Assembly (NCBI GenBank): GCA_030427255.1
Contig: JAUHWY010000003.1
Coordinates: 62,001-126,000, forward strand
Direction: 5' to 3'
Source: Bacteroidia bacterium
Lineage (GTDB): Bacteria; Bacteroidota; Bacteroidia; CAIKAF01
Length of the DNA stretch: 64,000 bases
Shown here: positions 1 to 64,000 of the stretch, piece by piece
How positions within the stretch are numbered: position 1 is the stretch's first letter
Layout of the letters: each line of letters opens with the position of its first letter
Program-made: the position numbers and the translations under genes
Notes under the pieces: model-generated
Database searches by the model: none
What the model was told of the DNA's origin: nothing
The model's input: the letters and a program-made list of their open reading frames with translations, nothing else

Positions 1-345
1 TTCCCCCACTTGGTAGAAACCTCGGTATATGCACAATACCTGCACCGAGGACATGAATTTTTGAGATATGCACAATGGAAACAGGGAAAGGAAGAAGGCG
101 AAGTGGATATTATCCAATTAAGTAAACACTTTCAGAAAGTACATTGGGCCCTGGAAGTGAAATGGTCCGATAAGCCCAAGGCAAACAAGCTCAAACAGTT
201 CATGCATAAAAACAAACTAAGCAAAGGAGTGATTACCAGCAAAACCTTATTCCAAAACCATGAGGACCTGCTCATAGTCCCTACAAGTATTTATGCTTAT
301 GTGTTGGGAAAAAACGCCCTTTCCACTGTTCATGAACAGGGCTAA
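1..345 (+). CDS. C-terminal part of a DUF4143-type AAA ATPase (5' end outside window)
   Basis: The frame is open from the first base to the TAA at 345, so the gene begins before the window. The visible 114 residues start with an F-x-x-LVE segment and continue through GEVDII, ALEVKWSD and a final IVPTSIYAYVLG. This pattern fits the C-terminal DUF4143 domain of archaeal/bacterial AAA-family ATPases, where a small nuclease-like fold carries a G-E-V-D and a later K. The ATPase half would lie upstream and cannot be seen. Family members are often accessory genes of unclear function. The assignment rests on motif memory over a short piece. Confidence 0.6.
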   Translation, partial: FPHLVETSVYAQYLHRGHEFLRYAQWKQGKEEGEVDIIQLSKHFQKVHWALEVKWSDKPKANKLKQFMHKNKLSKGVITSKTLFQNHEDLLIVPTSIYAYVLGKNALSTVHEQG

Positions 346-688
346 AGGCTCAGCCATTACTTAGGAAAAAAATCAAAGGGGCCTGCAGTTTTGGCCGCCT
401 GCCGGGCCTTCGGCTTTACTCCACGGGCTTGGGAGCCAGGCCGCCTACCCTTCGCCGGGGCTTGCTGCGCGCCGCCGCGGCTCAGGGCGGCGGCCTAAGC
501 TCCCAAGCCCGCGGCGGTACCGCCTCAGTCCCTGGCGGAGTGCATCGCCCAACCTAAGGACCTTCAAAACAAAAGAGCAAAATAGTAAATCAAAATATTG
601 CGCCCCAATTCCAAAAATAGTAAATAGCCAGAGCGTCATTCCCATATTTTTCTTATGTTTAATAGCATCAAATGATAGTATCAAATAA
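346..688. other. Gene-free spacer with GC-rich repeat copy 1
   Basis: No credible gene lies here. Bases 389-552 are copy 1 of the 164-bp GC-rich element described separately. The remaining 136 bases up to the Fic start are AT-rich. I see no clear TTTG/TAnnTTTG promoter and no strong ribosome binding site before the GTG at 689. Confidence 0.7.
389..552. repeat. 164-bp GC-rich dispersed repeat, copy 1
   Basis: Bases 389-552 recur at 3360-3523 in the same orientation with four visible substitutions in 164 bases. Inside the unit, CGGGCTTGGGAGC at the left pairs with GCTCCCAAGCCCG at the right, and GGCCGCC pairs with GGCGGCC, so the centre can fold into a long stem. No open frame of the unit resembles a protein. 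It sits between genes and resembles other GC-rich intergenic units in this window in composition and symmetry. Confidence 0.85.
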
Positions 689-1657
689 GTGAACCCTCCG
701 TATCAAATCACCCCGGAAATACTAAAACGGATTACTTCTATTTCAGAAAAAATAGGGCAGATTCATGCAAATCTTCTGGATAAACCATCACCAAAGCTGC
801 GCAAGGAAAACAAAATCAAAACCATTCATGCTTCCCTAGGCATAGAGGGCAATACGCTCACTGAGGAGCAAATCACAGCATTAATCGAAAACAAGCGAAT
901 AATTGGGCCGAAAAAAGACGTGAATGAGGTCTTGAACGCCATTCAAGTGTATAACCAATTGGCTTTATTCAATCCCAACTCGGTCAAGTCCTTTCTAAGT
1001 GCGCACAAGATGCTTATGAATGGTCTCATTCCTGACCCCGGGAAATTTCGAAATAAAGGGGTTGGCATTATGGCAGGAAATAAATTGGCGCATATGGCCC
1101 CACCAGCCGAAAATGTACCCTACTTAATGAACGATTTGTTTGCTTATGTAAAATCATCCAAGGAGATTCCGCTAATTAAGAGTTGTGTGTTTCATTACGA
1201 AATGGAGTTTATTCACCCATTCACCGATGGGAACGGCAGAATGGGCCGTTTATGGCAAACGCGCATTTTAATGCATGAATACCCTGTGTTTGAGTTCATC
1301 CCATTTGAAAACATAATCCAAAAAACACAAACGCTCTATTATCAGGCACTCTCAAAAAGCGACAAGGCCGGAAACTCAAGCCCTTTTATTGAATACATGC
1401 TTGGGGTTATCGATGAGGCACTCAACGAAATCCTTGATTTTAAACATAGGACAATGAGCGCTAAGGATCGTTTGGCCTACTTTTTCGAAATAGCCGAAGT
1501 CGAATTCAGCCGGAAAGCGTATATGAACGTATTTAAAAATATTTCTTCGGCAACCGCCAGTCGTGACTTAAAACAAGGCCTTGAGCTCGGCTTGTTTGAA
1601 AAGCAGGGCGACAAAACCAAAACCATTTACAGAAAAAAAGCCCACCACAGCCAATAA
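689..1657 (+). CDS. Fic family protein, class II (N-terminal inhibitory helix)
   Basis: This 322-residue protein carries the Fic active-site loop HPFTDGNGRMGR from His176. That motif marks enzymes that transfer AMP, or another nucleotide-derived group, to protein hydroxyls. Residues 49-55 (SLGIEGN) match the inhibitory motif S/T-x-x-x-E-G/N placed N-terminal to the Fic core, so Glu53 probably blocks productive ATP binding, as in class II Fic proteins. The last ~60 residues look like a winged helix (S-A-T-A-S-R-D-L followed by GLFEKQGD). The start is GTG at 689; no better start is visible. No separate antitoxin gene is adjacent, as expected when inhibition is intramolecular. The target is unknown. 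Confidence 0.9.
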   Translation: MNPPYQITPEILKRITSISEKIGQIHANLLDKPSPKLRKENKIKTIHASLGIEGNTLTEEQITALIENKRIIGPKKDVNEVLNAIQVYNQLALFNPNSVKSFLSAHKMLMNGLIPDPGKFRNKGVGIMAGNKLAHMAPPAENVPYLMNDLFAYVKSSKEIPLIKSCVFHYEMEFIHPFTDGNGRMGRLWQTRILMHEYPVFEFIPFENIIQKTQTLYYQALSKSDKAGNSSPFIEYMLGVIDEALNEILDFKHRTMSAKDRLAYFFEIAEVEFSRKAYMNVFKNISSATASRDLKQGLELGLFEKQGDKTKTIYRKKAHHSQ

Positions 1658-1963
1658 ACATCAAAGGTTGGAACCAATAATACCAATGATACTGCGTTAT
1701 CTATTGGTTTGGACATGGTTGGTGAATATGAAATTTCCTCAACAGAATTTTCCTTGGAACAATCCCTCATCAACCCTTTCTTTCTACCCTAAGAGATTTG
1801 CCCATTTCATTCAAGTCCTTTAAAAACGGCCAATTTGTTGAATATAAAGCTGCATATGCCCATAAAAAACCTTTCCACCTCCCGAACCTTAAGCTCCAAT
1901 TGGAATATTATTGGATGGCTTGGCTTGGCATTAATAAGTTGCTTCGGGGAAGAAGACCCTGTT
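1658..1963 (+). pseudogene. Possible decayed reading frame in two pieces
   Basis: After the Fic stop the same frame stays open to a TAA near 1800 and reads protein-like (GLDMVGEYEISS, LEQSLINPFFLP). A second frame then continues from about 1794 to a TAA near 1963 (LRDLPISFKSF, FHLPNLKLQLEYYW). Joined by one frameshift they would make a single ~100-residue tail. The second piece overlaps the beginning of the M23 lipoprotein gene in another frame, so both cannot be functional over that stretch. I recognise no family. This may be a gene remnant or chance. Confidence 0.25.
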
Positions 1964-2518
1964 AAATCCGGACAAATCAAGAAGCCCAAGAAACCAAAAC
2001 CCGTGGAACAACCCGTCGAATATCCGGTGGCCCATTCCTTTGATTATCCGGTGGGAAAACCCGATGCCAAAGGATATTATAACGCCCAAGGATTTGGTGA
2101 AAACGCCCATTTAGGGGACGATTGGAATGCCCTAACCGGAGGCAATTCGGATTTGGGCGACCCTATTTTCTCCATTGCCCATGGACTCGTAAAAATGGCG
2201 GAAAACCTTGGCGGGGGCTGGGGGAACGTCATAATTGTGGAGCATACCCTACCCAACAAAAAAAGAGTTGAATCCCTATATGCCCACTGCGACGAAATCC
2301 TGGTAAAAAAAGACCAAATCGTTCAAAAAGGCGACACCATAGCTACCATTGGAACGGCAAATGGAGCCTATTTGGCGCATTTGCATTTCGAAATAAGGGA
2401 CCAAACCAATATGGGCGTTGGCCCCGGCTATTCCGATAATACAAAAGGTTACCTAAACCCCACCGAGTTTATTGAAAGCCATAGACGGGTAGAGGACACC
2501 GCCACCTTAATAAAATAA
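1856..2518 (+). CDS. M23 family metallopeptidase, predicted lipoprotein
   Basis: The start at ATG 1856 gives 220 residues; a TTG at 1835 would add seven. A basic start and a short hydrophobic segment end in the lipobox LISC, followed by acidic residues and a Lys/Pro linker, suggesting a lipid-anchored periplasmic or surface protein. The remainder is a lysostaphin-type M23 fold. It has H-x3-D in HLGDD, an Ala-His after LYAH, and the final HLH of AHLHFEIRD, so all zinc and catalytic residues are present. Such enzymes cut peptide cross-links of peptidoglycan or elastin-like substrates. It sits in an accessory patch without an obvious operon partner. Confidence 0.8.
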   Translation: MPIKNLSTSRTLSSNWNIIGWLGLALISCFGEEDPVKSGQIKKPKKPKPVEQPVEYPVAHSFDYPVGKPDAKGYYNAQGFGENAHLGDDWNALTGGNSDLGDPIFSIAHGLVKMAENLGGGWGNVIIVEHTLPNKKRVESLYAHCDEILVKKDQIVQKGDTIATIGTANGAYLAHLHFEIRDQTNMGVGPGYSDNTKGYLNPTEFIESHRRVEDTATLIK

Positions 2519-2645
2519 GCAATGAACGGCAGCAAATCCCTTCCCTAAAAGAACACCGGAAACAAGCCTCCATTTCCCATCGACTCTTTGGCAATCAAAA
2601 CCTTGCCTAACCTAGGAGAAATCGATTAAATTAGACCACAAATAA

Positions 2646-2822
2646 AACCTAAGCCCAAAAAACCCTAAAGTGGTTAATGGAAATTCGTTTTATGGAAGAG
2701 AACGGAAGCCTGCACTTTCAGAATCCTTTGAAGCCGATGGCACCCATTCCGAAGAAATGCAAAGAGCCGGTTGGCAAGCCATGCTCCAAAACTTCAAAAA
2801 CTACATAGAATCAAACCTATAA
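2646..2822 (+). pseudogene. Remnant of an SRPBCC (AHSA1-like) domain gene
   Basis: The frame is open from 2646 to the TAA at 2820-2822 but has no start codon in a sensible position. Its last ~33 codons read E-S-F-E-A-D-G-T-H-S-E-E-M-Q-R-A-G-W-Q-A-M-L and then NFKNYIES. This matches the closing helix of activator-of-Hsp90-homologue/SRPBCC proteins, typically H-x2-E-x-QRxGWQxxLxNFKxYxE. The preceding ~20 residues do not fit the expected beta sheet and no N-terminal two thirds is present, so this is a 3' fragment. It lies 9 bases before a DUF1801 gene, a pairing that intact relatives often show. Confidence 0.5.
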
Positions 2823-2831
2823 AGAAGCCGA

Positions 2832-3236
2832 ATGGACAAACAGCCGAAACCCCTTTCCACAAAAAAGCCTCCCGTTCCGGAGAACGATTATAAAGTATTG
2901 GAAGCATGGATGACCCATAGAATCATGCCCGGAATTCAACCTCTAGTCAAAAAAATAGACGGCCTAATTCACGACACGCTACCCAACCTACACTACGCCA
3001 TTAAATGGGGAAAGGCCTATTACGGAACCCCTGAACTTGGATGGCTCATAGAATTAGCGGCTTATGATGTGTCCATAAACATTGTTTTCCTCAACGGGGC
3101 CAAAATGGACCCCGCACCGCCCCTGGGAACAGGCGGAGAAACAAGGTACCTGAAAATCAGAACCATGGAAGAGTTAAATGCCGGACCGGTGCTGGATTTC
3201 ATCAAACAATCGGGCACATTGGAGGGATGGAAATAA
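2832..3236 (+). CDS. DUF1801 (YdhG-like) domain protein
   Basis: This is a small cytoplasmic protein of 134 residues without a signal peptide. It contains the DUF1801 hallmarks: an I-x2-L-x-P-L-V-K-K segment, H-x-AIKWGKAYY, and a later YLKIRTMEEL. The fold is related to bacterial iron-chaperone/YdhG-like proteins, but biochemical roles in this family are poorly defined. The ATG at 2832 is the only reasonable start. It follows the SRPBCC remnant closely and may once have been cotranscribed with it. The length is typical for the family. Confidence 0.7.
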   Translation: MDKQPKPLSTKKPPVPENDYKVLEAWMTHRIMPGIQPLVKKIDGLIHDTLPNLHYAIKWGKAYYGTPELGWLIELAAYDVSINIVFLNGAKMDPAPPLGTGGETRYLKIRTMEELNAGPVLDFIKQSGTLEGWK

Positions 3237-3359
3237 AAAAGGAAGCCCAATCGGCAGTAAGGCGATAAGTAAATTATGGCTTTAAAATTATAAAGTCCAA
3301 GCTAGGCTACAATCGTTGCCCGGTAACGCAGGATTGCGGCTTTCTCTTAAAGGTTGATT

Positions 3360-3523
3360 TTTTGGCCGCCTGCCGGGCCTTCGGCTTTACTCCACGGTCT
3401 TGGGAGCTAGGCCTCCTGCCCTTCGCCGGGGCTTGCTGCGCGCCGCCGCGGCTCAGGGCGGCGGCCTAAGCTCCCAAGCCCGCGGCGGTACCGCCTCAGT
3501 CCCTGGCGGAGTGCATCGCCCAA
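3360..3523. repeat. 164-bp GC-rich dispersed repeat, copy 2
   Basis: This is the second copy of the unit at 389-552, in the same orientation and with identical boundaries (TTTTGGCCGCC start, GCATCGCCCAA end). Four substitutions lie in the left half, three of them close together. The two copies bracket the Fic, M23, SRPBCC-remnant and DUF1801 segment, so recombination between them would delete about 3 kb. Confidence 0.85.
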
Positions 3524-3614
3524 AAAAAGAGCGTCTACCCGGCAAGAACCGGGCAATCCAAACCCTCCACTTGCCCAAAATAGCAACCCTTCGCTAGTTT
3601 TTTAAGGGGGGGGG

Positions 3615-3663
3615 GGAATACCCCCCTCAGGGGTTCCGGAACCCCTCTTGGGGGGTATATTCC
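3615..3663. repeat. Long perfect-core hairpin with poly-C/G arms
   Basis: The core AGGGGTTCCGGAACCCCT is a perfect palindrome. It is flanked outward by CCCCCC and GGGGGG and then by GGAATA and TATTCC, so about 49 bases fold into one nearly complete stem. An extra run of G precedes it. It could act as a strong bidirectional terminator or be the end of a mobile element. Poly-G tracts of this kind may also be slippage-prone. Confidence 0.6.
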
Positions 3664-3701
3664 TGAATGCAACCGGTCCAAAAACCGGTTATAGGAGTTT
3701 A

Positions 3702-3925
3702 AAAAGCAAGCCAGCTTAACCCAAAGCCAAGCCAGCTTGTAAAAAAGTGAGGGAAAGGCTGTCCTCAAATCAAATGAAGGAGATTCAAAAGCAAGCCAGC
3801 TTGACCAAAAACCAAGCCAGCTTTAGAAAAAGCGAAGAAATGGCTGTCCTCAAATCAAATGAAGGAGATTCAAAAGCAAGCCAAATGAACCCAAAGTCAA
3901 GCCAACTTGGCAAAAAGGGAAGGGA
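3702..3925. repeat. 85-bp tandem repeat, about 2.6 units
   Basis: Units start at 3702, 3787 and 3872, each with AAAAGCAAGCCA. The first two are complete and share the block GGCTGTCCTCAAATCAAATG; the third is cut short. The period of 85 is not divisible by three. Each unit also holds internal GCAAGCCAGCTT / CCAAGCCAGCTT half repeats. No function is recognised. Confidence 0.8.
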
Positions 3926-4151
3926 ATTTGTTCCAAAGCCGCATTCGGCAGGTACGAATGCAAGGTATTACGACTCAAAACCATCAAAAACCATAAATAC
4001 GGTAAGACCAGCCGGGATTCCAATGGCAAGTTTAGAGAGCTGCCCTTGGTGCGAGTACATAATGTGTAAAATTTAGTAAACCCGCACCTGCCCCCCTACC
4101 TACTCCAAGGTATTTTAACCCCTCCGGCAAACATTTCGCCCCAAAGTCTTG

Positions 4152-4159
4152 TACTTTTG
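4152..4159 (+). promoter_or_regulatory. Bacteroidota -7 box before the M28 peptidase
   Basis: TACTTTTG fits the TAnnTTTG -7 element. It ends 15 bases before ATG 4175 and overlaps the alternative TTG at 4157, which argues that translation starts at 4175. A clean TTTG at the proper upstream spacing is not seen. Confidence 0.45.
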
Positions 4160-4174
4160 TCAAAAATTACGGCC

Positions 4175-5812
4175 ATGCGCATCTTTAGCTTTGTGTTCGC
4201 TCTCCTTTTTAGCGGACTGCTTTCTGCTCAATACTTCAGCGGTGAAACCGAAGAAAACCTTAGAGCCCACGTAGCCTTCCTCGCTTCCGATGAACTCGAA
4301 GGCCGCCTCACCGGAACGCAAGGCGAACAATTGGCTCTGGAATACATCCAACAAGCTTTTGAAGGCATCGGCCTAGAACCCGCAGGTACCAACAATTTTA
4401 TCCAAGCCTTTGACTTTACTTGGAAAATCAAACCCGAAGAAGACGTGTACCTCCGCTGGGAACTCGATGGCAATCCAATCGATGCCAAAGCATGGCCGGT
4501 GAGCGGGTCCGGCGATGGGGAAATCAGCGCCGAACTGCTCTTTATGGGTTTTGGAATCAATGCCCCCGACGCCGGATACAACGACTACGAAATGATTCAG
4601 GATTTGGGAAACCGCATTGTGCTCATTCAATTGGGGGAACCCGAGGTTTCCAATCCACACGCGGATTTTTCGGCTTGGACGGCCTTGGAACGGGCACGCT
4701 ATGCCCAACGGGCCGGCGCAGCTGCGGTTGTTTTTCTTCCCGGTCCGGACAATGAACGCTTGGATAAGGAAATCAATCCTAGGGTTTCCGCGCTTCCCAT
4801 TCCGGTTTGGTATGCGGAGGAGTATCCCAAAGAGGCCAAAATAGCCCACCTTAGAACCGCACTCCATGCAGAAACCCGCACGGGACATAATGTGGCCGGA
4901 TTTATAAACAATGGCGCAGCCTATACCCTTATTTTGGGCGCGCACTACGATCACCTGGGCTACGGCGAGGTGGGCAGCTTGCACCGCGGTGAACCTGCCA
5001 TACACAACGGCGCCGACGACAATGCTTCAGGCACGGCCCTGCTCATAGAATTGGCCCGCTATTTGCGTAAGGAAGGACCCAAAGAACTCAACTATTTGTG
5101 CATAGCCTTTTCGGGCGAGGAGCTGGGCTTGTTGGGGGCCAAAGCCTTTACCGCCGCCGATTTATTGCCCAAGTACCAAAGCACGGCCATGTTCAACATG
5201 GATATGGTAGGCCGCCTGGAAGAAGACGGTGCCTTGATTGTAAATGGTGCGGGGACTTCGCCCCGTTGGGAAACCTTACTCGACAGCTTAAGGCCCAAAC
5301 ATCTTAAAATCAAAACTACAGCCAGCGGCGTGGGGCCCAGCGATCATACCGCTTTTTATTTGGAAGACATGCCGGTATTGCACTTTTTTACCGGCACGCA
5401 CAGCGATTACCACCGTCCGGAAGACGATGCCGATAAATTGAACTATCCGGGCATGGTGCAGGTGGGCGATTATATGCTGCGCTTGGTAAAATCGCTGCCT
5501 ACCAAAGCGCCTTTGGCTTTTAGCAAAACCAAGGCTCCGGAGCAAACCCGCAGCCGATTCAAGGTGACTTTGGGGGTAGTTCCGGATTATGCCTGGGAAG
5601 GCAAGGGCATGAAAATCTCTGGAGTAAGCGAAGGAAAACCGGCCGCAGCGGCAGGTTTGCAAAAAGACGACGTAATTATTGGCATTGGGGAACATGCGGT
5701 AGCCGACATTTACGGCTATATGGCGGCCTTAGGAAAATTCAATCCGGGAGATGAAACCACGGTGAAGGTGATGCGTGGGGAGGAGGAGATGGAATTTCCA
5801 TTAAGCTTTTAA
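4175..5812 (+). CDS. Exported M28 family aminopeptidase with PA and PDZ domains
   Basis: The protein has 545 residues from ATG 4175. A signal peptide (MRIFSFVFALLFSGLLSAQ) directs export. The M28 zinc-peptidase residues are present: His257 in HYDHLGY, Asp281/282 in GADDNASG, Glu315/316 in GEELGLLGA, Asp343 in MDMVGR and His413 in DYHRPEDD. Together they build a two-zinc site that removes N-terminal amino acids. A protease-associated insert occupies about residues 110-220. Residues ~460-540 form a PDZ domain (KISGVSEGKPAAAAGL, DDVIIGI). There is no T9SS tail, so it is probably periplasmic. It appears monocistronic, with a -7 box at 4152. Confidence 0.9.
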   Translation: MRIFSFVFALLFSGLLSAQYFSGETEENLRAHVAFLASDELEGRLTGTQGEQLALEYIQQAFEGIGLEPAGTNNFIQAFDFTWKIKPEEDVYLRWELDGNPIDAKAWPVSGSGDGEISAELLFMGFGINAPDAGYNDYEMIQDLGNRIVLIQLGEPEVSNPHADFSAWTALERARYAQRAGAAAVVFLPGPDNERLDKEINPRVSALPIPVWYAEEYPKEAKIAHLRTALHAETRTGHNVAGFINNGAAYTLILGAHYDHLGYGEVGSLHRGEPAIHNGADDNASGTALLIELARYLRKEGPKELNYLCIAFSGEELGLLGAKAFTAADLLPKYQSTAMFNMDMVGRLEEDGALIVNGAGTSPRWETLLDSLRPKHLKIKTTASGVGPSDHTAFYLEDMPVLHFFTGTHSDYHRPEDDADKLNYPGMVQVGDYMLRLVKSLPTKAPLAFSKTKAPEQTRSRFKVTLGVVPDYAWEGKGMKISGVSEGKPAAAAGLQKDDVIIGIGEHAVADIYGYMAALGKFNPGDETTVKVMRGEEEMEFPLSF

Positions 5813-5822
5813 GCAACTAAAC

Positions 5823-5985
5823 ATGGGCGCCGGGCCAGGGATGGAGCCCGGGAGCGGGCCTAAGGGCGGCTTGCGGAGCCACGCCTGAGGAAGTGGAGCT
5901 TTGCGGAACTACCGGAAGGCATGGCACTGCTAGCCGGCCGACAGGCCCCGAAGGGCGAGAGCCCGTAAGGCCCCCAAAGGATAAG
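5823..5985. repeat. GC-rich intergenic element
   Basis: The gene-free spacer after the M28 peptidase is strongly GC-rich with several short dyads (GGGCGCCGGGCC, GCCGGCCGAC, GGCCCCGAAGGGC). The motif GGATGG...AGCCCGG also occurs in the elements at 31.9 and 47.75 kb. No open frame looks like a protein. Confidence 0.5.
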
Positions 5986-6055
5986 AATGATTTAACCCCA
6001 TTTTGGCGGGCAATTGGCATTGGAAATGCCTAATATTGAGGGTAATTTCTAAGCT

Positions 6056-7351
6056 ATGCGTACAATTTTCATGCTTGGGCTGCCGGTCCTTCTTCTTGTT
6101 TTTGGTAAGCTTCAGGCCCAAGGCGTAAAAATTTCTTCGAGTCCGGGAGCGCCGGACAGTTCGGCCATTTTGGAGTTGGATGCCAGCGATCGTGGCTTCT
6201 TAATTCCGCGCATGAGTCAGGTTCAGCGGGACGCCATTGTGAATCCTGCGGTGGGGCTGCAAATTTTCAATACCACCAGCGATTGTGTGGATATGTATTT
6301 TAACTCCGGTTGGTCTTCCATTCATTGCGGTTGCTCTCAGAGTCCTTCGGCTCAGTTTAGCCTGTCTTCCAATCCGGCAGGCACCGGGAATCCGGTTACG
6401 GCCACGGCCCAGCAAGTTGGTTCTTCAAGTTTTCAATGGAGTTTTGCTTCCGGCAGCCCCTCTTCCGGTTCGGGCTCTAGCGCAACAAGTACTTGGTCAA
6501 ATGCAGGGAGTTACCAAATAAGCTTAACGGTAACCGACAGTGCCGGCTGCAGCGACAGTTCGAGCCAGACCTTGGTGGTGAATGCCTGTTCCAACGGCAG
6601 TCAGACCTTTAGTCATACGGGTGGATTGCAAACTTGGACCGTGCCGGCCAATGCCTGCAACGTAACTATTTTGGCGGAAGGTGCGCAGGGAGGAAACGGT
6701 CAACAAGGCGGAACGGGAGGCAATGGCGCTTCGATTCAAGGCACCTTTAACAACCTAAATCCCGGCGATGTGCTGGTGGTGGTGGTTGGTGGCAGGGGAA
6801 TCTCAGGAGTTTCCGGCAATTCTTCGCGCGGCGGCGGCGGCGGTGGCGGCAGCTTTGTGTATACCCAAGCCAACAATACGCTGTTGATTGCTGCGGGCGG
6901 TGGCGGCGGTGGCGGACATAATTCCGGAAATGGTGGTCAGGGACTTAGCAGCAGCTCCGGAGGAAATGGGGCTTCAGGAAGTGCAGGCGGAAGCAATGGA
7001 AATGGAGGCGGTATTGTTACCACCAACGGTTACGATGGAGGTGGTGGCGCAGGCTGGCTGAGCAACGGTGGTTCGAATGCCCAGGCCACCGGGGGAAGAA
7101 CACGCACCAATGGATGGACCGGAGGTTCGGCCAATGCGTATAGTCCTACAGGGGTAAATGGAGGCTTTGGCGGCGGTGGTGGAGCCGAGCATGGCGCCGG
7201 TGGCGGCGGTGGATACTCCGGAGGCGGCGGTGGCCGCAATGGCAACCCCTACGGAGCAGGCGGTGGCGGAAGCTTTAATGGCGGAAGCAACCAAAGCAAT
7301 CAGTCCGGAATTAGGACTGGCCATGGGCGAATTGTAATTACTTGGAACTAA
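6056..7351 (+). CDS. Secreted PKD plus glycine-rich repeat protein (paralogue A)
   Basis: The protein has 431 residues with a signal peptide ending near LQAQ. Residues ~23-90 form a conserved segment (GVKISSSPGAPDSSAILELD, RGFLIPRMSQVQRDAI) found in many Bacteroidota surface proteins. A PKD-like beta domain follows at ~95-178 (SFQWSFASG, TSTWSNAGSYQISLTVTDS). The last ~245 residues are glycine-rich with repeated GGGGG blocks and end in GRIVITW, resembling the glycine-rich domain of ALK/LTK-type receptors and bacterial Gly_rich proteins. No T9SS tail is seen. It is followed after 4 bases by a longer paralogue. A role in adhesion or surface coat is possible but unproven. Confidence 0.75.
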   Translation: MRTIFMLGLPVLLLVFGKLQAQGVKISSSPGAPDSSAILELDASDRGFLIPRMSQVQRDAIVNPAVGLQIFNTTSDCVDMYFNSGWSSIHCGCSQSPSAQFSLSSNPAGTGNPVTATAQQVGSSSFQWSFASGSPSSGSGSSATSTWSNAGSYQISLTVTDSAGCSDSSSQTLVVNACSNGSQTFSHTGGLQTWTVPANACNVTILAEGAQGGNGQQGGTGGNGASIQGTFNNLNPGDVLVVVVGGRGISGVSGNSSRGGGGGGGSFVYTQANNTLLIAAGGGGGGGHNSGNGGQGLSSSSGGNGASGSAGGSNGNGGGIVTTNGYDGGGGAGWLSNGGSNAQATGGRTRTNGWTGGSANAYSPTGVNGGFGGGGGAEHGAGGGGGYSGGGGGRNGNPYGAGGGGSFNGGSNQSNQSGIRTGHGRIVITWN

Positions 7352-7355
7352 AATT

Positions 7356-8927
7356 ATGCGTTACTTACTTTCTGTTGTTTTATTCGGACTTCTGTCCATT
7401 TCGGCATTGGCCCAAGGCGTAAAAATTTCTTCGAGCCCGGGTACGCCCGACAGTTCGGCCATTTTGGAGCTGGATGCCAGCGATCGTGGCTTTTTGCTGC
7501 CCCGATTGAGCGCGGCACAGCGAAACGGCATCAACAATCCTGCCGTGGGTTTGCAGATTTATAATACCACTACGCAGTGCGTGGAAACTTATTTTCCTTT
7601 GGGCTGGAGGGCTACGGCATGCAACTGCCTCCAGTTTCCCAATACCGGCTTTTCGTTTCAGCCGGCATTTCCGTCGGCGGGGGCTCCGGTGCAGTTTTTG
7701 GCGGCGGATACCAACCAATCGTATCAGTGGTCTTTTGCTTCCGGCACTCCGGCCTCGGACACGGTTTGGAACCCAAGCAGTACCTTTGCCAATGCGGGCA
7801 GCTATCAGGTAACCTTGGTGGTTACGGACAGCTTGGGCTGCACCGATTCAAGTACCCAAACGCTAAACGTACAAAACTGTCCGTTGAATGTGCCGGATCC
7901 GGGTTTTACCATGAGTCCAAACCCGGCAGGAAACGGACAAACGGTGAACTTTAGCCCAAATACGCTTAGCGGCGTAAGTTACAGCTGGACCTTTGGATCG
8001 GGCACACCCGGCAGTTCCATTTTGGCCTCTCCAAGCGCCGTTTGGAGTCAGGCGGGAACCTATTCCGTGGGCTTAACGGTAACCGATTCGGCCACGGGTT
8101 GTACCCAAACCAGCAGTCAAAACATTACCATAAACAATTGCGTCACGGGAGGCTCAGCGAACTTTTTGTATACCGGTAATATTGTGTTGTGGTCGGTACC
8201 TGCCGGGGTATGCCAAATTCAAGTAGAAGCTTGGGGCGCCCGAGGCGGTGCGGGAGGAGGAAGAGGTGCCTATGTAGCCGGCACCTTTACGGTTTCGCCG
8301 GGCACCACCTTTAAAATTTTGGTAGGTCAGGAAGGCGGCAGCGGCAATGGCGGCGGCGGCGGTGGAGGCACCTTTTTTGTGGACAACAACAATACCCCCT
8401 TTCTGATTGCCGGAGGCGGCGGTGGTTTGGGCTATTCCAACAGCTACAATGCTTCGGTTATGGAAGGTGGCCGCTGCCAAAACGATGGCTGCAATGCCAC
8501 GGCAGGAAGCTGCGGCACTCCGGGCAATGGAGGCACCAATGGCCAAGGTGGTCAAGGCGGGACATGCACCCAAAACGGCACCGGCGGTGGCGGTGGAGGC
8601 GGATTACTCACCGGAGGAGGGGCGGCCAACGGCTGCAATTATAGCCAAACTACGGGAGGCCAAGCCTTTGTGAACGGTGGTGCCGGTGGAAACGGAGGAT
8701 GTGGCGTTGCCGGGGGCTTTGGCGGTGGCGGCGGCGGCGGCTGCAACGGTGGCGGTGCCGGAGGCGGTGGCGGCTATTCCGGTGGCGGTGGTGCCAACCC
8801 TTGGTGCAATAATGGAGGCATTGGTGGCAATGGAGCTGGTGGTGGCTGCTTTAATTCCGGGACCAACCAAACCTTAACTCCTGGGGGCAACCAACAGAAC
8901 GACGGACGCTTACTCATCACTTGGTAA
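7356..8927 (+). CDS. Secreted double-PKD plus glycine-rich repeat protein (paralogue B)
   Basis: The protein has 523 residues with a signal peptide ending in SALAQ. It shares the architecture of its upstream neighbour but has two PKD-like domains (about residues 95-175 and 180-262) before the ~260-residue glycine-rich region, which ends in GRLLITW. The DNA just after the signal sequence is nearly identical to the matching part of paralogue A (7413-7494 against 6119-6200), pointing to recent duplication or gene conversion. Cysteines are more frequent here (GCNATAGSCG, GGCGVAGG). The 4-base gap to the upstream gene makes cotranscription likely. Confidence 0.75.
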   Translation: MRYLLSVVLFGLLSISALAQGVKISSSPGTPDSSAILELDASDRGFLLPRLSAAQRNGINNPAVGLQIYNTTTQCVETYFPLGWRATACNCLQFPNTGFSFQPAFPSAGAPVQFLAADTNQSYQWSFASGTPASDTVWNPSSTFANAGSYQVTLVVTDSLGCTDSSTQTLNVQNCPLNVPDPGFTMSPNPAGNGQTVNFSPNTLSGVSYSWTFGSGTPGSSILASPSAVWSQAGTYSVGLTVTDSATGCTQTSSQNITINNCVTGGSANFLYTGNIVLWSVPAGVCQIQVEAWGARGGAGGGRGAYVAGTFTVSPGTTFKILVGQEGGSGNGGGGGGGTFFVDNNNTPFLIAGGGGGLGYSNSYNASVMEGGRCQNDGCNATAGSCGTPGNGGTNGQGGQGGTCTQNGTGGGGGGGLLTGGGAANGCNYSQTTGGQAFVNGGAGGNGGCGVAGGFGGGGGGGCNGGGAGGGGGYSGGGGANPWCNNGGIGGNGAGGGCFNSGTNQTLTPGGNQQNDGRLLITW

Positions 8928-8999
8928 AAGCCAAGCCTTTAGAGCCCAAGCGCTTAGGCCTTGAAACAAAAAAAGTCCTGAGTTTTTAAGCCTTCTTTG

Positions 9000-9007
9000 T
9001 ACCTTAG
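9000..9007 (+). promoter_or_regulatory. Possible -7 box before the subtilase gene
   Basis: TACCTTAG differs from TAnnTTTG at one base. It lies 21 bases before ATG 9029, and GGGGAGGAAAA between the two could serve as a ribosome binding site. No TTTG is seen at the correct upstream distance. Confidence 0.3.
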
Positions 9008-9028
9008 GGGAGGAAAAATTTAAAAGCT

Positions 9029-12000
9029 ATGCGTTCTATTTGTACTTGGGTCTTGGTCTTTTGTTTTGGAAGTCTTGGATTACAGGCTCAAACCCTGCTC
9101 CAACAAGAAACCGTGCCACACCTGAAAAATGTGGAGGCTCAAGCCCAAACGGTGGAAAATACCGGGTATTATTTGGTGCACATGCATCGAACTCCAAACG
9201 CCGCAGAGCGCAAGGAAGCCAAATCCCAAGGCATTGTATTTTTAGATTATTATCCCAAGCACAGCTATTCGGTTTGGTTGCAGCAGCCGGTAACGCATCA
9301 GCAGTTGCACGCTTTTGGGGTGGAAGGCATTCAGCCCTTTAAGCAGAGCTGGAAATTAGACCCGGCGGTGGTATCGGGGGAGTTGCCCCAGTGGACCTAC
9401 GCCGAAAACGGCAAGTTGTGGTTGGTGGTGAAGCCCTTTCCGAACTTAAGTAAGCAAGAAGCTGAGGCTAAGGCCAAGGAAGCCGGGTTTCACGTAGTTC
9501 CCAGCCCTAATTTTGGCATGGGATTTTTGGTGGAATTAGAGGCCCCCTTAAGTCCACAAAACGTCCCGGATTGGGTGCAGTACATTTCACCCATGACCGA
9601 TCCGGGCGAGCCGGAAAACCGCGAAGGAAAAGCAAACCACAGAACGCACTATTTGCGTTTAAACGCTGGAAGCAATATACATTTAGACGGTACGGGGGTA
9701 AAAGTTATGCTCAACGACGATGGCCCCATTCGTCCTCATATTGATTTTCATAACCGAATTGACGACCAAGGCTTTGTAGATTACGGTAGCCATGGCGACC
9801 ACTGCGGAGGCACCATAAATGCGGCGGGAAATTTGGAGCCTAGAGGCGAGGGCAATGCTCCGGGAGCTTGGCTTCGGGTATACAACTACACCACCAATCC
9901 TGCCAGTCCGGACGGATTTTTCTCCTTTCCGGGTTCTTACGTAAACGACAGCATTGTTATTACCAGCAACAGCTACTCCAACGGGTGCAATTCGGGCTAT
10001 AACTTTTTGGCCCAATACTTAGACGGCACCGTGCGCACGCACAAGGGCTTGATGCATGTGTTTTCTGCGGGGAACAGCGGCTCTTCCAACTGCAGCTATG
10101 GCGCAGGTTCCGGCTGGGGAAATATTACCGGTGGACATAAAGTGGGCAAAAACGTGATTGCTGTAGGCAACGTGCAAAAAAGCGATGCCTTGGCCAATTC
10201 CAGTAGCCGCGGACCTGCCCACGATGGCCGCATCAAACCGGACGTATGTGCTGTTGGCACCTCGGTGTACAGCACCTACGACAACAGTTCTCAATACGCC
10301 AGCCTAACCGGCACTTCTATGGCTTGCCCCGGCGTTGCAGGTGCCATGGCGGTCATGCACGAGGGATACCGGGCATTAAACAACGACCAAATTCCGCATT
10401 CTGGTCTTTTGAAGGGGATTTTGATGAACACGGCGGAGGATTTGGGCAACAGCGGTCCGGATTACCGCTATGGCTACGGCAGAATCAATATCCGCCGCGC
10501 CTACGAAAGCATTCAAAACAACTGGTATTTATACGATTCGCTGGATCAAGGCAATACCAAGACCTACACCATTACTGTGCCCCAAGGGCTAAGAGAAGTT
10601 AGAATCATGTTGTACTGGCACGACATTCCAGCGCAGCAAAACGCCAGCAGAGCATTGGTTAACGACCTGGACATGGTGGTAACTGAACCGGGAGGACAAA
10701 GCTATCAACCCTGGGTGTTGAACCCCACCCCCAACAGCTCTGCATTGAACAGCACCGCTGTGCGCGCTCGGGACAGCCTCAACAATATGGAACAAGTGAC
10801 TTTGTTGCTTCCCACAGCAGGCACCTATACCGTAACCGTGAATGGCTTTAATGTTCCTCAAGGGCCGCAAGACTATCATTTAACCTGGGACTTGGTTCCT
10901 GAAGAATTGGTGGTGGTATTCCCGGCCGGCGGCGAAGGATTTGCCCCCGGCGCCCAAGAACGCATTTACTGGGATTACTATGGCATGCCCGGCAATTTCA
11001 CCTTAGATTACTCAACGGACAATGGCCAAACATGGAACAATATTGCCGGAGTATCCAGCAGCACACGCAATTACTTGTGGACCGTTCCCAATACTCCAAC
11101 CGGTCAAGCTAGAGTGCGTGTGACCCGTGGAAACCTTAGCGACATGGGGCAGGCGCCCTTTTCCATAATGCCGGTTCCTACAGGCTTGCAAACCGACACC
11201 ATTTGCCCTTATTCTGTAAAACTAGAATGGAACCCAGTTCCCGGAGCCACCGGCTACGATGTGTTTATGTTGGGCAACCTATACATGGACTCTGTAGGAA
11301 CAACTACCCAAACCGAGTTTACCGTAGCTCCGGTGAATACCGCCAACGACAACTGGTTTAGCGTTAGAGCCCGAGGAGCGAATGGTGCGGTGAGCGAACG
11401 GGCACGGGCTGTTCGGCAAAATGCCGGCTGGGGCCCATGCGATCCGGTCTACGATTTGGCCATGGAGCCTATTTCCTATCCTTTTGCACCACGCACGCCT
11501 TCTTGTTTGCAAGGAGAACCGGTTACCATTCATTTAAAAAACCACAGCTATACCCCATTTACCAACGTACCTGTGTTTTATCAGGTAGATAATGGTCCCG
11601 TAGTAAATGCTACCATAACCGGAACCATTGCGCCACAAAGCGATACCATGTTTGTATTTCCGCAGCCCTTGAGCACCACAGGAAATGGTCCCTTTACGAT
11701 TACCGTGGGGCACAACGACCCCAACGATAACCTGCCGAACAACAACAGCCAAACCATTAGTTTTCAATGGGATAATAGCGCAGCAGCTACCCTTCCTTGG
11801 ACAGAAGATTTTGAAACCATGAATGTATGCGGCGCTCCCTCCGGTTGCGAAGCCTCCAATTGTAATTTAGGCAATAGCCTTATCAACATTGAAAACGGCA
11901 GTAGCGATCAAAGCAACTGGATCGTTTGGTCCGGGTTTACTCCCACTAGTGGCACCGGACCGAGCATGGATTTTGTTCCTGGCAACAGCAATGGCCACTA

Positions 12001-13054
12001 CGCCTATTTAGAAAGCAGCGGCTGCGGCCATAACGAAGCCCACATGTTGCTGCCCTGCATGGATTTGAGCAATACCACCAAAGTCTTTGGCAGTTATGGC
12101 TACCATTTGGATGCCAATACCACTTCCTCCATTCATGTAGATGTCTTTAGCCAAGGTCAATGGCACAACGACATTAGTTTTGTGGACCAAGGCAATGGCT
12201 TTTGGGAGCGTGACACCTTTGATTTATCTCCCTTCACCGGTCAAAAAGTAGTGGTGCGTATTCGTGCCAAGAATGGACAAACCGGCATGGGAGATCCTGC
12301 CATTGACGGTCTTGTGGTTACGGACATTTCCACCGGATTTATCATGCCGGACACCCTATGTGTTGGGGATGCCGTTCAGGTTCAAAATCAAGCCCAGGGA
12401 CTAATTCAAAATTACCAATGGAGTTTTGGGAGCAATGCTACTCCTCCGGCATCGTCTATGGAACAACCCACCGTAATGTTTCAGGCTACAGGAAATATGC
12501 AGGTGCAACAAACCATTATAGGCCACGATACCAGTTTGGTAGACAGTCGTCAAGTAACTGTTTTAGACGTACCTCAGGTAGTATTTAGTGCAGGCTTCAA
12601 TGGAGGTTTGAGTTATACCTTTGATGGAAGCGCGAGCGGTCCGGGGACCTATACTTGGGATTTGGGTGATGGTACGCAAGCCAGCGGACAAGTAGTCAAT
12701 CACAACTACAGCCAAACAGGCGCCTACGACGTATTGCTTAGGGTAAGCAACTTATGCGGCACGGACAGCCTTCGGAAAACTGTTAATTTCACCGGGTTAG
12801 AGACCGTTTCTCCGCAAGGGATGCGTTGGTATCCCAACCCAAGCAACGACGGTATTTTTTACTTGGAATGGCTCCCCGTGGCTGCGGAAATTGACTTCCA
12901 ATTATTGGATATTACAGGACGTTTGTTGTATCAAACCAAAATTCAGGGCCAAGCCGGTCAGTTTGCTGTAGAGCAGGCATTGCCTTCGGGTGTTTACCTC
13001 CTTCAAATGCAATGGAACGACCAACGGATTGGCGGAAGATTGGTGGTGGAATAA
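9029..13054 (+). CDS. Subtilisin-like (S8, KP-43 type) protease with T9SS sorting domain
   Basis: The protein has 1341 residues. A signal peptide (FGSLGLQAQ) and a propeptide to ~residue 200 precede the S8 domain. The catalytic triad is Asp near 228 (MLNDDGP), His255 (SHGDHCGG) and Ser430 (TGTSMACPGVAGAM). A jelly-roll P-like domain of the KP-43 kind follows (IMLYWHD, ALVNDLDMVV). Then come a fibronectin III-like segment (VKLEWNPVPGATGYDV), a MAM/lectin-like domain (LPWTEDFETM through GDPAIDGLVV), PKD domains and a C-terminal type A T9SS sorting domain (RWYPNPSNDG, LLDITGRLL, LPSGVYLLQM). It is therefore predicted to cross the outer membrane and stay on the surface or be released to degrade external protein. 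Confidence 0.93.
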   Translation: MRSICTWVLVFCFGSLGLQAQTLLQQETVPHLKNVEAQAQTVENTGYYLVHMHRTPNAAERKEAKSQGIVFLDYYPKHSYSVWLQQPVTHQQLHAFGVEGIQPFKQSWKLDPAVVSGELPQWTYAENGKLWLVVKPFPNLSKQEAEAKAKEAGFHVVPSPNFGMGFLVELEAPLSPQNVPDWVQYISPMTDPGEPENREGKANHRTHYLRLNAGSNIHLDGTGVKVMLNDDGPIRPHIDFHNRIDDQGFVDYGSHGDHCGGTINAAGNLEPRGEGNAPGAWLRVYNYTTNPASPDGFFSFPGSYVNDSIVITSNSYSNGCNSGYNFLAQYLDGTVRTHKGLMHVFSAGNSGSSNCSYGAGSGWGNITGGHKVGKNVIAVGNVQKSDALANSSSRGPAHDGRIKPDVCAVGTSVYSTYDNSSQYASLTGTSMACPGVAGAMAVMHEGYRALNNDQIPHSGLLKGILMNTAEDLGNSGPDYRYGYGRINIRRAYESIQNNWYLYDSLDQGNTKTYTITVPQGLREVRIMLYWHDIPAQQNASRALVNDLDMVVTEPGGQSYQPWVLNPTPNSSALNSTAVRARDSLNNMEQVTLLLPTAGTYTVTVNGFNVPQGPQDYHLTWDLVPEELVVVFPAGGEGFAPGAQERIYWDYYGMPGNFTLDYSTDNGQTWNNIAGVSSSTRNYLWTVPNTPTGQARVRVTRGNLSDMGQAPFSIMPVPTGLQTDTICPYSVKLEWNPVPGATGYDVFMLGNLYMDSVGTTTQTEFTVAPVNTANDNWFSVRARGANGAVSERARAVRQNAGWGPCDPVYDLAMEPISYPFAPRTPSCLQGEPVTIHLKNHSYTPFTNVPVFYQVDNGPVVNATITGTIAPQSDTMFVFPQPLSTTGNGPFTITVGHNDPNDNLPNNNSQTISFQWDNSAAATLPWTEDFETMNVCGAPSGCEASNCNLGNSLINIENGSSDQSNWIVWSGFTPTSGTGPSMDFVPGNSNGHYAYLESSGCGHNEAHMLLPCMDLSNTTKVFGSYGYHLDANTTSSIHVDVFSQGQWHNDISFVDQGNGFWERDTFDLSPFTGQKVVVRIRAKNGQTGMGDPAIDGLVVTDISTGFIMPDTLCVGDAVQVQNQAQGLIQNYQWSFGSNATPPASSMEQPTVMFQATGNMQVQQTIIGHDTSLVDSRQVTVLDVPQVVFSAGFNGGLSYTFDGSASGPGTYTWDLGDGTQASGQVVNHNYSQTGAYDVLLRVSNLCGTDSLRKTVNFTGLETVSPQGMRWYPNPSNDGIFYLEWLPVAAEIDFQLLDITGRLLYQTKIQGQAGQFAVEQALPSGVYLLQMQWNDQRIGGRLVVE

Positions 13055-13145
13055 TGGTGAATGGTGAATGATGAATGGTGAATGATGGATGGTGAATGAT
13101 GAGGTAAAGACGGGATGCCTCCCTTCTCTGAATGATGAATGGCTT
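13055..13145. repeat. TGAATGATGAATGG short tandem repeats
   Basis: Units of TGAATGATGAATGG and variants repeat imperfectly, followed by GAGGTAAAGACGGGA and CCCTTCTCTGA. The same combination recurs at 61.1-61.28 kb, showing a dispersed family. Confidence 0.7.
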
Positions 13146-13268
13146 TTACGTGCGCTTTTTTGCGCTGAAGTTCACAGGGGCAAAACCCTGTTCTTTGCGC
13201 CTTGGCGTCTCTGCGTGCCCTATTCCACACTAAAGCACCTCTGCACTTCAGCCTTTGCGCCTTCGCAT

Positions 13269-13500
13269 CTCTGCGTGCCCTACACCGCGCTAAGGGTTTC
13301 ACGCAAAGTCGCAAAGCCGCAAAGGGGCGTTTGACGGCGTCATCTATTTCACGCATTGGTCCTGTTGCGCTAAAGCCTTGGCGCCTTGGCGTCTCTGCGT
13401 GCCCTAATTCCGCGCTAAGGGTTTCACGCAAAGTCTCAAAACCACAAAAGGGCGTTTGACGGCGCCATCTATTTCACGCATTGGTCCTACTGCGCTAAAG
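13269..13500. repeat. Two 107-108-bp direct repeats
   Basis: Copy one is 13269-13375 and copy two 13393-13500. Both begin CTCTGCGTGCCCTA and contain GCGCTAAGGGTTTCACGCAA, GGGCGTTTGACGGCG and TTTCACGCATTGGTCCT before GCGCTAAAG. Differences are scattered substitutions. The repeats are non-coding in appearance. Confidence 0.8.
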
Positions 13501-13595
13501 GCTTTGCGCCTTGGGATACTGTCCAAAAAAAGGGAGAAAGGTGAATGCTAAAGTTTTGATAGCACCCCCTGGCTACCCCTTTCAACCCTGGCCAC

Positions 13596-16500
13596 TTAAT
13601 CCAATCCCGGAATTCGTATATAAAAGGTAGTGCCTCGATTGGTTTCTGTTTGGAATTTGATGTCGCCGTCCATGTTCTCAATGATGGTCTTGGTCATGGC
13701 TAAACCCAAGCCCATGCCGGAACCCTTGGTCGTGAAATTCGGGGTAAAAATGCGGTCACGGATCTCTTCGGGAATCCCGGTTCCATTGTCTGCAATTTCT
13801 ACCCAAAAGTACCGATCCCTCCGGTATAAACTCACCTCTACCCTGCCCTCTCGATCCGCAGGAATGGCTTGAATGGCATTGCGCACCACATTATTAAACA
13901 CCCGCAGCATCTGATCCCGGTCCACCAAAACTTTGGCACTCTCCGGCATGGTTCCCCTATGAATAAGCACTCCTTCCTCGTTGGTTTGGAAAAACTCCAA
14001 CACATTTTCTAAAATCTCCCTTAAATCTGCCTCGGACTTTCTGGTCTCGGGCAGTTTGGCGAAATAACTAAACTCACTGGCAATGGCAGAGAGTGTTTCT
14101 ATTTGTTCCAGCATCGCATCTCGAAACCGACGCAAGCGGGCATCGAAATCCGGCTTGCCGTCTTCCCAAGCTTTAAGCAAGTATTGCACGCTTAGCTTCA
14201 TGGGCGTCAATGGGTTCTTCACCTCATGAGCTACTTGTCTGGCCATCTCTTTCCAAGCACTTTCACGTTCTGAACTGGCAAGCAGTTCGGCGGACATTTC
14301 CAGCTCGCGAACCATTCGATTGTATTCTTCTACCAAGCTTCCAATTTCATCGTTGGCTTGGTAATCAATAATTTCATTCTTACGACCTAGACGCAACTGA
14401 CCAATCTTTTCTTGCAAAATGCTAAGTGGACCCGTAAGCTGGTTGGCAATCAACAAACTCACCACCATAGAGGCCACAATGAGCAGGGAATAAATATTAA
14501 TAAGCGCCAACAAAGAGGAAGACAACTCCTCCCGCAAATCTTTTTGCCTTAAAAAATAAGGAAGGTTCACATAGGCCTGTACATCGCCCGAACGATCACG
14601 ATAAGCAGCATAGGCGGACAAATATTCAAAATCCCCAATACGCTCACCATGCAAAAAGCGCGGCTGGCGTTCCTGCACCAAACTGCGGTAAGCATCGGGA
14701 TGCATTTGCCTAGAAATAAGCCCCTCGTTGTAAATGGCTTCCCTTGAGCTAGCCATTAAATTTCCGTCGGCATGGTATAAATTAATGTCTGAAAAAAATA
14801 TATTGGAATAACGGGTAAGCAAATAGTTCAATTCCTCCCTTGGGAAATAGCTTAAGCGCTCGCCCTGCAATTCGCTCTTAAGCTCCGACAATATAGAATT
14901 CACCTTTTCCTCAATGGTGGCCTTATTTTTACGATTGAACTCCCGGTTAATGTAATCACTGATTCCCAAGCCGACCAAGACCAAAGAAACCAGCAATATC
15001 AATAAAATGGTGAGCTGAATTCTGCCTTTCAGGCTAAATCGAATTTTTTGACCCGGATTGTAAAAATAGTAGCGATACACAAAATACAAAAAGAGTAAAG
15101 CACTGAAATACAGCAACAAATAGGCAAATGGATTTAGCACGTCCAAAAACCTCGGGTGCGGTTTGGAAACCACAATGAGCTTATCCTGCCCAGACCGGTT
15201 GACCAAATGATTAAAACCATGGCCATCAAAAAAATACAAGTCACCGCCTTGCAAATTAAGCTGTCCGGCCTGCAATGGATAATTAAAATCGCCACCGGAA
15301 ACATTCAATCGACCAAATTTGTAAGTAGCATAGCTATATCCCCCCAAATTAACCGGACGGGTTACTGCACGGTCGAGCAAAAGTTCAGGAAATCCGGTGA
15401 CTTGGGTAACCATTTTTGAAATAAACTCCAAGTAAATGAACTTTCGAATGGTATCTTCCGGGCTTAGCTTTTCTACCGGAATGCGTGCCAAATAATTTAC
15501 TTTGCCATAATCGTTGTCTATAAAAAAGAGGAACTCACTGGCCGTTGGTTTGCCCTTCTCCGAAATGGCCTGCTCATACATGGCCAAATCAGGGTCTGCC
15601 TCTAGCGGATTCATCTCATACTCCAAAAGCTCCTCCTCCGAAAATGGCATAATAACCAAGGCATATTTGGACCAATAGCCCGAAAAGTACTTTTGGGCAA
15701 TCCGTTCAAAAAACTCATAAGGATAGGTTCGGTCGTAACTGAACAAATGGTGCCGCACCACTCTATCCTGCGCAATACCGCGGGCCAGTTCCCTAAATAA
15801 AAACTCTGACACATGGTCTTGCTCTTCGGCAATCTTTAGCGCCAAAACCTGCCTTTGCTGCTTCTCTTTACCGGCATTGAGTTGCCAAAGCATATAGGTG
15901 GCAAAACCCGAAAATAATACGATCGCAGGAGCAAAAGCATAAAAATCCATCCGAATTCGGGGACGGAAATGAAGCCACATTACCGACAAATAAATCAAAT
16001 ACGGCAACAACAAACCCGGCAAATCCAAGTCATCGGCCAAAAAACCAAGAGCTCCCACCCCCGCAAAAGGCAACAAGGTTAAGGCTGCCGCAAACCCAAA
16101 ACGAGTGCCGGAAGCCCTCGCCAACATTTTGGAACAAAAATGAATAATGATGAAATAATCTACCAAGAGCAAGGTAATGAGCGTAAAGCCCATAAAAGAA
16201 TAAAGACTCAAATCCAGAATATTGGACAAGTCAAAACTGATGCTGGAATCGAATATCAAGGTCCGCATCAAATGATGAATGGCATAAGAAAAAGCCGCGG
16301 CAATACTCCCAAACAATAAAACCCACCATGGCTTAGCCCTATAGTCGCCCGGTCTAAACCGAAATTTGCTAAAACTGGTAAATATCAAACCCAATACCGC
16401 CGTGAGCAAAAGCACATGCAAGAAAAAATCGCCTAAACTGGGCAACCACCTACTGCTAGCAAAATACTCCGGATCAAACAAGGGCAAATCGTACAACACA

Positions 16501-17309
16501 CGAGGGCTACGAAACTGAACATTGGCCCAGCGCAGAAAGGTTACCACACCAACAAACAAAGCAAGGTGCAAAGCCGGCCGCTTTCTAAAAAAACGCAGCT
16601 GCCGCAACGCATACAAGCCATACAACATGCACAATATGGCCAACAAGTACATCAAACCGGCTGCAAATGGATAACGCAAATTGCCTTCTTGCACCGGATC
16701 AAATATCAAACTGAACAAAAAAGCGCCGTCCTCACGCGTAACATGAAATTTAGAGTCCGTCGGGTCTAGACTCAACCGCACGCTCTGGTCGGCATCAAAT
16801 CCCGGAGCAAATCGATCCTTTAAGAACTCATTGTTTATAAAATAATCCTGCTTGAGCAAAATCAAGCCCAGCAACAAACGGGGGCCATCGCGCATACGCA
16901 CTACCCTATACCAACCATTGCGGAGTTTCATTACATCCAGCAAAAAGTCGTCGTCAAAGTTCAAAAAGGGAAGGGGCACGCCCGAGGTAGACCAATAAGC
17001 CAAACTGTCGTTCTCATAGGCAAAGAGCGCAATGCCTTCTTCCTCCATTAGATTTGGAGAAACCCCGGAACCCGGATATTGCCCACTTTTTAATGTCGCA
17101 TTCAAACCCGCCAGCAAATCCTTGGCTATCGCCTCTTTTTGGTGCAAAACCGACCTAAAATTCAAGGTCTTCTCTACAAAATAAAGGGGGGTCTTGCGGG
17201 CCGACGAAAAGTACAAGGCCAAACCCAAAAACACAACCATGCCGGCCAAGGCCAAAAGCACCGCCGAGGGAGACCGAAAAAATGTGCGTCGGCTGGCCTC
17301 CTGTTTCAT
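13596..17309 (-). CDS. NtrY-like membrane sensor histidine kinase, unusually large
   Basis: The protein has 1237 residues. After a short basic start come many predicted membrane helices with periplasmic-type segments between them (to ~residue 800), more than in most sensor kinases. A further membrane helix near residue 915 leads into a HAMP-like linker ([14 protein letters not shown]). The phosphoacceptor box [16 protein letters not shown] contains His1028. The ATPase domain has the N box ([10 protein letters not shown], Asn1144), DNGTGI, and [14 protein letters not shown]. All catalytic motifs are intact, so it should autophosphorylate. No response regulator lies next to it. The signal sensed is unknown. 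Its start overlaps the stop of the upstream gene (ATGA). Confidence 0.9.
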
Positions 17310-17638
17310 GCCATTCTAAACTTAAAACGCAGCAAAACCTTGAGCAAAGTACGCCGCAGGATAGCATCGGCAAGAGCTTCAGCCTCCATAGGCGCCGGTT
17401 CCGGCACATCCACAGCATACAAACACTGCCACAAAGCATCGCCGGGTTGACTCAAAGCCTTCTCCAAATTCGGCAACAGTTGCTCCTTAAAATTTGGCAC
17501 AGCATCGCCCGCCTCCGCAGGCAGACTAAGCGCCACTCCTAGCACACCCAAGTCTTTGTTCAACTGTGCCCACCAAGCCTCCAAAAGCTGCTCCGGAGCG
17601 CTTTGCGCCCAAAGTTCAGGGAGCGTCATTTCCTCCAT
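17306..17638 (-). CDS. Small uncharacterised protein upstream of the histidine kinase
   Basis: The chosen start, ATG at 17638 (MEEMTLPELW), gives 110 residues; an upstream ATG would add ten residues with a poorer context. The protein is rich in Leu, Ala and Trp (ELWAQSAPEQLLEAWWAQLN) and mostly helical, with a basic C-terminus ([15 protein letters not shown]). It lacks a signal peptide. Its TGA overlaps the kinase ATG, so the two are translationally coupled and probably functionally linked. I do not recognise the family. Confidence 0.6.
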   Translation of the reverse strand: MEEMTLPELWAQSAPEQLLEAWWAQLNKDLGVLGVALSLPAEAGDAVPNFKEQLLPNLEKALSQPGDALWQCLYAVDVPEPAPMEAEALADAILRRTLLKVLLRFKFRMA

Positions 17639-17699
17639 TGCGTAAAAATACGAAATATGCAGCCGCATCCCACAAGGCGTATTTTAAGCAGAGTCTTGT

Positions 17700-17875
17700 G
17701 TTTTTGGGCGGCTATTCCTGCCCTTCCTATTACGCTTCGGCCTCCGGGCGCACAGGGCTAGGCGGTGCGTGGCCCTCCCGAAACATCGGTAGGTCTCCGC
17801 CCGCCAAGCCCTGTGGGCCCGCAGTCCTGCAGGGTAACCGGTCGGTCAGGGCCGCGGGTGCATCTATATTCCCAA
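17700..17875. repeat. GC-rich dyad-symmetric intergenic element
   Basis: CACAGGGCTAGGCGG at 17751-17765 pairs with CCGCCAAGCCCTGTG at 17801-17815 (14 of 15 positions), giving a large stem. The rest is GC-rich with no protein-like frame. It belongs to the same general class as elements at other operon boundaries here. Confidence 0.6.
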
Positions 17876-18154
17876 AAATACCACCGCCGTTTCAAAGCCT
17901 ACCACTTTCGCACACCTAAGCCCAAAACGGAGCAAAACTTCGCTTGATTTAGGCATTCTTTCCCTGAAAGGCCTTAAGGTCAACAATAAAGGAATAGCTG
18001 AAGAACAAAGGCTTAACTATCATAATTTCAATTATTTAAATGAAATTAACAGCTGTTTATTGAAAACCAAAAGGGAAACCGAGGCCAAACAGACCGAAAA
18101 AGCAGGAGTTTTGGGCAATTCAAGGCGCCCATTCCACGTTGTTTTTTCAACAAT

Positions 18155-18189
18155 GTGGTAAAAAGTGGTATAAAGTGGGAGAAGGTGTC
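18155..18189 (+). promoter_or_regulatory. MraZ-box array, four GTGGT/GTGGG/GTGTC boxes at 10-bp period
   Basis: GTGGT (18155), GTGGT (18165), GTGGG (18175) and GTGTC (18185) start exactly 10 bases apart with A-rich 5-base spacers. Studied MraZ proteins bind such direct repeats upstream of their own gene. The array ends 32 bases before the mraZ ATG, so autoregulation of the whole cluster is the likely meaning. Confidence 0.8.
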
Positions 18190-18221
18190 AAATCTTCCTT
18201 ATTTTTACTGCGACAAATAGT

Positions 18222-18695
18222 ATGGCGCATTTTATAGGTGAACATAGCGGTAAGGCAGATGCCAAAGGACGGGTGATGTTCCCCGCCGTTTTCCGGAAGC
18301 AATTGGCCGGGGAAGGGCAGGAGGAATTTGTCATTAACCGTGGCTTTGAAGCCTGCCTCGTGCTCTACCCCCGCAAGGAGTGGGACGCCATCAGCGCCAA
18401 ACTGCAAGCGCTCAACTCGTTTAAAAAAGAAAACCGGCTGTTTATTCGCCAATTCAACAACGGCGCAACTCCGGTTCAACTGGACAGTGCCGGCCGAATT
18501 TTAATTCCCAAAGAGCTCATGCGCTATGCCGGCATTCAATCTGAGCTCGTATTTGCGGCCAACGGCAACAAAATCGAACTCTGGGCCAAAGACCATTATG
18601 AGGAAATGATGCAAATAGATCCTGATGAATTTGCCAACCTCGCCGAAAGGGTCATGGGAAATCTGGATGATACCAACAGAAACGATGCGCCATGA
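18222..18695 (+). CDS. mraZ: Transcriptional regulator MraZ
   Basis: The protein has 157 residues with two SpoVT/AbrB-like swapped-hairpin domains: residues ~5-50 (GEHSGKADAKGRVMFPA) and ~75-125 (TPVQLDSAGRILIPKELM). MraZ forms ring-shaped oligomers that bind direct repeats and control the division and cell-wall cluster. It is the first gene of the dcw operon and overlaps rsmH by four bases. Its presumed operator is the 10-bp-period array directly upstream. Confidence 0.95.
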   Translation: MAHFIGEHSGKADAKGRVMFPAVFRKQLAGEGQEEFVINRGFEACLVLYPRKEWDAISAKLQALNSFKKENRLFIRQFNNGATPVQLDSAGRILIPKELMRYAGIQSELVFAANGNKIELWAKDHYEEMMQIDPDEFANLAERVMGNLDDTNRNDAP

Positions 18696-19609
18696 TGCCG
18701 GAATCTACCTATCATCGACCCGTTCTGGCAAACACTTGCATAGAACATTTGGTGCATAAGCCCAACGGCCGTTATGCCGACCTCACTTTTGGAGGGGGCG
18801 GCCACAGCAAACGCATTCTTGAAGCTCTAGGTCCCGAAGGACGATTGGCAGCCTTTGACCAAGATCCGGATGCCAAAGCCAATGCCCCTAAAAATGATCC
18901 ACGGTTCCGCTTTTTTGATAGCAACTTTAGATTCTTTCACCGATTTCTCAGCATGGAAGGCTGGCTGCCCCTCGATGGCATTCTGGCCGACCTTGGGGTT
19001 TCTTCCCATCAATTAGATGCGCCCGAACGGGGATTCACTTTTCGCCAAAATGCCGCACTCGACATGCGCATGAATCCCCGTCAGGGTACATCTGCAGCTC
19101 AGTGGCTGGCCGAGGTGGAGCCTAAAACCCTTACGGAAGTGCTCCGCAATTACGGCGAAATTAAAACCGCCAAACGCTTAAGCGACCGAATCGTTCAAAC
19201 AAGAGCGGTAGATCCCATTCAACATTCGGACCAACTCAAAGCTCTAGTGCACGGACTTTGTCCACCCGACAAAGAAAACCGCTTCCTAGCACAAGTTTTT
19301 CAAGCCATCCGTATTGCCATTAACGACGAAATGGGGGCGCTTAAAGACATGCTGGAAGCCAGCGCTCAAGCCTTAGCTCCGGGTGGCATGTTGGTGGTTA
19401 TGTCCTACCACTCTTTGGAAGATCGATTGGTAAAACATTACCTGAGAGCAGGCAATTGGGAAGGACGTGTAGAAACCGACCTCTACGGAAATCCCTTAGG
19501 CCCCTTTGACCTTATTACACGTAGCGCCATAAAAGCAGATGCTCAAGAGCAAAAAGAAAATCCCAGATCGCGCTCCGTAAGACTTAGAATTGCCCGAAAA
19601 CGTCCATGA
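18692..19609 (+). CDS. rsmH: 16S rRNA (cytosine-1402-N4)-methyltransferase
   Basis: The 305-residue protein shows YHRPVLANTCIEHL at the start, the SAM-binding loop DLTFGGGGHSKRIL, LGVSSHQLD and the C-terminal VMSYHSLEDRLVKHY. RsmH methylates N4 of C1402 in 16S rRNA near the ribosomal P site. The length is normal. The start ATG overlaps the mraZ stop (ATGA) and its own stop overlaps the next start. An in-frame second ATG directly follows the first, so either could initiate. Confidence 0.95.
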   Translation: MMPESTYHRPVLANTCIEHLVHKPNGRYADLTFGGGGHSKRILEALGPEGRLAAFDQDPDAKANAPKNDPRFRFFDSNFRFFHRFLSMEGWLPLDGILADLGVSSHQLDAPERGFTFRQNAALDMRMNPRQGTSAAQWLAEVEPKTLTEVLRNYGEIKTAKRLSDRIVQTRAVDPIQHSDQLKALVHGLCPPDKENRFLAQVFQAIRIAINDEMGALKDMLEASAQALAPGGMLVVMSYHSLEDRLVKHYLRAGNWEGRVETDLYGNPLGPFDLITRSAIKADAQEQKENPRSRSVRLRIARKRP

Positions 19610-20001
19610 AAAACGCCTACCGAAATACCAGCAAAAAAGGCCAAAAAAAAGCCGACCAAAAGCGCCGTGAACCGGGGGTGTTTTGGCGTGTCTTACAGGG
19701 AGAGTTCTTAGAGAAAAACCTTATTCTAAAACACCTCCCCTTCGTATTCTTCTTGGCATTTCTTGGCATACTATACATCTCCGCCTCCTACTACGCCGTA
19801 AACCGAGTGCAAGACATAGACCGCCTAGAAGAAAGACTCAAAAACCTTAAAGCCGAAAGCATTGACTTGGAAAATCAGCTCATGGAGCAATCCAAGAAAT
19901 TCAACCTTAAAGAACGATTAATAAGCCGCGGCTTAGAAATCCCAAAAACACCTCCACGGGTTTTGGATTTAAGCCCTGACAGCCTGGAAATGATGTATTA
20001 A
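19606..20001 (+). CDS. ftsL: FtsL-like division protein
   Basis: The protein has 131 residues: a basic N-terminal tail rich in Lys and Arg, one membrane helix (residues ~46-68, FVFFLAFLGILYISASYYAV) and a periplasmic coiled coil (DIDRLEERLKNLKAESIDLE). This topology and its position between rsmH and ftsI identify it as the FtsL-like protein that links the FtsW-FtsI synthase to the divisome. The sequence is poorly conserved, so the call depends on context. The N-terminal tail is longer than in Escherichia coli FtsL. It overlaps rsmH by four bases. Confidence 0.85.
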   Translation: MKNAYRNTSKKGQKKADQKRREPGVFWRVLQGEFLEKNLILKHLPFVFFLAFLGILYISASYYAVNRVQDIDRLEERLKNLKAESIDLENQLMEQSKKFNLKERLISRGLEIPKTPPRVLDLSPDSLEMMY

Positions 20002-20003
20002 AC

Positions 20004-22070
20004 ATGAGCAAAAAGGCCCAAATACAACGCAAAATGCAATTCCTGTACCTCTTTATGGTACTGGCAGGAATGGCTGTGTTTGGCCGACTCATCCATATCC
20101 AATTTGTTCAAGGTCCCTACTGGAGAGACAAAGCCGCCTCTCTAACCTCGGTCATGCAAAAAATCGAAGCCGCAAGAGGTAACATCATTGCCGACGATGG
20201 CAGCTATTTGGCTATATCCCTTCCCCAATACGAGCTTAGAATGGACTTGTTGGCTCCGGGCATTTCAGAAGAGCTGTTTAGAGAGGAAATCGATAGTCTA
20301 GCCCTTGGACTAGCAAAAATAACCGGACAAAACAGCTACGGTCAGTTCAAACAAAAGCTTAAAAAAGCACGCGCCGAAGGAAACCGGTATTTATTGGTGG
20401 CCAAAGGACTACGCTTTACTCAAGTTAAAGAAATTCAACAGCTTCCCATCCTTAGCTTAGGGCGCAACAGCGGAGGCTGCATCATAGAATCCTACACTAG
20501 CCGCAAAAAGCCGTACGGTAGTCTGGCAGCCCGCACCATTGGCAAACCTAATGAAGATGGGCACGGAGTTGGAATTGAGCTAGCCTACGACGCTTACCTT
20601 AAAGGCAAAGAAGGGCTACGCCTTATGGAAAAATTAAGCGGAAGCGTTTGGCGCCCGGCAGAATCCGAAAACACCGTGGAGCCCGAAGATGGCTTAGATA
20701 TTGTTTCTACCATTCAACCCGACATCCAAGAAGTAGTGCAATACGAACTGGCCTTTCAATTGGCCAAAAACGATGCCGAACATGGCACCGCTATTGTAAT
20801 GGAAACCAAAACCGGCTACGTACGCGCCATTGTTAATCTAATGCGTGGCAAGGATGGTAATTACTATGAAGCTTACAATTACGCAGTAGGAGAAAGCACA
20901 GAGCCGGGCTCAACCATGAAACTAATGACCATGTTGGCCCTTCTAGAAGATGGTCTTATAAAATTAAGCGATTCTATAGAAACAGGTAATGGCAGATATG
21001 CTTTTTATGACCATGTGTTAAGGGACAGCAAGGAGGGAGGACACGGCACCATCACCATTCAACATGCCTTTGAGGTAAGCTCAAATATTGCCATGGCACG
21101 GCTGGTTTGGGATGCCTACAAAGAACAACCCGATAGGTTTATCCAACATTTTAAACGTTTGGGTCTGGATCAACCCATGGGATTGGAAATCCCCGGAGAA
21201 GGTAAACCCTTGGTAAAATCTCCCGGCCATGAAACCTGGTCCGGCCTTACGCTTCCAATGATGGCCATAGGCTACGAATTACAACACACGCCCCTTCACG
21301 TACTGGCCCTGTACAACGCAATTGCAAATAACGGCACCATGATGAAGCCCCGCTTTGTACAAGAAATTCGAAAGCGGGGTAAAACAGTAGAACGCTTTGA
21401 ACCCGAGGTTTTGAATAAAAAAATCTGCTCCGAGGCCACTCTTAAAGCACTTCAACAACTACTCGAAGGGGTGGTAGAACATGGAACAGCCAAAAATCTG
21501 AACGACCATGCCATACGGATTGCCGGAAAAACCGGAACGGTCCGCATTGCTCAAGGAACCGAAGGCTACCGAGTCGATGGTAACATTGCTTACAAAGCCA
21601 GTTTTTGCGGATACTTTCCGGCAGAAGACCCTAGCTATTCTTGCATGGTCATGGTTAGTAGTCCCAGCAAAGAGGGCTATTACGGCAATGTAGTAGCCGG
21701 ACCCGTTTTCAGGGCAGTTGCCGATCAGGTTTATGCCTCGTCTTACAAAATCAACCGCTACCATTATGGGAAACCGGCAGAACTGGTAAAGAACAGACAA
21801 ATTGCGGCCGCCGCCGGCGCTTACGAAGACTTAAACACCTTAAGCCGTAGCATGCGCTTGCAAATTGCTCGCATTGGAGAATTACCGCAAAGCCCCGAAC
21901 CCATTATGCCAAACCTTATTGGCTTAGGCATGCGAGACGCCGTGTATGCCTGTGCACAAAAAGGATTGATTGCCAAAACCAATGGCCGAGGAAGAGTTGT
22001 GGAACAAAACCCAAAACCGGGCGCTCCGCTTCAAGAATCACAAACCATTTACCTGAAACTATCCCTATGA
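20004..22070 (+). CDS. ftsI: Septal peptidoglycan transpeptidase FtsI (PBP3-like), with PASTA tail
   Basis: The protein has 688 residues. One N-terminal membrane helix is followed by the class B PBP pedestal (RGNIIADDGSYLAISLPQYE) and the transpeptidase domain. Ser303 in PGSTMK is the acyl-enzyme serine; VSSN is the second motif and KTG (Lys509) the third, so the enzyme should be active. A single PASTA-like domain ends the protein (MPNLIGLGMRDAVYACAQKG). It cross-links peptidoglycan at the septum together with FtsW, encoded downstream. The ATG is 2 bases after the ftsL stop. Confidence 0.95.
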   Translation: MSKKAQIQRKMQFLYLFMVLAGMAVFGRLIHIQFVQGPYWRDKAASLTSVMQKIEAARGNIIADDGSYLAISLPQYELRMDLLAPGISEELFREEIDSLALGLAKITGQNSYGQFKQKLKKARAEGNRYLLVAKGLRFTQVKEIQQLPILSLGRNSGGCIIESYTSRKKPYGSLAARTIGKPNEDGHGVGIELAYDAYLKGKEGLRLMEKLSGSVWRPAESENTVEPEDGLDIVSTIQPDIQEVVQYELAFQLAKNDAEHGTAIVMETKTGYVRAIVNLMRGKDGNYYEAYNYAVGESTEPGSTMKLMTMLALLEDGLIKLSDSIETGNGRYAFYDHVLRDSKEGGHGTITIQHAFEVSSNIAMARLVWDAYKEQPDRFIQHFKRLGLDQPMGLEIPGEGKPLVKSPGHETWSGLTLPMMAIGYELQHTPLHVLALYNAIANNGTMMKPRFVQEIRKRGKTVERFEPEVLNKKICSEATLKALQQLLEGVVEHGTAKNLNDHAIRIAGKTGTVRIAQGTEGYRVDGNIAYKASFCGYFPAEDPSYSCMVMVSSPSKEGYYGNVVAGPVFRAVADQVYASSYKINRYHYGKPAELVKNRQIAAAAGAYEDLNTLSRSMRLQIARIGELPQSPEPIMPNLIGLGMRDAVYACAQKGLIAKTNGRGRVVEQNPKPGAPLQESQTIYLKLSL

Positions 22071-23542
22071 AACTGCTGCGCGACATATTATTCAAGGCAG
22101 GCCTGGAAGAGGTGCACGGCTCCACCAATTTGGCCGTGGAACAGCTTAGCGCAGATTCCAGAAACGTTAAAAAAAATGGCCTCTATTGTGCCATACAAGG
22201 ACTCAAAGCCGACGGCCACGACTTTATTGACAAAGCCATAGAAGCAGGAGCTATTGCCATTGTTTGCGAAAAACTGCCCGAACAAAAAGACCCAAAAATC
22301 ACCTATGTCCGAGTAAGAAACTCAAGACAGGCTTGGGCTTGGATGGCTGCAAACTTTTTTGACCATCCCTCCCACAAACTAAAACTTGTAGGCATCACCG
22401 GAACCAATGGAAAAACCTCTGTGGCCACCGGGCTTTATCAGCTCTTTTCGCGCATGGGTTACCAAACAGGACTTATATCTACAGTTGAAAATAAAATTGG
22501 CAACACCTCGGTTCCGGCTACCCACACCACACCCGATGCTTTGGGACTCAACCAACTGTTAAGTCAAATGTTGGCTGCCGGCATAACCCATTGCTTTATG
22601 GAGGTCAGTTCTCATGCCCTAGACCAAGCTAGAGTGGCAGGAATACAATTTGCAGGCGCCATATTCACCAATATAAGTCACGACCATCTAGACTACCACA
22701 AAACCATGGACAACTACATCCGAGCCAAAAAACAGCTCTTCGATATGCTGCCGGAAAATAGCTGGGCCTTGGTAAATGTAGACGATAAGCGTGGGCGAGT
22801 AATGCTCCAAAATTGCAAAGCCCAAAATCAAAAGGGATTTGCCTTAATGCAGGCTACCGACTTCAAAGGAAAAATCATTGAAAACTTGCTGGGAGGACTC
22901 TTTATGTCCTTTAACCAAACCGAAGTGTCTACCCAATTCACTGGTTCATTCAATGCCTATAATTTGTTGGCCATTTTTGGAGCGGCACGGCTACTTGGCC
23001 AAGAGACCCAACATGTGCTTACGACCCTAAGCACCTTGAAACCGCCGCCCGGAAGATTCCAAAGCATTGCAAGTCCTAATGGAGCCGCTGCCATTGTAGA
23101 TTATGCGCATACTCCCGACGCCCTGGAATCGGTGCTGCAAACCTTAAAAGAAACCATGTCAGGACAGGGACGCATCCTTTGTGTAATTGGTTGCGGTGGC
23201 GACCGAGATCCAAGCAAAAGACCAATAATGGGCAAAATTGCTGCCGGACTAAGCCACAAAGCCATTCTCACATCGGACAATCCAAGAAGCGAGGACCCCA
23301 TCAAGATTATTGAGGAAATGCAGGCAGAGCTTACCATTGAAGAAAAAATCAAATGCCTTACCATCCCATCCAGAAAAGAGGCCATTTCTGCAGCCTGCCG
23401 TTTAACAGAACCCGGCGATGTGGTGCTTATTGCGGGTAAAGGCCATGAAACCTACCAAGAAATTAATGGGGAACGCCATCATTTTGACGATGTGGAAGAA
23501 GTTAAACGAGCCTTTGGCTTACTAAACCCAAAGGAGGACTAA
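22067..23542 (+). CDS. murE: UDP-MurNAc-L-Ala-D-Glu:meso-diaminopimelate ligase MurE
   Basis: The protein has 491 residues with the Mur ligase ATP loop [10 protein letters not shown] (residues 109-118), SADSRNV in the N-terminal domain and [10 protein letters not shown] in the C-terminal domain. DNPRSEDP (Asp404-Arg407) is the signature of ligases that add meso-diaminopimelate rather than lysine, which predicts A1-gamma type peptidoglycan as in other Bacteroidota. It overlaps ftsI by four bases. Confidence 0.95.
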
Positions 23543-23543
23543 T

Positions 23544-24767
23544 ATGCTCTACCACCTATTTGATTATTTGAACGACTTAGATTTTCCGGGAGCCGGAGTC
23601 TTTCAATACATCTCTTTTAGGGCAGGGATGGCATTGATCGTTTCTTTGGTAATATCCGCAGTATTAGGTGGGCGCATTATTCGATTCCTACAAAAACAAC
23701 AAGTGGGCGAAGAAGTTCGTGACCTAGGTCTAGCCGGTCAACTGAGCAAAGCAGGAACACCAACCATGGGCGGGCTAATCATTTTGGCGGCCATTCTAAT
23801 ACCGACACTGCTCTTTGCCAAGCTCAACAATATTTATGTGATTCTTATGCTGGGCTCTACCCTAGGTCTTGGCCTTATTGGCTTTTTGGACGATTACATT
23901 AAGGTCTTTAAAAAGAACAAAAAAGGGCTTGCGGGAAAATTCAAAGTGGTAGGACAAGTAGCCATTGGTTTGGTCGTAGGCCTTACATTATATACCCACC
24001 CAGAGGTCACTGTACGGAAATTCGATGGTCCGGTTGCCATTCAAACCGGTGGAGGGGAAGAACAAATCCCCGGATTCAAAGATGAACGGAGTCTTGAAAC
24101 CACCCTACCCTTTGTAAAGAACCACGAATTCAACTATTCAGACTTGCTCAGCTGGATAGGTGAGGACTTCAAGGAATATGGCTGGCTGATTTTCATTCCT
24201 ATTGTGATTTTCATCATTACTGCGGTGTCCAATGGAGCCAACATGACCGACGGCCTAGATGGCTTAGCTACAGGAACATCCGCCATTATTGGAGTGGTAC
24301 TGGCCATTTTTGCTTACGTAAGTGGCAACATTCGCTTTGCAGACTACTTAAACATTATGTACATACCCAATTCCGGAGAATTGGTAGTTTTCTCGTCAGC
24401 ATTTGTAGGTGCTTGTGTAGGCTTCCTTTGGTACAATGCATTTCCTGCCCAAGTTTTTATGGGAGATACAGGCTCTCTTTCCCTCGGAGGAATTATTGCG
24501 GTACTAGCCATTGCCATTCGAAAAGAGTTACTAATCCCAATCTTATGCGGGGTATTCCTTATCGAAAACCTATCGGTCATCTTGCAGGTAGGCTATTTTA
24601 AATATTCAAAAAAACGATGGGGAGAGGGCAAACGCGTATTCCTTATGGCTCCTCTTCACCACCACTACCAGAAAAAAGGATTGCATGAAGCCAAAATTGT
24701 AGCTCGCTTTTGGATTGCAGGCTTGGCTCTTGCTGCACTTACCATTATTACCCTAAAACTACGGTGA
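23544..24767 (+). CDS. mraY: Phospho-MurNAc-pentapeptide translocase MraY
   Basis: The 407-residue integral membrane protein has [10 protein letters not shown], the catalytic [24 protein letters not shown] and [10 protein letters not shown]. It transfers phospho-MurNAc-pentapeptide to undecaprenyl phosphate, forming lipid I. A long insertion between helices (about residues 150-210, [14 protein letters not shown]) is usual in Bacteroidota MraY. The strong AAGGAGG at 23531-23537 ahead of the ATG is notable because most genes here lack one. Its TGA overlaps the murD start. Confidence 0.95.
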
Positions 24768-26122
24768 ATCAAACGATTGACATATTGATTTTGGGCGCCG
24801 GGGAGAGCGGTGTGGGAGCTGCACTTTTGGCTAAAAGGAAAGGTATGTCCTGTCTTGTTTCGGATGCAGGAACTGGTAAAGCGTCCTTTATTCAAGAGTT
24901 GGAGCAGGCCGGTATTGAATATGAAACCGAAGGTCATAAAAAGGCCCTCAAATGTCTCCCAAAAGTACTGGTAAAGAGTCCCGGAATCCCAAACGAATCG
25001 AACATTGTGCAAGCATTTGCGCAAAAAGGGATACCCGTTTGGTCTGAGGTAGAGTTTGCCTTTAGGCAGATGACCAAAGGCAAAATCACAGGCATCACAG
25101 GAACCAACGGCAAAACAACAACCACCCATTTGGTATACCACATCTATAAAAAAGCCGGCTTAGATGTGGCCATGGGTGGGAATGTAGGAACCTCATTTGC
25201 AAGAATTCTTGCTGCTCAAGAGCCAAAAGATCATTACGTTTTGGAATTGAGCAGCTTTCAATTGGATAATATTGAACAGATGCGCATCCATACCGCACTC
25301 TTGCTAAATATTAGTCCCGACCATTTAGACCGATATGGCAACAGCCTGGAGCGCTACGCCGATGCCAAGTTCAACATTTTTAAAAACCAAAAAGCCGATG
25401 ACTTGCGCATTTGGGACGCCAACGACCCATTGCTCATAGAAGGTTACCACCGCAACCATACCAAAGGCCTGGCAGGCAAAGATTTCACATTTGGAAACGA
25501 AGGAACACCGGGAGTAAGTGCCTGGGCAAACCAAACACATATGCACTTAGTAGAAAACACACAAACCTTGGACATGCTCATTTCGGATATGGCGCTCAAA
25601 GGAAAGCACAACATCCGAAATAGCATGGCGGCTGCCTTGGCGGCCCGTGCACAAGACATCCGCAAAGAAACAATCCGAGAGGCACTCTCAGATTTTCAAC
25701 AAATTGAACACAGGCTGGAGTTTGTGGGGAAAGTAAAAGGGATGGATTTCATAAACGACTCTAAAGCCACCAATGTAAATGCTACTTGGTATGCATTGGA
25801 ATGTACGGAAGGTCCCATCATTTGGATTGCAGGTGGCGTGGATAAAGGAAACGATTACTCCAGCCTCCAACCTCTGGTTAAGGAGCGCGTTCGAGCCATT
25901 ATTTGCTTAGGCCTTAACAACGAACCCTTGCGCCAAGCCTTTGCTCATTTGGTACCCGAATTTTCGGAAACAAGCAGCATGATGGAAGCTGTGCGCGCAG
26001 CCTATTATATGGGAAGCAAAAACGATACGGTCTTGCTCTCCCCTGCATGCGCCAGTTTTGACCTCTTTCAAAACTACGAAGATAGAGGCCGGCAATTTAA
26101 ACAAAGCGTACGCGAACTCTAA
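24764..26122 (+). CDS. murD: UDP-MurNAc-L-Ala:D-glutamate ligase MurD
   Basis: The start is GTG at 24764, overlapping the mraY TGA; the reading frame continues further upstream but only as an alternate frame of mraY. The 452 residues begin [20 protein letters not shown], contain the ATP loop [14 protein letters not shown] and the substrate motifs LELSSFQLD and NDSKATN, and end in the Mur C-terminal domain ([18 protein letters not shown]). MurD adds D-glutamate to UDP-MurNAc-L-alanine. The GTG start choice is the only uncertain point. Confidence 0.93.
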
Positions 26123-27303
26123 TGGTACAATTCCTAACGACATACCTTAAAGGCGATAGAGCCATTTGGATATTGATGATTTTGCTATCCATCATATCCT
26201 TGCTCTCGGTATACTCTGCCGCAGGGGCACTCGCCTTTAGGTATCGGGAGGGAAATGCCAGTTATTATTTGATAGAGCGAGCTGTGTTCCTATTGCTCGG
26301 TCTATTGGCCATGTACATGGCCCATAGAATTCCATTTCGTGTGTTTTCAATTTTGGGCGTTTTGGGCCTGTACGCAACCATTCCTTTGCTCTTGCTCACA
26401 TTACTTATGGGATCAAGCATAAACGATGCCTCGCGCTGGCTGCAACTCCCCTTCCTATCGGTGAGTATCCAAACCTCAGACTTGGCTAAACTTAGCCTAT
26501 TGCTATTCCTAGCTCGAAAAATTGGCCAAAGACAAGCTCAAATTACCGATTTCAAACGCGGCTTCCTTCCCTTAGCCATTCCGGTAAGCTTGGTTTGCCT
26601 TCTTATTCTTCCTGCAAACTTCTCCACAGCAGCCATGCTGTTTTTCATCTCAGCCTTACTAATGATTGTAGGAGGAGTGGCACTAAAACATATTTTAGGC
26701 TGGCTAGGTCTGGCCGCGGCATGTTTTGCCTTAATCATTGCCCTCGCTTTTGCAGCCCCTCAACTTTTACCGCGATTAGGAACCTGGAAAGCCCGGGTAG
26801 AAAATTTCTTCTCCGACGATCCGGCAGACAGCTACCAAGTGGAACAAGCAAAAATGTCAATTGCTTCCGGAGGACTCTTGGGAACCGGCCCCGGAAACAA
26901 CCCAAGCAAATACCGATTACCTCAGAGCTACTCCGACTTCATTTATGCCAATATTGTGGGGGAATATGGGCTCTTATTTGGAGGTTTGGTAACCATGCTT
27001 GGCTATTTGGTGTTGCTTTACCGGTCCATAAAAATTGGAAGCCGCACCGAAAGTGCCTTTGGAACGTTTACTGCCTACGGCTTAGGCTTGGCTTTGGTAA
27101 TACAAGCCTTCATAAACATGGCAGTTGCGGTTAACTTACTTCCGGTAACCGGTCAACCTCTGCCTTGGATTTCTATGGGAGGAACTTCTACCATTATTAC
27201 CGGACTTACCATTGGAATTATTTTGAGTATTGGGCGAGGCGAAAAAGTTTCCGGAGCCAACAAAAATCAACCAGCCGAGGAGGGGCAACTCAATCATGCC
27301 TAA
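26122..27303 (+). CDS. ftsW: Septal peptidoglycan polymerase FtsW (SEDS family)
   Basis: The 393-residue protein has about ten membrane helices and the SEDS-family features: a catalytic-loop region with YQVEQAKMSIASGG, GPGNNPSKYRLPQSYSDFIY and the late LPVTGQPLPWISMGGTS. FtsW polymerises lipid II into septal glycan together with FtsI. Its ATG overlaps the murD stop (TAATG) and its 3' end overlaps murG by eight bases. Confidence 0.95.
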   Translation: MVQFLTTYLKGDRAIWILMILLSIISLLSVYSAAGALAFRYREGNASYYLIERAVFLLLGLLAMYMAHRIPFRVFSILGVLGLYATIPLLLLTLLMGSSINDASRWLQLPFLSVSIQTSDLAKLSLLLFLARKIGQRQAQITDFKRGFLPLAIPVSLVCLLILPANFSTAAMLFFISALLMIVGGVALKHILGWLGLAAACFALIIALAFAAPQLLPRLGTWKARVENFFSDDPADSYQVEQAKMSIASGGLLGTGPGNNPSKYRLPQSYSDFIYANIVGEYGLLFGGLVTMLGYLVLLYRSIKIGSRTESAFGTFTAYGLGLALVIQAFINMAVAVNLLPVTGQPLPWISMGGTSTIITGLTIGIILSIGRGEKVSGANKNQPAEEGQLNHA

Positions 27304-28387
27304 GCGGTATCTCATAAGTGGAGGTGGAACAGGGGGACACATTTTCCCTGCAATTGCCATTGGCCAAGCCCTACAAGAGCTTTCACCCGGAGCCGAACTA
27401 CACTTTATTGGTGCCTTGGGCCGAATGGAAATGGAAAAGATACCGCAAGCAGGTTACACCATTACCGGTTTACCCATCCGAGGCATAAACCGCTCCAAAC
27501 CTTGGAAAAACCTGAGCTTGCCCTTGGCCTTATGGAAATCTTACCGAATGGCTCTGGCTACCCTAAAGACTTTTAGGCCGGATGCGGCCATTGGTGTTGG
27601 CGGATATGCTTCAGCAGCAATGGGCTTGGCCGCATCTAAAGCCGGTATACCACTGATTCTCCAAGAGCAAAATGCCTTTCCCGGGAAAACAAACCGTTGG
27701 CTTTCACGCAGAGCCAAAGCTATTTGTGTGGCACACCCCGGAATGGAAAAGTATTTTGAAGCTTCAAAATTGCATCTCACAGGGAACCCTGTGCGCAAAG
27801 CTTTTGAAACAATGGGTGCATCCAAGCAGGAGGCAAAAGCCCAATTGGGCTTAGATTCGTCCAAGCCCTTGGTATTCCTAACCGGTGGTAGCCTTGGCGC
27901 CCAAGCCTTAAACCATGCCCTATACTCCTGCTTACCAAGCCTTCAAGCCATGGGAGTTCAAGTGCTTTGGCAAACCGGTAGCCGATCATTTACCGATTGG
28001 TCGCAAAAAGTAACACCCGCTCCCGGTTTGCAATTGGCAGATTTTATTCCGGATATGGCCTTAGCCTTCCGTGCTGCAGACCTAGTGATTTCAAGGGCAG
28101 GTGCTATTGCCTTGGCAGAAATGGCCATGACACAAACCCCTTCACTTTTGGTCCCTCTGCCGGGTGCCGCAGAAGACCACCAAAGCTTCAATGCCAAAAG
28201 CATAGAGGACCGCGGAGGTGCTTTCATGTTGCCTCAAAACCAATTGAACGATCGCCTTTTGCCCACCCTTAAAGAGCTTTTACAAGATCAGGAAAAACTA
28301 GACAGCATGCGGAAAGCACTTGGTTCCATAAAGCAGCCAAATGCCGCTCAAAACATTGCCAAAATTATTCAAGCGCATCAACTATGA
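27296..28387 (+). CDS. murG: Lipid II synthase MurG (GlcNAc transferase)
   Basis: The chosen start, ATG at 27296, gives 363 residues beginning PKRYLISGGGTGGHIFPA, the correct N-terminal glycine-rich loop. The upstream extension would lie inside ftsW. GAGGAGGGG nearby provides a ribosome binding site. Further motifs are LQEQNAFPGKTNR, LTGNPVRK, LTGGSLGAQALN and SRAGAIALAEM in the UDP-GlcNAc binding half. MurG makes lipid II from lipid I on the inner membrane face. Confidence 0.95.
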   Translation: MPKRYLISGGGTGGHIFPAIAIGQALQELSPGAELHFIGALGRMEMEKIPQAGYTITGLPIRGINRSKPWKNLSLPLALWKSYRMALATLKTFRPDAAIGVGGYASAAMGLAASKAGIPLILQEQNAFPGKTNRWLSRRAKAICVAHPGMEKYFEASKLHLTGNPVRKAFETMGASKQEAKAQLGLDSSKPLVFLTGGSLGAQALNHALYSCLPSLQAMGVQVLWQTGSRSFTDWSQKVTPAPGLQLADFIPDMALAFRAADLVISRAGAIALAEMAMTQTPSLLVPLPGAAEDHQSFNAKSIEDRGGAFMLPQNQLNDRLLPTLKELLQDQEKLDSMRKALGSIKQPNAAQNIAKIIQAHQL

Positions 28388-29757
28388 CACCGCCCAAAGG
28401 AACATACCTGTTTTTTGTAGGCATCGGAGGTGCCGGGATGAGTGCATTGGCGGCTTGGTTGCATGGACAAGGCTATGCGGTGGCAGGTTATGACCGTATT
28501 CAGGGGCCGCTTTGCCGCCACTTGGAAGACCTCGGAATTCCGGTGATTTATGACAATCAGAACGAGGAAGTACCCGAAGCATGGAATCATGCCGATTGCT
28601 GGTGTATTTACACCCCGGCAATAGCCAAGAACAACCCACTGTTGGCCCATTTTGAGCGCCTAGGGGCACCTATGAAAAAACGCGCCGTGCTTTTGGCAGA
28701 GTGTTTGGCCCCTTTCAAAGTATTGGCTGTTGCAGGAACGCATGGAAAAACCACTACCTCTTGCATGTTGGCTTGGCTAATGGACCAAACCATAGGCCAA
28801 ACTTCTGCTGTATTGGGCGGTGTTTCTGCCAATTTTGACCGGAATTACCTTTCAACCGACAAGGCCACTTTTGCGGTAACGGAAGCCGATGAATTTGACC
28901 GCTCTTTCCTCCAGTTGCACCCTTGGATTTCGGTATTGACCAGCATGGATGCCGACCATTTAGATATTTACGGAGACGATCAAGAAATCCATAAGGCCTT
29001 TCAACAATTCGCTTTGCAAACCCGTCCCGACGGATTACTCATTGCCCGACACGATTTGAGCATCCCTCCCCTAGAGGCCAAAATCCGCAGGTATGGTATT
29101 GAAAGAGGCTATTATGCTGCCACCAAACTAAAAAGCGAAAAAGGGCGCATGCGCTTTGACCTTAGCATTGACGGAAAAAAGGCCCGGCGCATTTACCTTC
29201 CTATGTTGGGTATTCACAATGTGGAGAATGCCACTGCAGCACTTGCCGTTGGTATGGAAGCCAATGCGAAACTTCAAGATTTGGCAGAAGCCCTCGAAGC
29301 CTTTAAAGGAGTTGGTAGACGCATGCACCTGAGGTTCCAAAGTCCTCGAATGGTGTACATCGACGATTATGCACACCATCCCCAAGAATTAGAAGCCGTT
29401 ATTTCTTCGGTTCGAGCTGCTTATCCGGATCGCTTTGTGACCGGAATATTTCAACCTCATTTATTCTCTAGAACCCGTGACTTCGCCGATGGATTCAGAG
29501 AAAGTCTGGCAAAACTGGATGCCCTTTGGCTCATGGATATTTACCCGGCACGCGAGGAACCCATAGAGGGAATTAACAGCACTTGGCTACTCGAAGGGGT
29601 ATCTCTCAAACACAAAATGATGGTGCAGCCCGAAGAAGTATTGGAAGCCTTGGAACATAAGCTGGTGGAACCCGGAGTATTGCTAAGCTTAGGTGCAGGA
29701 GATATTGACCGACTTACCCGACCCATTACGGATTGGTTAAACAAAGAAAAGCTATGA
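28384..29757 (+). CDS. murC: UDP-N-acetylmuramate:L-alanine ligase MurC
   Basis: The protein has 457 residues. It starts with the nucleotide-binding GIGGAGMSALAAWL, has the ATP loop AGTHGKTTTSCML, E-A-D-E-F-D-R-S-F and YIDDYAHHPQELEAV in the C-terminal region. MurC starts the peptide stem by joining L-alanine to UDP-MurNAc. It overlaps murG and ftsQ by four bases each, consistent with tight coupling. The length is typical. Confidence 0.95.
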   Translation: MTPPKGTYLFFVGIGGAGMSALAAWLHGQGYAVAGYDRIQGPLCRHLEDLGIPVIYDNQNEEVPEAWNHADCWCIYTPAIAKNNPLLAHFERLGAPMKKRAVLLAECLAPFKVLAVAGTHGKTTTSCMLAWLMDQTIGQTSAVLGGVSANFDRNYLSTDKATFAVTEADEFDRSFLQLHPWISVLTSMDADHLDIYGDDQEIHKAFQQFALQTRPDGLLIARHDLSIPPLEAKIRRYGIERGYYAATKLKSEKGRMRFDLSIDGKKARRIYLPMLGIHNVENATAALAVGMEANAKLQDLAEALEAFKGVGRRMHLRFQSPRMVYIDDYAHHPQELEAVISSVRAAYPDRFVTGIFQPHLFSRTRDFADGFRESLAKLDALWLMDIYPAREEPIEGINSTWLLEGVSLKHKMMVQPEEVLEALEHKLVEPGVLLSLGAGDIDRLTRPITDWLNKEKL

Positions 29758-30554
29758 GCAGCAAAGTTACATATCGGTTGCTTCGCAGTCTTAAGCTTTT
29801 GCTTCCTCTTTTGGTAGGCATGGGACTTTTCACCTTGCATGCACGCGTACACTTGCAAGAATCCGAACCCATTCAGTGGCATTGGGAACAGCCTAAAACC
29901 CCCTCCTTAGTGAGCACAGAAGACCTGATGCCGCTAGCTGAAAGTGCATTGGCTTCGGAAGGCACTCCGCTTAATTTGGACGAGCTCGAAAAAAGCCTCG
30001 AAACGCACCCCGCAGTTAAAAACTGCGAAGCATGGAAAACGGCAGACGGAAAACTCCATATTCAAATCAATGAACGGGTGCCCGTTCTAAGACTAGTGCA
30101 TAGCAGCGGCAGACACCGCTATATAGATAAAGAGAACTACGCGTTACCGGCCTTTTTAGGAGCTCCTTATCGTGTGCCGATTGTAACCGGCGCTTTACCA
30201 TTGGCCCCGGAAGGCCGCTATTTAGGACAAGACAGCTTGTTTGCACGCTTAAGCCGTTTGCAGCATTGCATTGCACAAGACAGCTTTTGGCTGGCCATGA
30301 CCGAACAAATTGATGTGTTGCCCGATACTCAATTTGTATTGATTCCAAAACTGGGACAACACGAAGTATGGCTGGGAAGCATTGAACACATGCCAGGCAA
30401 ACTTCTAAAAATGAAACACTTCTACACATTCGGCTTACATGAAGAAGGCTGGACAGAATATAAATACATCGACGCCCGATTCAAAGGGCAAGTAGTTTGT
30501 CGGAAAAGCTTACCGACAAAGGGCTCACAAGAACTTGAAATGAACCACGAATAA
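29754..30554 (+). CDS. ftsQ: FtsQ-like division protein
   Basis: The start at ATG 29754 overlaps the murC stop. The 266 residues comprise a short cytoplasmic tail, one membrane helix (LLLPLLVGMGLFTLHA) and a periplasmic part with a POTRA-like region (LNLDELEKSLETHPAVKN, GKLHIQINERVPVLRL). FtsQ bridges early and late division proteins. The sequence is diverged from proteobacterial FtsQ; the location between murC and ftsA and the topology support the call. Confidence 0.85.
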   Translation: MSSKVTYRLLRSLKLLLPLLVGMGLFTLHARVHLQESEPIQWHWEQPKTPSLVSTEDLMPLAESALASEGTPLNLDELEKSLETHPAVKNCEAWKTADGKLHIQINERVPVLRLVHSSGRHRYIDKENYALPAFLGAPYRVPIVTGALPLAPEGRYLGQDSLFARLSRLQHCIAQDSFWLAMTEQIDVLPDTQFVLIPKLGQHEVWLGSIEHMPGKLLKMKHFYTFGLHEEGWTEYKYIDARFKGQVVCRKSLPTKGSQELEMNHE

Positions 30555-30566
30555 ACGCAAAGGGCT

Positions 30567-31844
30567 ATGGAAAACAATCAATTAACAGTTGGACTCGACA
30601 TTGGAACCACAAAAATTGTGGCCATGGTTGGCCGTAGAAACGAACACGGCAAAATCGAGATCCTAGGGGCCGGAAAAAGCCCATCTACCGGCGTACAAAG
30701 AGGCATGGTAACCAATATTGTGCACACCGTAGAAGCTATAGAAAAGGCAGTATCCGAAGCCAGAGAGTCATCCAACGTGGATATACAAGTTGTAAATGTG
30801 GGTATTGCCGGGCAGCACATTAGAAGCTACCAACATCGGGGAGTACGCATGCGCGACCAAGACGCAGATATCATTCAACAAGAAGATATTGAGCATTTGA
30901 TGTCCGAAATGTATAAGCTGGCCATGAAACCAGGCGAACAAATCATTTCGGTTATTCCTCAGGAATATATTGTGGACGACATTCCCAACATTAAAGACCC
31001 TATTGGAATGATGGGCGCCCGTTTGGAAGCAAATTTCCACATCATTACCGGTCAAATGAACCCCGCACGCAACATTTACCGGTGCGTTGAAGATGCCGGC
31101 CTAAGCGTAGACCAGTTGATTCTGGAACCCATAGCCTCTTCGGTAGCCGTATTAACCAAAGAAGAAAAAGAAGCCGGGGTAGCACTCATTGACATCGGTG
31201 GCGGCACCACCGACATTGCCATTTTCCAAGACGGAATCATACGCCATACAGCAGTGATTCCCTTTGGCGGCAACATCATTACCGAAGATATTGTGGCCGG
31301 CTGCAACATTATTCGCTCCTATGCCGAATTGCTAAAAACACGGCATGGCTACGCCATTTCTATGCCCCAAATGGTAAACAGAATCGTTACCGTTCCGGGA
31401 ATTCAGGGGCGGCCTGCCCGTGAAATCAGCGTAGCCAATTTGGCCAGCATTATTCGGGCACGCATGGAGGAAATTTTGGACTATGCCTTGGCCGAAATTG
31501 AAAGCTCCGGCTTCCGCGAAAAACTAAGTGCAGGCGTGGTGCTCACCGGCGGTGGTTCGCAACTCAGACATGTGAAACAGCTTACGGAATTCGTGACCGG
31601 ACTAGACGCCCGAATTGGTCTTCCCGACAGCCATATTGCCGGAAATAGCAAAAACAGCCTCGATAACCCCATTTTCTCAACAGCTGTTGGACTCATGATG
31701 ATGGGCTTTCAGGAAGTGCAGCGCAAGGAGCGCGACAACAACCGCGTGGTTACCACCAAAAAACCAAAAAACAACCGTTTGGCAGAACTCATAAAAAATC
31801 AATTTGGACGCATTTTTCAAGAAGACGACGATGCGTTGGAATAA
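30567..31844 (+). CDS. ftsA: Cell division protein FtsA
   Basis: The 425-residue actin-like ATPase has VGLDIGTTKIVAMVG (phosphate 1), a 1C domain region near residues 85-165, ALIDIGGGTTDIAIFQDG (phosphate 2) and VVLTGGGSQL (adenosine motif). The C-terminus (KNNRLAELIKNQFGRIFQED) contains an amphipathic helix that would attach to the membrane. FtsA tethers FtsZ. It is 12 bases downstream of ftsQ but separated from ftsZ by ~195 bases. Confidence 0.95.
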   Translation: MENNQLTVGLDIGTTKIVAMVGRRNEHGKIEILGAGKSPSTGVQRGMVTNIVHTVEAIEKAVSEARESSNVDIQVVNVGIAGQHIRSYQHRGVRMRDQDADIIQQEDIEHLMSEMYKLAMKPGEQIISVIPQEYIVDDIPNIKDPIGMMGARLEANFHIITGQMNPARNIYRCVEDAGLSVDQLILEPIASSVAVLTKEEKEAGVALIDIGGGTTDIAIFQDGIIRHTAVIPFGGNIITEDIVAGCNIIRSYAELLKTRHGYAISMPQMVNRIVTVPGIQGRPAREISVANLASIIRARMEEILDYALAEIESSGFREKLSAGVVLTGGGSQLRHVKQLTEFVTGLDARIGLPDSHIAGNSKNSLDNPIFSTAVGLMMMGFQEVQRKERDNNRVVTTKKPKNNRLAELIKNQFGRIFQEDDDALE

Positions 31845-31859
31845 TAAACACCAAAGAAT

Positions 31860-32022
31860 CACAGCGCGCCGGATGCGGTGAAAAGCCCGGAGGAACGCGC
31901 GGATGCTGTGGTGTGGAGGGCAGGAGCGGAACGCAGAGAGCTCCCTGGCCAACCACCACAGCCCGCGGGGACCGAGGACTTGAAGCCGGCAGCCGGATTA
32001 CGCGCCCAAAACAAAATAAACC
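31860..32022. repeat. GC-rich element between ftsA and ftsZ
   Basis: The spacer carries a GC-rich unit sharing a skeleton with the one at 47740-47902: GGATG...GTGAAAAGCCCGGA at the left and GAGGACTTG...CCGG...GCGC-CCAAAA at the right, with divergent middles. Internal dyads (CTGTGGTG with CACCACAG) can fold. A frame open through it runs into ftsZ, but the codons have no protein resemblance. It may influence transcription between ftsA and ftsZ. Confidence 0.65.
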
Positions 32023-32039
32023 AAGCAAAACCAAGCAAT

Positions 32040-33566
32040 ATGTCAGATAATCAAACACCTAAAGACGAGCTTCTGGACTTTGAAATGCCCAGAAAAGACG
32101 AACAATCCATCATTAAAGTGATTGGCGTAGGCGGTGGGGGTTCCAATGCGGTAAACCACATGTACCGTCAAGGTATTCAAGGCGTGGATTTTATCGTGTG
32201 CAACACCGACAACCAGGCCCTAAACAGCAGTCCTGTGCCCATTAAACTGCAATTGGGCCAAGATTTGACCGAAGGCCGCGGTGCCGGGTCAATTCCGGAA
32301 GTGGGCAAAAAGGCCGCTCTAGAAAGCCTCGAAGAGGTGCGCCAGCACCTATCCAACAGCACCAAAATGGTGTTTATTACGGCCGGAATGGGCGGTGGCA
32401 CCGGAACCGGAGCTGCGCCGGTAATTGCCAAAATGGCCAAGGAAATGGATGTGCTTACCGTGGGTATTGTAACCATTCCCTTTACCTTTGAAGGCCGCAA
32501 ACGACGTAACTTTGCCGCCGAAGGCTTGGACGAATTGCGTCAGTACGTGGACACCCTCTTGGTGATTTCCAACGACCGTTTGCGTGAAATGTACGGCAAC
32601 CTGAGCCTTACCAACGCCTTTGGAAAAGCCGACGACATCCTCACTACCGCAGCTAAAGGCATTGCCGAAATAATTACCGTTCCCGGATACATCAATGTGG
32701 ATTTCGAAGATGTGAAAACGGTAATGAAAGGCGGTGGTTCGGCCATTATGGGAGCTGCCATTTGCGAAGGCGAAAACCGCGCCTTGCGTGCGGCCGAAGA
32801 AGTCTTGGCCTCGCCTTTGCTCGACGACTCAGACATCCGCGGTGCTCAGCATATTTTGCTCTACATTTCCTATGGAAACGCCGAATTGCAACTGGACGAA
32901 GTGACCGACATCACCGAATTCATTCAGGAAGAGGCCGGACAAACAGCCAACCTAATTTGGGGTACCGGCCACGACGAAAACCTTGGAGATGCCGTTTGCG
33001 TTACCCTAATCGCTACAGGCTTTAATGCTACCGCTGAGCAAGAGGAGCAGACCGAGCGTTTGCAACTGAGCAAGCAAAAGGAGCTCAACAACGATACCAT
33101 TCGCCAAGAAATTGAGCAAGAACAATTCCACGGCAAAGGGCACCTGGAAACCGAAGAAGAAAAAGAAGAAACACCTCAAGCTCAAAGCTCTGAAAATGAG
33201 GTGCTCAAAATGGATCTATTTGCTGAGGAAAGTCCGGAAGAACCCGAAGCGAAAGCCGAGGATTTGTTTGCCGAGCCTCCGGCTTCTGAAAACCAGACAA
33301 ATCGCGACCGGAACTACAGCGCCACCGACATCAAAGCCCGAGCGGAACAGCGCATTGCCGCCTTGCGCAGCATAACCAGCAAGTTGCAACAGCCCGGAAA
33401 ATTGGAAGAGTTGGAACAAAAGCCGGCTTTTGCACGCAAGCAGGTACAGTTGGACCAAACGCCAACGAGCCGTGACCGGGCTTCAAGCAATTGGAGCTTG
33501 GGAAAAGACGGAGAAGAGGTAAAACTTCGGGAGAACAACTCTTTTCTACACGACAGCGTAGACTAA
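32040..33566 (+). CDS. ftsZ: Cell division GTPase FtsZ
   Basis: The start at ATG 32040 gives 508 residues. An in-frame extension to 31878 would translate the GC-rich spacer and is rejected. Residues 27-36 (VIGVGGGGSN) and the tubulin signature GGGTGTGAAP (118-127) define the GTP site; NTDNQAL and FEGRKRRNFA are also typical. After the ~330-residue core comes a long acidic Glu/Lys-rich linker, and the tail reads NNSFLHDSVD, as in flavobacterial FtsZ. It forms the Z-ring. It closes the dcw cluster. Confidence 0.96.
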   Translation: MSDNQTPKDELLDFEMPRKDEQSIIKVIGVGGGGSNAVNHMYRQGIQGVDFIVCNTDNQALNSSPVPIKLQLGQDLTEGRGAGSIPEVGKKAALESLEEVRQHLSNSTKMVFITAGMGGGTGTGAAPVIAKMAKEMDVLTVGIVTIPFTFEGRKRRNFAAEGLDELRQYVDTLLVISNDRLREMYGNLSLTNAFGKADDILTTAAKGIAEIITVPGYINVDFEDVKTVMKGGGSAIMGAAICEGENRALRAAEEVLASPLLDDSDIRGAQHILLYISYGNAELQLDEVTDITEFIQEEAGQTANLIWGTGHDENLGDAVCVTLIATGFNATAEQEEQTERLQLSKQKELNNDTIRQEIEQEQFHGKGHLETEEEKEETPQAQSSENEVLKMDLFAEESPEEPEAKAEDLFAEPPASENQTNRDRNYSATDIKARAEQRIAALRSITSKLQQPGKLEELEQKPAFARKQVQLDQTPTSRDRASSNWSLGKDGEEVKLRENNSFLHDSVD

Positions 33567-33626
33567 GAGGAAAATCAAAGCCCGGGGTGGCTTGGTTTCC
33601 CGGCTTTGGGATGGATGCAAAAAAAA

Positions 33627-33657
33627 TTTGGCACGAAAAAAATTAGTGTTACATTTG
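33627..33657 (+). promoter_or_regulatory. Perfect Bacteroidota promoter of tRNA-Val
   Basis: TTTG at 33627-33630, exactly 19 bases, then TACATTTG at 33650-33657. This is a full match to TTTG-N19-TAnnTTTG and ends 10 bases before the tRNA. Confidence 0.85.
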
Positions 33658-33667
33658 CATCCCTCAA

Positions 33668-33742
33668 GGGAGCATAGCTCAGCTGGTTCAGAGCACCTGC
33701 CTTACAAGCAGGGGGTCACAGGTTCGAATCCTGTTGCTCCCA
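33668..33742 (+). tRNA. tRNA-Val (anticodon TAC)
   Basis: The acceptor arms GGGAGCA (33668) and TGCTCCC (ending 33741) pair perfectly and are followed by discriminator A. The D loop AGCTCAGCTGGTTCAGAGC, anticodon stem CCTGC/GCAGG with loop CTTACAA (anticodon TAC at 33703-33705) and T arm ACAGGTTCGAATCCTGT are all present. No CCA is encoded. The gene decodes GUA and related valine codons. A promoter precedes it and a terminator follows. Confidence 0.97.
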
Positions 33743-33750
33743 CTCTTTTT

Positions 33751-33786
33751 AAAAAAGCTTACATCAAACGGTGTAAGCTTTTTTTG
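33751..33786 (+). terminator. Intrinsic terminator after tRNA-Val
   Basis: AAAAAAGCTTACA pairs with TGTAAGCTTTTTT across an 8-base loop, and the T-run follows directly. It ends the tRNA transcript and could work in both directions. Confidence 0.85.
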
Positions 33787-33881
33787 TTTCAATTGCAACC
33801 GTTCAATTTAAAATAGCATCTATAAGAAATACCGGCATAAACTTGTATGCCTTTTTTTGAAGAAAACAACAATCTTATCCT

Positions 33882-35126
33882 ATGCGATCCATCTTTTGTA
33901 AGCCCAACCTATTAGCAATTATCACTTTGGCATTGGCCTTCAATTCCTGCGGACTTATAAACTATTTCAAGTTTTCTAAAAAGGTTGGAAAACCAACCCT
34001 GAAAAACACCAATTTTAAAGAGAAAATACCCTTCCAAGGCAATACCTTTGTTCTATTGAAAGCAAAAGTAAGTGATTCTATCTCCGGTTGCTTTATTCTA
34101 GACACGGGGTCTCCCTGCCTCTTAGATTCCGCCATTGCGGACAAACTGACGTTTAAGCAAAAGAAATTGGGGCTAGGAGGCATGAAGATTTACTATGGCA
34201 TGACTGATTTGTCCATAAGAAATCTAAAATATCAAGACATCGCCTTTCTAATTATGCCGCTTTACCTGTCCAACATACAATTTTATGAAAAACCAACCTT
34301 CGAAAAGGAAGGAAAGGAATTAGGATTAATTGGCAGCAATGCATTTATAGGGACCTCATGCCACTTCAGTTTCGACGATTCCACATTAACCGTTTCGGAC
34401 CAAGCTCTTGCCCCCCCGGCTTCCCCCAAAGGTCACCGAATTCCATTTAATCCGCATTCCTCCCAAACCACTCCCGTAGTGAAATTAGTAGTGAACAATG
34501 AGGACACCATCACTGCATTCATCGACACAGGAAACCCGGGATTCATTGACCTAAACGTCAGGTTTGCTTGTTCTGCAACCCGAGACACCTCCTTAGGCGA
34601 CCTAAAAGTATTCAAAAACAACTTGAACCTTTTCTTTGAAGATAAGGTAAAGGACTCCATCTACACCTATGATTATATCCGCTTAAAATCTTTAAAAATA
34701 GGCGAGCTTGAGCTAAACGACATCGTGGTTGAAAGAAGTTCAGATGCCTATCGGCAAAACTTAATAGGAATGGACTTCCTCCGCCATTTTAACTTTACCA
34801 TAGACTGGATAAACAATGAAATCTTCCTGTATCCCAGAGGAAAAGGGAAATTAAAAGACAGCAACATCAACAGCCATGGTATTGACTTTATTTATAAAAA
34901 TGGTAAACTAAAGGTTTATGGCATACTTCATGACTCGGAGGCAGAATCCCTAGGACTTGAATTAGGTTCTGAAATTGAGGCCATCAACGGTAATTCAATC
35001 GCAGAGCTTGATAGCGCATTCATTCAAAAGTTATACTATGAAGCACTTGAGGAGGATTCAATTTTACTTAAGGTTAAAGGAGAAGGGCAGCCCATACTTT
35101 TGAAAAGAAAACCGCTTTTTCCTTAA
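33882..35126 (+). CDS. Retropepsin-like aspartyl protease lipoprotein with PDZ domain
   Basis: The protein has 414 residues. A signal segment ends in the lipobox FNSC (Cys23). Two aspartyl protease half-sites are visible: CFILDTGSPCLL with Asp74 and AFIDTGNPGFI with Asp215, spaced as in bilobed pepsin-like enzymes. The last ~75 residues resemble PDZ (VYGILHDSEAESLGLELGSE, IEAINGNSI). Related 'aspartyl protease family' lipoproteins are common in Bacteroidota, and their substrates are unknown. Both catalytic aspartates are present. It stands alone between the tRNA and recX. Confidence 0.8.
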   Translation: MRSIFCKPNLLAIITLALAFNSCGLINYFKFSKKVGKPTLKNTNFKEKIPFQGNTFVLLKAKVSDSISGCFILDTGSPCLLDSAIADKLTFKQKKLGLGGMKIYYGMTDLSIRNLKYQDIAFLIMPLYLSNIQFYEKPTFEKEGKELGLIGSNAFIGTSCHFSFDDSTLTVSDQALAPPASPKGHRIPFNPHSSQTTPVVKLVVNNEDTITAFIDTGNPGFIDLNVRFACSATRDTSLGDLKVFKNNLNLFFEDKVKDSIYTYDYIRLKSLKIGELELNDIVVERSSDAYRQNLIGMDFLRHFNFTIDWINNEIFLYPRGKGKLKDSNINSHGIDFIYKNGKLKVYGILHDSEAESLGLELGSEIEAINGNSIAELDSAFIQKLYYEALEEDSILLKVKGEGQPILLKRKPLFP

Positions 35127-35137
35127 GTGGCGGTAAG

Positions 35138-35168
35138 TTTGGACTCCAACCACTATGCCCTACCTTTG
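35138..35168 (+). promoter_or_regulatory. Perfect Bacteroidota promoter of recX
   Basis: TTTG at 35138-35141, 19 bases, then TACCTTTG at 35161-35168. The -7 box ends four bases before ATG 35173, so the transcript would start at or next to the start codon. This rules out the earlier ATG at 35155, which lies inside the promoter. Confidence 0.75.
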
Positions 35169-35172
35169 CCTC

Positions 35173-35643
35173 ATGCCAAACCCCTTCTTCGCCAAAGCCG
35201 CCCGCTACTGCGCAAGCCGCGAACGCTGCCGCTCCGAAGTCCTAAAAAAACTGCGCGACTGGGGAGATCCGAACCCCGAAAAAACCTTGAGTCAACTCCA
35301 AAACGACGATTACCAAAACGAACAGCGCTTCGCGTCGGCCTTTGTGCACGATAAATTCTACTTAGAGTCTTGGGGGCCGCACAAAATCAAGGCCGCCCTC
35401 CACAGCAAACAGGTGGATTCTAGCCTCATCGCCGCCGCCCTCAAACGCATCCGGCCACAAGACCACGACCAATGCCTGAAGCGACTCAGCCAAAAAAAAT
35501 TCCTAACCCTCAAAACCGAGCAGCAAAAAGACCCCCTGCCCTACCTGGCGCGCTTCCTCCAACAACGGGGATTCGAAACCGCCCTGCTCTTTCAACAATG
35601 GAACGATTGGCGAAACGAGCTAAACAACGAAGAAAGTCAGTGA
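35173..35643 (+). CDS. recX: RecX family regulator of RecA
   Basis: The protein has 156 residues from ATG 35173. RecX features are AARYCASRERCRSEVLKKL at the start, NEQRFASAFVHDKF in the second helical repeat and GPHKIKAALHSKQV (the W-G-P-x-K-I segment) in the middle. RecX proteins are made of three-helix repeats and inhibit RecA filaments. The gene has its own promoter and is likely leaderless. RecA is not encoded in the window. The C-terminal repeat (PYLARFLQQRGFETALLFQ) is complete. Confidence 0.88.
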   Translation: MPNPFFAKAARYCASRERCRSEVLKKLRDWGDPNPEKTLSQLQNDDYQNEQRFASAFVHDKFYLESWGPHKIKAALHSKQVDSSLIAAALKRIRPQDHDQCLKRLSQKKFLTLKTEQQKDPLPYLARFLQQRGFETALLFQQWNDWRNELNNEESQ

Positions 35644-35679
35644 AATTTCGGGGTGGTTTCCATTGGGCCCCTCCATCTT

Positions 35680-35845
35680 TCAAATTTTACGCTCCGTGTC
35701 CTCCCTTAGCTCCGGTCGAACCTTTGCCAAGCTAGAGGGGCAAGGCCTGCGGTGGCTTACCCGAAGCATCGGGACCGCCTCCTCGGCTGTGCCCCTCTAA
35801 AGCTTGGCATGCGGTCGGCCCTCCGCTTGGTCGGGGGGCCATTCT
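35680..35845. repeat. GC-rich dyad element after recX
   Basis: AAGCTAGAGGGGCA (35729-35742) pairs with TGCCCCTCTAAAGCTT (35790-35805), leaving a GC-rich loop with GGCGG/CCGCC words. This resembles in form the element at 17.7 kb. No gene is apparent. Confidence 0.6.
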
Positions 35846-35885
35846 ACTTTAAACCTGTACTCTTCAGTCATAAACTTCTATCATT

Positions 35886-35893
35886 TATCTTTG
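35886..35893 (+). promoter_or_regulatory. -7 box before the lipoprotein/DUF2147 pair
   Basis: TATCTTTG matches TAnnTTTG and lies 23 bases upstream of ATG 35917. The -33 region lacks TTTG at 19-base spacing. Confidence 0.5.
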
Positions 35894-35916
35894 TTCTTTA
35901 GGCACAACATAGAATT

Positions 35917-36429
35917 ATGAAACAGATATTTGCATACGCTTGCACCGCCGCACTTTTGTTGGCTTGTGGCCCCGGCCCTTCCGTAGATATTGCTTTTGAT
36001 TCCGGACCGCTCTCCATGGGTGTTGATACGCCAATGACGCCCGGAATTACCACCATTCAAAGCGAAGTGGTATTGGACCTGGACGAACAGTTCGAAAAAG
36101 CCCAAGCCAAGCGCGACGAGGTACAAGGCGTAGATAAAGGAAGCATGGTACTTACTGCTGCCGAAGGCCGCAATTTTGACCTGTTCGAAAACCTTACCAT
36201 TTCCTTTTATTCCGACGAGAACAATATGACCACCGTAGCTACCCTTAATCCGGTAGAAAAAGGCCAAAACACTCTGGAAATCCCCCTTTCGGATTTGGCC
36301 GAAATTGGTCCCTATTTCGAAGAAAATAAATTCCTTATTGTCCTCGATGCACAAATTATGGAGCCCGACACGCTTCCCTTTGAGCTAAATGCTCAAATCA
36401 GCGGAACTCTTAAACCCACAAAAAAATGA
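35917..36429 (+). CDS. Uncharacterised lipoprotein
   Basis: The protein has 170 residues. The signal sequence ends in LLLAC (Cys17), typical for lipidation. The mature part is acidic and probably beta-rich (TTIQSEVVLDLDEQF, FENLTISFYSDENN, NTLEIPLSDLA). I do not recognise a family. Its stop overlaps the start of the DUF2147 gene (ATGA), so the two are cotranscribed and may act together in the envelope. Confidence 0.7.
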   Translation: MKQIFAYACTAALLLACGPGPSVDIAFDSGPLSMGVDTPMTPGITTIQSEVVLDLDEQFEKAQAKRDEVQGVDKGSMVLTAAEGRNFDLFENLTISFYSDENNMTTVATLNPVEKGQNTLEIPLSDLAEIGPYFEENKFLIVLDAQIMEPDTLPFELNAQISGTLKPTKK

Positions 36430-36875
36430 GCCGATTAACACTGCTTTGTTTACTGTTCATCGGTATTGCTTCTTCTGCCTTGGCGCAAAACGATGCCGAT
36501 AGAATTTTGGGCATTTGGGTTACAGGAAAAGGGAACGCAAGGGTAAAAATCGAAAAAATTGGCAACCGCTATTTTGGAAAAACCGTGTGGCTCGAGGAAC
36601 CCAACGATCCGGAAACCGGAAAACCCAAAACCGATACCGAAAACCCCGACCCTAGTTTACGCAATATGCCGCGGTTGGGACTCCGTATAATGAAAGACTT
36701 CGAATTCACCGGAGACAACAAATGGAAAGAAGGCACCGTATACGATCCCGAAAACGGAAAAACTTACTGCGGAGCCATCACCTGGGTCGATAACAATACC
36801 ATTGAACTCAGAGGCCACATTTGCGGACTCTCCTTTTTGGGACGTAGCGATACCTGGAAACGCTATACCCCCTAA
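36426..36875 (+). CDS. Exported DUF2147 protein
   Basis: The protein has 149 residues with a signal peptide (CLLFIGIASSALAQ). The mature domain contains ILGIWVTGKGNARVKIEK, YFGKTVWLEEPNDPETGKPK, GTVYDPENGKTYCGAI and LRGHICGLSFLGRSDTW, the DUF2147 pattern. These proteins form a small lipocalin-like beta barrel and are periplasmic; their ligand is not established. A terminator follows closely. Confidence 0.85.
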   Translation: MSRLTLLCLLFIGIASSALAQNDADRILGIWVTGKGNARVKIEKIGNRYFGKTVWLEEPNDPETGKPKTDTENPDPSLRNMPRLGLRIMKDFEFTGDNKWKEGTVYDPENGKTYCGAITWVDNNTIELRGHICGLSFLGRSDTWKRYTP

Positions 36876-36897
36876 AATTTCCCCCTAAGAATCAAAC

Positions 36898-36924
36898 AGG
36901 ACTGACAACTTGTCAGTCCTGTTT
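36898..36924 (+). terminator. Terminator after DUF2147 gene
   Basis: AGGACTGACA pairs perfectly with TGTCAGTCCT across a three-base loop and is followed by GTTTT. It separates the DUF2147 operon from miaB. Confidence 0.75.
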
Positions 36925-36932
36925 TCGCTTTG

Positions 36933-36940
36933 TACCTTTG
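36933..36940 (+). promoter_or_regulatory. -7 box of the miaB promoter
   Basis: TACCTTTG fits TAnnTTTG, with CTTG 20 bases upstream as a possible -33. It ends seven bases before ATG 36948, which fixes that start and predicts a very short or absent leader. Confidence 0.6.
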
Positions 36941-36947
36941 CCGGGCT

Positions 36948-38396
36948 ATGAGTAACCATACACAAGAACTACTAGACGAAAGCCGGCAAGGAGAAGCTAC
37001 CTTGCTTAATGCACATACCACGTCGGGAAATCGAAAGCTTTACTTGGAAAGCTACGGTTGCCAAATGAACTTTTCCGACTCCGAAATTGTCGCCAGCATA
37101 CTCAGCGAGGCAGGCTATAATACCACCAAAAACCTTTACGAATCCGACGTAGTATTGCTTAATACCTGTGCCATTCGCGAAAATGCCGAACAAAGAGTGC
37201 GGCAAAGGCTCAAGGATTTTCAAGGACTCAAAAAAAGCAATCCGCGCTTGGTGGTTGGCGTGCTCGGTTGCATGGCCGAAAGGCTCAAAGAAAAATTCTT
37301 AGAAGAAGAAAAGCTTGTGGATCTGGTGGCAGGCCCCGATGCCTATCGTGCCCTTCCCGACCTCATTGCCGAAGTGGAAACCGGGCAAAAAGCCATGAAT
37401 GTGCTGCTTTCGCTCGAAGAAACCTATGCAGACATCAATCCGGTGCGCATGGGCAGCAATGGCGTGAGCGCGTTCATTTCCATTATGAGGGGTTGCGACA
37501 ATATGTGCTCCTTTTGCGTGGTGCCATTTACCCGAGGTCGCGAACGCAGCCGAGATCCGGAAAGCATTGTAAAAGAGGCGCAAGAACTCTTCGACAATGG
37601 CTTTAGAGAAGTAACCCTTCTGGGACAAAACGTCGATTCCTATTTGTTTTACGGCGGTGGTCCCAAAAAAGACTTTAAGCAGTTGTCGGAAGAAGAAAAA
37701 GGACGTGCCGTAAATTTTGCAGGATTGCTGGCTAAGGTGGCTGCGGTTTCGCCCTTATTGCGCGTGCGCTTTACCACCTCAAATCCCGGCGACATGACCG
37801 ATGAGGTCTTGGAAACTATGGCGGCATGGCCCAACATTTGCAAATACATTCACCTTCCCGTGCAAAGCGGAAACTCCGATGTACTCGACCGCATGCACAG
37901 AGGCTACGACAGACCTACCTATATGAACCGTATAGAGGCCATTCGACGCATCATGCCCGATTGCGCCATCTCCACCGACATCATTACCGGTTTCTGTGGC
38001 GAAACCGAAGAAGAACATAAAGACACCCTTAGCCTCATGCAAGAAGTAGGCTACGACTATGCCTACATGTTTCAATACTCCGAACGCCCGCGTACCCTAG
38101 CTGCTCGAAAATTCAAAGACGACGTACCACAAGAAGTAAAAAACAGAAGGCTAAAAGAAATCATCCAAATTCAATCCGAATGGTCGCTAAAAAGAAACCG
38201 GGAGGTAGTGGGTCAAACCGTAGAAGTCTTGGTGGAAGGAGTATCCAAAAAATCAGACGAAGATTTATTCGGGAGAACCAGCCAATACAAAGTGGTTGTT
38301 TTCCCCAAGGAACAATTTAAGGCGGGCGATTATGTGCAAGTTAAAGTGCACGATTGCACCTCGGCAACATTATTAGGAAAGGCCCTAAGCTCCTAA
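36948..38396 (+). CDS. miaB: tRNA-2-methylthio-N6-dimethylallyladenosine synthase MiaB
   Basis: The start at ATG 36948 gives 482 residues; an ATG at 36930 lies upstream of the -7 box. The N-terminal UPF0004 domain has [17 protein letters not shown] and [15 protein letters not shown]. The radical SAM cluster is Cys183-x3-Cys187-x2-Cys190 in [22 protein letters not shown] domain ends the protein ([11 protein letters not shown]). MiaB adds the methylthio group to i6A37 of tRNAs. The sigma-54 activator follows after two bases. Confidence 0.95.
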
Positions 38397-38398
38397 TC

Positions 38399-39631
38399 AT
38401 GAATTTCCAGGACATTAAAAACCGCTTCGGCATCATTGGCAGCTCTCTCCTATTAGAGCGAGCTTTAGATATTGCCCAACAAGTAGCACCAACCAACTTA
38501 TCGGTACTTATTACCGGCGAAAGTGGAGTCGGCAAAGAAGTATTCTCCAAAATCATTCACCAACTCAGCACCCGAAAGCACGGCCCATTTATTGCCGTTA
38601 ACTGTGGGGCTATACCCGAAGGCACCATAGATAGTGAATTGTTTGGCCACGAAAAAGGAAGCTTTACCGGTGCGAGCGATAGCCGCAAAGGCTATTTTGA
38701 AGTGGTAAACGGAGGAACCATCTTTTTGGATGAGGTTGCCGACCTTCCGCTTCAAACCCAAGTACGCCTGCTTCGTGTTTTGGAAACCGGCGAATTCATT
38801 CGCGTGGGTTCTTCCAAAGTGCAAAAAACCGAAGTGCGCGTTGTGGCCGCCACCAATGTGGCCATGCTTGAAGCCATTGAAAAGGGTAAGTTTCGAGAGG
38901 ATTTATATTACCGCCTCAATACCGTGCCCATCAAGATTCCGGCCCTAAGAGAGCGACCCGACGACATTCCGCTTTTGTTCCGCAAATTTGCTTCGGACTT
39001 TGCCGAAAGCTACCGCATGCCTGTTATTCGCCTAGACGAAGAAGCCGTGGAGCTTATGAAGCACTATTCGTGGCCGGGAAACATTCGCCAACTTAAAAAC
39101 CTGGCCGAACAAATTTCTGTGCTCGAACACGACAGACACATTTCGGCCCGTCGTTTGGCACAATACTTACCTCCCGAAACAGGCAACCGCAACCTGCCTG
39201 CCATTTACACCGGCCCGGGAAAAGACGAGCAACCTTTGTTTGCCAATCAAGAAGCATTAGCAAAGTTTCTCCTGGAAATGCAACGTGAATTGAATCAACT
39301 CAAAAAAATGGTGCATGACTTGGTTCAACACCCGGGAAACGAGGCTGCAGAACACCGGACCTTGGAGCGCATCCGCCAATTGGCTCCTATAGAAGATTTC
39401 TCCGAACAAGAAGCCATTCAGGTGTGGCCCGACCAAGAGCATGAGTTAAATTTCCAAAGTGTTCAAGATAGCGAAACCGAAGAAAGCCTAAGACTCGAAG
39501 ACCAAGAAATGGAGCTTATAAAACGAGCCTTAGAAAAGCACCGGGGTAAAAGAAAAAGCGCAGCCAAAGAACTGGGCATTTCGGAACGAACCCTGTACAG
39601 AAAAATTAAAGAATACGGAATCAAAGAATGA
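38399..39631 (+). CDS. Sigma-54-dependent transcriptional activator without receiver domain
   Basis: The start at ATG 38399, two bases after miaB, gives 410 residues; an earlier in-frame ATG would lie within miaB. The AAA+ domain shows Walker A GESGVGKE (residues 40-47), the sigma-54 contact loop GSFTGA (87-92), Walker B TIFLDEVADL and RFREDLYYRLN-like KFREDLYYRL. The C-terminal Fis-type helix-turn-helix is GKRKSAAKELGISERTLYRK. There is no N-terminal receiver or sensor domain, as is common for this miaB-linked regulator of Bacteroidota. Its targets are unknown. Confidence 0.92.
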   Translation: MNFQDIKNRFGIIGSSLLLERALDIAQQVAPTNLSVLITGESGVGKEVFSKIIHQLSTRKHGPFIAVNCGAIPEGTIDSELFGHEKGSFTGASDSRKGYFEVVNGGTIFLDEVADLPLQTQVRLLRVLETGEFIRVGSSKVQKTEVRVVAATNVAMLEAIEKGKFREDLYYRLNTVPIKIPALRERPDDIPLLFRKFASDFAESYRMPVIRLDEEAVELMKHYSWPGNIRQLKNLAEQISVLEHDRHISARRLAQYLPPETGNRNLPAIYTGPGKDEQPLFANQEALAKFLLEMQRELNQLKKMVHDLVQHPGNEAAEHRTLERIRQLAPIEDFSEQEAIQVWPDQEHELNFQSVQDSETEESLRLEDQEMELIKRALEKHRGKRKSAAKELGISERTLYRKIKEYGIKE

Positions 39632-39711
39632 TACAGGCAGGCACCCCTAAAGCCACTCCCCCTTTTTTGACACTTGCCATACTTAGGGGCGGCATACGTC
39701 GTTATGCCCAC

Positions 39712-41178
39712 ATGCTTTTGGTTCCTAAACGCGTATTTCTTCTTCTGCCCATGTTGGCGCTGTTGGGACTTAATGCATGCCTCGATGAACCCGGACAGGG
39801 CAGCTTAAACGACCTTAGCTTTAGCCGAGATACCGTGTTTTTTGATACGGTATTCACTCAAATCGGTACGTCGACTCAGGTTCTTAAGCTTTACAACAAA
39901 GGGCAAGGGCGCATAAATATTGATGAAATAAGACTCCATCCCAATTCCGTATTTCGCTTCAATGCCGATGGAGATCCGGGGCCCATTGCCGAAAACTTGT
40001 TTATTGACCCAGGGGATTCCCTCTATGTTTTCCTGGAAGCCACCCTGGATCCCAATGGAGGAAACGCCGTTTTAATTCACGAAGACTCCTTAATGGTTTT
40101 GGCTCAAGGAGATTATAAACGAGCCATTTTAGCAGCTCCCGGACAAGATGCACGCTATTACTTACCCACAGACACACTCCAAACCGCAGGTGGTAGCATC
40201 CCATACTCCATTCTGGACTGCCAAACTACTTGGGATGCCTCTAAACCGGTGGTTATTGTAGGCTATTTGGTAGTTGACTCCCTCTGCAACTTGGAAATTC
40301 TTGCCGGAACCAATGTGCACTTCTTTAATAATGGTGCTTTATGGGTTTTTAGAGGTGGAAGCCTTCAAGTATTAGGGGACTTGGGAAATCCGGTGACTTT
40401 TGAAGGCACAAGGCTCAACGCTACCTGGCGTGAAACTCCGGGCCAATGGGACCGAATTCTTATCAACGAAGGAAGCACCAACAACATCATACGCCACGCC
40501 ATCATCAAAAATGGATTTATTGGCATTCAAGCCGATCACTTAGGCAAAGTTGCAGGAACCGCTTCCGGCCCGGGTAAAGTCACCTTGGAATCCGTAGAAA
40601 TACGCAACATGAGCGGGTTAGGATTGTACACCCGCGGCTTAGACATAGATGCCTACAATACCTTGGTGCACAATAGTGGACAATATAGCGGCGCTTTTAC
40701 GCTTGGAGGCACCATTCGCCTTGACCATTGCACCTTTGGCAATCATTGGAACAGAAGCAACCGAAGCACTCCTGCTTTTTTCTTTAGCAACTATTTCCTC
40801 GGCGGAAATACTGCATTCATCGCTGACTTAAATCTTAGGATGCGCAACAGCATTATCTATGGCAGTCAGCAAGGCGAGTTTGAGTACGACAGTCTGAGTG
40901 GTGCTGATTTCAATTACCTCTTTGAGCATTGCCTCATAAAAGCAGAAGATGACATAGCCACCGGCCCTAATAGCCGTTTTGTAAACATCCTGCGCAACGA
41001 GGATCCCTTATTTAGAAGTCCAAGCGCTGGAGATTACCGCTTAGATGCAGAATCTCCGGCCATGGATGCCGGTAGTCCCTCGGTAGTTCAAGAAAATCCA
41101 TTTTTGCTCCGCTTTGACTTAAAGGGGTGGAACAGAACCTATACCCTGCCCGATTTGGGAGCCATGGAAAAGCAGTAG
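39712..41178 (+). CDS. Lipoprotein with right-handed parallel beta-helix
   Basis: The chosen start, ATG at 39712, gives a clean signal (VPKRVFLLLPMLALLGLNAC, lipobox LNAC) and 488 residues; an ATG at 39628 overlapping the upstream stop would put 28 extra residues before it. The first ~130 mature residues are beta-rich and typical of secreted Bacteroidota proteins (LSFSRDTVFFDTVF, TQVLKLYNKGQGRI). The rest shows beta-helix turns (NIIRHAIIKNGFIGIQADHL, LDHCTFGNHW) and ends LPDLGAMEK. No T9SS tail is seen. Its position after the regulator is where many relatives carry lptE, but this is not LptE. Confidence 0.75.
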   Translation: MLLVPKRVFLLLPMLALLGLNACLDEPGQGSLNDLSFSRDTVFFDTVFTQIGTSTQVLKLYNKGQGRINIDEIRLHPNSVFRFNADGDPGPIAENLFIDPGDSLYVFLEATLDPNGGNAVLIHEDSLMVLAQGDYKRAILAAPGQDARYYLPTDTLQTAGGSIPYSILDCQTTWDASKPVVIVGYLVVDSLCNLEILAGTNVHFFNNGALWVFRGGSLQVLGDLGNPVTFEGTRLNATWRETPGQWDRILINEGSTNNIIRHAIIKNGFIGIQADHLGKVAGTASGPGKVTLESVEIRNMSGLGLYTRGLDIDAYNTLVHNSGQYSGAFTLGGTIRLDHCTFGNHWNRSNRSTPAFFFSNYFLGGNTAFIADLNLRMRNSIIYGSQQGEFEYDSLSGADFNYLFEHCLIKAEDDIATGPNSRFVNILRNEDPLFRSPSAGDYRLDAESPAMDAGSPSVVQENPFLLRFDLKGWNRTYTLPDLGAMEKQ

Positions 41179-41203
41179 AACAAAGCCAAAGGTTTGGCCA
41201 AGG

Positions 41204-41524
41204 CTAGGTTACATAAGCATAGGCTAAGGCAGCGGCTACCACCACCACCGTTCCCAACAACACCCAACCAAACCACTTTTTTGAGCCGGAAGATTCCATG
41301 GGAGCTGCCGAATGCACTGCCGGATGGAGCTTTTTGGCAAATTCCGGATCCTCTTTAGCGGCATCCACCAAACGTCGCCACCGGTCGGGAGGCAATCGAT
41401 CCCGAACCACCTCCACCAAAATTTCTTGTTGGTCTGCATTTAAGTGGCGTTTGCGCCGCAAAGCAAAGCGAACCAATTCCTCGTCCGAAAGACTATATAG
41501 CTTTTTCTCAAAACCTGCTGACAT
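41204..41524 (-). CDS. Small protein with C-terminal membrane anchor
   Basis: The protein has 106 residues. The soluble N-terminal part is charged and helical (LSDEELVRFALRRKRHLNAD, EILVEVVRDRLPPDRWRRLV), and one C-terminal membrane helix (WFGWVLLGTVVVVAAALAYAYV) makes it tail-anchored in type. It starts 23 bases after the EnvC-like gene on the same strand, so they probably share a transcript. No family is recognised. Confidence 0.65.
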   Translation of the reverse strand: MSAGFEKKLYSLSDEELVRFALRRKRHLNADQQEILVEVVRDRLPPDRWRRLVDAAKEDPEFAKKLHPAVHSAAPMESSGSKKWFGWVLLGTVVVVAAALAYAYVT

Positions 41525-41547
41525 AATTCAAAAATAGGGCTTTCTAT

Positions 41548-42825
41548 TCAACGTTTGGCCAACCAAACTTCCGGATTTTCGGCAGCTTGCCCATTCATTA
41601 CCCGGAAGTGCACCATGGCTTTGCCTTGTTCTGCATCATAATAGGCCGAACCCAAAACAGCTCCGGTATTGACTTTTTGTCCTTTACTCACCTTTACTTC
41701 CGAAAGGTTAGCATAGACGGTAAGGTAGCTGCCATGGCGCACAATGACCACTTGCTCGTAGCCATCCAACCGAAACACAGCAGAAACCTCTCCCCCAAAA
41801 ACGGCCAAAACAGCTTCAGAGGCCTGCGTATGAATGTCAATTCCGTCTCTTTGAATACTTACGTGCTCAAACACGGGATGCGCATGCTTCCCAAACTTAC
41901 CGGCTACTACCCCGCGCTTTACAGGCCAAGGCAATTTGCCCCTATTTGACACAAAGTCTCTTGATAAAGCCACGGATTCCGGGGTTTCGGGGAGGGCGGC
42001 GGGTTTTCCTGCTGCTTTTGCCGCTGCCTCTCGTTTCTTCCTGGCTTCTTCTTCTCGCTTTCGGGCAGCTTCCAGCTCCTTTCTTATGATTTCTTCGATT
42101 CGGGCAGCCAATTTTGCAGCCTCTCGCTCGCTTTGCTTTAGCTTTTCCATTAAAGTCCGCTCCTTACCTTTTAAGGAAGCTACCAAGCGTTCTTTTTCTT
42201 GCTCATCGGCGGCCAGTTGCGCGCTTTGACTTGCTTGCTGGTCAAGGGCTGCCTTTTTTTGCCAACGAATAGAGTCCAACTGCTGTACTTGCAGAGCGAG
42301 TCCTTCTCGTGTTTGCCTAATGTTCTGCACTTGCAAATTGCGCAACTCTTCTACCCGCTGAAAATATCGGCTTCTGCGCAAGGCCTCGCCCATATCGCGG
42401 GCACCCAATACATACAACCAACGGTTATAAGACCTGCGGTGCAGATAAGCCTGACGCACCATTCCTGCATAAGCAGTAAGCATGGTATCCAAACGCCCTT
42501 GAAGCCGCTCCAACTCTTTGCGTCCATTTTCCAACTCGGCGTCCAGCAAACCCAATTCCGAAGACAGGGTCTGTATCAACTCCTGCCTTTGCTGCATATT
42601 GGCCCGAATTTGCTGCAGCTGCCCCACCGAGGCCTCTTGTTTTGCCTTGGTTTGTTGCAAAAGTCGGTTGGTATACGCAATATCCTGTTCCAACTTTTTC
42701 TTTTTGCGCTCTAAACTTTTACGCGATTGCCCGGAGGCTGTGGCGGCACAAACCAACAACAAGGCAAGTACAAAAAACCTTGCCCGGAAGATGGGAGCCA
42801 CAGAAATGCGCAGTTTTTGGAACAT
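41548..42825 (-). CDS. EnvC-like murein hydrolase activator (degenerate M23)
   Basis: The start at 42825 (MFQKLRISVAPIFRARFFVL) gives a proper signal peptide ending ASGQ and 425 residues. Residues ~30-270 form a long coiled coil rich in Lys, Glu, Gln and Arg. The C-terminal M23 domain retains DGIDIHTQ, but the zinc and catalytic histidines are altered: Arg-Asp replaces His before GIDI, YANL stands for YAHL, and MVHF for HLHF. This fits EnvC/NlpD-type proteins, which activate amidases at the division site instead of cutting peptidoglycan. A small membrane protein follows in the operon. Confidence 0.85.
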   Translation of the reverse strand: MFQKLRISVAPIFRARFFVLALLLVCAATASGQSRKSLERKKKKLEQDIAYTNRLLQQTKAKQEASVGQLQQIRANMQQRQELIQTLSSELGLLDAELENGRKELERLQGRLDTMLTAYAGMVRQAYLHRRSYNRWLYVLGARDMGEALRRSRYFQRVEELRNLQVQNIRQTREGLALQVQQLDSIRWQKKAALDQQASQSAQLAADEQEKERLVASLKGKERTLMEKLKQSEREAAKLAARIEEIIRKELEAARKREEEARKKREAAAKAAGKPAALPETPESVALSRDFVSNRGKLPWPVKRGVVAGKFGKHAHPVFEHVSIQRDGIDIHTQASEAVLAVFGGEVSAVFRLDGYEQVVIVRHGSYLTVYANLSEVKVSKGQKVNTGAVLGSAYYDAEQGKAMVHFRVMNGQAAENPEVWLAKR

Positions 42826-42898
42826 AACACAAAGATACCCCATGCTCTTAGGCAAAAAGCTAAAAACCATACAGGTAATTAACCTAAGGCCGTTAATA

Positions 42899-42926
42899 AA
42901 AAAGCCCCGAAATTTCGGGGCTTTCC
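42899..42926. terminator. Terminator of the groES-groEL operon
   Basis: AAAGCCCCGAAA followed by TTTCGGGGCTTT is a perfect 24-base palindrome. On the minus strand it is followed by T-rich sequence, 20 bases after the groEL stop. Confidence 0.8.
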
Positions 42927-42946
42927 AATGGGTCTAAAAAAACGGA

Positions 42947-44581
<1,635 letters not shown>

Positions 44582-44601
44582 TTAGTTTAAATGTTTGATT
44601 A

Positions 44602-44880
44602 TCAGATTACAGCAAAAATGTCAGACTCGCGCATGATGAGGTAATCCTTACCCTCAAGCTGCACTTCGGTACCGGCATATTTGCCGTAAAGCACGGTATC
44701 GCCAACCTTTACGGTCATTGGCTCGTCCTTTTTGCCGCTACCAACAGCCACCACGGTTCCACGCTGCGGCTTCTCTTTTGCCGTGTCGGGAATAATAATG
44801 CCTCCGGCAGTGGTCTCCTCAGCAGTTGCAGGCTCAACCACCACGCGGTCGGCCAAAGGGGTAATGCTCAAATTTGCCAT
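44602..44880 (-). CDS. groES: Co-chaperonin GroES
   Basis: The protein has 92 residues. It begins [17 protein letters not shown], contains the mobile loop [18 protein letters not shown], and [15 protein letters not shown] with the final [13 protein letters not shown]. It caps the GroEL ring. It is the first gene of the groESL operon. I do not see a CIRCE inverted repeat upstream. Confidence 0.98.
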
Positions 44881-45159
44881 AGTTTTTAAATTTATTCAAT
44901 AGTCTACCTCTGTCTTGCCAATTACATGCCAAATCTTTGTGCTCCTAAAATGCGAATTGCCGGCCGAAACCCAAAAATAGAAGTCAACACACTTGCTTTC
45001 AGCTACTTAAAATAAGGAGCCGGAGTTTTTTGATGCTTTTGCCAAAATCAATTGCGCATTTTCACAGAGAAACGAAGCGACAATTTTACAGGGCATGGGA
45101 CAAAATAGGCAGCAAGAGCCGCAACACAACTGACAGCTTGTCAGTGAAGCAAGTTGTTG

Positions 45160-45302
45160 GGCGCCCGGGCGCGCTCTCGCCTCATAGCTGCCCTTTGGAA
45201 TCTTGGCTTTGCTTATGCCGGCGGCCGGGTCCCTATGGGCCAGGCCGGCGGCAGCAAAGCACAAGATTCCCAAGGGCAGGCTACCGGCTCCATCGCTGGC
45301 GC
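45160..45302. repeat. GC-rich intergenic element
   Basis: This is a GC-rich unit with paired words CCTTTGGAATCTTG...CAAGATTCCCAAGGG and GCCGGCGGC...GCCGGCGGC that can fold. It is similar in character to other boundary elements in this window. Confidence 0.55.
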
Positions 45303-45336
45303 AAAAAAAACGCCGAACTTAACTTGTTCGGCGTTT
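45303..45336 (-). terminator. Terminator of the secG operon
   Basis: AAACGCCGAAC (45308) pairs with GTTCGGCGTTT (ending 45336) across a 7-base loop. On the minus strand it is followed by eight T residues. It lies 22 bases after the stop of the lipoprotein gene. Confidence 0.85.
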
Positions 45337-45358
45337 CAATAAAATGTTTATGCTCCGT

Positions 45359-45982
45359 TTAAGACATCTCTTTAAAAGAGGCTACCATTTGCTCCAAATC
45401 AGGTCCGTAGCGACCTTTTCTAGATTCCAAAGTCCAACCCATTATGGTATACATGGTGGATGCTCCCTCAACATATCCTAATACATAATAGATGCTCAAA
45501 TCAGGAACGTCGGCTACCGTGCCGGTAACGGTAAAAGAAGCTTTCTTAAGGCCATCTACCTCAGTAAACTCCAAATCGGTACGATCGGCCACCATACTCA
45601 TCATTTCCACCACACTTTCAGACTGAAACTGGGCGTAGTTTTCTAGTGGAGAAAGAGACTCATCGTACATTCCCAAATCGGAAAATACTTTGATGAACTC
45701 ATCTTTAGGCTCATCTATAACTACCACGTACGTTTCTTTAATTACGTTTTGGTATTGAAGTGAAGCCTCCGCATTTAAGTCGTTAGCTTCAGTCATGTAC
45801 TCGGGCACATCCAAACTGTAGTCTTTTACGCTTACCGTTTGGGTAGGGGCGGGTTCACCGGACTCTTCTTCAAAAATTTCTGAAAGGACATTGGTTTCTT
45901 CTGCTTGATCGGCATTAGAAGAATTACTGCCACAAGCAAAGAATAGAGCAGCTAAGGAAAAAGATAGAAAAACAGTTCTCAT
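45359..45982 (-). CDS. Uncharacterised acidic lipoprotein
   Basis: The protein has 207 residues. Its signal sequence ends LAALFFAC (Cys17), followed by a Ser/Asn/Glu-rich linker. The mature domain (VKDYSLDVPEYMTEANDLN, VVVIDEPKDEFIKVFSDLG, YYVLGYVEGASTMYTIMGWT) looks like the PsbP/DUF-type stress-related exported proteins of Bacteroidota, but I cannot name the family with confidence. It is last in a minus-strand unit after secG, 18 bases downstream of it. Confidence 0.65.
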   Translation of the reverse strand: MRTVFLSFSLAALFFACGSNSSNADQAEETNVLSEIFEEESGEPAPTQTVSVKDYSLDVPEYMTEANDLNAEASLQYQNVIKETYVVVIDEPKDEFIKVFSDLGMYDESLSPLENYAQFQSESVVEMMSMVADRTDLEFTEVDGLKKASFTVTGTVADVPDLSIYYVLGYVEGASTMYTIMGWTLESRKGRYGPDLEQMVASFKEMS

Positions 45983-46000
45983 GAAGTAGTAAAAAGTAGG

Positions 46001-46333
46001 TTATTGATTGGGAGCCATTGGCTGCTGGCCCATGCCCGATTGAGACATATCCAGATTCTCTACAGGCAATTGTTTACCCGTTTGCTGGGCAACAGGCGCT
46101 TGGTATTGAAAAAAGAAGCCACTGGCTATACACAGAACGGCTAGGAGTCCCATAAGCTGCCAAGTTCGCTTTTCAACAATTTCGGTTTCCTTGCGTGCTC
46201 CAAACATTTGGTTGGAAACACCCACATTGGAAGCAATACCTCCACCTTTGGCGTTTTGAATAAGCACAATAAGGATAAGCAATACGGCAACAAGCATAAT
46301 GGCTGCCATAAGAAGGATTTGAGAAATGTCCAT
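46001..46333 (-). CDS. secG: Protein translocase subunit SecG
   Basis: The protein has 110 residues with two membrane helices (LLMAAIMLVAVLLILIVLIQ and WQLMGLLAVLCIASGFFF) joined by AKGGGIASNVGVSNQMFGAR, the hallmark SecG loop. SecG assists SecYEG protein export. The C-terminal Gln/Pro tail is usual in Bacteroidota. It follows the TPR-like gene after 16 bases. Confidence 0.93.
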   Translation of the reverse strand: MDISQILLMAAIMLVAVLLILIVLIQNAKGGGIASNVGVSNQMFGARKETEIVEKRTWQLMGLLAVLCIASGFFFQYQAPVAQQTGKQLPVENLDMSQSGMGQQPMAPNQ

Positions 46334-46349
46334 AAGGTTATGAGTATAA

Positions 46350-46778
46350 TTAAACGCGCTCGGCCTTTATTTCTTTAATTAGGCGCGCAAAATACGAGCT
46401 TTTTTCGGGATATTCCAAACGAAGGTAGCGATAGGCTTCCAGCGCTAAGTGGTATTTTTTTTGTTGCCAATATACCTTGGCCAAGGTTTCCGTTACCAAA
46501 GGAGACTCTGAGCTTTGTTTAGAGGCTTGCGCTTCTGCTGACCTTTCCTTATCCGCATCTTGAGCTGCAGGTGCAGGAGCCATTTGAGCTAATGCAGCAC
46601 GCGAGGGCCTTAAATCCGGCGATTCCTCCACAAACTTATTTAGGGTTTCTTGTTGACGAAGCACACGCAAAAGCTTCTGCAGCTTACCTTGCCGGCAAAT
46701 CTGCAGCCATTCTAAAAAGCTGAATTGGAGCTGTGGGTTGGCTCCGGCACCAAAAATCTCCTCAATATCGTAATGCAT
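46350..46778 (-). CDS. TPR-like protein linked to secG
   Basis: The start at 46778 (MHYDIEEIFGAGANPQ) gives 142 residues; an upstream ATG would add 18 residues with no sign of conservation. The middle is low-complexity Ala/Gln/Glu. The C-terminus is a single tetratricopeptide-like hairpin (VYWQQKKYHLALEAYRYLRL, EYPEKSSYFARLI). Proteins of this kind often precede secG in Bacteroidota. The function is unknown. Confidence 0.65.
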   Translation of the reverse strand: MHYDIEEIFGAGANPQLQFSFLEWLQICRQGKLQKLLRVLRQQETLNKFVEESPDLRPSRAALAQMAPAPAAQDADKERSAEAQASKQSSESPLVTETLAKVYWQQKKYHLALEAYRYLRLEYPEKSSYFARLIKEIKAERV

Positions 46779-46832
46779 GGGCCGGCAAAAATAAGCAAGC
46801 CGAACGAATCGGCTTGCTTTAAATGCATACAA

Positions 46833-47123
46833 TCAGTCTTTAGGCGCAGCAGCAGGTACTTCTTCTCGGTTCTTACGACCCTTTTCCTTGCGGGGTGCAG
46901 AAGAAATGCTTTGGTGACCATGCCCGGCGGCTTCGTTGGCATTGGCTTGATGACAAGCCGGCTTTTCAGCGGCCTGATGGCATGAGGCTCCTTCAGATTT
47001 ACCTTTGGAACAACAAGCTTTCTTAACCACAGGGGTTTCTGTACGAGGAGCGCGTCCCTCTTGCTGTGCGTACAAACCAAGGCTCATACCCAAAAAGCAA
47101 ACGCAGGCAATAATGCTTTTCAT
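46833..47123 (-). CDS. Exported Cys/His-rich protein, possible metal binder
   Basis: The start at 47123 gives 96 residues with a signal peptide (MKSIIACVCFLGMSLGLYAQ); the frame is open further upstream but only as codons antisense to the divergent gene. The mature part has paired Cys and His (KKACCSKGKSEGASCHQAAE, KPACHQANANEAAGHGHQ), suggesting metal coordination, and ends in a Lys/Glu-rich tail. It is divergent from an exported HMA-domain protein, so both may handle copper or another soft metal in the periplasm. No family is recognised. Confidence 0.6.
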   Translation of the reverse strand: MKSIIACVCFLGMSLGLYAQQEGRAPRTETPVVKKACCSKGKSEGASCHQAAEKPACHQANANEAAGHGHQSISSAPRKEKGRKNREEVPAAAPKD

Positions 47124-47144
47124 AGAATCAATTATTAAGAATTT

Positions 47145-47152
47145 CAAAGATA
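47145..47152 (-). promoter_or_regulatory. -7 box for the Cys/His-rich gene
   Basis: Read on the minus strand this is TATCTTTG, matching TAnnTTTG, 21 bases before the ATG at 47123. No -33 TTTG is found at 19 bases. Confidence 0.45.
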
Positions 47153-47232
47153 CATAATCAAAGAACATGCCGAAGACGAAAAACTTTTTTGCCATTTTTA
47201 CGTATAATTCAAACATGCAATCAATCTCATAA

Positions 47233-47598
47233 ATGAATTTCCATATGCGCTTTTTTCTTTTTCTTATCGCTTCCTTTCTCTTGATTGCAGCTCCTAAACT
47301 GCAAGCCCAAGAAAAAACACCAAAGGTGGACACTGTGCATATTGAAACGTCTGCCGTTTGTGGCATGTGTAAAGATCGTTTGGAAAGCGAACTTGGTTTT
47401 GTAAAAGGAGTAAAGTCCGTAGAGTTAGACTTAGACACCAAGCGCTTAACCATAGTATACCGAACCAAAAAGGTGAGCAAAGAGGCCTTACGGCAAAAAG
47501 TAGCAGACACGGGCTACCGCGCCGACCACCTTCCGGCAAATCCAGAGGCTTTTATGGCCCTGCCTGCCTGTTGTCAGGCCGAAGGCTGTTCGCACTAA
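47233..47598 (+). CDS. Exported heavy-metal-associated (HMA) domain protein
   Basis: The protein has 121 residues; an ATG 12 bases downstream could also start it. A signal peptide (LIAAPKLQAQ) precedes an HMA ferredoxin-like fold: TVHIETSAVCGMCKDRLESE with Cys43-x2-Cys46, VKSVELDLDTKRLTIVYRTK and KVADTGYRAD. The C-terminal tail adds ACCQAEGCSH, extra Cys/His ligands. Such proteins bind and pass on Cu(I), Hg or similar ions. The divergent neighbour also carries a Cys/His cluster. A fold-back element begins three bases after the stop. Confidence 0.85.
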   Translation: MNFHMRFFLFLIASFLLIAAPKLQAQEKTPKVDTVHIETSAVCGMCKDRLESELGFVKGVKSVELDLDTKRLTIVYRTKKVSKEALRQKVADTGYRADHLPANPEAFMALPACCQAEGCSH

Positions 47599-47600
47599 TA

Positions 47601-47690
47601 GAGACCGTTGATGCGTTGCTATTCTAGTGGCGATCCTGCCCTGACGCTTCGGTCAGGGAATTTGTCTTGCAAACACAAGGCCTCAGCGGT
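47601..47690. repeat. Short fold-back element related to the 59.8-kb insertion
   Basis: GAGACCGTTGATGCGTTGCTATTCT at the left matches the reverse complement of the right end of the element at 59765-59957 at most positions. The centre CCCTGACGCTTCGGTCAGGG (47639-47658) is shared with that element, and the right end (ACACAAGGCCTCAGCGGT) is roughly complementary to the left end. I see no certain target duplication. Confidence 0.65.
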
Positions 47691-47739
47691 ATCCGAAAAG
47701 CGCAATCTCCCTTACAATTTGAACAAGAAACCTCCATTG

Positions 47740-47902
47740 GAAGACGGCGCAGGGATGGCGTGAAAAGCCCGGAAGCAGGCAAAGCTTAGGGCTACGGCTA
47801 GGAGGAGGCTTTCCCGACCCTTCGGGAAAGCCCCCGGAATGCCTGAAGCCCTGCTTTGGCGGCTGAGGACTTGCAACAACAGCCCGGTTGCGCCCCAAAA
47901 AA
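47740..47902. repeat. GC-rich element, same skeleton as the ftsA-ftsZ spacer
   Basis: GGGATGGCGTGAAAAGCCCGGA at the left and GGCTGAGGACTTG...GCCCGGTTGCGCCCCAAAA at the right correspond to the unit at 31860-32022. The middle differs and holds a strong hairpin, GGCTTTCCCGA with TCGGGAAAGCC (47808-47832). Confidence 0.6.
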
Positions 47903-47906
47903 CAAT

Positions 47907-48929
47907 TCAGCCTTCCCTTTCCTTAGCTAAGGTTTGCTCCCAGCGCCAGGCATCGCGCATGGCATCTTCCATACTGCGTTTGGGTTTCCAACCTAGAGTG
48001 CTCATTATTTTGGCAGGGTCTGCCCAAATTTTTTCCACGTCGCCGGAGCGCCTTGGGGCAAAACGGTAGGGAAGCTTAACTCCGGTGGCGCGTTCAAAGG
48101 CGTTTATGGCCTCTAATACGCTCATTCCCTTACCTGTACCCACATTAAACACAGATAAAGGCTCGGAACTTTGATTTAGGTATTCGAGGGCTGCCACGTG
48201 GGCATCGGCTAAATCGCAGACATGAATGTAGTCGCGGATGCAGGTACCATCGGGCGTATCGTAGTCGTTGCCAAAGACTTTTAGCTCTTGCCGAAGGCCA
48301 ATAGCTGTTTGGGTTATAAAAGGCACTAAGTTGTTTGGAACACCTTTGGCCAATTCGCCGATTTGTCCACCGGGTTGTGCCCCAATCGGGTTAAAGTAAC
48401 GCAAGAGGCACACTTTCAATCCATTATTGGCACCCACCGCATCTTTAAGCATTTGTTCGCCCATGCGTTTGGTCCACCCATACGGCGACTCAGCCTCTTG
48501 CAGTGGCGCATGTTCGTTTACGGGCAACTTAACCGGTATTCCGTAAACGGTGCAAGAAGAGGAAAAAACCAAGTGAGGGATTTGGTGTTCCTGCATGGCA
48601 CGTTGCACTTCGAGCAGGCTCACCAAGTTGTTGTGGTAATATTGAAGGGGTTGAGCTACGGATTCGCCCACGGCTTTGAGGGCGGCAAAGTGGATGATTC
48701 CGTCGACCCTCCCCCACTGCTTCACCACGGCATCCAATGCCCCCCAAGTGCTTACGTCGGTTTCAAAAACGGGGAAACTTGATTGGGCAAGCTCCATGAC
48801 CCGCTGAGGAATAAAGCGCTCTGCATTGGAGAAATTATCGACACAGGCGACCTCGTGTCCCTGTTCGATAAGGGCGAGCAAGGTATGGGAACCGATAAAT
48901 CCGGCACCTCCGGTTACTAAAATCCGCAT
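47907..48929 (-). CDS. galE: UDP-glucose 4-epimerase
   Basis: The start at 48929 (MRILVTGGAGFIGSHTLLAL) places the NAD-binding GxxGxxG at the N-terminus; the frame is open 63 bases further upstream without support. The 340 residues contain the catalytic Ser-Ser in FSSSCTVYG (near 124), the Tyr150-x3-Lys154 pair in SPYGWTKRMGE and RYFNPIGA. The enzyme interconverts UDP-glucose and UDP-galactose for polysaccharide synthesis. It lies 59 bases after dinB on the same strand. Confidence 0.93.
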   Translation of the reverse strand: MRILVTGGAGFIGSHTLLALIEQGHEVACVDNFSNAERFIPQRVMELAQSSFPVFETDVSTWGALDAVVKQWGRVDGIIHFAALKAVGESVAQPLQYYHNNLVSLLEVQRAMQEHQIPHLVFSSSCTVYGIPVKLPVNEHAPLQEAESPYGWTKRMGEQMLKDAVGANNGLKVCLLRYFNPIGAQPGGQIGELAKGVPNNLVPFITQTAIGLRQELKVFGNDYDTPDGTCIRDYIHVCDLADAHVAALEYLNQSSEPLSVFNVGTGKGMSVLEAINAFERATGVKLPYRFAPRRSGDVEKIWADPAKIMSTLGWKPKRSMEDAMRDAWRWEQTLAKEREG

Positions 48930-48988
48930 GGGCTTTTGATGCAAAGATAAGCAGCTTGGCTTAGGGCGCATCAAGGGCCGGTATAGCT

Positions 48989-50182
48989 TCAAGCGTCTTC
49001 GTGCAAAAACAAGTTGGGCCCCTTTCGGCCCATATCTACAGAGGAGGCGCGAAGCACACTACCTTCTCCAAACCTTTTATTTACCGAATCCATGGCCTGT
49101 ATGAGTCGAATCTTGGACTGGGTATCCTCGAACAAATGAAGCTGGGGTGCCCCATAAATAAGGTCACCAAAGCGAATACCAATAAGGCGTACGCGAAGTC
49201 GGCGATCGTAGAGTCGGGAAAATAAGGCTGTGGTGTGTGGGATGAGCTGATGATCGAAGGCGCTGTACGGAATTTTTTGCTGCATGCTGCGGGTATCGAA
49301 GTCGGCATAACGAATGCGTAGGCCAATGGAGGCGGTAAGTCTTCCACGCTTTCTCAGTCGAAAAGCCAGCTTTTCGGTAAGGGCTATAACCATCCGCTTG
49401 AGCCAAAGCGGGTCGGTTTGATCTTGTTCAAAAGTGAGCTCTGTGCTGAGGGATTTTTGTTCGCGGTAGGGCATCACCGGACTCAGGTCTTGCGCATTGG
49501 CTTTCTCCCATAGGCTACGTCCTTGATTTCCGAGCACTTGCACGAGGAGATCGGGAGAAGTCTCTTGCAAGGTAGCGATGCGCACGACGCCCAGCTGCCT
49601 GAGCAACTGCACGGTTTTGGGACCTGCCATGGGCAAACGCTCCACAGGGAGTGGTGCCAAAAAGGGGCGTTCGGCGCCCTGAGGCACCTGATGCTGTCCA
49701 TTGGGCTTGGCTTCACCGGTGGCCACCTTGGACACCGTTTTGCAATTGGCCATGCCAAAGGAAAGGGGCAAATGCGTTTCGTTCATGATGCGCTGACGCA
49801 GTTCGGAGGCCCAGCGGTAGCACCCGAAATAGCGATCCATGCCGGAGAGGTCGGCATAAAACTCATCGATGGAAGCTTTCTCGAAAGACGGCACCTGTTC
49901 GGCAATAATGCTAGTCACTTCTTGAGAACAACGGGTATACAAGTCCATATCTCCATTAAGCACTAAAGCCTCCGGGCAGAGGCGTCTTGCCAAGGCCATA
50001 GGCATAGCCGAACGAACGCCAAAGCGCCGAGCTTCGTAACTGCAAGAAGCCACTACCGCACGCCCGGACTGGCCCCCAATAATAATGGGTCGGTTGTTCA
50101 GTTGAGCATCACGGCGACGTTCGGCCGATACAAAAAAGGCATCTAAATCGAGATGCAGGACTACGCGCTCGCTTTCTGCCAT
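48989..50182 (-). CDS. dinB: Y-family DNA polymerase IV
   Basis: The protein has 397 residues. The palm motif VVLHLDLDAFFVSAERR carries Asp12, and KASIDEFYADLSG carries Asp106-Glu107, so the three metal-binding acidic residues are present. KTVSKVATGEAKPNG and the helix-hairpin-helix (VERLPMAGPKTVQLLRQLG) follow, then the little-finger domain. It is an error-prone translesion polymerase. It is transcribed divergently from a LexA-like regulator, with a shared 68-bp operator region, suggesting damage-inducible control. Confidence 0.93.
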   Translation of the reverse strand: MAESERVVLHLDLDAFFVSAERRRDAQLNNRPIIIGGQSGRAVVASCSYEARRFGVRSAMPMALARRLCPEALVLNGDMDLYTRCSQEVTSIIAEQVPSFEKASIDEFYADLSGMDRYFGCYRWASELRQRIMNETHLPLSFGMANCKTVSKVATGEAKPNGQHQVPQGAERPFLAPLPVERLPMAGPKTVQLLRQLGVVRIATLQETSPDLLVQVLGNQGRSLWEKANAQDLSPVMPYREQKSLSTELTFEQDQTDPLWLKRMVIALTEKLAFRLRKRGRLTASIGLRIRYADFDTRSMQQKIPYSAFDHQLIPHTTALFSRLYDRRLRVRLIGIRFGDLIYGAPQLHLFEDTQSKIRLIQAMDSVNKRFGEGSVLRASSVDMGRKGPNLFLHEDA

Positions 50183-50183
50183 T

Positions 50184-50230
50184 TTTTTCGTCTATTTTTC
50201 GTCATAAATTTACGCATTTTCGTATATTTG
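50184..50230. promoter_or_regulatory. Divergent promoter/operator between dinB and the XRE-S24 gene
   Basis: TTTTTCGTC occurs at 50184-50192 and 50195-50203, 11 bases apart. TACG-N6-CGTA forms a dyad at 50211-50224, and TATATTTG (50223-50230) is a -7 box for the rightward gene, overlapping the dyad. A repressor bound here would block the rightward promoter. The binding protein is inferred to be the XRE-S24 protein itself. Confidence 0.6.
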
Positions 50231-50250
50231 AAAACAAAAACACCCGGGGC

Positions 50251-51087
50251 ATGTCAAAAAAAATGGAACATAGCGAAGGAGTCGCACATTTTGCAGCCAA
50301 CCTAAAATTTTTGCGCAAACGCAAAGGGCGTTCTCAGGAGGACGTTGCGGGCTTGTTGGGCATTCGTCGCACCACCTACAGCGCTTATGAGCTGGGCAAA
50401 TCAGAGCCCAATTTAGAAACGCTATTGAAGTTGTCGGCTTGGTACCGCCTAAGCATAGACCATATGTTGGCTACGGACCTGAGCAACACCGGGGAATCGG
50501 TATTGTCCGAATGGGAACGCAGCTACGACAAGGACTTAAAAGGGCGTCATTTGCGCATATTAGCTACTACCATAGGCGAAGACAACGAGGACAACATTGA
50601 GGTAGTTCCATTAAAGGCGCGTGCAGGTTATACGGCAGGGCATGCCGACCCGGATTTTATTCGGGTTTTGCCTACGTTTCGTTTGCCCTTTTTGAGCCGA
50701 GAGAAAAAGTACCGCACCTTTCAAATTCAGGGCGATTCGATGCCCCCTGTACCGGAAGGCGCATGGGTAACGGGGGCTTTTGTTCAGGACTGGCATCAAA
50801 TCAAAGACGGGCAACCTTATTTGGTAGTGACCAAAGAAGAAGGCATTGTATTTAAATTGCTGTACAATCGCATAGACAGCAATCAAAGCTTTTTACTGTG
50901 TTCCACCAACCCTCAATACAAAGCTTATGAGGTTCCGGTAAAAGACATTTTAGAAGTTTGGGAATTTGTCCATTTTATTAGCGGCAGCTTGGAGCAAGAA
51001 ATGCCTCAAGAGGAGCAAGTGGCTCAGGCAGTTAGGGAGCTACAGCGCGAGGTAGCAAATTTAAAATCAAGATTTTCAGGGGCATAA
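50251..51087 (+). CDS. XRE-S24 (LexA/CI-like) transcriptional repressor
   Basis: The protein has 278 residues. The N-terminal helix-turn-helix is of XRE type (RKGRSQEDVAGLLGIRRTTY, residues ~24-43). The C-terminal S24 domain has a candidate cleavage bond Ala125-Gly126, the nucleophile Ser163 in QGDSMPP and the base Lys202 in GIVFKLLY, so RecA-stimulated self-cleavage is plausible. A coiled C-terminus (EEQVAQAVRELQREVANLKS) is an unusual extension. The divergent dinB and shared operator suggest it controls an SOS-like regulon; no classical LexA is seen in the window. Confidence 0.88.
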   Translation: MSKKMEHSEGVAHFAANLKFLRKRKGRSQEDVAGLLGIRRTTYSAYELGKSEPNLETLLKLSAWYRLSIDHMLATDLSNTGESVLSEWERSYDKDLKGRHLRILATTIGEDNEDNIEVVPLKARAGYTAGHADPDFIRVLPTFRLPFLSREKKYRTFQIQGDSMPPVPEGAWVTGAFVQDWHQIKDGQPYLVVTKEEGIVFKLLYNRIDSNQSFLLCSTNPQYKAYEVPVKDILEVWEFVHFISGSLEQEMPQEEQVAQAVRELQREVANLKSRFSGA

Positions 51088-51292
51088 AGAAAGTGGTCAA
51101 CAAAAGAGAGATATTTAACACATGAAATTTGGAAGGTATTGGTTAAAAATTTCTAACTTTAACTTAACCTGAACAGAAGTTTTTGCATTGCTTTCCTATT
51201 TTGATGACAGATTGACAGGGCTTTTCCCAAATCATTCGTCATAGCAAGAGAAAACCTCTCTCAGCCAAATTTTACCCATTTATTACATCTAT

Positions 51293-54200
51293 ATGATGCG
51301 TACACTTTACCCTAAAATTAAAGCATCGAATCGTTTACGCACCGGGGCCTTGCTCTGCATGATGGCGTTTACCGGTGCTGTATCTGCGCAGTATTGTATT
51401 CCAACTACAGATTGCTCCATTGGCGATCAAATTTCGTTGATGCAATTGTCCAACATTACCAACCCTTCGGGCTGTGGGGTGGGAGGATATCAGGATTTCA
51501 CATCGCTCACCATCAACTTAAATGCCAATCAGCCCTACACCATGAACTTAAGCTTTGGCTTTGATGATCAGGCTGTTGGAGTGTATGCTGATTTTAATAA
51601 CGATTTTGATTTTGACGATCCCGGAGAATTCGTGGCGGGATTTCCAAACAATGGCACCAGTAATTTAAGTGGTTCCATTACCATTCCTTCTACGGTACCC
51701 ACAGGAACTTACCGCATGAGGGTTCGCTGCGAATATTTTGGGTTCTTTTCGGCAGGTGGTGCATGCTTAGGTTCAACATTTACCTACGGCGAATCGGAAG
51801 ACTACACCATTAGTGTATCCAACAACCCGTGTACTTCACCTCCCATAGCGGGAGCCGCAACAGGACCTGGCTTTGCTTGCGCCAACAGCAGCTTTTCCTT
51901 GTCGCTCCAAGGCGCATCCTCCGGAACAGGCCAAACCTATCAATGGCAGTCTTCGCCCAACGGAACCTCTTGGAACGATATTGTAGGGCAAACCGCCATT
52001 GGCTTAACCACAACATTAACCGCAGCCACCTACTACCGTTGCGTGGTCACCTGCTCCGGTCAAAGTTCCAATTCAGCGGCACACTTCGTGGACTTGACCC
52101 CAAACAATATTTGCAATTTGTGTAGCTCTACCGCAAGTTTCAGTGGAGACACTTATCTGAACGGGTTAACTCTTGGTGCTATCAATTACGCTAACTCCGC
52201 CTGTGCAAACTACACCAATACCGGCTTGTCCACCACGGTATTTTTGGGGACTTCCTATACCGGAAGCATCCAACACGGCGACTGCGATGGAGGAAGTGCC
52301 TACGGAAGAGCAGTACTTGCTTTTGCAGACTGGAACAGAGACGGAGACTTCACCGATCCTGGAGAACAATTACTTGCAGTAGACAGGCCGGGCGCAGCAA
52401 TGGCTAGCGAACCGCTTAGCTTTACCGTGCCAGCAACAGCTACTCCCGGACCTACCACATTGCGCATTATTGCAAGTGAGGACGGCATAACCACTCCTTC
52501 CTGCGGAACCTACAGCTTTGGAGAAACCGAGGATTACATCCTCATGATTTCGCCTCCTCCTGCCAACGATGCCGGAGTAGAAGCCTTCATTTCTCCCACG
52601 CAAGGGGCTTGTCAAATTAGCCCTGCCGTAATTGTTCGGGTACAAAACCTAGGAACAGCAAACCTGACTTCTGCCGATGTATCGCTTTCCATAAATGGCG
52701 GACCGGCCACTGTAACCAACTGGACAGGCGCTATTGGACCCGGCGGAATTGGAAACGTAAATTTGGGTCAACATACCATAAACGATGGCGATGTATTGAA
52801 AGTTTGGACCTCTAATCCCAACGGCGTGCAAGACTCCGTTGCTTTTAACGACACACTTCAAACCACCATATATGCAGCCATGCAAGGAGCCTACACAGTA
52901 GGTGGAAACAACCCTGATTTTGCTACCGTTACCGATGCCGCACAAGCTGTAATAGCTAGAGGTGCCTGTGCCGATGTCTTCTTGAACATTCGTTCAGGAA
53001 CTTATACGGAATCCATTGAATTGCTGCCTTACACGGGTGCCTCCAACTCGGCTAGGGTGCATTTCCAATCTGAAGCAGGGCATCCGGATTCAGTGCGTAT
53101 TGAATCTGTTGGAAACAGCTTAAGCAATTACACCTTCTGGTTTAATGGTGGAGACTATTATGTGTTGGATCAAATTACTTTAGCACATACTGTTCCTAAC
53201 TTCTCTATTCTTGCAGAGTTCTCGGGTGAAGCAAGCTACAATATCATCCGTAATTCCAAACTGTTGGGAGACTCTACGGCTTTTTCCGATGACTTCAATC
53301 GCATTACCGTTCGAAGCACCACCGATAAAGACCAGTCCAATCAACTCTTGGACAACGAAATTATTGGTGGCAGCCGAGCCATTAGTGTTGGCGGACCCAG
53401 CGACACAGATCCTGAAATGGGTTGGACCATTAGAGGAAATCACCTTCGCGGCTTCTATTTCTTAGGGATTGGATCCTTTTACCACATCAATCCAATAATC
53501 GAAGGAAACACCCTAGAAACTACCAGCAGCAATACCAACACCTTCCGTATGTATGTAAATACGGCCTACAATGGTGGAAGCGTACGCTACAATAACATTT
53601 ACGGAAACTCGGCCGGCTTCGGTATAAACATCGACAATGTAAAAGGAACACAAAGCAGTCCTTTTGTGGTTGCCAACAACTTTATATTCATGGGAGACTC
53701 CTCCACAGCAACCAATAACTTTGGTTTGTACGTGCAAAACGGCAGCAATTTGGTACATGTATTGCACAACAGCATTAGCGTACATGGAGCAACCGCCAAT
53801 ACCGCTTCCCTGAACGTGCAGAACGGACCAAACGTAGATATTGTCCTGCATAACAACAATATAGCGCACTATGGAGGTGGTCGCGCCTTAAGTGTTGAGT
53901 CCGGATTTAGTGTGCTGCAATCAGATGCCAACAATTTTTATGCGGCCAATAACGATGCAGTACGGTTTGCCGGAACAGGCTATGCCAATGCAGCGGCATT
54001 CAATGCCGCTACCGGCCTTGACGCAAACTCCATGACCGTAGACCCCATGTTCTTGAGCGAGGACATGCATACCTGTATGGCCGATTTTGATAACCAAGGG
54101 ATCGCCATTGGCGAAACCATGGATATTGATGGCGATATGCGCAACGCAAATACACCGGACATTGGTGCCGATGAATTTATCCGCGAGGAAACCTTTAGTC

Positions 54201-54910
54201 TTGGACCGGATACCACCATTTGCCCCGGAAATACCGTAGTTCTAGGAGTGGAAAACATCGTGGACGGCACCTGGCTATGGAACCCAACCTTTGATACCAC
54301 AGCCCACATTTCTGCAAGTGCGGCCGGGGAATACAATGTAGTTGCGGTAACCTCATGCGGAACAGCCCAAGATACGATTGAGATTTTCCATATTCCGGCA
54401 CCAACCGCCAGCTTTGACACCACAGCCAGCTTCCTTACTTATGTATTTACCAATACAAGCGGAAATACCGGCCTGAATGGCATTAGCTACCATTGGGACT
54501 TTGGAGATGGAGACACTTCAGTATTGGAAAATCCGGTGCATGTTTACGACCAAGCCGGCAGCTACACCGTAACGCTTACGGTAACCAATGAATGCGGTGA
54601 AAGCGCCACGGCAACCATGACCCTCGATGTTATGCTTACCGGATTGGATGGCATTGACCAAAACAGCTGGAATGTCTATCCTAATCCTACAGAAGGACAA
54701 ACACGCGTGGACGGCTACTCAGAATTATCTGCAAACCTTCAATTGACGCTTACCGACCTATCCGGAAGAGTAGTTTGGGAAGCCAATGCAGGTGCGGTGC
54801 AAGGAACATTTAGCTACGAACTCAATGTTTCCGAACTAGCCACAGGCAGCTACATTCTGCAGATCCAGATAGGGGATAAAATCGGGGCTAAAAAGCTAAT
54901 CAAACGATAA
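51293..54910 (+). CDS. Giant T9SS surface protein: GEVED, beta-helix and PKD domains (paralogue 1)
   Basis: The protein has 1205 residues. A signal peptide ends GAVSAQ. A GEVED domain (~80-175, ADFNNDFDFDDPGE and YGESEDYTI), an Ig-like domain (~180-275), a second GEVED domain (~285-420, WNRDGDFTDPGEQLL, FGETEDYILMI) and a CARDB-like domain (~430-530) follow. A right-handed beta-helix spans ~545-980 (YNIIRNSKLLGDS, WTIRGNHLRG). Then come an Ig-like segment, a PKD domain (YHWDFGDGDTSVLENPVHVY) and a type A T9SS tail (NVYPNPTEGQTRV, LTDLSGRVVW). It is probably exposed on the surface as an adhesin or polysaccharide-acting protein. A terminator follows. Confidence 0.88.
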   Translation: MMRTLYPKIKASNRLRTGALLCMMAFTGAVSAQYCIPTTDCSIGDQISLMQLSNITNPSGCGVGGYQDFTSLTINLNANQPYTMNLSFGFDDQAVGVYADFNNDFDFDDPGEFVAGFPNNGTSNLSGSITIPSTVPTGTYRMRVRCEYFGFFSAGGACLGSTFTYGESEDYTISVSNNPCTSPPIAGAATGPGFACANSSFSLSLQGASSGTGQTYQWQSSPNGTSWNDIVGQTAIGLTTTLTAATYYRCVVTCSGQSSNSAAHFVDLTPNNICNLCSSTASFSGDTYLNGLTLGAINYANSACANYTNTGLSTTVFLGTSYTGSIQHGDCDGGSAYGRAVLAFADWNRDGDFTDPGEQLLAVDRPGAAMASEPLSFTVPATATPGPTTLRIIASEDGITTPSCGTYSFGETEDYILMISPPPANDAGVEAFISPTQGACQISPAVIVRVQNLGTANLTSADVSLSINGGPATVTNWTGAIGPGGIGNVNLGQHTINDGDVLKVWTSNPNGVQDSVAFNDTLQTTIYAAMQGAYTVGGNNPDFATVTDAAQAVIARGACADVFLNIRSGTYTESIELLPYTGASNSARVHFQSEAGHPDSVRIESVGNSLSNYTFWFNGGDYYVLDQITLAHTVPNFSILAEFSGEASYNIIRNSKLLGDSTAFSDDFNRITVRSTTDKDQSNQLLDNEIIGGSRAISVGGPSDTDPEMGWTIRGNHLRGFYFLGIGSFYHINPIIEGNTLETTSSNTNTFRMYVNTAYNGGSVRYNNIYGNSAGFGINIDNVKGTQSSPFVVANNFIFMGDSSTATNNFGLYVQNGSNLVHVLHNSISVHGATANTASLNVQNGPNVDIVLHNNNIAHYGGGRALSVESGFSVLQSDANNFYAANNDAVRFAGTGYANAAAFNAATGLDANSMTVDPMFLSEDMHTCMADFDNQGIAIGETMDIDGDMRNANTPDIGADEFIREETFSLGPDTTICPGNTVVLGVENIVDGTWLWNPTFDTTAHISASAAGEYNVVAVTSCGTAQDTIEIFHIPAPTASFDTTASFLTYVFTNTSGNTGLNGISYHWDFGDGDTSVLENPVHVYDQAGSYTVTLTVTNECGESATATMTLDVMLTGLDGIDQNSWNVYPNPTEGQTRVDGYSELSANLQLTLTDLSGRVVWEANAGAVQGTFSYELNVSELATGSYILQIQIGDKIGAKKLIKR

Positions 54911-54927
54911 TTTTTAATAGCCTAATT

Positions 54928-54955
54928 AAAAAGGGGGCCTAGGCCCCCTTTTTTT
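54928..54955 (+). terminator. Terminator after GEVED paralogue 1
   Basis: AAAAAGGGGGCCTAGGCCCCCTTTTTTT is one continuous palindrome centred on CCTAGG, with a T-run at its end, 18 bases after the stop codon. Confidence 0.9.
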
Positions 54956-54996
54956 ATCCCCAAACAACAAAGAACAGCCCCATAAGGGTGTTAAAT

Positions 54997-55027
54997 TTTG
55001 TTTACATGCACATAAATTGTACTTTTA
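54997..55027 (+). promoter_or_regulatory. Promoter of GEVED paralogue 2
   Basis: TTTG at 54997-55000, 19 bases, then TACTTTTA at 55020-55027, one mismatch from TAnnTTTG. It lies ~66 bases upstream of ATG 55094, so this gene has its own transcript. Confidence 0.65.
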
Positions 55028-55093
55028 ACAATGAAAAGTTAACCTACCATTAACATTAATTGCAAAGCAACTCACCTAAACACAAGTGTAACT

Positions 55094-58000
55094 ATGGTAT
55101 TTAAACGTTACCCGCGCAAGCTCACCTTTAAAGCTGCCCTATTTTCAGCTTGTTTGCTTGGAGGTTTTGGAGCACACGCCCAAACAACCGTTCAAATTGG
55201 CAACGGTTCAGTAAGTATCGGTGGGTCCGGCCCCTCTCCCTTTGGAAGCTTATTTGAGGACGGGCGCAACCAATTTTTAATTTTAGGATCCGAACTCAAC
55301 ACCGCGGGAATCACCCAAGGTCAGTTGACCGATTTAGCATTCAATGTAGTTACGCCACCCTCGCCTACCTACACCAACTTTACAGTAACCATTGGAACAA
55401 CAACCCAAGGTACTATTTCCCCATTCATACCCCTCTCCGGTTCACAAATTTGCTATACCGGGGCATATAACCCTACCACAGGTTGGAGCACCATTACTTT
55501 TCAAAATCCATACATCTGGACAGGCAACGACAATTTAGTAGTTGAGGTATGTTTTGACAATGCATCTTGGAGCTCTACAGGAACCGTTTTAGGTACCACC
55601 ACAGGCTTTATATCCAATGCCTATGAATTTGACGATGGAGTCAATGGCTGTACCATGACAGGAGCTTTTGGCGGCACCTCTACGGATCGACCCAATATGC
55701 AAATGACATGGAATACCAATGTATGTACAGCGCCTCCAACTGCCGGAACCGCAGTAGGCCCCGCAAGCGCTTGTTCCGGTTCTAGCATTAATTTGTCCAT
55801 AAATGGCAGCACTTCAGGAATCGGTCAAACCTACCAATGGCAAGAATCTGCCAACAACACCACCTGGAACGACATCAACGGAGCTACAAACGCCTCTTAC
55901 AGCGGCTCAATAACCCAAGCTACCTATTTCCGTTGCGTAGTAACCTGCTCCGGACAAAGCGATACCACCACTTCCCATTTTGTGGACCTAACACCTGCCA
56001 ATATTTGCAACCTTTGTACCTCCGGTGCAAGCTTTGGTGGCGACACTTACTTAAACGGTTTAAGCCTAGGAAGCATAAACTTTGCTGATGCAACTTGTGC
56101 CAACTATACCAATAATACCAACCTTTCTACCGTAGTTTTCCAAGGCAGTAGCTACGGTGGAACCATCAATCACGGCGACTGTGATGGTGGCTCAAGCTAT
56201 GGAAGAGGTGTTTTGGCCTTTGCCGACTGGAACCGCGATGGAGACTTTTCTGACCCCGGTGAGCAATTGCTATCTGTAGATTTGCCGGGAACCTCATTGG
56301 CCGGAGAGCCTTTGAACTTCACCGTTCCACAAAACGCTGTACCCGGACCCACCGTATTGCGCATTATTGCCAGCGAAGATGGCACCAGCAGCACCAATGC
56401 TTGTGGCAACTTCAGCTTTGGCGAAACCGAAGACTATACCTTAATTATTGCTACGCCACCAACCAACGATGCAGGGGTTACCGCCCTAGCACAGCCAAGC
56501 ATCCCCGCTTGTGCATTGAACGATACCATAATTATTGACATAGAAAACCTGGGCACTGCTCCATTAACTTCTGCGGATGTAAGTCTCCAAATTAACGGAG
56601 GTACCCCCATTACCTCAACCTTTAGCGGCAACATTGCCTCCGGATCCACAGGAACGCACCAAGCAGCAATTACTCCTTTGAGCGATGGCGATGTGATCAA
56701 GGTTTGGACATCGAACCCCAACGGTGTGGCCGACTCTTTGGCCATGAACGACACCCTGGAATTAACGGTGTTCACGTCCTTGTCGGGTGCCTATACCGTA
56801 AGCGGACAAACTCCGGATTACCCCGACTTGGATTCTGCGCTTACCGACCTCGCTTTGCGTGGCGTATGCGGAAACGTAACCTTTAATGTGCGTGCCGGAA
56901 GCTACAATAGCCAGCATGTTCTAGAAAACTTCCAAAAAAATGCCCCCTCAGACCGGGTAATCATTCAATCGGAAGATCTGGAGGCTGACTCCGTAGAGTT
57001 CTTCTATGACCCTATGGGCTCCATGGACAACTATGTGTTCCGTATCGAAGGCGACAACTATACCGTACACGCACTTACTTTACGCACCGAAGGCACCAGC
57101 TTCAGCGTAGTAGTTGACGGCGTAGATGCAAATGACCTTGAATTCACCCACAACCAAGTCATTGCAGATACTACCGCCACCAACTTTAACTTTGCCCGTA
57201 CCGCACTTCGATTCAATGGAAACCGAGTAGGTGATAACGTGCATATTGCACACAACCATATCGATGGAGGATCTATTGGCTTGGCCACATTCCCCTCCTC
57301 GGCACAAAACGTAACCAACGGAACCCTCATTGAGCACAATACTTTTGAACGCTACGGCAACTTTGGTATTGCAGCCATTTATGAAAATGGAGCCATCATC
57401 CGTAACAACACGCTACGCACCGAAAGCACCATCCTCTCCGTAGGTATTACCATGGAAGTTTCGGAAGGAAATGGACGCATCGAAAACAACGACGTGCATT
57501 TCGTAAACGATGGCTACGGATTGCAAATGGTAGACGTGAACGCAGGTGTTGGCAACAACATGCGCATCATCAACAACTTTGTAACCGCAGGTGATGGAAA
57601 CAGCAGCCCCGAAGCACGAGGCATCAATATTTCCGGAACCTCAAACAACGTGGATGTGGTGAGCAACTCCATTCATATCATGGACGGCGTTGCTGCAAGT
57701 CGTGGTATTTTTGCTGACGATGCCGACATTTTCCAATACCATATCGTAAACAACAACATCGCCATGGACGGCCCCGGCGTTCCTTTGTATGTGGCAGATG
57801 GTGGCGGTGCCCTGCTCATCGATTACAACAACTTGTACCAAAGCGACTCCACCGAAGTGGCAGAATTTGGCAACACCATATACAGTACCTTGACCGACTT
57901 GCAAAATGCAGGACTGGGATTGAACTCCGTGTTTGTTGATCCCGTATTTAATATGAACGACCTGCACACCTGTGAGCCCGGACTTAATATGGCCGGACTT

Positions 58001-58798
58001 TCTCTGCCCTTCATAACCGCTGACTTTGACGGCGACAGCCGCAGCAGCATGCCCGACATTGGCGCAGATGAGTTCTTCCTCGCTGCCGACATTAGCTTAG
58101 GCGCCGACATCGACAAGTGTCCCGGTACTTCTGTAACGCTTGACCCCGGTTTCTATAATGGAGCTACCTACTTCTGGAGCACCTTCGATACCACCGCCAG
58201 CATTACAGTTACCGCTCCGGACGAGTATGTGGTTCAGGTGGTAGGCAATTGTGCCTCTTCTGAAGATACCATTCAGGTGACAGACATTCCTGCTCCCGTA
58301 GCTTCCTTTACCGAAACCACCAGCTTCCTAACGGTAATCTTTACCAACACCAGCCAAGGCGGCAACAGCTACTTGTGGGACTTCGGCGACGGCAACACCT
58401 CGACGCAAATGAGCCCAACACATGTATACGCTGCCGAGGGACAGTACACCGTACAACTTACCGTTACCGACAGCTGCGGAAGCACATCCACCTTCGACTT
58501 AACGGTAAATCCTGACGACCCGAACACCGGTATTGCCTCCGTAGACGGATTGCAAATCACCGCCTTCCCCAACCCAAGCACCGACTGGGTAACCCTTGAA
58601 TTGAACTCAGATCAGCTCCAAGAGCTACACATGAGCCTCAAGGACCTTTCCGGCCGCGAGCTGTGGACCAAAACAACAGGCCAAGTACAAGGCAAGGTGA
58701 GCCAGCAAATCCCTATGGGACAGTTAGCTACCGGAACCTATGTATTGGAAGTACACTTAGGCGAAAACTCCGCTTCCATGAAGCTGATGAAGCACTAA
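55094..58798 (+). CDS. Giant T9SS surface protein: GEVED, beta-helix and PKD domains (paralogue 2)
   Basis: The protein has 1234 residues. After a signal peptide (GGFGAHAQ) the first ~190 residues differ from paralogue 1 (SVSIGGSGPSPFGSLFEDGR), replacing its first GEVED domain. From there the layout is shared: Ig-like (YQWQESANNTTWNDI), GEVED (FADWNRDGDFSDPGEQLL, FGETEDYTLII), CARDB-like, beta-helix (DLEFTHNQVIADTT, RIINNFVTAG), Ig-like, PKD (YLWDFGDGNTSTQMSPTHVY) and a T9SS tail (ITAFPNPSTDWVTLE, LKDLSGRELW). It is probably a surface protein. It differs from its neighbour by domain exchange at the N-terminus. Confidence 0.88.
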   Translation: MVFKRYPRKLTFKAALFSACLLGGFGAHAQTTVQIGNGSVSIGGSGPSPFGSLFEDGRNQFLILGSELNTAGITQGQLTDLAFNVVTPPSPTYTNFTVTIGTTTQGTISPFIPLSGSQICYTGAYNPTTGWSTITFQNPYIWTGNDNLVVEVCFDNASWSSTGTVLGTTTGFISNAYEFDDGVNGCTMTGAFGGTSTDRPNMQMTWNTNVCTAPPTAGTAVGPASACSGSSINLSINGSTSGIGQTYQWQESANNTTWNDINGATNASYSGSITQATYFRCVVTCSGQSDTTTSHFVDLTPANICNLCTSGASFGGDTYLNGLSLGSINFADATCANYTNNTNLSTVVFQGSSYGGTINHGDCDGGSSYGRGVLAFADWNRDGDFSDPGEQLLSVDLPGTSLAGEPLNFTVPQNAVPGPTVLRIIASEDGTSSTNACGNFSFGETEDYTLIIATPPTNDAGVTALAQPSIPACALNDTIIIDIENLGTAPLTSADVSLQINGGTPITSTFSGNIASGSTGTHQAAITPLSDGDVIKVWTSNPNGVADSLAMNDTLELTVFTSLSGAYTVSGQTPDYPDLDSALTDLALRGVCGNVTFNVRAGSYNSQHVLENFQKNAPSDRVIIQSEDLEADSVEFFYDPMGSMDNYVFRIEGDNYTVHALTLRTEGTSFSVVVDGVDANDLEFTHNQVIADTTATNFNFARTALRFNGNRVGDNVHIAHNHIDGGSIGLATFPSSAQNVTNGTLIEHNTFERYGNFGIAAIYENGAIIRNNTLRTESTILSVGITMEVSEGNGRIENNDVHFVNDGYGLQMVDVNAGVGNNMRIINNFVTAGDGNSSPEARGINISGTSNNVDVVSNSIHIMDGVAASRGIFADDADIFQYHIVNNNIAMDGPGVPLYVADGGGALLIDYNNLYQSDSTEVAEFGNTIYSTLTDLQNAGLGLNSVFVDPVFNMNDLHTCEPGLNMAGLSLPFITADFDGDSRSSMPDIGADEFFLAADISLGADIDKCPGTSVTLDPGFYNGATYFWSTFDTTASITVTAPDEYVVQVVGNCASSEDTIQVTDIPAPVASFTETTSFLTVIFTNTSQGGNSYLWDFGDGNTSTQMSPTHVYAAEGQYTVQLTVTDSCGSTSTFDLTVNPDDPNTGIASVDGLQITAFPNPSTDWVTLELNSDQLQELHMSLKDLSGRELWTKTTGQVQGKVSQQIPMGQLATGTYVLEVHLGENSASMKLMKH

Positions 58799-58814
58799 GC
58801 ATTTTGAACACTAC

Positions 58815-58848
58815 AAAAAAAGCTCCGCCGAGGCGGAGCTTTTTTTTT
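58815..58848 (+). terminator. Terminator after GEVED paralogue 2
   Basis: AGCTCCGCC pairs with GGCGGAGCT and is bracketed by A- and T-runs, 22 bases after the stop codon. It is strong and potentially bidirectional. Confidence 0.9.
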
Positions 58849-58879
58849 GATATGGGGCCTGTATCCTATTGGGATTCCA

Positions 58880-59070
58880 TGCTTTATCCCGCCTGAGCTG
58901 CTGCCGTCCTTTGGTTTTGGGCCATTGGGCATGCTCCTGCGGTGGCTTGCTGCCGCGCCGCCTCCTCGGAGCGCCCTATGTGCCCAAAACCTTTGGTCGG
59001 CAATCGCTTGGCGGGGTGGCCTCCATTAAGACAATGGATGCGATTCTATTCCTACCGCAATGGTAGGCCA
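58880..59070. repeat. GC-rich intergenic element ending in a CCTACC/GGTAGG hairpin
   Basis: This gene-free region (58799-59177) contains GC-rich sequence with paired words (GGGCAT-GC, GCCGCGCC) and near its right end GATGCGATTCTATTCCTACC, similar to the end of the fold-back units at 47.6 and 59.9 kb. The hairpin CCTACC...GGTAGG is at 59051-59067. No convincing gene is present. Confidence 0.5.
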
Positions 59071-59177
59071 AACGGCAGGTTATAGAAACCACTGCAGCCA
59101 CCCCGAAACTTAGGAGCTTGAACCAATTACTTAGAAAGCCTTTCCTCTTTTTCCATTCCTAAACTGCGCCTGTCCCC

Positions 59178-59627
59178 TCAGCCGGTAGTTTTTCTAGGCC
59201 AGCTTGCCGCTAACTTTTCTCGATACTTATTTTCTACCTCCTGGGCAAATGCCGCTTTGTCGTTTCTTAAAATCTCCATAGCCGGTCCATCTACAAGACT
59301 TGGATGTGCAGCCCTAAGGTTTTTGTCGCTCCATGAAGCCAGCTCTACCAGAATAGGCGTTAAGGCCAATCCCTTTTCGGTCAACAGGTAATAATTGGTC
59401 TTTCGATTGTCGGGGCGTTGGGTTTTTGCCACAATTCCCAATTCCTCCAGAAACTTGAGTTTGGTGGAAAGGATGTTGGTGGCAATCGCCTCCTCGCTTT
59501 CGGTAAAGTCTTTGAAGGTCTCCTTGCCTTCAATGAGCATTTGCTTTACAATCACCAATATCCACTTATCGCCCAGAACATCCAAGGCCGAAGTAAAAGG
59601 GCAGTCACATCTAAAATCTAAAGGCAT
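59178..59627 (-). CDS. HxlR family transcriptional regulator
   Basis: The protein has 149 residues. It starts with the typical DCPFTSALDVLGDKWILVIV, includes the winged helix (ATNILSTKLKFLEELGIVAK, YYLLTEKGLALTPILVELAS) and ends with a short helical tail. HxlR/MarR-type proteins are DNA-binding regulators often controlling the divergent gene. The divergent neighbour is the broken SnoaL-like lipoprotein gene. Its promoter overlaps that of its neighbour. Confidence 0.88.
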   Translation of the reverse strand: MPLDFRCDCPFTSALDVLGDKWILVIVKQMLIEGKETFKDFTESEEAIATNILSTKLKFLEELGIVAKTQRPDNRKTNYYLLTEKGLALTPILVELASWSDKNLRAAHPSLVDGPAMEILRNDKAAFAQEVENKYREKLAASWPRKTTG

Positions 59628-59680
59628 GGCTTAAACTTCCCTCCTTTTGGAAGGCAATACAAAATTAATATTCTATATTA

Positions 59681-59711
59681 CTTGCAAATCGAAAGCTATT
59701 TAGTAGTTTTG
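59681..59711 (+). promoter_or_regulatory. Promoter of the broken SnoaL-like lipoprotein gene
   Basis: CTTG at 59681-59684, 19 bases, then TAGTTTTG at 59704-59711, a full -7 match. It lies 31 bases before ATG 59743 and so supports that ATG as the original start. On the opposite strand TTTG (59747-59750), 18 bases and TACTTTTG (59721-59728) may drive the HxlR gene. Confidence 0.6.
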
Positions 59712-59742
59712 CTTGCGAAACAAAAGTAATAATAAACGAGCG

Positions 59743-60844
59743 ATGGCAAAAACAAGAATAAAGACGGTTTACGCGTTGTGTTTTCAAGCTTTTTGTCCTG
59801 ACCGCAGCGTCAGGGGCGAATTAAGGCACGGTCAAATCGAAAGTCCGGAGTTTACTAATTGTAAATGAGGAGCCCTGACGCTTCGGTCAGGATAAAAAAC
59901 TTGAGATTTGGCCGTAACGCAAAGTCGCCGCCAGAATAGCAGCGCGTCAACAGTCTCGAATAAAGATAGCCATTTTACTGGTACTATCAGGAATGCTCGC
60001 TTCCTGTGGCGTACACAAAAACAAATCCAAAAGCGAGCAAAATCCATCAAACCCCTCAACAATGAGCAACAAAGCAATCGTAGGCACCTTCTTGGGCGCC
60101 GTAATGAAGCAAGACACGGCCACCATGCGCCAAGTAGCAAACCCCGACTACATCCAACACAATCCCTTTGTGCCCACCGGCCTGGAGCCTTTTATCGGCC
60201 TATTGCCCGTACTTAAAGAGCACGGCACCTATGCCGAAAACATCCGTATGTTTCAAGACGGCGACTATGTGTTTATGCACAACATCTGGAAAAACGCACA
60301 ACCCTTTGGCGCAGAAGAAATGGTGGCCTTCGACATCATCCGCGTAGACGAACACGGAAAAGTAGCCGAGCACTGGGATGCCATGACGCCCTTGGTAACG
60401 GAAACGGCCAGCGGCAGAACACAAACCGACGGCCCCAGAAGCAGCAGCGACCTAGACAAAACCGAGGCCAACAAAGCCCTGGCGGTATCCCTGGTCGAGG
60501 ATGTGTTGATGGGCAAAAACCCCAGCAAAATCGCCGACTACATCAGCACCGAAACCTACCACCAGCACAACCCACAAATCAAAGACGGGTTGACCGGAAT
60601 TGTGGAAGCGGTAGAGTACCTCACCTCCCTTAACAACATGTTCAAATACACCAAAATCCATAAAGTATTGGGCGAGGGCAACTTTGTGCTCACCGTAAGC
60701 GAAGGCGAATGGAACGGAGGCAAAAAGCAGGTCTTTTACGATTTGTTCCGCATGGAAGCCGGCCAAATCGTAGAGCACTGGGATGTGATTCAAGAAATCC
60801 CCACCGAAGGCTTAGCACACAACAACGGAATGTTTGGATTCTAA
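59743..60844 (+). pseudogene. SnoaL-like (NTF2-fold) lipoprotein gene split by an insertion
   Basis: The intact-looking 3' part (from 59958) encodes two tandem SnoaL/NTF2-like domains (NPDYIQHNPFVPTGLEPFIG, VFMHNIWKNAQPFGAEEMVA; then DYISTETYHQHNPQIKDG, VLTVSEGEWNGGKKQVFYDL). The 5' part is ATG 59743 with codons MAKTRIK. Removing 59757-59958 (202 bases, with one GAATAAAGA copy) restores a continuous lipoprotein signal: MAKTRIK, a hydrophobic run and the LASC lipobox. In the present sequence ATG 59743 ends at a TGA near 59867. A downstream ATG at 59993 or 60062 could still make a non-exported protein. SnoaL-like proteins hold small polyketide- or steroid-like substrates. Confidence 0.75.
59765..59957. 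mobile_element. 193-bp fold-back (MITE-like) insertion with 9-bp target duplication
   Basis: The segment is flanked by identical GAATAAAGA copies at 59756-59764 and 59958-59966. Bases 59781-59815 are an inverted repeat of 59873-59907, with the nested hairpins CCTGACCGCAGCGTCAGG (59797) and CCTGACGCTTCGGTCAGG (59874). No transposase is encoded, so a helper would be needed. The ends are only partly complementary (GACGGTTTACGCG against GACTGTTGACGCG). The right end resembles 47601-47690. Confidence 0.75.
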
Positions 60845-61453
60845 AACCACAACACCAAGAGCGAACTACACAAGGAGACTGTTCCCACTAGTTGCGGCAA
60901 GTTGAGAAGGCGGGCCCTTAAATGCTAGAGAGCGCATCTTATCTAGTCGGCCTTATTCCGGTCTCCCTCCCCGGCGCCAAGCCGCTCCGAGCCTGCGGGG
61001 GTTCACCCCATTGGGGTTCCACCTCCTCGCCTTAGAGCGGCTAAGCGCCGGCTTCGGGCGGCCCTCCACTGGCCTTGGGGGCAATCTTTTTGGAAAATAC
61101 GCTTCGGAAGGAATGATGAATGGTGAATGATGAATGGTGAAGGGTGAATGATGAAGGGTGAATGATGAATGATGAAGGGTTAAGGGTGAATGATGAATGA
61201 TAAATGATGAGGTAAAGATGGGACATTTCCCGTCTCTCAAAACGAGGCAAAGACGGGACATTTCCCGTCTCTCAGTGATGAAAGGCCTTTGCGTGTCATT
61301 TATGCTCTCGTTTGACAGGGTTTAGCGAGATAGAAATAATTCAGCTTTGACATTTTTCATTTCCGCGCCATTTCCTCGCCAATTTGGCACGAATAAACAA
61401 AATTAAATTGCGCCTTTTTATAATCGCGCCATTTGTGCGCCAAAGTGGCGTGA
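60845..61453. other. Gene-free region with GC-rich unit and short tandem repeats
   Basis: A GC-rich unit occupies about 60955-61085 (GCCGCTC...GAGCGGC dyad). Bases 61110-61200 are TGAATGATGAATGG/GAAGGG repeats. Two copies of AGAYGGGACATTTCCCGTCTCTCA follow at 61216-61239 and 61251-61274. A GCGCCA...TGGCG dyad lies at 61421-61456, touching the end of the next gene. No gene is seen. Confidence 0.65.
61110..61274. repeat. TGAATGATGAATGG repeats plus AGACGGGA hairpins
   Basis: Imperfect short tandem repeats are followed by two hairpin units with the stem AGACGGGA/TCCCGTCT. The same repeat type plus one related hairpin occurs at 13055-13145, so the two regions share a dispersed family. Confidence 0.7.
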
Positions 61454-62932
61454 TTAATCATTTATCCTATAGCGTGTACTTCGACCAGCTCCTTCCATAA
61501 CAATCAATTCGCCATCTACCCACTTCTTAAGTAACCGCTGAGCGCTTCTTTCAGCTAATTCCGTGTACTCAATAAATTCAGCTTTTGAAACAAGGCTCTT
61601 CTCCCTAAAGATTTCAAAGTAAGCAAGCTCCACGTCACTAAGCTTTTCAATTCCTTTAAACTTAACGACTGATTTAACACCTTGTACTGTCCTAGGAAAA
61701 GTCAAAGTCAAAAAAGGTTCCTCAAAAGTGAACTTTGGGATAGGTAAACCAAAATTCTCTTTCAAAGACTTAAAAGTCTTCATCCCAAATCCTTTCTCCT
61801 CCACATAATCCATTAAACTGAAAGCATAGGTAATGATTGGGTTTCGGCTTAGAGAAGGAGCTTCAAAGGTGTTTAGTTCATCCAACGAAATTGCTGGCAA
61901 TGGTTTGCCTGGACTAGTCACAATTACTTTATTCTCATCAATCTTAATTTCACTCTTGGCACCTTCAATTTCATAATCACGATGCACCAAAGCATTTACA
62001 ATGGCCTCACGCAGAACTTCTATTGGAAAGTCAGGAACGTCCATTCTTTTAAAGGCACTCGTGTCCTTTGATAGGGGCAATACTTTCTTCAGCCATTCTT
62101 CAACTTGGTCAGGAAGTAGGACTAAGGCATCGGAAAAGTCTTTAGGTTCAATTCTTTGGTTGCCATAAGTTACATGGGCTTTTAAAACCGCACTCTTGAA
62201 TTTTGCTCGCGGGTTCTTACCAAAAAGTAAGATTCCAAAACCTGTGGGAACAAACTTTTTCTTTTCCTTATTCCACTCCATGGCTCCAAAATCTGCCAAG
62301 TATTCCAAGAAGGCTTCCTCGGTGGGCTTAAAATCAAGATTAGACTCCTTGATAAACTTCTGTAACGCCTGTTCTGAAAATTTACTGCTATCGTAATTCT
62401 CAATGGGTAACTCAATGGGTGTTCGTAAATCTTCCTCTTCGCTATCTCTTTTTCTTTCTAAAGCTTGTTTTAAAAAGGCTTTGTTTTCGTATTCTATGAT
62501 ATGCTGAAATTCACGATCAAACATTTTTACTTCAACACCATGATTTTCGAGATGTTTGATTCCTTTGCCATCTACAGTTGGGTCCCTGTCTTCAATACCG
62601 ACAAAAACTTTTTTGATTCGCGCATTTGTAGTTCTGCGGCAACATGGAACTTTAGGTGGATTTCTTTGCACACAAGGTTCAAGCGTGGTAAAAAGGGTAC
62701 AACCTTCTAAATTCTCATTAGGCAACTTTCTTTCCAGAAGGGTGTATTCAGCATGGTCTCCTTCTCTTAGTTCCCCACGAAATGCAGTTTCAATTCTACC
62801 ATCAGGAAAAAGCAACACTGCACCCACCTTGGGTGGCACCTTGCCATCAGGTCTCGGCTCGTTGACGCTCCTATTCATTACGTCTATGGCCAGTTGCATG
62901 AGTTCTTTATCGGTGTATTTCTTTTTTGCCAT
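61454..62932 (-). CDS. RibD-like deaminase fused to Schlafen/RecG-like ATP-binding module
   Basis: The protein has 492 residues. Residues ~10-155 form a cytidine-deaminase fold of the RibD kind: His60-Ala-Glu62 in GDHAEYTLLE, TLEPCVQRNPPKVPC with Cys87 and Cys97 as zinc ligands, and DRDPTVDGKGIKHLENHGVE. Residues ~185-300 match the linker region of COG2865-type proteins (GFGILLFGKNPRAKFKSAVL). Residues ~300-410 look like HATPase_c_4 (IEVLREAIVNALVHRDYEIE, VTSPGKPLPAISL). A winged helix ends it (VSKAEFIEYTELAERSAQRL). The usual N-terminal AlbA_2 DNA-binding domain is replaced by the deaminase. The domain call is solid; a defence role is inference. Confidence 0.75.
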   Translation of the reverse strand: MAKKKYTDKELMQLAIDVMNRSVNEPRPDGKVPPKVGAVLLFPDGRIETAFRGELREGDHAEYTLLERKLPNENLEGCTLFTTLEPCVQRNPPKVPCCRRTTNARIKKVFVGIEDRDPTVDGKGIKHLENHGVEVKMFDREFQHIIEYENKAFLKQALERKRDSEEEDLRTPIELPIENYDSSKFSEQALQKFIKESNLDFKPTEEAFLEYLADFGAMEWNKEKKKFVPTGFGILLFGKNPRAKFKSAVLKAHVTYGNQRIEPKDFSDALVLLPDQVEEWLKKVLPLSKDTSAFKRMDVPDFPIEVLREAIVNALVHRDYEIEGAKSEIKIDENKVIVTSPGKPLPAISLDELNTFEAPSLSRNPIITYAFSLMDYVEEKGFGMKTFKSLKENFGLPIPKFTFEEPFLTLTFPRTVQGVKSVVKFKGIEKLSDVELAYFEIFREKSLVSKAEFIEYTELAERSAQRLLKKWVDGELIVMEGAGRSTRYRIND

Positions 62933-63438
62933 AAACTACTTTTTAATCCTCAATCTCCTCACTTGCCTCCTCTGCCTCCTCAAAATATGCAATGGAACTT
63001 AATCTTTTTTGTCGTATTACTTTGTTCTAATTTTCTATTTTCTGTAAAAACGCTTATCGGATTTCGAATGTCAAATTTATTGTTTTTTGGTAATGTCTGA
63101 AAAAATGTGTAGGAGGTTTTCTTATGTAAGCTATTCAAATATAAGAAATTAGATTACTGAGATAGTTGACGCGCACAGTAGATTTAACATCCTTATATAC
63201 AGTTGACTGCACTTCCTTTCTGGGTATTCTGTCAATACTACCAGCCCTCTGCTGAAAATGCCCCTCATTATGGATTCCCCCAATGTTGCGCGGAACCTTT
63301 AAGGTTGAGAACTTTGGGTTTGTTGAATGTTTTCTACGTATTTAGGGTTGAAGATACTTGATTGGCTGATTGGTTGGGGAAATAGGGATGGAGAATTGTT
63401 ATAGAATTGAGGTTGAACGCCATACCCTTTAACTCCGT
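62933..63438. other. Gene-free AT-rich spacer
   Basis: About 500 bases between two minus-strand genes, AT-rich at the left. I see no convincing gene, tRNA or long repeat in either direction. It must hold the promoter of the deaminase fusion gene, but no clean TTTG/TAnnTTTG pair is found. Confidence 0.5.
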
Positions 63439-64000
63439 CTACTTAAACAACCTCTCCTCAATTTGCTTGAGGTTTTTGTTTACAAAGAACATATCGGGCT
63501 CGTGTTTAATTGCTCGTACCCGTATCTCGAAATTTGGGTCTTCCACTTTTTGGTTGTCAAAAAGTATTAGCCCAATACCAAATTGCCTGCACAAGGTGTC
63601 TAGCCTAGTTATGTCTTCAATTTGTGAATTCTTTGGAACTACAATATAAGATTTGTGGGAAAAGATTCGATAAGCACAGGCTTGGCCAAAGGCAGTGATT
63701 AACCCGTTTGTGTCGGTTTTTATTTCGCCGACTATGATTTCTGTGGGAAAGGGGATAATGTCGCTTCTTTTGGATTCCCGTAAACCAATCACATCCGGTG
63801 TACCCCATTTGTCCTTAAAAATATTCCCACCCAAACCAATGGCTTTGGTGCACTCTTCCAAATCATTAACCAACCAATCGGCAAAGGGCTTGTAAAAATC
63901 CTCCTCCTTAATCGCCTTTGTTGTAGTTGCCTTTCTTTGTGTGGGCGTTGGCTGCTCATCGGGCTGCGCATCAACGTTCTCTTTAAAGCTTATTAGCCTA
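63439..64000 (-). CDS. PD-(D/E)XK nuclease-domain protein (N-terminus outside window)
   Basis: The frame is open to the right edge, so the N-terminus is missing; 186 codons are visible. An unstructured Thr/Pro/Lys stretch is followed by IKEEDFYKPFADWLVNDLEE and the nuclease core: GTPDVIG with the metal-binding Asp, then EIIVGEIKTD giving the E-x-K pair, and GQACAYRIFSHKSYIVVP. This is the PD-(D/E)XK fold used by restriction and repair enzymes. The C-terminus (FEIRVRAIKHEPDMFFVNKN) is a helical tail. A TTG inside would be a spurious internal start. It may be a restriction-like defence enzyme; no methylase is visible. Confidence 0.65.
   Translation of the reverse strand, partial: RLISFKENVDAQPDEQPTPTQRKATTTKAIKEEDFYKPFADWLVNDLEECTKAIGLGGNIFKDKWGTPDVIGLRESKRSDIIPFPTEIIVGEIKTDTNGLITAFGQACAYRIFSHKSYIVVPKNSQIEDITRLDTLCRQFGIGLILFDNQKVEDPNFEIRVRAIKHEPDMFFVNKNLKQIEERLFK

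Follow-up and report, generated by a model that had tools for sequence, protein, structure and literature searches.

Background

In Mollicutes the MraZ site is given as (AAAGTGKN3)3, with K for G or T, in the accessible part of PMC5282649, and as AAAGTG[T/G] in that of PMC8475190; the M. genitalium chromosome has a single such site. Two structure entries, 9sz7 and 9r4j, are by their titles M. genitalium MraZ-promoter complexes, and 9sz7 is titled 'MraZ in complex with 4 box promoter'. In B. cenocepacia, four 7-nt repeats separated by 3-nt spacers lie downstream of the -10 element and overlap the start site, and a mobility shift showed binding of MraZ to a fragment with these repeats (PMC7761207, accessible part). 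In E. coli K-12 (NC_000913) the units GTGGG, GTGGGG and GTGGG follow each other at a 10-bp period right before mraZ; they begin 13 bp past the first base of TAAACT, the -10 hexamer, and lie around the start site. Both the E. coli and the M. genitalium MraZ are described as repressors, and deletion of mraZ in M. genitalium leads to upregulation of the other dcw genes (PMC8475190, accessible part).

It is already known that MraZ boxes are located before mraZ, recur every 10 bp and may form arrays of four. A search of the open-licence PMC literature for MraZ boxes in Bacteroidota returned no paper, which is weak evidence of absence.

The array and the protein encoded next to it

The window, i.e. 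the whole analysed stretch of 64,000 nucleotides from a genome of the class Bacteroidia (contig JAUHWY010000003.1), carries the following features around the start of the dcw cluster. The matrix behind the box scores was derived from 277 boxes of the window's class.

18152..18158, plus strand: MraZ box 1, AATGTGG (GTGGT at 18155-18159), read directly, matrix score 15.3
18162..18168, plus strand: MraZ box 2, AAAGTGG (GTGGT at 18165-18169), read directly, matrix score 14.0
18172..18178, plus strand: MraZ box 3, AAAGTGG (GTGGG at 18175-18179), read directly, matrix score 13.9
18182..18188, plus strand: MraZ box 4, degenerate, AAGGTGT (GTGTC at 18185-18189), read directly, matrix score 5.6
18222..18695, plus strand: mraZ, 157 aa, presumed cognate binding protein with two MraZ/AbrB-like halves (profile matches, AlphaFold2 model)
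18692..33566, plus strand: dcw cluster 3' of mraZ (profile matches, gene order)

A preliminary description of the window had reported GTGGT, GTGGT, GTGGG and GTGTC at strict 10-bp spacing ahead of the dcw cluster. The units indeed start at 18155, 18165, 18175 and 18185, exactly 10 bp apart and on the same strand as mraZ, and the last one ends at 18189, before the mraZ ATG at 18222. Its count of four boxes holds for the phase, which all four keep, but has to be qualified for the fourth, which is weak by matrix score (5.6 versus 15.3, 14.0 and 13.9). The nearest relative, G004, also keeps a fourth box in phase. All units conform to (AAAGTGKN3)n, the published site, with box 4 as the weak one; the array thus consists of direct GTGK repeats with an A-rich flank and a 10-bp period, as expected of an MraZ operator, with box 4 degenerate.

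Among the described sites, that of Mollicutes is closest in sequence, sharing the A-rich flank, the GTGK core and the 10-bp period (PMC5282649, PMC8475190, accessible parts); like the window's array in its genome, it is unique in the M. genitalium chromosome. The E. coli array shares the period and the place right before mraZ, and has GGGGT in the fourth slot where the window has GTGTC; the four repeats with 3-nt spacers of B. cenocepacia are likewise similar (PMC7761207, accessible part).

The gene behind the array heads the dcw cluster on the same strand, as had been noted, and its product exceeds the cut-offs of TIGR00242 (120.7 bits, cut-off 98.35) and PF02381 (109.9 bits, cut-off 23; two MraZ domains), while it scores under the own cut-offs of the narrower PRK00326 models among the matches listed. 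The AlphaFold2 model of the monomer (pLDDT 89.7) matches solved MraZ structures at Z 19.9-18.4 (among them 1n0e, 19.9; 9sz7, 18.8; 9r4j, 18.4), and the next unrelated row has 4.4. Identity to the M. genitalium MraZ of 9sz7 and 9r4j is about 30%; the fold and a four-box promoter are shared. Two DXXXR motifs are present, and at least two occur in each of 23 aligned MraZ (23/23); the motif reportedly, in work by Eraso from 2014, has a role in DNA binding by MraZ. Close behind mraZ follow rsmH, an ftsL-like gene, a PBP transpeptidase, murE, mraY, murD, an ftsW-like gene (241.7 bits, under the 337.5 cut-off), murG, murC, an ORF, ftsA and ftsZ. The ORF, in the position of ftsQ, had no family match in the profile search.

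Conservation in Bacteroidota and linkage to mraZ

If the array were a chance repeat, shuffled sequence should reproduce it. When the 553-bp intergenic region was shuffled 10,000 times with its dinucleotides preserved, four in-phase GTGK, the real count, never arose; the best in-phase count was 0 (463 shuffles), 1 (9,220), 2 (315) or 3 (2). In the 3.2-Mb genome the pattern GTGK-N6-GTGK-N6-GTGK is found at the array only, as two overlapping matches, and its reversed control matches three times in the same genome; AAGTGK-N4-AAGTGK has a single place, which is the array.

We surveyed the 300 bp before mraZ in 181 genomes of the phylum out of about 291 mraZ-bearing ones found. The sample comprises all 55 of the first mraZ-bearing set and 126 more, mainly one per genus; G191, which gave no locus, was left out, and G150 has only 136 bp upstream. 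Of the 181 genomes, 171 carry two or more GTGK in 10-bp phase before mraZ, 104 three or more and 15 four, at shuffle expectations of 3.5%, 0.01% and none, respectively. Other periods from 7 to 15 bp give a pair in at most 46/181, at period 15, which catches the array's own 30-bp distance. Within the window's class every genome has at least two in-phase boxes (92/92, all 44 sampled families) and 78/92 have at least three, and in the other classes 79/89 have at least two; all ten genomes lacking an in-phase pair belong to those other classes. The comparison of upstream regions among relatives that the preliminary description had proposed as a check thus bears it out (171/181 in the phylum, 92/92 in the class), and a clear array in a Bacteroidota-type genome is present as it stated, yet is the rule of the phylum (171/181) rather than an isolated case. 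An origin by chance, for which no supporting point was found, is already refuted by the 171/181 conservation and the 0/10,000 shuffles with four in phase, and we give it practically no credence.

In the box consensus of the window's class the GTG core is invariant, which is partly built in since GTG was required for selection, and the flanking A's reach 60-85%. This pattern bears on intrinsic DNA curvature, i.e. A-tracts phased by one helical turn that bend the promoter, with the GTG cores as mere spacers. The A-rich spacers are in phase, as curvature would have it; however, it is the GTG core that is invariant (with the reservation on selection just given), the period is 10 and not 10.5, and the array is gone in 15/15 mraZ-less genomes, which makes this explanation very improbable. 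Still less probable is a G-quadruplex, as claimed for the mraZ leader of S. aureus (PMC11796246, accessible part): G runs are repeated directly before mraZ, but the array holds a single GGG run, and in 62% of the class a T follows the first GTGG, so that conservation extends to the 10-bp phase but not to long G-runs.

The boxes are tied to mraZ. Nineteen genomes have no mraZ match; rsmH was matched in 15 of them and not in 4, and the 300 bp ahead of rsmH contain no in-phase pair of boxes in any of the 15 (0/15). As rsmH need not head an operon in mraZ-less genomes, this control is supportive, not final. A strict two-box pattern has 35 places in 28 genomes among 60 relatives, 32 at mraZ and 3 elsewhere, and its reversed control has 3 matches. 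The three places away from mraZ were not accepted as an MraZ regulon: two are inside ORFs and one is about 97 bp before a response-regulator ORF.

Gene absence is concentrated in particular lineages: mraZ is missing in 9/9 sampled genomes of family f63 and in 2/2 of f50, which is a lineage-specific loss. A Bacteroidota-type mraZ with 70% identity to that of the window stands in a record labelled Candidatus Competibacteraceae (L041), probably a mislabelled or mixed bin.

Because the array is conserved (171/181) and absent without mraZ (0/15), and because the encoded MraZ matches solved MraZ, it is, as judged from sequence, an ordinary, phylum-wide MraZ operator and no oddity.

Promoter geometry and sign of regulation

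Two further elements flank the boxes.

18144..18152, plus strand: conserved 5' flank TTTTCAACA (TTWTYAACA), begins 11 bp upstream of the box 1 GTGG
18200..18207, plus strand: predicted -7 element TATTTTTA (TAnnTTTR), begins 15 bp past the last box start (class-wide spacing)

In Flavobacterium the sigma-A -7 element is TAnnTTTG and covers -12 to -5 (PMC9723704, PMC6847099, accessible parts). In the window's class TAnnTTTR lies 14-16 bp past the start of the last box in 60/92 genomes (shuffle mean 1.2, maximum 4/92 in 200 rounds) and is missing there in 32/92; a looser form is in place in 69/92, is shifted by one slot in another 10 and is lacking in 13. Since the element occupies 18200-18207, the start site of the window would fall near 18212 and the boxes with their A-flanks at about -60 to -24. 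The window therefore does not have the layout of the E. coli/Burkholderia type, in which boxes are downstream of the -10 (for B. cenocepacia, according to the accessible part of PMC7761207); its boxes are upstream of the -7.

In the other classes TAnnTTTR does not recur at that place past the last box. Instead, TTGAY is found 35-75 bp before the last box in 53/79, of which 47 then have TAnnnT at a normal spacer; in these 47 promoters the first box begins 6-24 bp past the start of the -10 in 43 and 14 bp before it in 4. Because the boxes precede the -7 in the window's class and follow the -10 in the other classes, in E. coli and in B. cenocepacia, the operator is retained, with the promoter on its opposite side in the window's class. 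A scan for sigma-70 promoters and terminators gave nothing at the array; it returned two weak minus-strand matches, at a shuffle mean of 0.9.

In family f35 (e.g., G089, G169, G204, G306) the boxes of the upstream regions read GTGG..GTGTTATTTTGTGT and no -7 element follows the array; a TAnnTTGY-like element may be located inside it.

That the array is an MraZ operator is near-certain to us; the sequences themselves show that the boxes exist, are conserved, are absent together with mraZ, keep a fixed distance to TAnnTTTR and are nearly unique in the genome. The fuller statement, that MraZ uses this operator to repress its own dcw operon, is very probable. We propose for binding, sign, start site and occlusion that MraZ, which is multimeric in solved structures, would bind as an oligomer to the three strong and the one weak GTGK box along one face of the DNA, in analogy to the Mycoplasma complexes (9r4j and 9sz7, by entry title), and that the bound array would directly precede the -7 of the mraZ/dcw promoter. 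MraZ on about -60 to -24 would keep RNA polymerase off the promoter and thereby repress its own operon mraZ-rsmH-ftsL-...-ftsZ, by which expression of the division genes would be held steady.

The same operator might also act with the opposite or a dual sign, where MraZ recruits or positions RNA polymerase, or activates at low dose and represses at high dose. Activation is conceivable since the window's class has its boxes ahead of the -7 element, at about -60 to -24 and not downstream of the -10 as in E. coli and the other classes. Moreover, no TTG -33 element is found at a fixed place upstream of the TA in class members (at most 7/60 at one offset), although a weak -33 is usual in Flavobacterium promoters anyway (PMC6847099, accessible part). 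MraZ overexpression in M. gallisepticum was accompanied by more FtsZ, so the sign may vary among lineages; in E. coli and M. genitalium, however, MraZ represses (PMC8475190, accessible part, for all three). Overlap of the array with the entire -24 to -57 zone is also hard to square with simultaneous binding of polymerase. Taken together, we consider an activating or dual role unlikely and prefer autorepression.

Other elements in the upstream region

TTWTYAACA precedes the first box at offset -11 in 36/92 and at -12 in 11/92 members of the window's class (47/92 together), and at neither of the two offsets in the other classes (0/79). Judging from these positions, the element is locked to the array in the window's class. 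The DnaA box consensus is TTATNCACA. TTWTYAACA was rejected as a DnaA box, as it departs from this consensus at the sixth position, and only 8/92 carry TTWTNCACA on the sense strand. An extra GTGG stands 21-22 bp before the first box in 10/92 class genomes, eight of them in family f46 (17 sampled; e.g., G224, G260, G298); sometimes one more follows 11 bp further upstream. We interpret the extra boxes as a longer array interrupted by the TTWTYAACA element.

On the opposite strand, 13/92 class genomes (shuffle 0.4) and 12/89 genomes of other classes (shuffle 0.1) carry another MraZ-like array, of two boxes. It lies 137-160 bp before the ATG in, e.g., L022 (G039), L023 (G017) and L025 (G034), and at about 250-270 bp in other classes (e.g., G288, G213, G097). 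In G039, G017, G028 and G024 the divergent gene is by eye an alpha/beta hydrolase, with an EngB-like GTPase next in G039. The opposite-strand array might take part in looping or serve as a divergent operator.

In the window itself, a comparable pair is weak.

17915..17873, minus strand: weak divergent pair, GTGT 17915-17912 and GTGG 17905-17902 (scores -7.1 and 14.6), then TATTTTTG 17880-17873

The pair faces a 120-aa ORF and a 1237-aa histidine kinase. A divergent MraZ-controlled promoter at this place is not claimed because the first box scores -7.1. Between mraZ and the divergent genes there is also a dispersed repeat of about 155 bp (17697-17855) with a long inverted repeat (17739-17827) and 24 matches in its own genome, about seven of them long. 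The only Rfam matches, to mir-4776 inside the repeat at 17744-17822, are spurious (35.7 and 34 versus a gathering score of 97).

Implications

Only the shifted promoter geometry was not met in the open-licence literature searched. One tentative explanation, which we regard as possible though rather doubtful, is that when the sigma factor of Bacteroidia changed its preference from TTGACA/TATAAT-like elements to TAnnTTTG, the core of the mraZ promoter moved across a standing MraZ array. An operator that elsewhere blocks polymerase at or after the start site would now act at about -60 to -24, at the step of polymerase binding, and could even activate.

The MraZ operator emerges as a phylum-wide feature of dcw control in Bacteroidota, and the window's class offers a testable case of an operator that would have been kept while the surrounding promoter was rebuilt for a different sigma factor.

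Follow-up and report, generated by a model that had tools for sequence, protein, structure and literature searches.

The window analysed here, a stretch of 64,000 nucleotides from a Bacteroidia bacterium, contains a lipoprotein gene that is broken after codon 6, and raises the question of what has interrupted it and by which means. The gene (59743..60844, plus strand) encodes SnoaL_2 and SnoaL domains and is intact in its orthologue from a congener, G004. In the window, two copies of GAATAAAGA, at 59756 and at 59958, enclose a fold-back element. With this insert, the frame starting at ATG 59743 stops after 41 codons. As the first-pass annotation of this DNA had proposed, joining the flanks over a single GAATAAAGA copy restores a lipoprotein leader, MAKTRIKIAILLVLSGMLASCGV, which continues without a stop across the SnoaL_2/SnoaL domains. 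The empty site that the same annotation suggested looking for in a relative exists in G004: its orthologue, 85% identical, lacks the insert, and its leader, MTKSRLKVWTSLALSGLLASCAV, has exactly the length of the one inferred here. The first ATG, GTG or TTG start of the downstream frame is ATG 59993, from which the remaining frame is open; as this start lies within the lipobox region, the interrupted gene has, judging from its sequence, probably lost the connection to its export signal. No further stop has accumulated in the remainder of its frame, consistent with a recent insertion. The promoter noticed earlier ahead of the ATG, CTTG-N19-TAGTTTTG (59681..59711, plus strand), is indeed promoter-like, and is supported by a similar sequence, TATTTTTGCTTGCGAAACAAAAGTAAT, in G004. 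To note, an HxlR-type regulator (59178-59627) is divergent from the interrupted gene, and their shared intergenic region (59680-59730) harbors the half-sites TTACTTGCAAA and TTGCGAAACAAAAGTAA, which also stand in G004.

The best overall explanation, which we hold with high confidence, is that a non-coding MITE has inserted into the signal-peptide region of the SnoaL-like lipoprotein gene, and that the core of this MITE is not tied to any single transposase. The element is 197 bp long (59761-59957, core reading on the minus strand, as indicated by core-model matches and by the comparison with 73 own-genome copies having paired terminal inverted repeats, TIRs); the fold-back structure described earlier, with 193 bp, is confirmed. 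It is bounded by a left TIR, AAGACGGTTTACGCGTTG (59761..59778, plus strand; family consensus GAGACYGTTGAYGCGTTG), and by a right TIR, read GAGACTGTTGACGCGCTG on the minus strand (59940..59957). On either side stands the pentanucleotide GAATA (59756..59760 and 59958..59962), assigned as the target duplication from the direct repeat and from the register of the 72 other copies. The left end of the window copy reads AAGAC where the family reads GAGAC, and the AAGA of this mutated end matches the right flank owing to the changed terminal base, hence the apparent 9-bp repeat. The description of the element as GC-rich does not hold, its GC content being 49.7% vs 48.2% for the whole window.

The family is not as small as had been supposed, and the suspicion that it is widespread in this genome was justified. 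In the own genome (G000, 3.22 Mb in 57 contigs, copies being examined in stretches around matches), the element used as a query yields 130 match pieces. The end motif is matched 98 times in forward and 94 times in reverse orientation, as compared to 25 and 16 times for its reversed control. Two facing ends were found at 73 sites, among which the few with many mismatches may be false; the family thus comprises at least about 70 copies. Exact 5-bp duplications flank 23 of the 73 TIR-paired copies (shuffled mean 0.49), and 43 of the 73 when one mismatch is tolerated (shuffled, 3.2). At locus L025, two elements stand in tandem, with AATTA common to them three times. Flanking duplications, which the first-pass annotation had expected at other copies as 9-mers, therefore exist as 5-mers. 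That the mover is a transposase making 9-bp duplications, as the perfect 9-bp direct repeat GAATAAAGA suggests at this one site, is scarcely credible, since 5 bp is the only over-represented length, no exact duplication exceeds 6 bp, none of the 73 copies has an exact 9-bp one, and the extra four bases are part of the left end, which reads AAGAC instead of GAGAC.

The family also has several attributes of MITEs: its members are short (87-327 bp), non-coding and devoid of any long frame, share the TIR GAGACYGTTGAYGCG, have a 5-bp target-site duplication, and are multi-copy and polymorphic between relatives, as the empty site in G004 illustrates. The earlier conclusion that such an element has transposed is thus borne out by TIRs, 5-bp duplications, dispersed copies and an empty site. 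The congener G004 possesses copies of its own (46 and 61 end-motif matches; 38 core-model matches, as compared to 54 in G000), and neither end-motif nor core-model matches were found in the congeners G001, G002, G003 and G005. Genes are avoided, a 120-codon frame being able to span 14 of 62 copy sites vs 44 of 62 points located 350 bp away, with exceptions that include the window copy.

The most common full form of the element is 143 bp long. A consensus derived from 19 copies of this length adopts a single long hairpin fold (-67 kcal/mol), a trunk interspersed with conserved unpaired boxes. In the window copy, these are GCCTTA (59822..59827) and GCGTT (59916..59920), both on the minus strand and both recognized by comparison with the 143-nt copies and with the core alignment A1; between them, a pattern scan (G000:C5:121846-121869:-) located the conserved apical hairpin CTCATTTAC-AATTA-GTAAACTCCG (59846..59869, minus strand). 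The length of the longer copies increases by 26-27 bp at a time, through the addition of hairpin units of the type CCTGAC-N6-GTCAGG at the trunk loops. Two of them, CCTGACCGCAGCGTCAGG (59797..59814) and CCTGACGCTTCGGTCAGG (59874..59891), each part of an inserted unit of ~27 bp, are nested in the window copy and missing from the 143-bp forms. The own genome contains 108 such hairpins (control, none), in places as tandem 27-bp arrays; one copy, at L069:662-788 (G000:C29), harbors 4.7 tandem units TCCTGACCGAAGCGTCAGGTTTTATAA, whose number varies between family copies. Template switching, or slippage, at palindromes is the most likely origin of these extra hairpins. Short forms of ~93 bp have the same ends and one nested hairpin, without the core; the unit at 47.6 kb of the window, whose ends had been noticed to resemble those of the element, is such a 93-bp member (47601..47693). 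The size and number of the nested 18-bp hairpins are reminiscent of REP palindromes, yet a mobilization by a RAYT (Y1) transposase is hardly tenable, as it is the whole element that bears 5-bp target duplications and IS5 ends of the DDE type, with a DDE partner.

A candidate for this partner was found in the congener. The search for a transposase with matching terminal repeats, recommended by the first-pass annotation, failed in the own genome, in which a profile search returned no PF01609 gene, and succeeded in G004. The latter encodes exactly one DDE_Tnp_1 (PF01609) protein, scoring above the cut-off of the IS5-family model NF033581, inside a 1,302-bp element with ends GAGACCGTTGACG and GAGACTGTTGACG, whose 13 bp are the same as those of the MITE. 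A stop shortly precedes the conserved region in the frame of this transposase, and the flanks of the insertion sequence (ACTAG/AAAAT) display no clear 5-bp duplication, suggesting that this copy may be dead. Among plasmid-borne relatives, ISCca7 has the ends GAGACCGTTG, and an IS5 relative from Solidesulfovibrio the ends GAGACCAATGCA with a 5-bp duplication, ATATC. The Porphyromonas IS5-family elements ISPg4 and MITEPgRS share the same TIR type, GAGACTGTTGCA (PMC4596501). Having ends in common with the IS of G004, the plasmid relatives and ISPg4/MITEPgRS, the window element is, on sequence grounds, an IS5-type MITE. By this reading, an IS5-type transposase would act in trans on GAGACYGTTGACG ends, leaving 5-bp duplications. 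A further TIR-like pair in the window, at 63159/63981, was considered as an insertion sequence and attributed to chance, since one of the two ends falls inside coding sequence and the region showed no recognizable transposase. A protein encoded in the window (61454-62932) combines a cytidine-deaminase domain with a RecG-C-terminal-like (HATPase_c_4) domain.

Several known systems resemble this family in part. The autonomous elements of the IS5 NF033581 group (ISCca7, with ends as in ISPg4 and ISPg1) have the GAGACYNTTG ends of the MITE; unlike it, they encode a transposase and lack the core, no model match being found in L271. MITEPgRS/MITE464 and BrickBuilt of Porphyromonas gingivalis are multi-copy and possess IS5-type ends (GAGACTGTTGCA / TGCAACGGTCTC and GAGACC...), as in this family; BrickBuilt is intergenic, and these elements have tandem units of constant size inside, 41 and 23 nt (PMC4596501). 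Compared by description, they differ from this family in that their interiors are reported as confined to Porphyromonas, without a cross-phylum core (PMC4596501). In the parts of the literature covered, no paper describing the element or its core was found.

BOX elements of Streptococcus pneumoniae, to judge from their general description, work alike, combining invariable ends with stem-loop modules whose number inside the element varies, although their sequence, host and ends differ.

The presence of this core in several phyla under different ends was not anticipated by the first-pass annotation. It takes the form GCGTT..CTCATTTAC-N4-GTAAACTCCG..GCCTT and recurs in Bacteroidota, Pseudomonadota and others, with up to 148 matches per genome. 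The search pattern CTCATTTACN{2,8}GTAAACTCCG, prompted by a weak match in G012, is present in 11 of 395 genomes of the class (control, 0). Among the matches listed, it also occurs in numerous records of Pseudomonas, Halomonas, Salinicola, Nitrosomonadales, Marinilabilia, Alistipes and others, nearly always within long imperfect hairpins. A first core model yields 148 matches in Marinilabilia, 113 and 62 in two Salinicola, 71 and 56 in two Pseudomonas, and 49 in a Rikenellaceae genome; the core was found in 16 of the 20 genomes checked with a model, most of which had been picked for already having it. A second model, trained on 27 sequences that come mostly from Pseudomonadota and exclude this genus, detects the elements of G000 and G004 with E-values down to 1e-10, and even the window copy, interrupted by a nested hairpin, at E 2.3e-4. 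In alignment A1, the invariance of the apical box is partly a product of the search pattern; the GCGTT and GCCTT boxes lie outside this pattern, in an alignment whose sequences were chosen for similar boxes. The Pseudomonas form of the core, which has no match in phages or in E. coli, is found on Pseudomonas plasmids, including LT599585.1, LT969519.1 and plasmids of the Pseudomonas syringae group, making plasmid carriage a possible route between hosts; the form of the own genome gave no match in the plasmid search. The R-families of Pseudomonas fluorescens (R0, R2, R178, R200) are intergenic and some are palindromic with IS-matching ends (PMC2718517); R178 and R200 could be members of the core family.

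The stems of the core covary. Inner arms pair with their own partner at a mean of -21.1 kcal/mol, vs -12.0 kcal/mol with the arms of other copies, and outer arms at -23.1 vs -12.3 kcal/mol; the stem covariation score over 48 sequences is 0.606, as compared to 0.179 after shuffling and at most 0.141 when slid. Strong covariation and conserved loops are encountered in functional RNAs, and the repeats might be copies of a structured RNA gene or regulatory RNA in which pairing is selected. We find this very unlikely: the copies bear target duplications and transposon ends, Rfam has no family over the window element at E up to 1, and G.T pairs are not more common than A.C mismatches in the arms (229 vs 225). 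This latter balance holds overall and differs between inner and outer arms, so that it leans towards selection on DNA pairing without settling the matter. The core of the MITE may be retained because of the shape into which it folds, in the DNA more likely than in an RNA. In G008, matches to the Flavo-1 RNA (RF01705) lie near two core hairpins, at L106:1204-1342 and L116:1617-1773.

Outside the genus, the core is associated with quite different ends. It is found with ends CAGGCYGTTGAAAAAC flanked by YTAR, with ends GAGCCTGTTCA flanked by TNA (exact 3-bp duplications in 8 of 17 copies, null 2.8), with ends GGGCATCTCTAAAAAC and 4-bp duplications (5 of 13, null 1.15), and with further end types. 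The closed genome of Salinicola tamaricis illustrates this diversity within a single host. By their ends, 33 of its 36 copies can be sorted into three classes: 15 have GAGGGTGTTTACAAA ends with TNA (11 exact 3-bp duplications), and the other 18 carry ends of two kinds, next to YTA and TAR as predicted from a YTAR target. Cores from different end classes are up to 95% identical. The same genome contains an IS5-type element, broken by a stop, with ends of the GAGGGTGTTTACAAA kind (class K, L252:897-2070), and S. peritrichatus an IS5_3-type element whose ends resemble the second Salinicola kind. The pairing of end class and insertion sequence is close for GAGAC (G004) and K (S. tamaricis), and partial for the others; insertion sequences with class-B ends were not found in G041 and G175. 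The occurrence of one core under such different ends and target duplications indicates that it is decoupled from any single transposase, and it appears to be carried by several different transposition enzymes.

Two histories may account for this. The core might be a small mobile hairpin that inserted repeatedly into unrelated IS5-type MITEs, an idea to which the 93-bp short forms, having ends without core, and the nested CCTGAC hairpins, witnesses to the addition of palindromic units inside the element, both lend some credit. We nevertheless consider it unlikely: in the copies inspected, the core occupies the center of the element and keeps the register of the outer arms, and in Salinicola the similarity between end classes covers the entire inner 96 nt. 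In the reading that we favor, the ends would have been exchanged on one conserved core, the ends being the exchangeable, transposase-specific part, putatively recognized by different IS5-family transposases. It is possible, and we propose it tentatively, that the elements form a cross-phylum superfamily in which a structured DNA core has repeatedly gained different IS5-family ends, with duplications of 5 bp, YTAR, TNA or other 4-bp types, sometimes several per genome, and in which the boxes are kept for a shared, fold-dependent step.

The usual view of MITEs is that each derives by deletion from a single parental insertion sequence. That a core with covarying stems is common to several phyla and found under several unrelated ends implies that a portion of a MITE can persist beyond its transposase and switch to another one. 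As this core is a defined, searchable motif, the reason why bacterial MITEs keep long hairpins becomes a testable question.

What the first reader, a model, noticed from the sequence alone, without database searches (positions are those of the whole stretch)
61454..62932. RibD-type deaminase fused to a Schlafen/RecG-like ATP-binding regulator
The N-terminal module keeps the full zinc-deaminase signature in its riboflavin-pathway form (TLEPC...PPKVPC, GKGI...L), but the rest is the HATPase_c_4 plus winged-helix part of COG2865 proteins, where an AlbA_2 domain normally sits first. The gene is isolated from riboflavin genes and lies in an accessory patch next to a PD-(D/E)XK nuclease gene. A nucleotide- or nucleic-acid-modifying defence enzyme controlled by an ATP sensor is a reasonable hypothesis.
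Basis: partly seen in the sequence, partly recalled or inferred. Interest (0 to 1): 0.75.

Follow-up and report, generated by a model that had tools for sequence, protein, structure and literature searches.

The report
Restriction-linked deaminase with ATP-sensor domain
A bacterial gene that joins a zinc deaminase (an enzyme that strips amino groups from nucleotide-like molecules) to an ATP-binding control domain usually seen in Schlafen-type defence proteins; relatives in scattered bacteria sit mostly beside DNA-restriction genes, so it is probably a second-line weapon against viruses, though nobody has tested it.

Summary
The minus-strand ORF 62932-61454 (492 aa) is a CDA-fold zinc deaminase (nearest relative RibD) joined to the HATPase_c_4 plus winged-helix core of COG2865/bacterial Schlafen proteins; the usual AlbA_2 (Schlafen) domain is absent. 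It is no one-off: I found over 30 full-length relatives in Bacteroidota and Planctomycetota. In the 29 aligned, the zinc ligands H60/C87/C97 and general base E62 are invariant; the ATP-site motifs are invariant in the 23 compared over full length. It is not a riboflavin gene: the deaminase is a separate, fully supported clade, 25 of 29 genomes have a true RibD elsewhere, and no rib genes were seen beside it. Its niche is restriction-modification (RM): 16 of 29 lie within 10 kb of type I or IIG RM genes (1.7 expected), several in overlapping operons. In the window, with a nuclease-like gene and a type IIG RM gene just past the edge, it forms a ~7.4-kb insert missing from a close relative. The host's own AlbA_2-HATPase_c_4 protein sits inside a type I RM operon. 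Best reading: a 'backup effector' of RM loci whose Schlafen RNase was swapped for a deaminase. Activity, substrate, trigger and defence are untested.

The parts
61454..62932 (-). fusion gene, 492 aa (deaminase + COG2865 ATP-binding core + winged helix)
62453..62932 (-). N-terminal RibD-like zinc deaminase domain (residues 1-160); H60, E62, C87, C97
   Evidence: PF00383; TIGR00326; residues 29/29; fold
61964..62380 (-). central region shared with COG2865 proteins (residues 185-323), also matched by the PADLOC SIR2-fused profile PDLC02402 (133-343)
61697..61963 (-). HATPase_c_4 domain (residues 324-412); the invariant N-box NALVHRDY starts just upstream at residue 313, SPG 340-342 and RN 363-364 inside
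   Evidence: PF13749; invariants
61463..61636 (-). C-terminal winged-helix-like segment (residues 433-490)
   Evidence: DSSP of model; weak PF22168
63439..64000 (-). C-terminal part of a 256-aa protein (winged-helix-like N-terminus, PD...ExK nuclease-like C-terminus); continues past the window to C5:126209
   Evidence: no profile match, motif by eye
61073..61101 (+). 29-bp anchor, unique in the window and present at the empty site of the close relative G609: left edge of the ~7.4-kb RM+fusion insert (right edge C5:130471, outside the window)

Best explanation
An accessory 'backup effector' of restriction-modification loci. The parent architecture is the bacterial Schlafen protein: N-terminal Schlafen RNase (AlbA_2), minimal GHKL/histidine-kinase-like ATP-binding domain, C-terminal winged helix. 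Here the RNase is replaced by a zinc deaminase. Most likely the ATP-binding core plus winged helix holds the deaminase silent and senses infection (a phage or nucleic-acid ligand, or the state of the neighbouring RM enzyme); once released, the deaminase hydrolytically deaminates a phosphorylated nucleotide-like molecule (less likely nucleic acid), disrupting the nucleotide pool and aborting infection when restriction fails. Shown by sequence: domain make-up, intact catalytic residues, clade distinct from RibD, RM association, mobile cassette. Inferred: activity, substrate, gating by ATP, trigger, defence.
For: Intact catalytic and ATP-site residues. RM genes within 10 kb in 16/29 genomes vs 1.7 expected, P about 7e-14 under independence (from 31, 32, 43); 4-bp ATGA overlaps with hsdS in L033 and L034 and with a type III res-like gene in L184. 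The same accessory slot holds SIR2, TIR and RloC-like AAA_13 proteins in relatives. The host's own AlbA_2-HATPase_c_4 paralogue lies between hsdS and hsdM, so the deaminase version occupies the same niche. The core also matches SIR2-fused profiles, i.e. the N-terminal effector looks exchangeable. The window copy lies in a three-gene RM insert missing from a close relative. PMC12839542 describes Schlafen RNase + minimal histidine kinase + wHTH proteins as backup suicidal effectors of BREX. Precedent for an RM-silenced, phage-triggered effector: PrrC (PMC2610378); for nucleotide deaminases in immunity: RADAR, Cad1, AvcID. RibD's ribose-contact Asp101 matches D115 (29/29), and R90 (29/29) falls at the RibD Lys79 phosphate-contact column, compatible with a nucleotide substrate.
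Against: No activity or phage data. 13 of 29 copies have no RM gene within 10 kb (some contigs are short). Part of the RM association belongs to the core: 25 of 78 other HATPase_c_4 genes in these genomes are also RM-linked (counted by eye). Four RM-linked genomes are one genus. No PADLOC defence model covers the deaminase part well. The K79/R90 match rests on a gapped loop alignment.
Confidence: 0.6

Rival explanations
1. Nucleic-acid editing effector: the winged helix and core bring the deaminase to phage DNA or RNA, which it mutates (APOBEC-like), rather than acting on free nucleotides.
For: Foldseek also returns APOBEC3 structures, though weakly (E about 1e-3); Pfam Inv-AAD (AID/APOBEC-like) matches at 8.7e-10; the family has extra invariant basic residues R52, R56, K69, R90, R105; RM systems work on DNA.
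Against: RibD and dCMP deaminase (small-molecule enzymes) are the best matches in sequence and fold.
Confidence: 0.2
2. RM regulator or modulator: a ligand-binding transcriptional or complex regulator of the neighbouring RM operon, in which the deaminase serves as a metabolite sensor.
For: C-terminal winged helix; COG2865 proteins are often annotated as transcriptional regulators (own knowledge); embedded in RM operons.
Against: All catalytic and zinc residues are kept, and about half the copies have no RM operon nearby to regulate.
Confidence: 0.12
3. Ordinary metabolic (riboflavin, pterin or salvage) deaminase with an ATP-dependent regulatory tail, RM-linked by hitch-hiking.
For: RibD is the nearest characterised family.
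Against: Bona fide RibD elsewhere in 25/29 genomes; separate clade with long stem, support 100/100; patchy distribution, 7 of 396 phylum genomes besides the own copy and none of five same-genus genomes; no metabolic operon.
Confidence: 0.05

Closest known systems
Bacterial Schlafen proteins (COG2865: AlbA_2 + HATPase_c_4 + wHTH), described as backup effectors of BREX (PMC12839542)
   Same: Same HATPase_c_4 plus winged-helix core (structure match to 3lmm), same niche inside RM operons (own-genome paralogue)
   Different: The AlbA_2 Schlafen RNase is absent and a zinc deaminase stands in its place
RibD/RibG diaminohydroxyphosphoribosylaminopyrimidine deaminase (TIGR00326)
   Same: CDA fold, HAE...PC...C zinc site, GKGI-like segment, ribose-contact Asp
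   Different: No reductase domain; separate clade; RibD-invariant Asn23 and His42 columns replaced (P/T/S/N and Arg); not in rib operons
Immune nucleotide deaminases RADAR/RdrB, Cad1 (ATP to ITP) and AvcID (dC to dU)
   Same: A deaminase as immune effector under control of a sensor or partner
   Different: RADAR and Cad1 use ADA-type adenosine deaminases; AvcID is controlled by an RNA antitoxin; none carries a HATPase_c_4 core (abstracts and own knowledge)
SIR2-fused Schlafen-type proteins of pAgo operons (PADLOC Aga_SIR2-PNTD1-PNTD2; compare og_40 in PMC6299218)
   Same: Another enzyme in front of a homologous core (residues 133-343 match at E 1.5e-16)
   Different: SIR2 domain instead of a deaminase, pAgo instead of RM partners
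RM-linked anticodon nucleases PrrC/RloC
   Same: Effector gene inserted in an RM locus (PMC2610378)
   Different: ABC ATPase plus tRNase, unrelated domains

Membership tests
Bacterial Schlafen / COG2865 backup effectors | N-terminal AlbA_2 (Schlafen RNase) domain | tested here: not met
   PF04326 absent in P0001 but present in the host's paralogue
Bacterial Schlafen / COG2865 backup effectors | HATPase_c_4 minimal histidine-kinase-like domain | tested here: met
   PF13749 E 1.4e-13; N313, HRDY 317-320, SPG 340-342, RN 363-364, E378, G383 invariant in 23 sequences
Bacterial Schlafen / COG2865 backup effectors | C-terminal winged helix | tested here: inconclusive
   element order in model fits; profile match weak (E 0.038)
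Bacterial Schlafen / COG2865 backup effectors | location within RM/BREX-type loci | tested here: met
   16/29 within 10 kb vs 1.7 expected
RibD (riboflavin deaminase) | zinc deaminase site HAE / PC...C | tested here: met
   29/29
RibD (riboflavin deaminase) | score over TIGR00326 cut-off / C-terminal reductase | tested here: not met
   60.5 of 156 bits, deaminase part only
RibD (riboflavin deaminase) | falls inside the RibD clade | tested here: not met
   one branch outside RibD, 100/100, stem 1.77
RibD (riboflavin deaminase) | RibD-invariant substrate-site columns | tested here: inconclusive
   Asn23 24/24 in RibD vs P/T/S/N here; His42 column Arg 29/29; Asp101 kept (D115), Lys79 column Arg
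Anti-phage defence effector | protects cells from phage | not testable with these tools
   needs phage challenge
CDA-superfamily nucleotide deaminase | deaminates a nucleotide | not testable with these tools
   needs enzyme assay

The most novel reading that the evidence does not exclude
A new class of immune effector: a deaminase gated by a Schlafen-type ATP sensor that guards RM enzymes and fires when a phage disables restriction, destroying a specific nucleotide pool.
Probability: 0.35. Interest if true: 0.8.

Novelty: new variant of a known kind. Interest (0 to 1): 0.6.

Why it matters
It shows that the ATP-binding core of bacterial Schlafen proteins, so far discussed mainly with RNase (and SIR2) partners, also carries a deaminase, which points to a general sensor module with interchangeable effectors. 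It gives a defined three-gene cassette in which RM-linked 'backup' immunity by nucleotide or nucleic-acid deamination can be tested directly. I found no description of this fusion in the papers searched (a limited open-access library; the main deaminase-fold survey, Iyer et al. 2011, was not held).

Tried and rejected
Riboflavin or tRNA-modification role: rejected. Phage- or plasmid-borne gene: no full-length relative in 50,697 phage records, 72,556 plasmids or IMG/VR; only HATPase_c_4-level hits. Argonaute link: the PADLOC pAgo/Aga hits reflect the shared core, and I saw no Argonaute gene in the neighbourhoods read. Chance fusion or assembly error: rejected by more than 30 full-length copies. 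Paper searches for the fusion found nothing.

Full report
What is there. The minus-strand ORF 62932-61454 codes for 492 aa. Residues 7-112 match the cytidine/dCMP deaminase zinc region (PF00383, 1.7e-11), 324-412 match HATPase_c_4 (PF13749, 1.4e-13), and no AlbA_2 is found. RibD is the best solved relative of the N-terminal part and the Schlafen-like protein 3lmm of the rest, by sequence and by fold of an AlphaFold model with mean pLDDT 84.

It is a family. One genome-contig scan gave 15 loci with the same full-length fusion at 33-78% identity, in Bacteroidota and Planctomycetota. Sampled genomes added more: 7 full-length besides the window's own in a 396-genome phylum sample, 11 including the own copy in a 395-genome class sample (some are the same organisms as), and 5 full-length in 246 planctomycetes (two already known). 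It is patchy: absent from all five sampled genomes of the same genus. Across 23 full-length sequences the deaminase and ATP-site motifs are invariant; across 29 deaminase domains H60, E62, C87, C97, D115, R52, R56, K69, R90 and R105 are invariant.

It is not RibD. A tree of 29 family, 24 RibD and 18 other CDA domains puts the family on one branch with 100/100 support and a stem of 1.77 changes per site. In a 297-genome search the family domain scored E below 1e-70 only in ~500-aa ORFs, and the next matches dropped to about 1e-24 and weaker, nearly all in RibD-sized frames. True RibD genes over the curated cut-off occur elsewhere in 25 of the 29 genomes. RibD's Asn23 column (24/24 N) is P/T/S/N in the family, and its His42 column is Arg. 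Of the substrate contacts named for B. subtilis RibG in PMC8256712, Asp101 (ribose) corresponds to D115, kept, and Lys79 (phosphate) to a column that is Arg in the family, though that loop is gapped. So a ribose-phosphate substrate with another base is plausible, not shown.

Where it lives. Just beyond the window edge the cassette continues with a 256-aa protein and a 1261-aa Eco57I-type enzyme, a type IIG RM enzyme by PADLOC (4e-289). Searching the 29 genomes for N6_Mtase, HSDR_N and Eco57I puts at least one within 10 kb of the fusion in 16 of 29, against 1.7 expected if placed at random (P about 7e-14 under independence; the positions were matched by eye). Four of these genomes belong to one genus, so events are fewer; merging them leaves 13 of 26. 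As a baseline, 25 of 78 other HATPase_c_4 genes in the same genomes are RM-linked (my count by eye), so the RM niche partly belongs to the core. In L033 and L034 the fusion start overlaps the hsdS stop by 4 bp and hsdR follows. In the planctomycete L184 it overlaps a type III res-like gene and a DNA methylase follows; L186 looks like a type I locus by eye. Variable genes in the same slot include SIR2 (L082), TIR (L043) and an AAA_13 RloC-like protein (L083), and DarT lies near in L036. In the window's own genome the canonical AlbA_2-HATPase_c_4 paralogue lies between hsdS and hsdM (L188): the same niche with a different N-terminal domain.

It is mobile. In the same-genus genome G609 the sequence before window 58857 continues directly into sequence matching C5:130471, with about 110 bases between. 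That gap holds a 29-bp anchor found once in the window, at 61073-61101. So the fusion, the 256-aa gene and the RM enzyme form one insert of about 7.4 kb (61102 to C5:130470), and the HxlR/SnoaL genes to the left are probably a separate event.

How it most likely works. [quoted passage not shown] the preprint itself was not read). The present protein keeps the sensor half and swaps the RNase for a deaminase; PADLOC's SIR2-fused profile matching the same core suggests the N-terminal slot is generally exchangeable. PrrC shows that an RM-linked effector can be held silent by the RM enzyme and released when a phage disables it (PMC2610378). I therefore favour a gated deaminase that disrupts a nucleotide pool when restriction fails. 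Gating, substrate and trigger are inference.

Limits. Genome samples are draws, not censuses; contigs are often short; gene calls were simple ORF calls, unreliable in GC-rich genomes; much of the literature is not in the library.

Noticed in passing
L160 (G285:C8) 1405-2634, minus strand: A second architecture with a related deaminase (A2 match E 3.7e-24): 409 aa, deaminase at about 210-370 behind a ~200-aa helical N-terminus that looks sigma-factor-like by eye (no profile match).
   Followed up: partly
L152 (G741:C185) 1018-1977, minus strand: A shortened planctomycete version: deaminase joined directly to the second half of HATPase_c_4 plus winged helix, lacking the N-box region.
   Followed up: partly
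58858-61072: HxlR regulator (59178-59627) and a SnoaL-like protein (59993-60844) are also missing from G609; probably a separate insertion next to the RM cassette.
   Followed up: partly
61097-61274: A run of GAATGATGAATGGT-type tandem units followed by two copies of a GACGGGACATTTCCCGTCTCTCA palindromic element at the edge of the insert, downstream of the fusion gene.
   Followed up: no
61354-61460: Two 46-bp imperfect direct repeats with CGCGCCATTT...CGCCAA..TGGC just downstream of the fusion gene.
   Followed up: no
L188 (G000:C39) 6505-7044, plus strand: A DUF4062 gene overlaps the host's AlbA_2-HATPase_c_4 gene inside its type I RM operon; possibly a partner of the Schlafen-type protein.
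   Followed up: no
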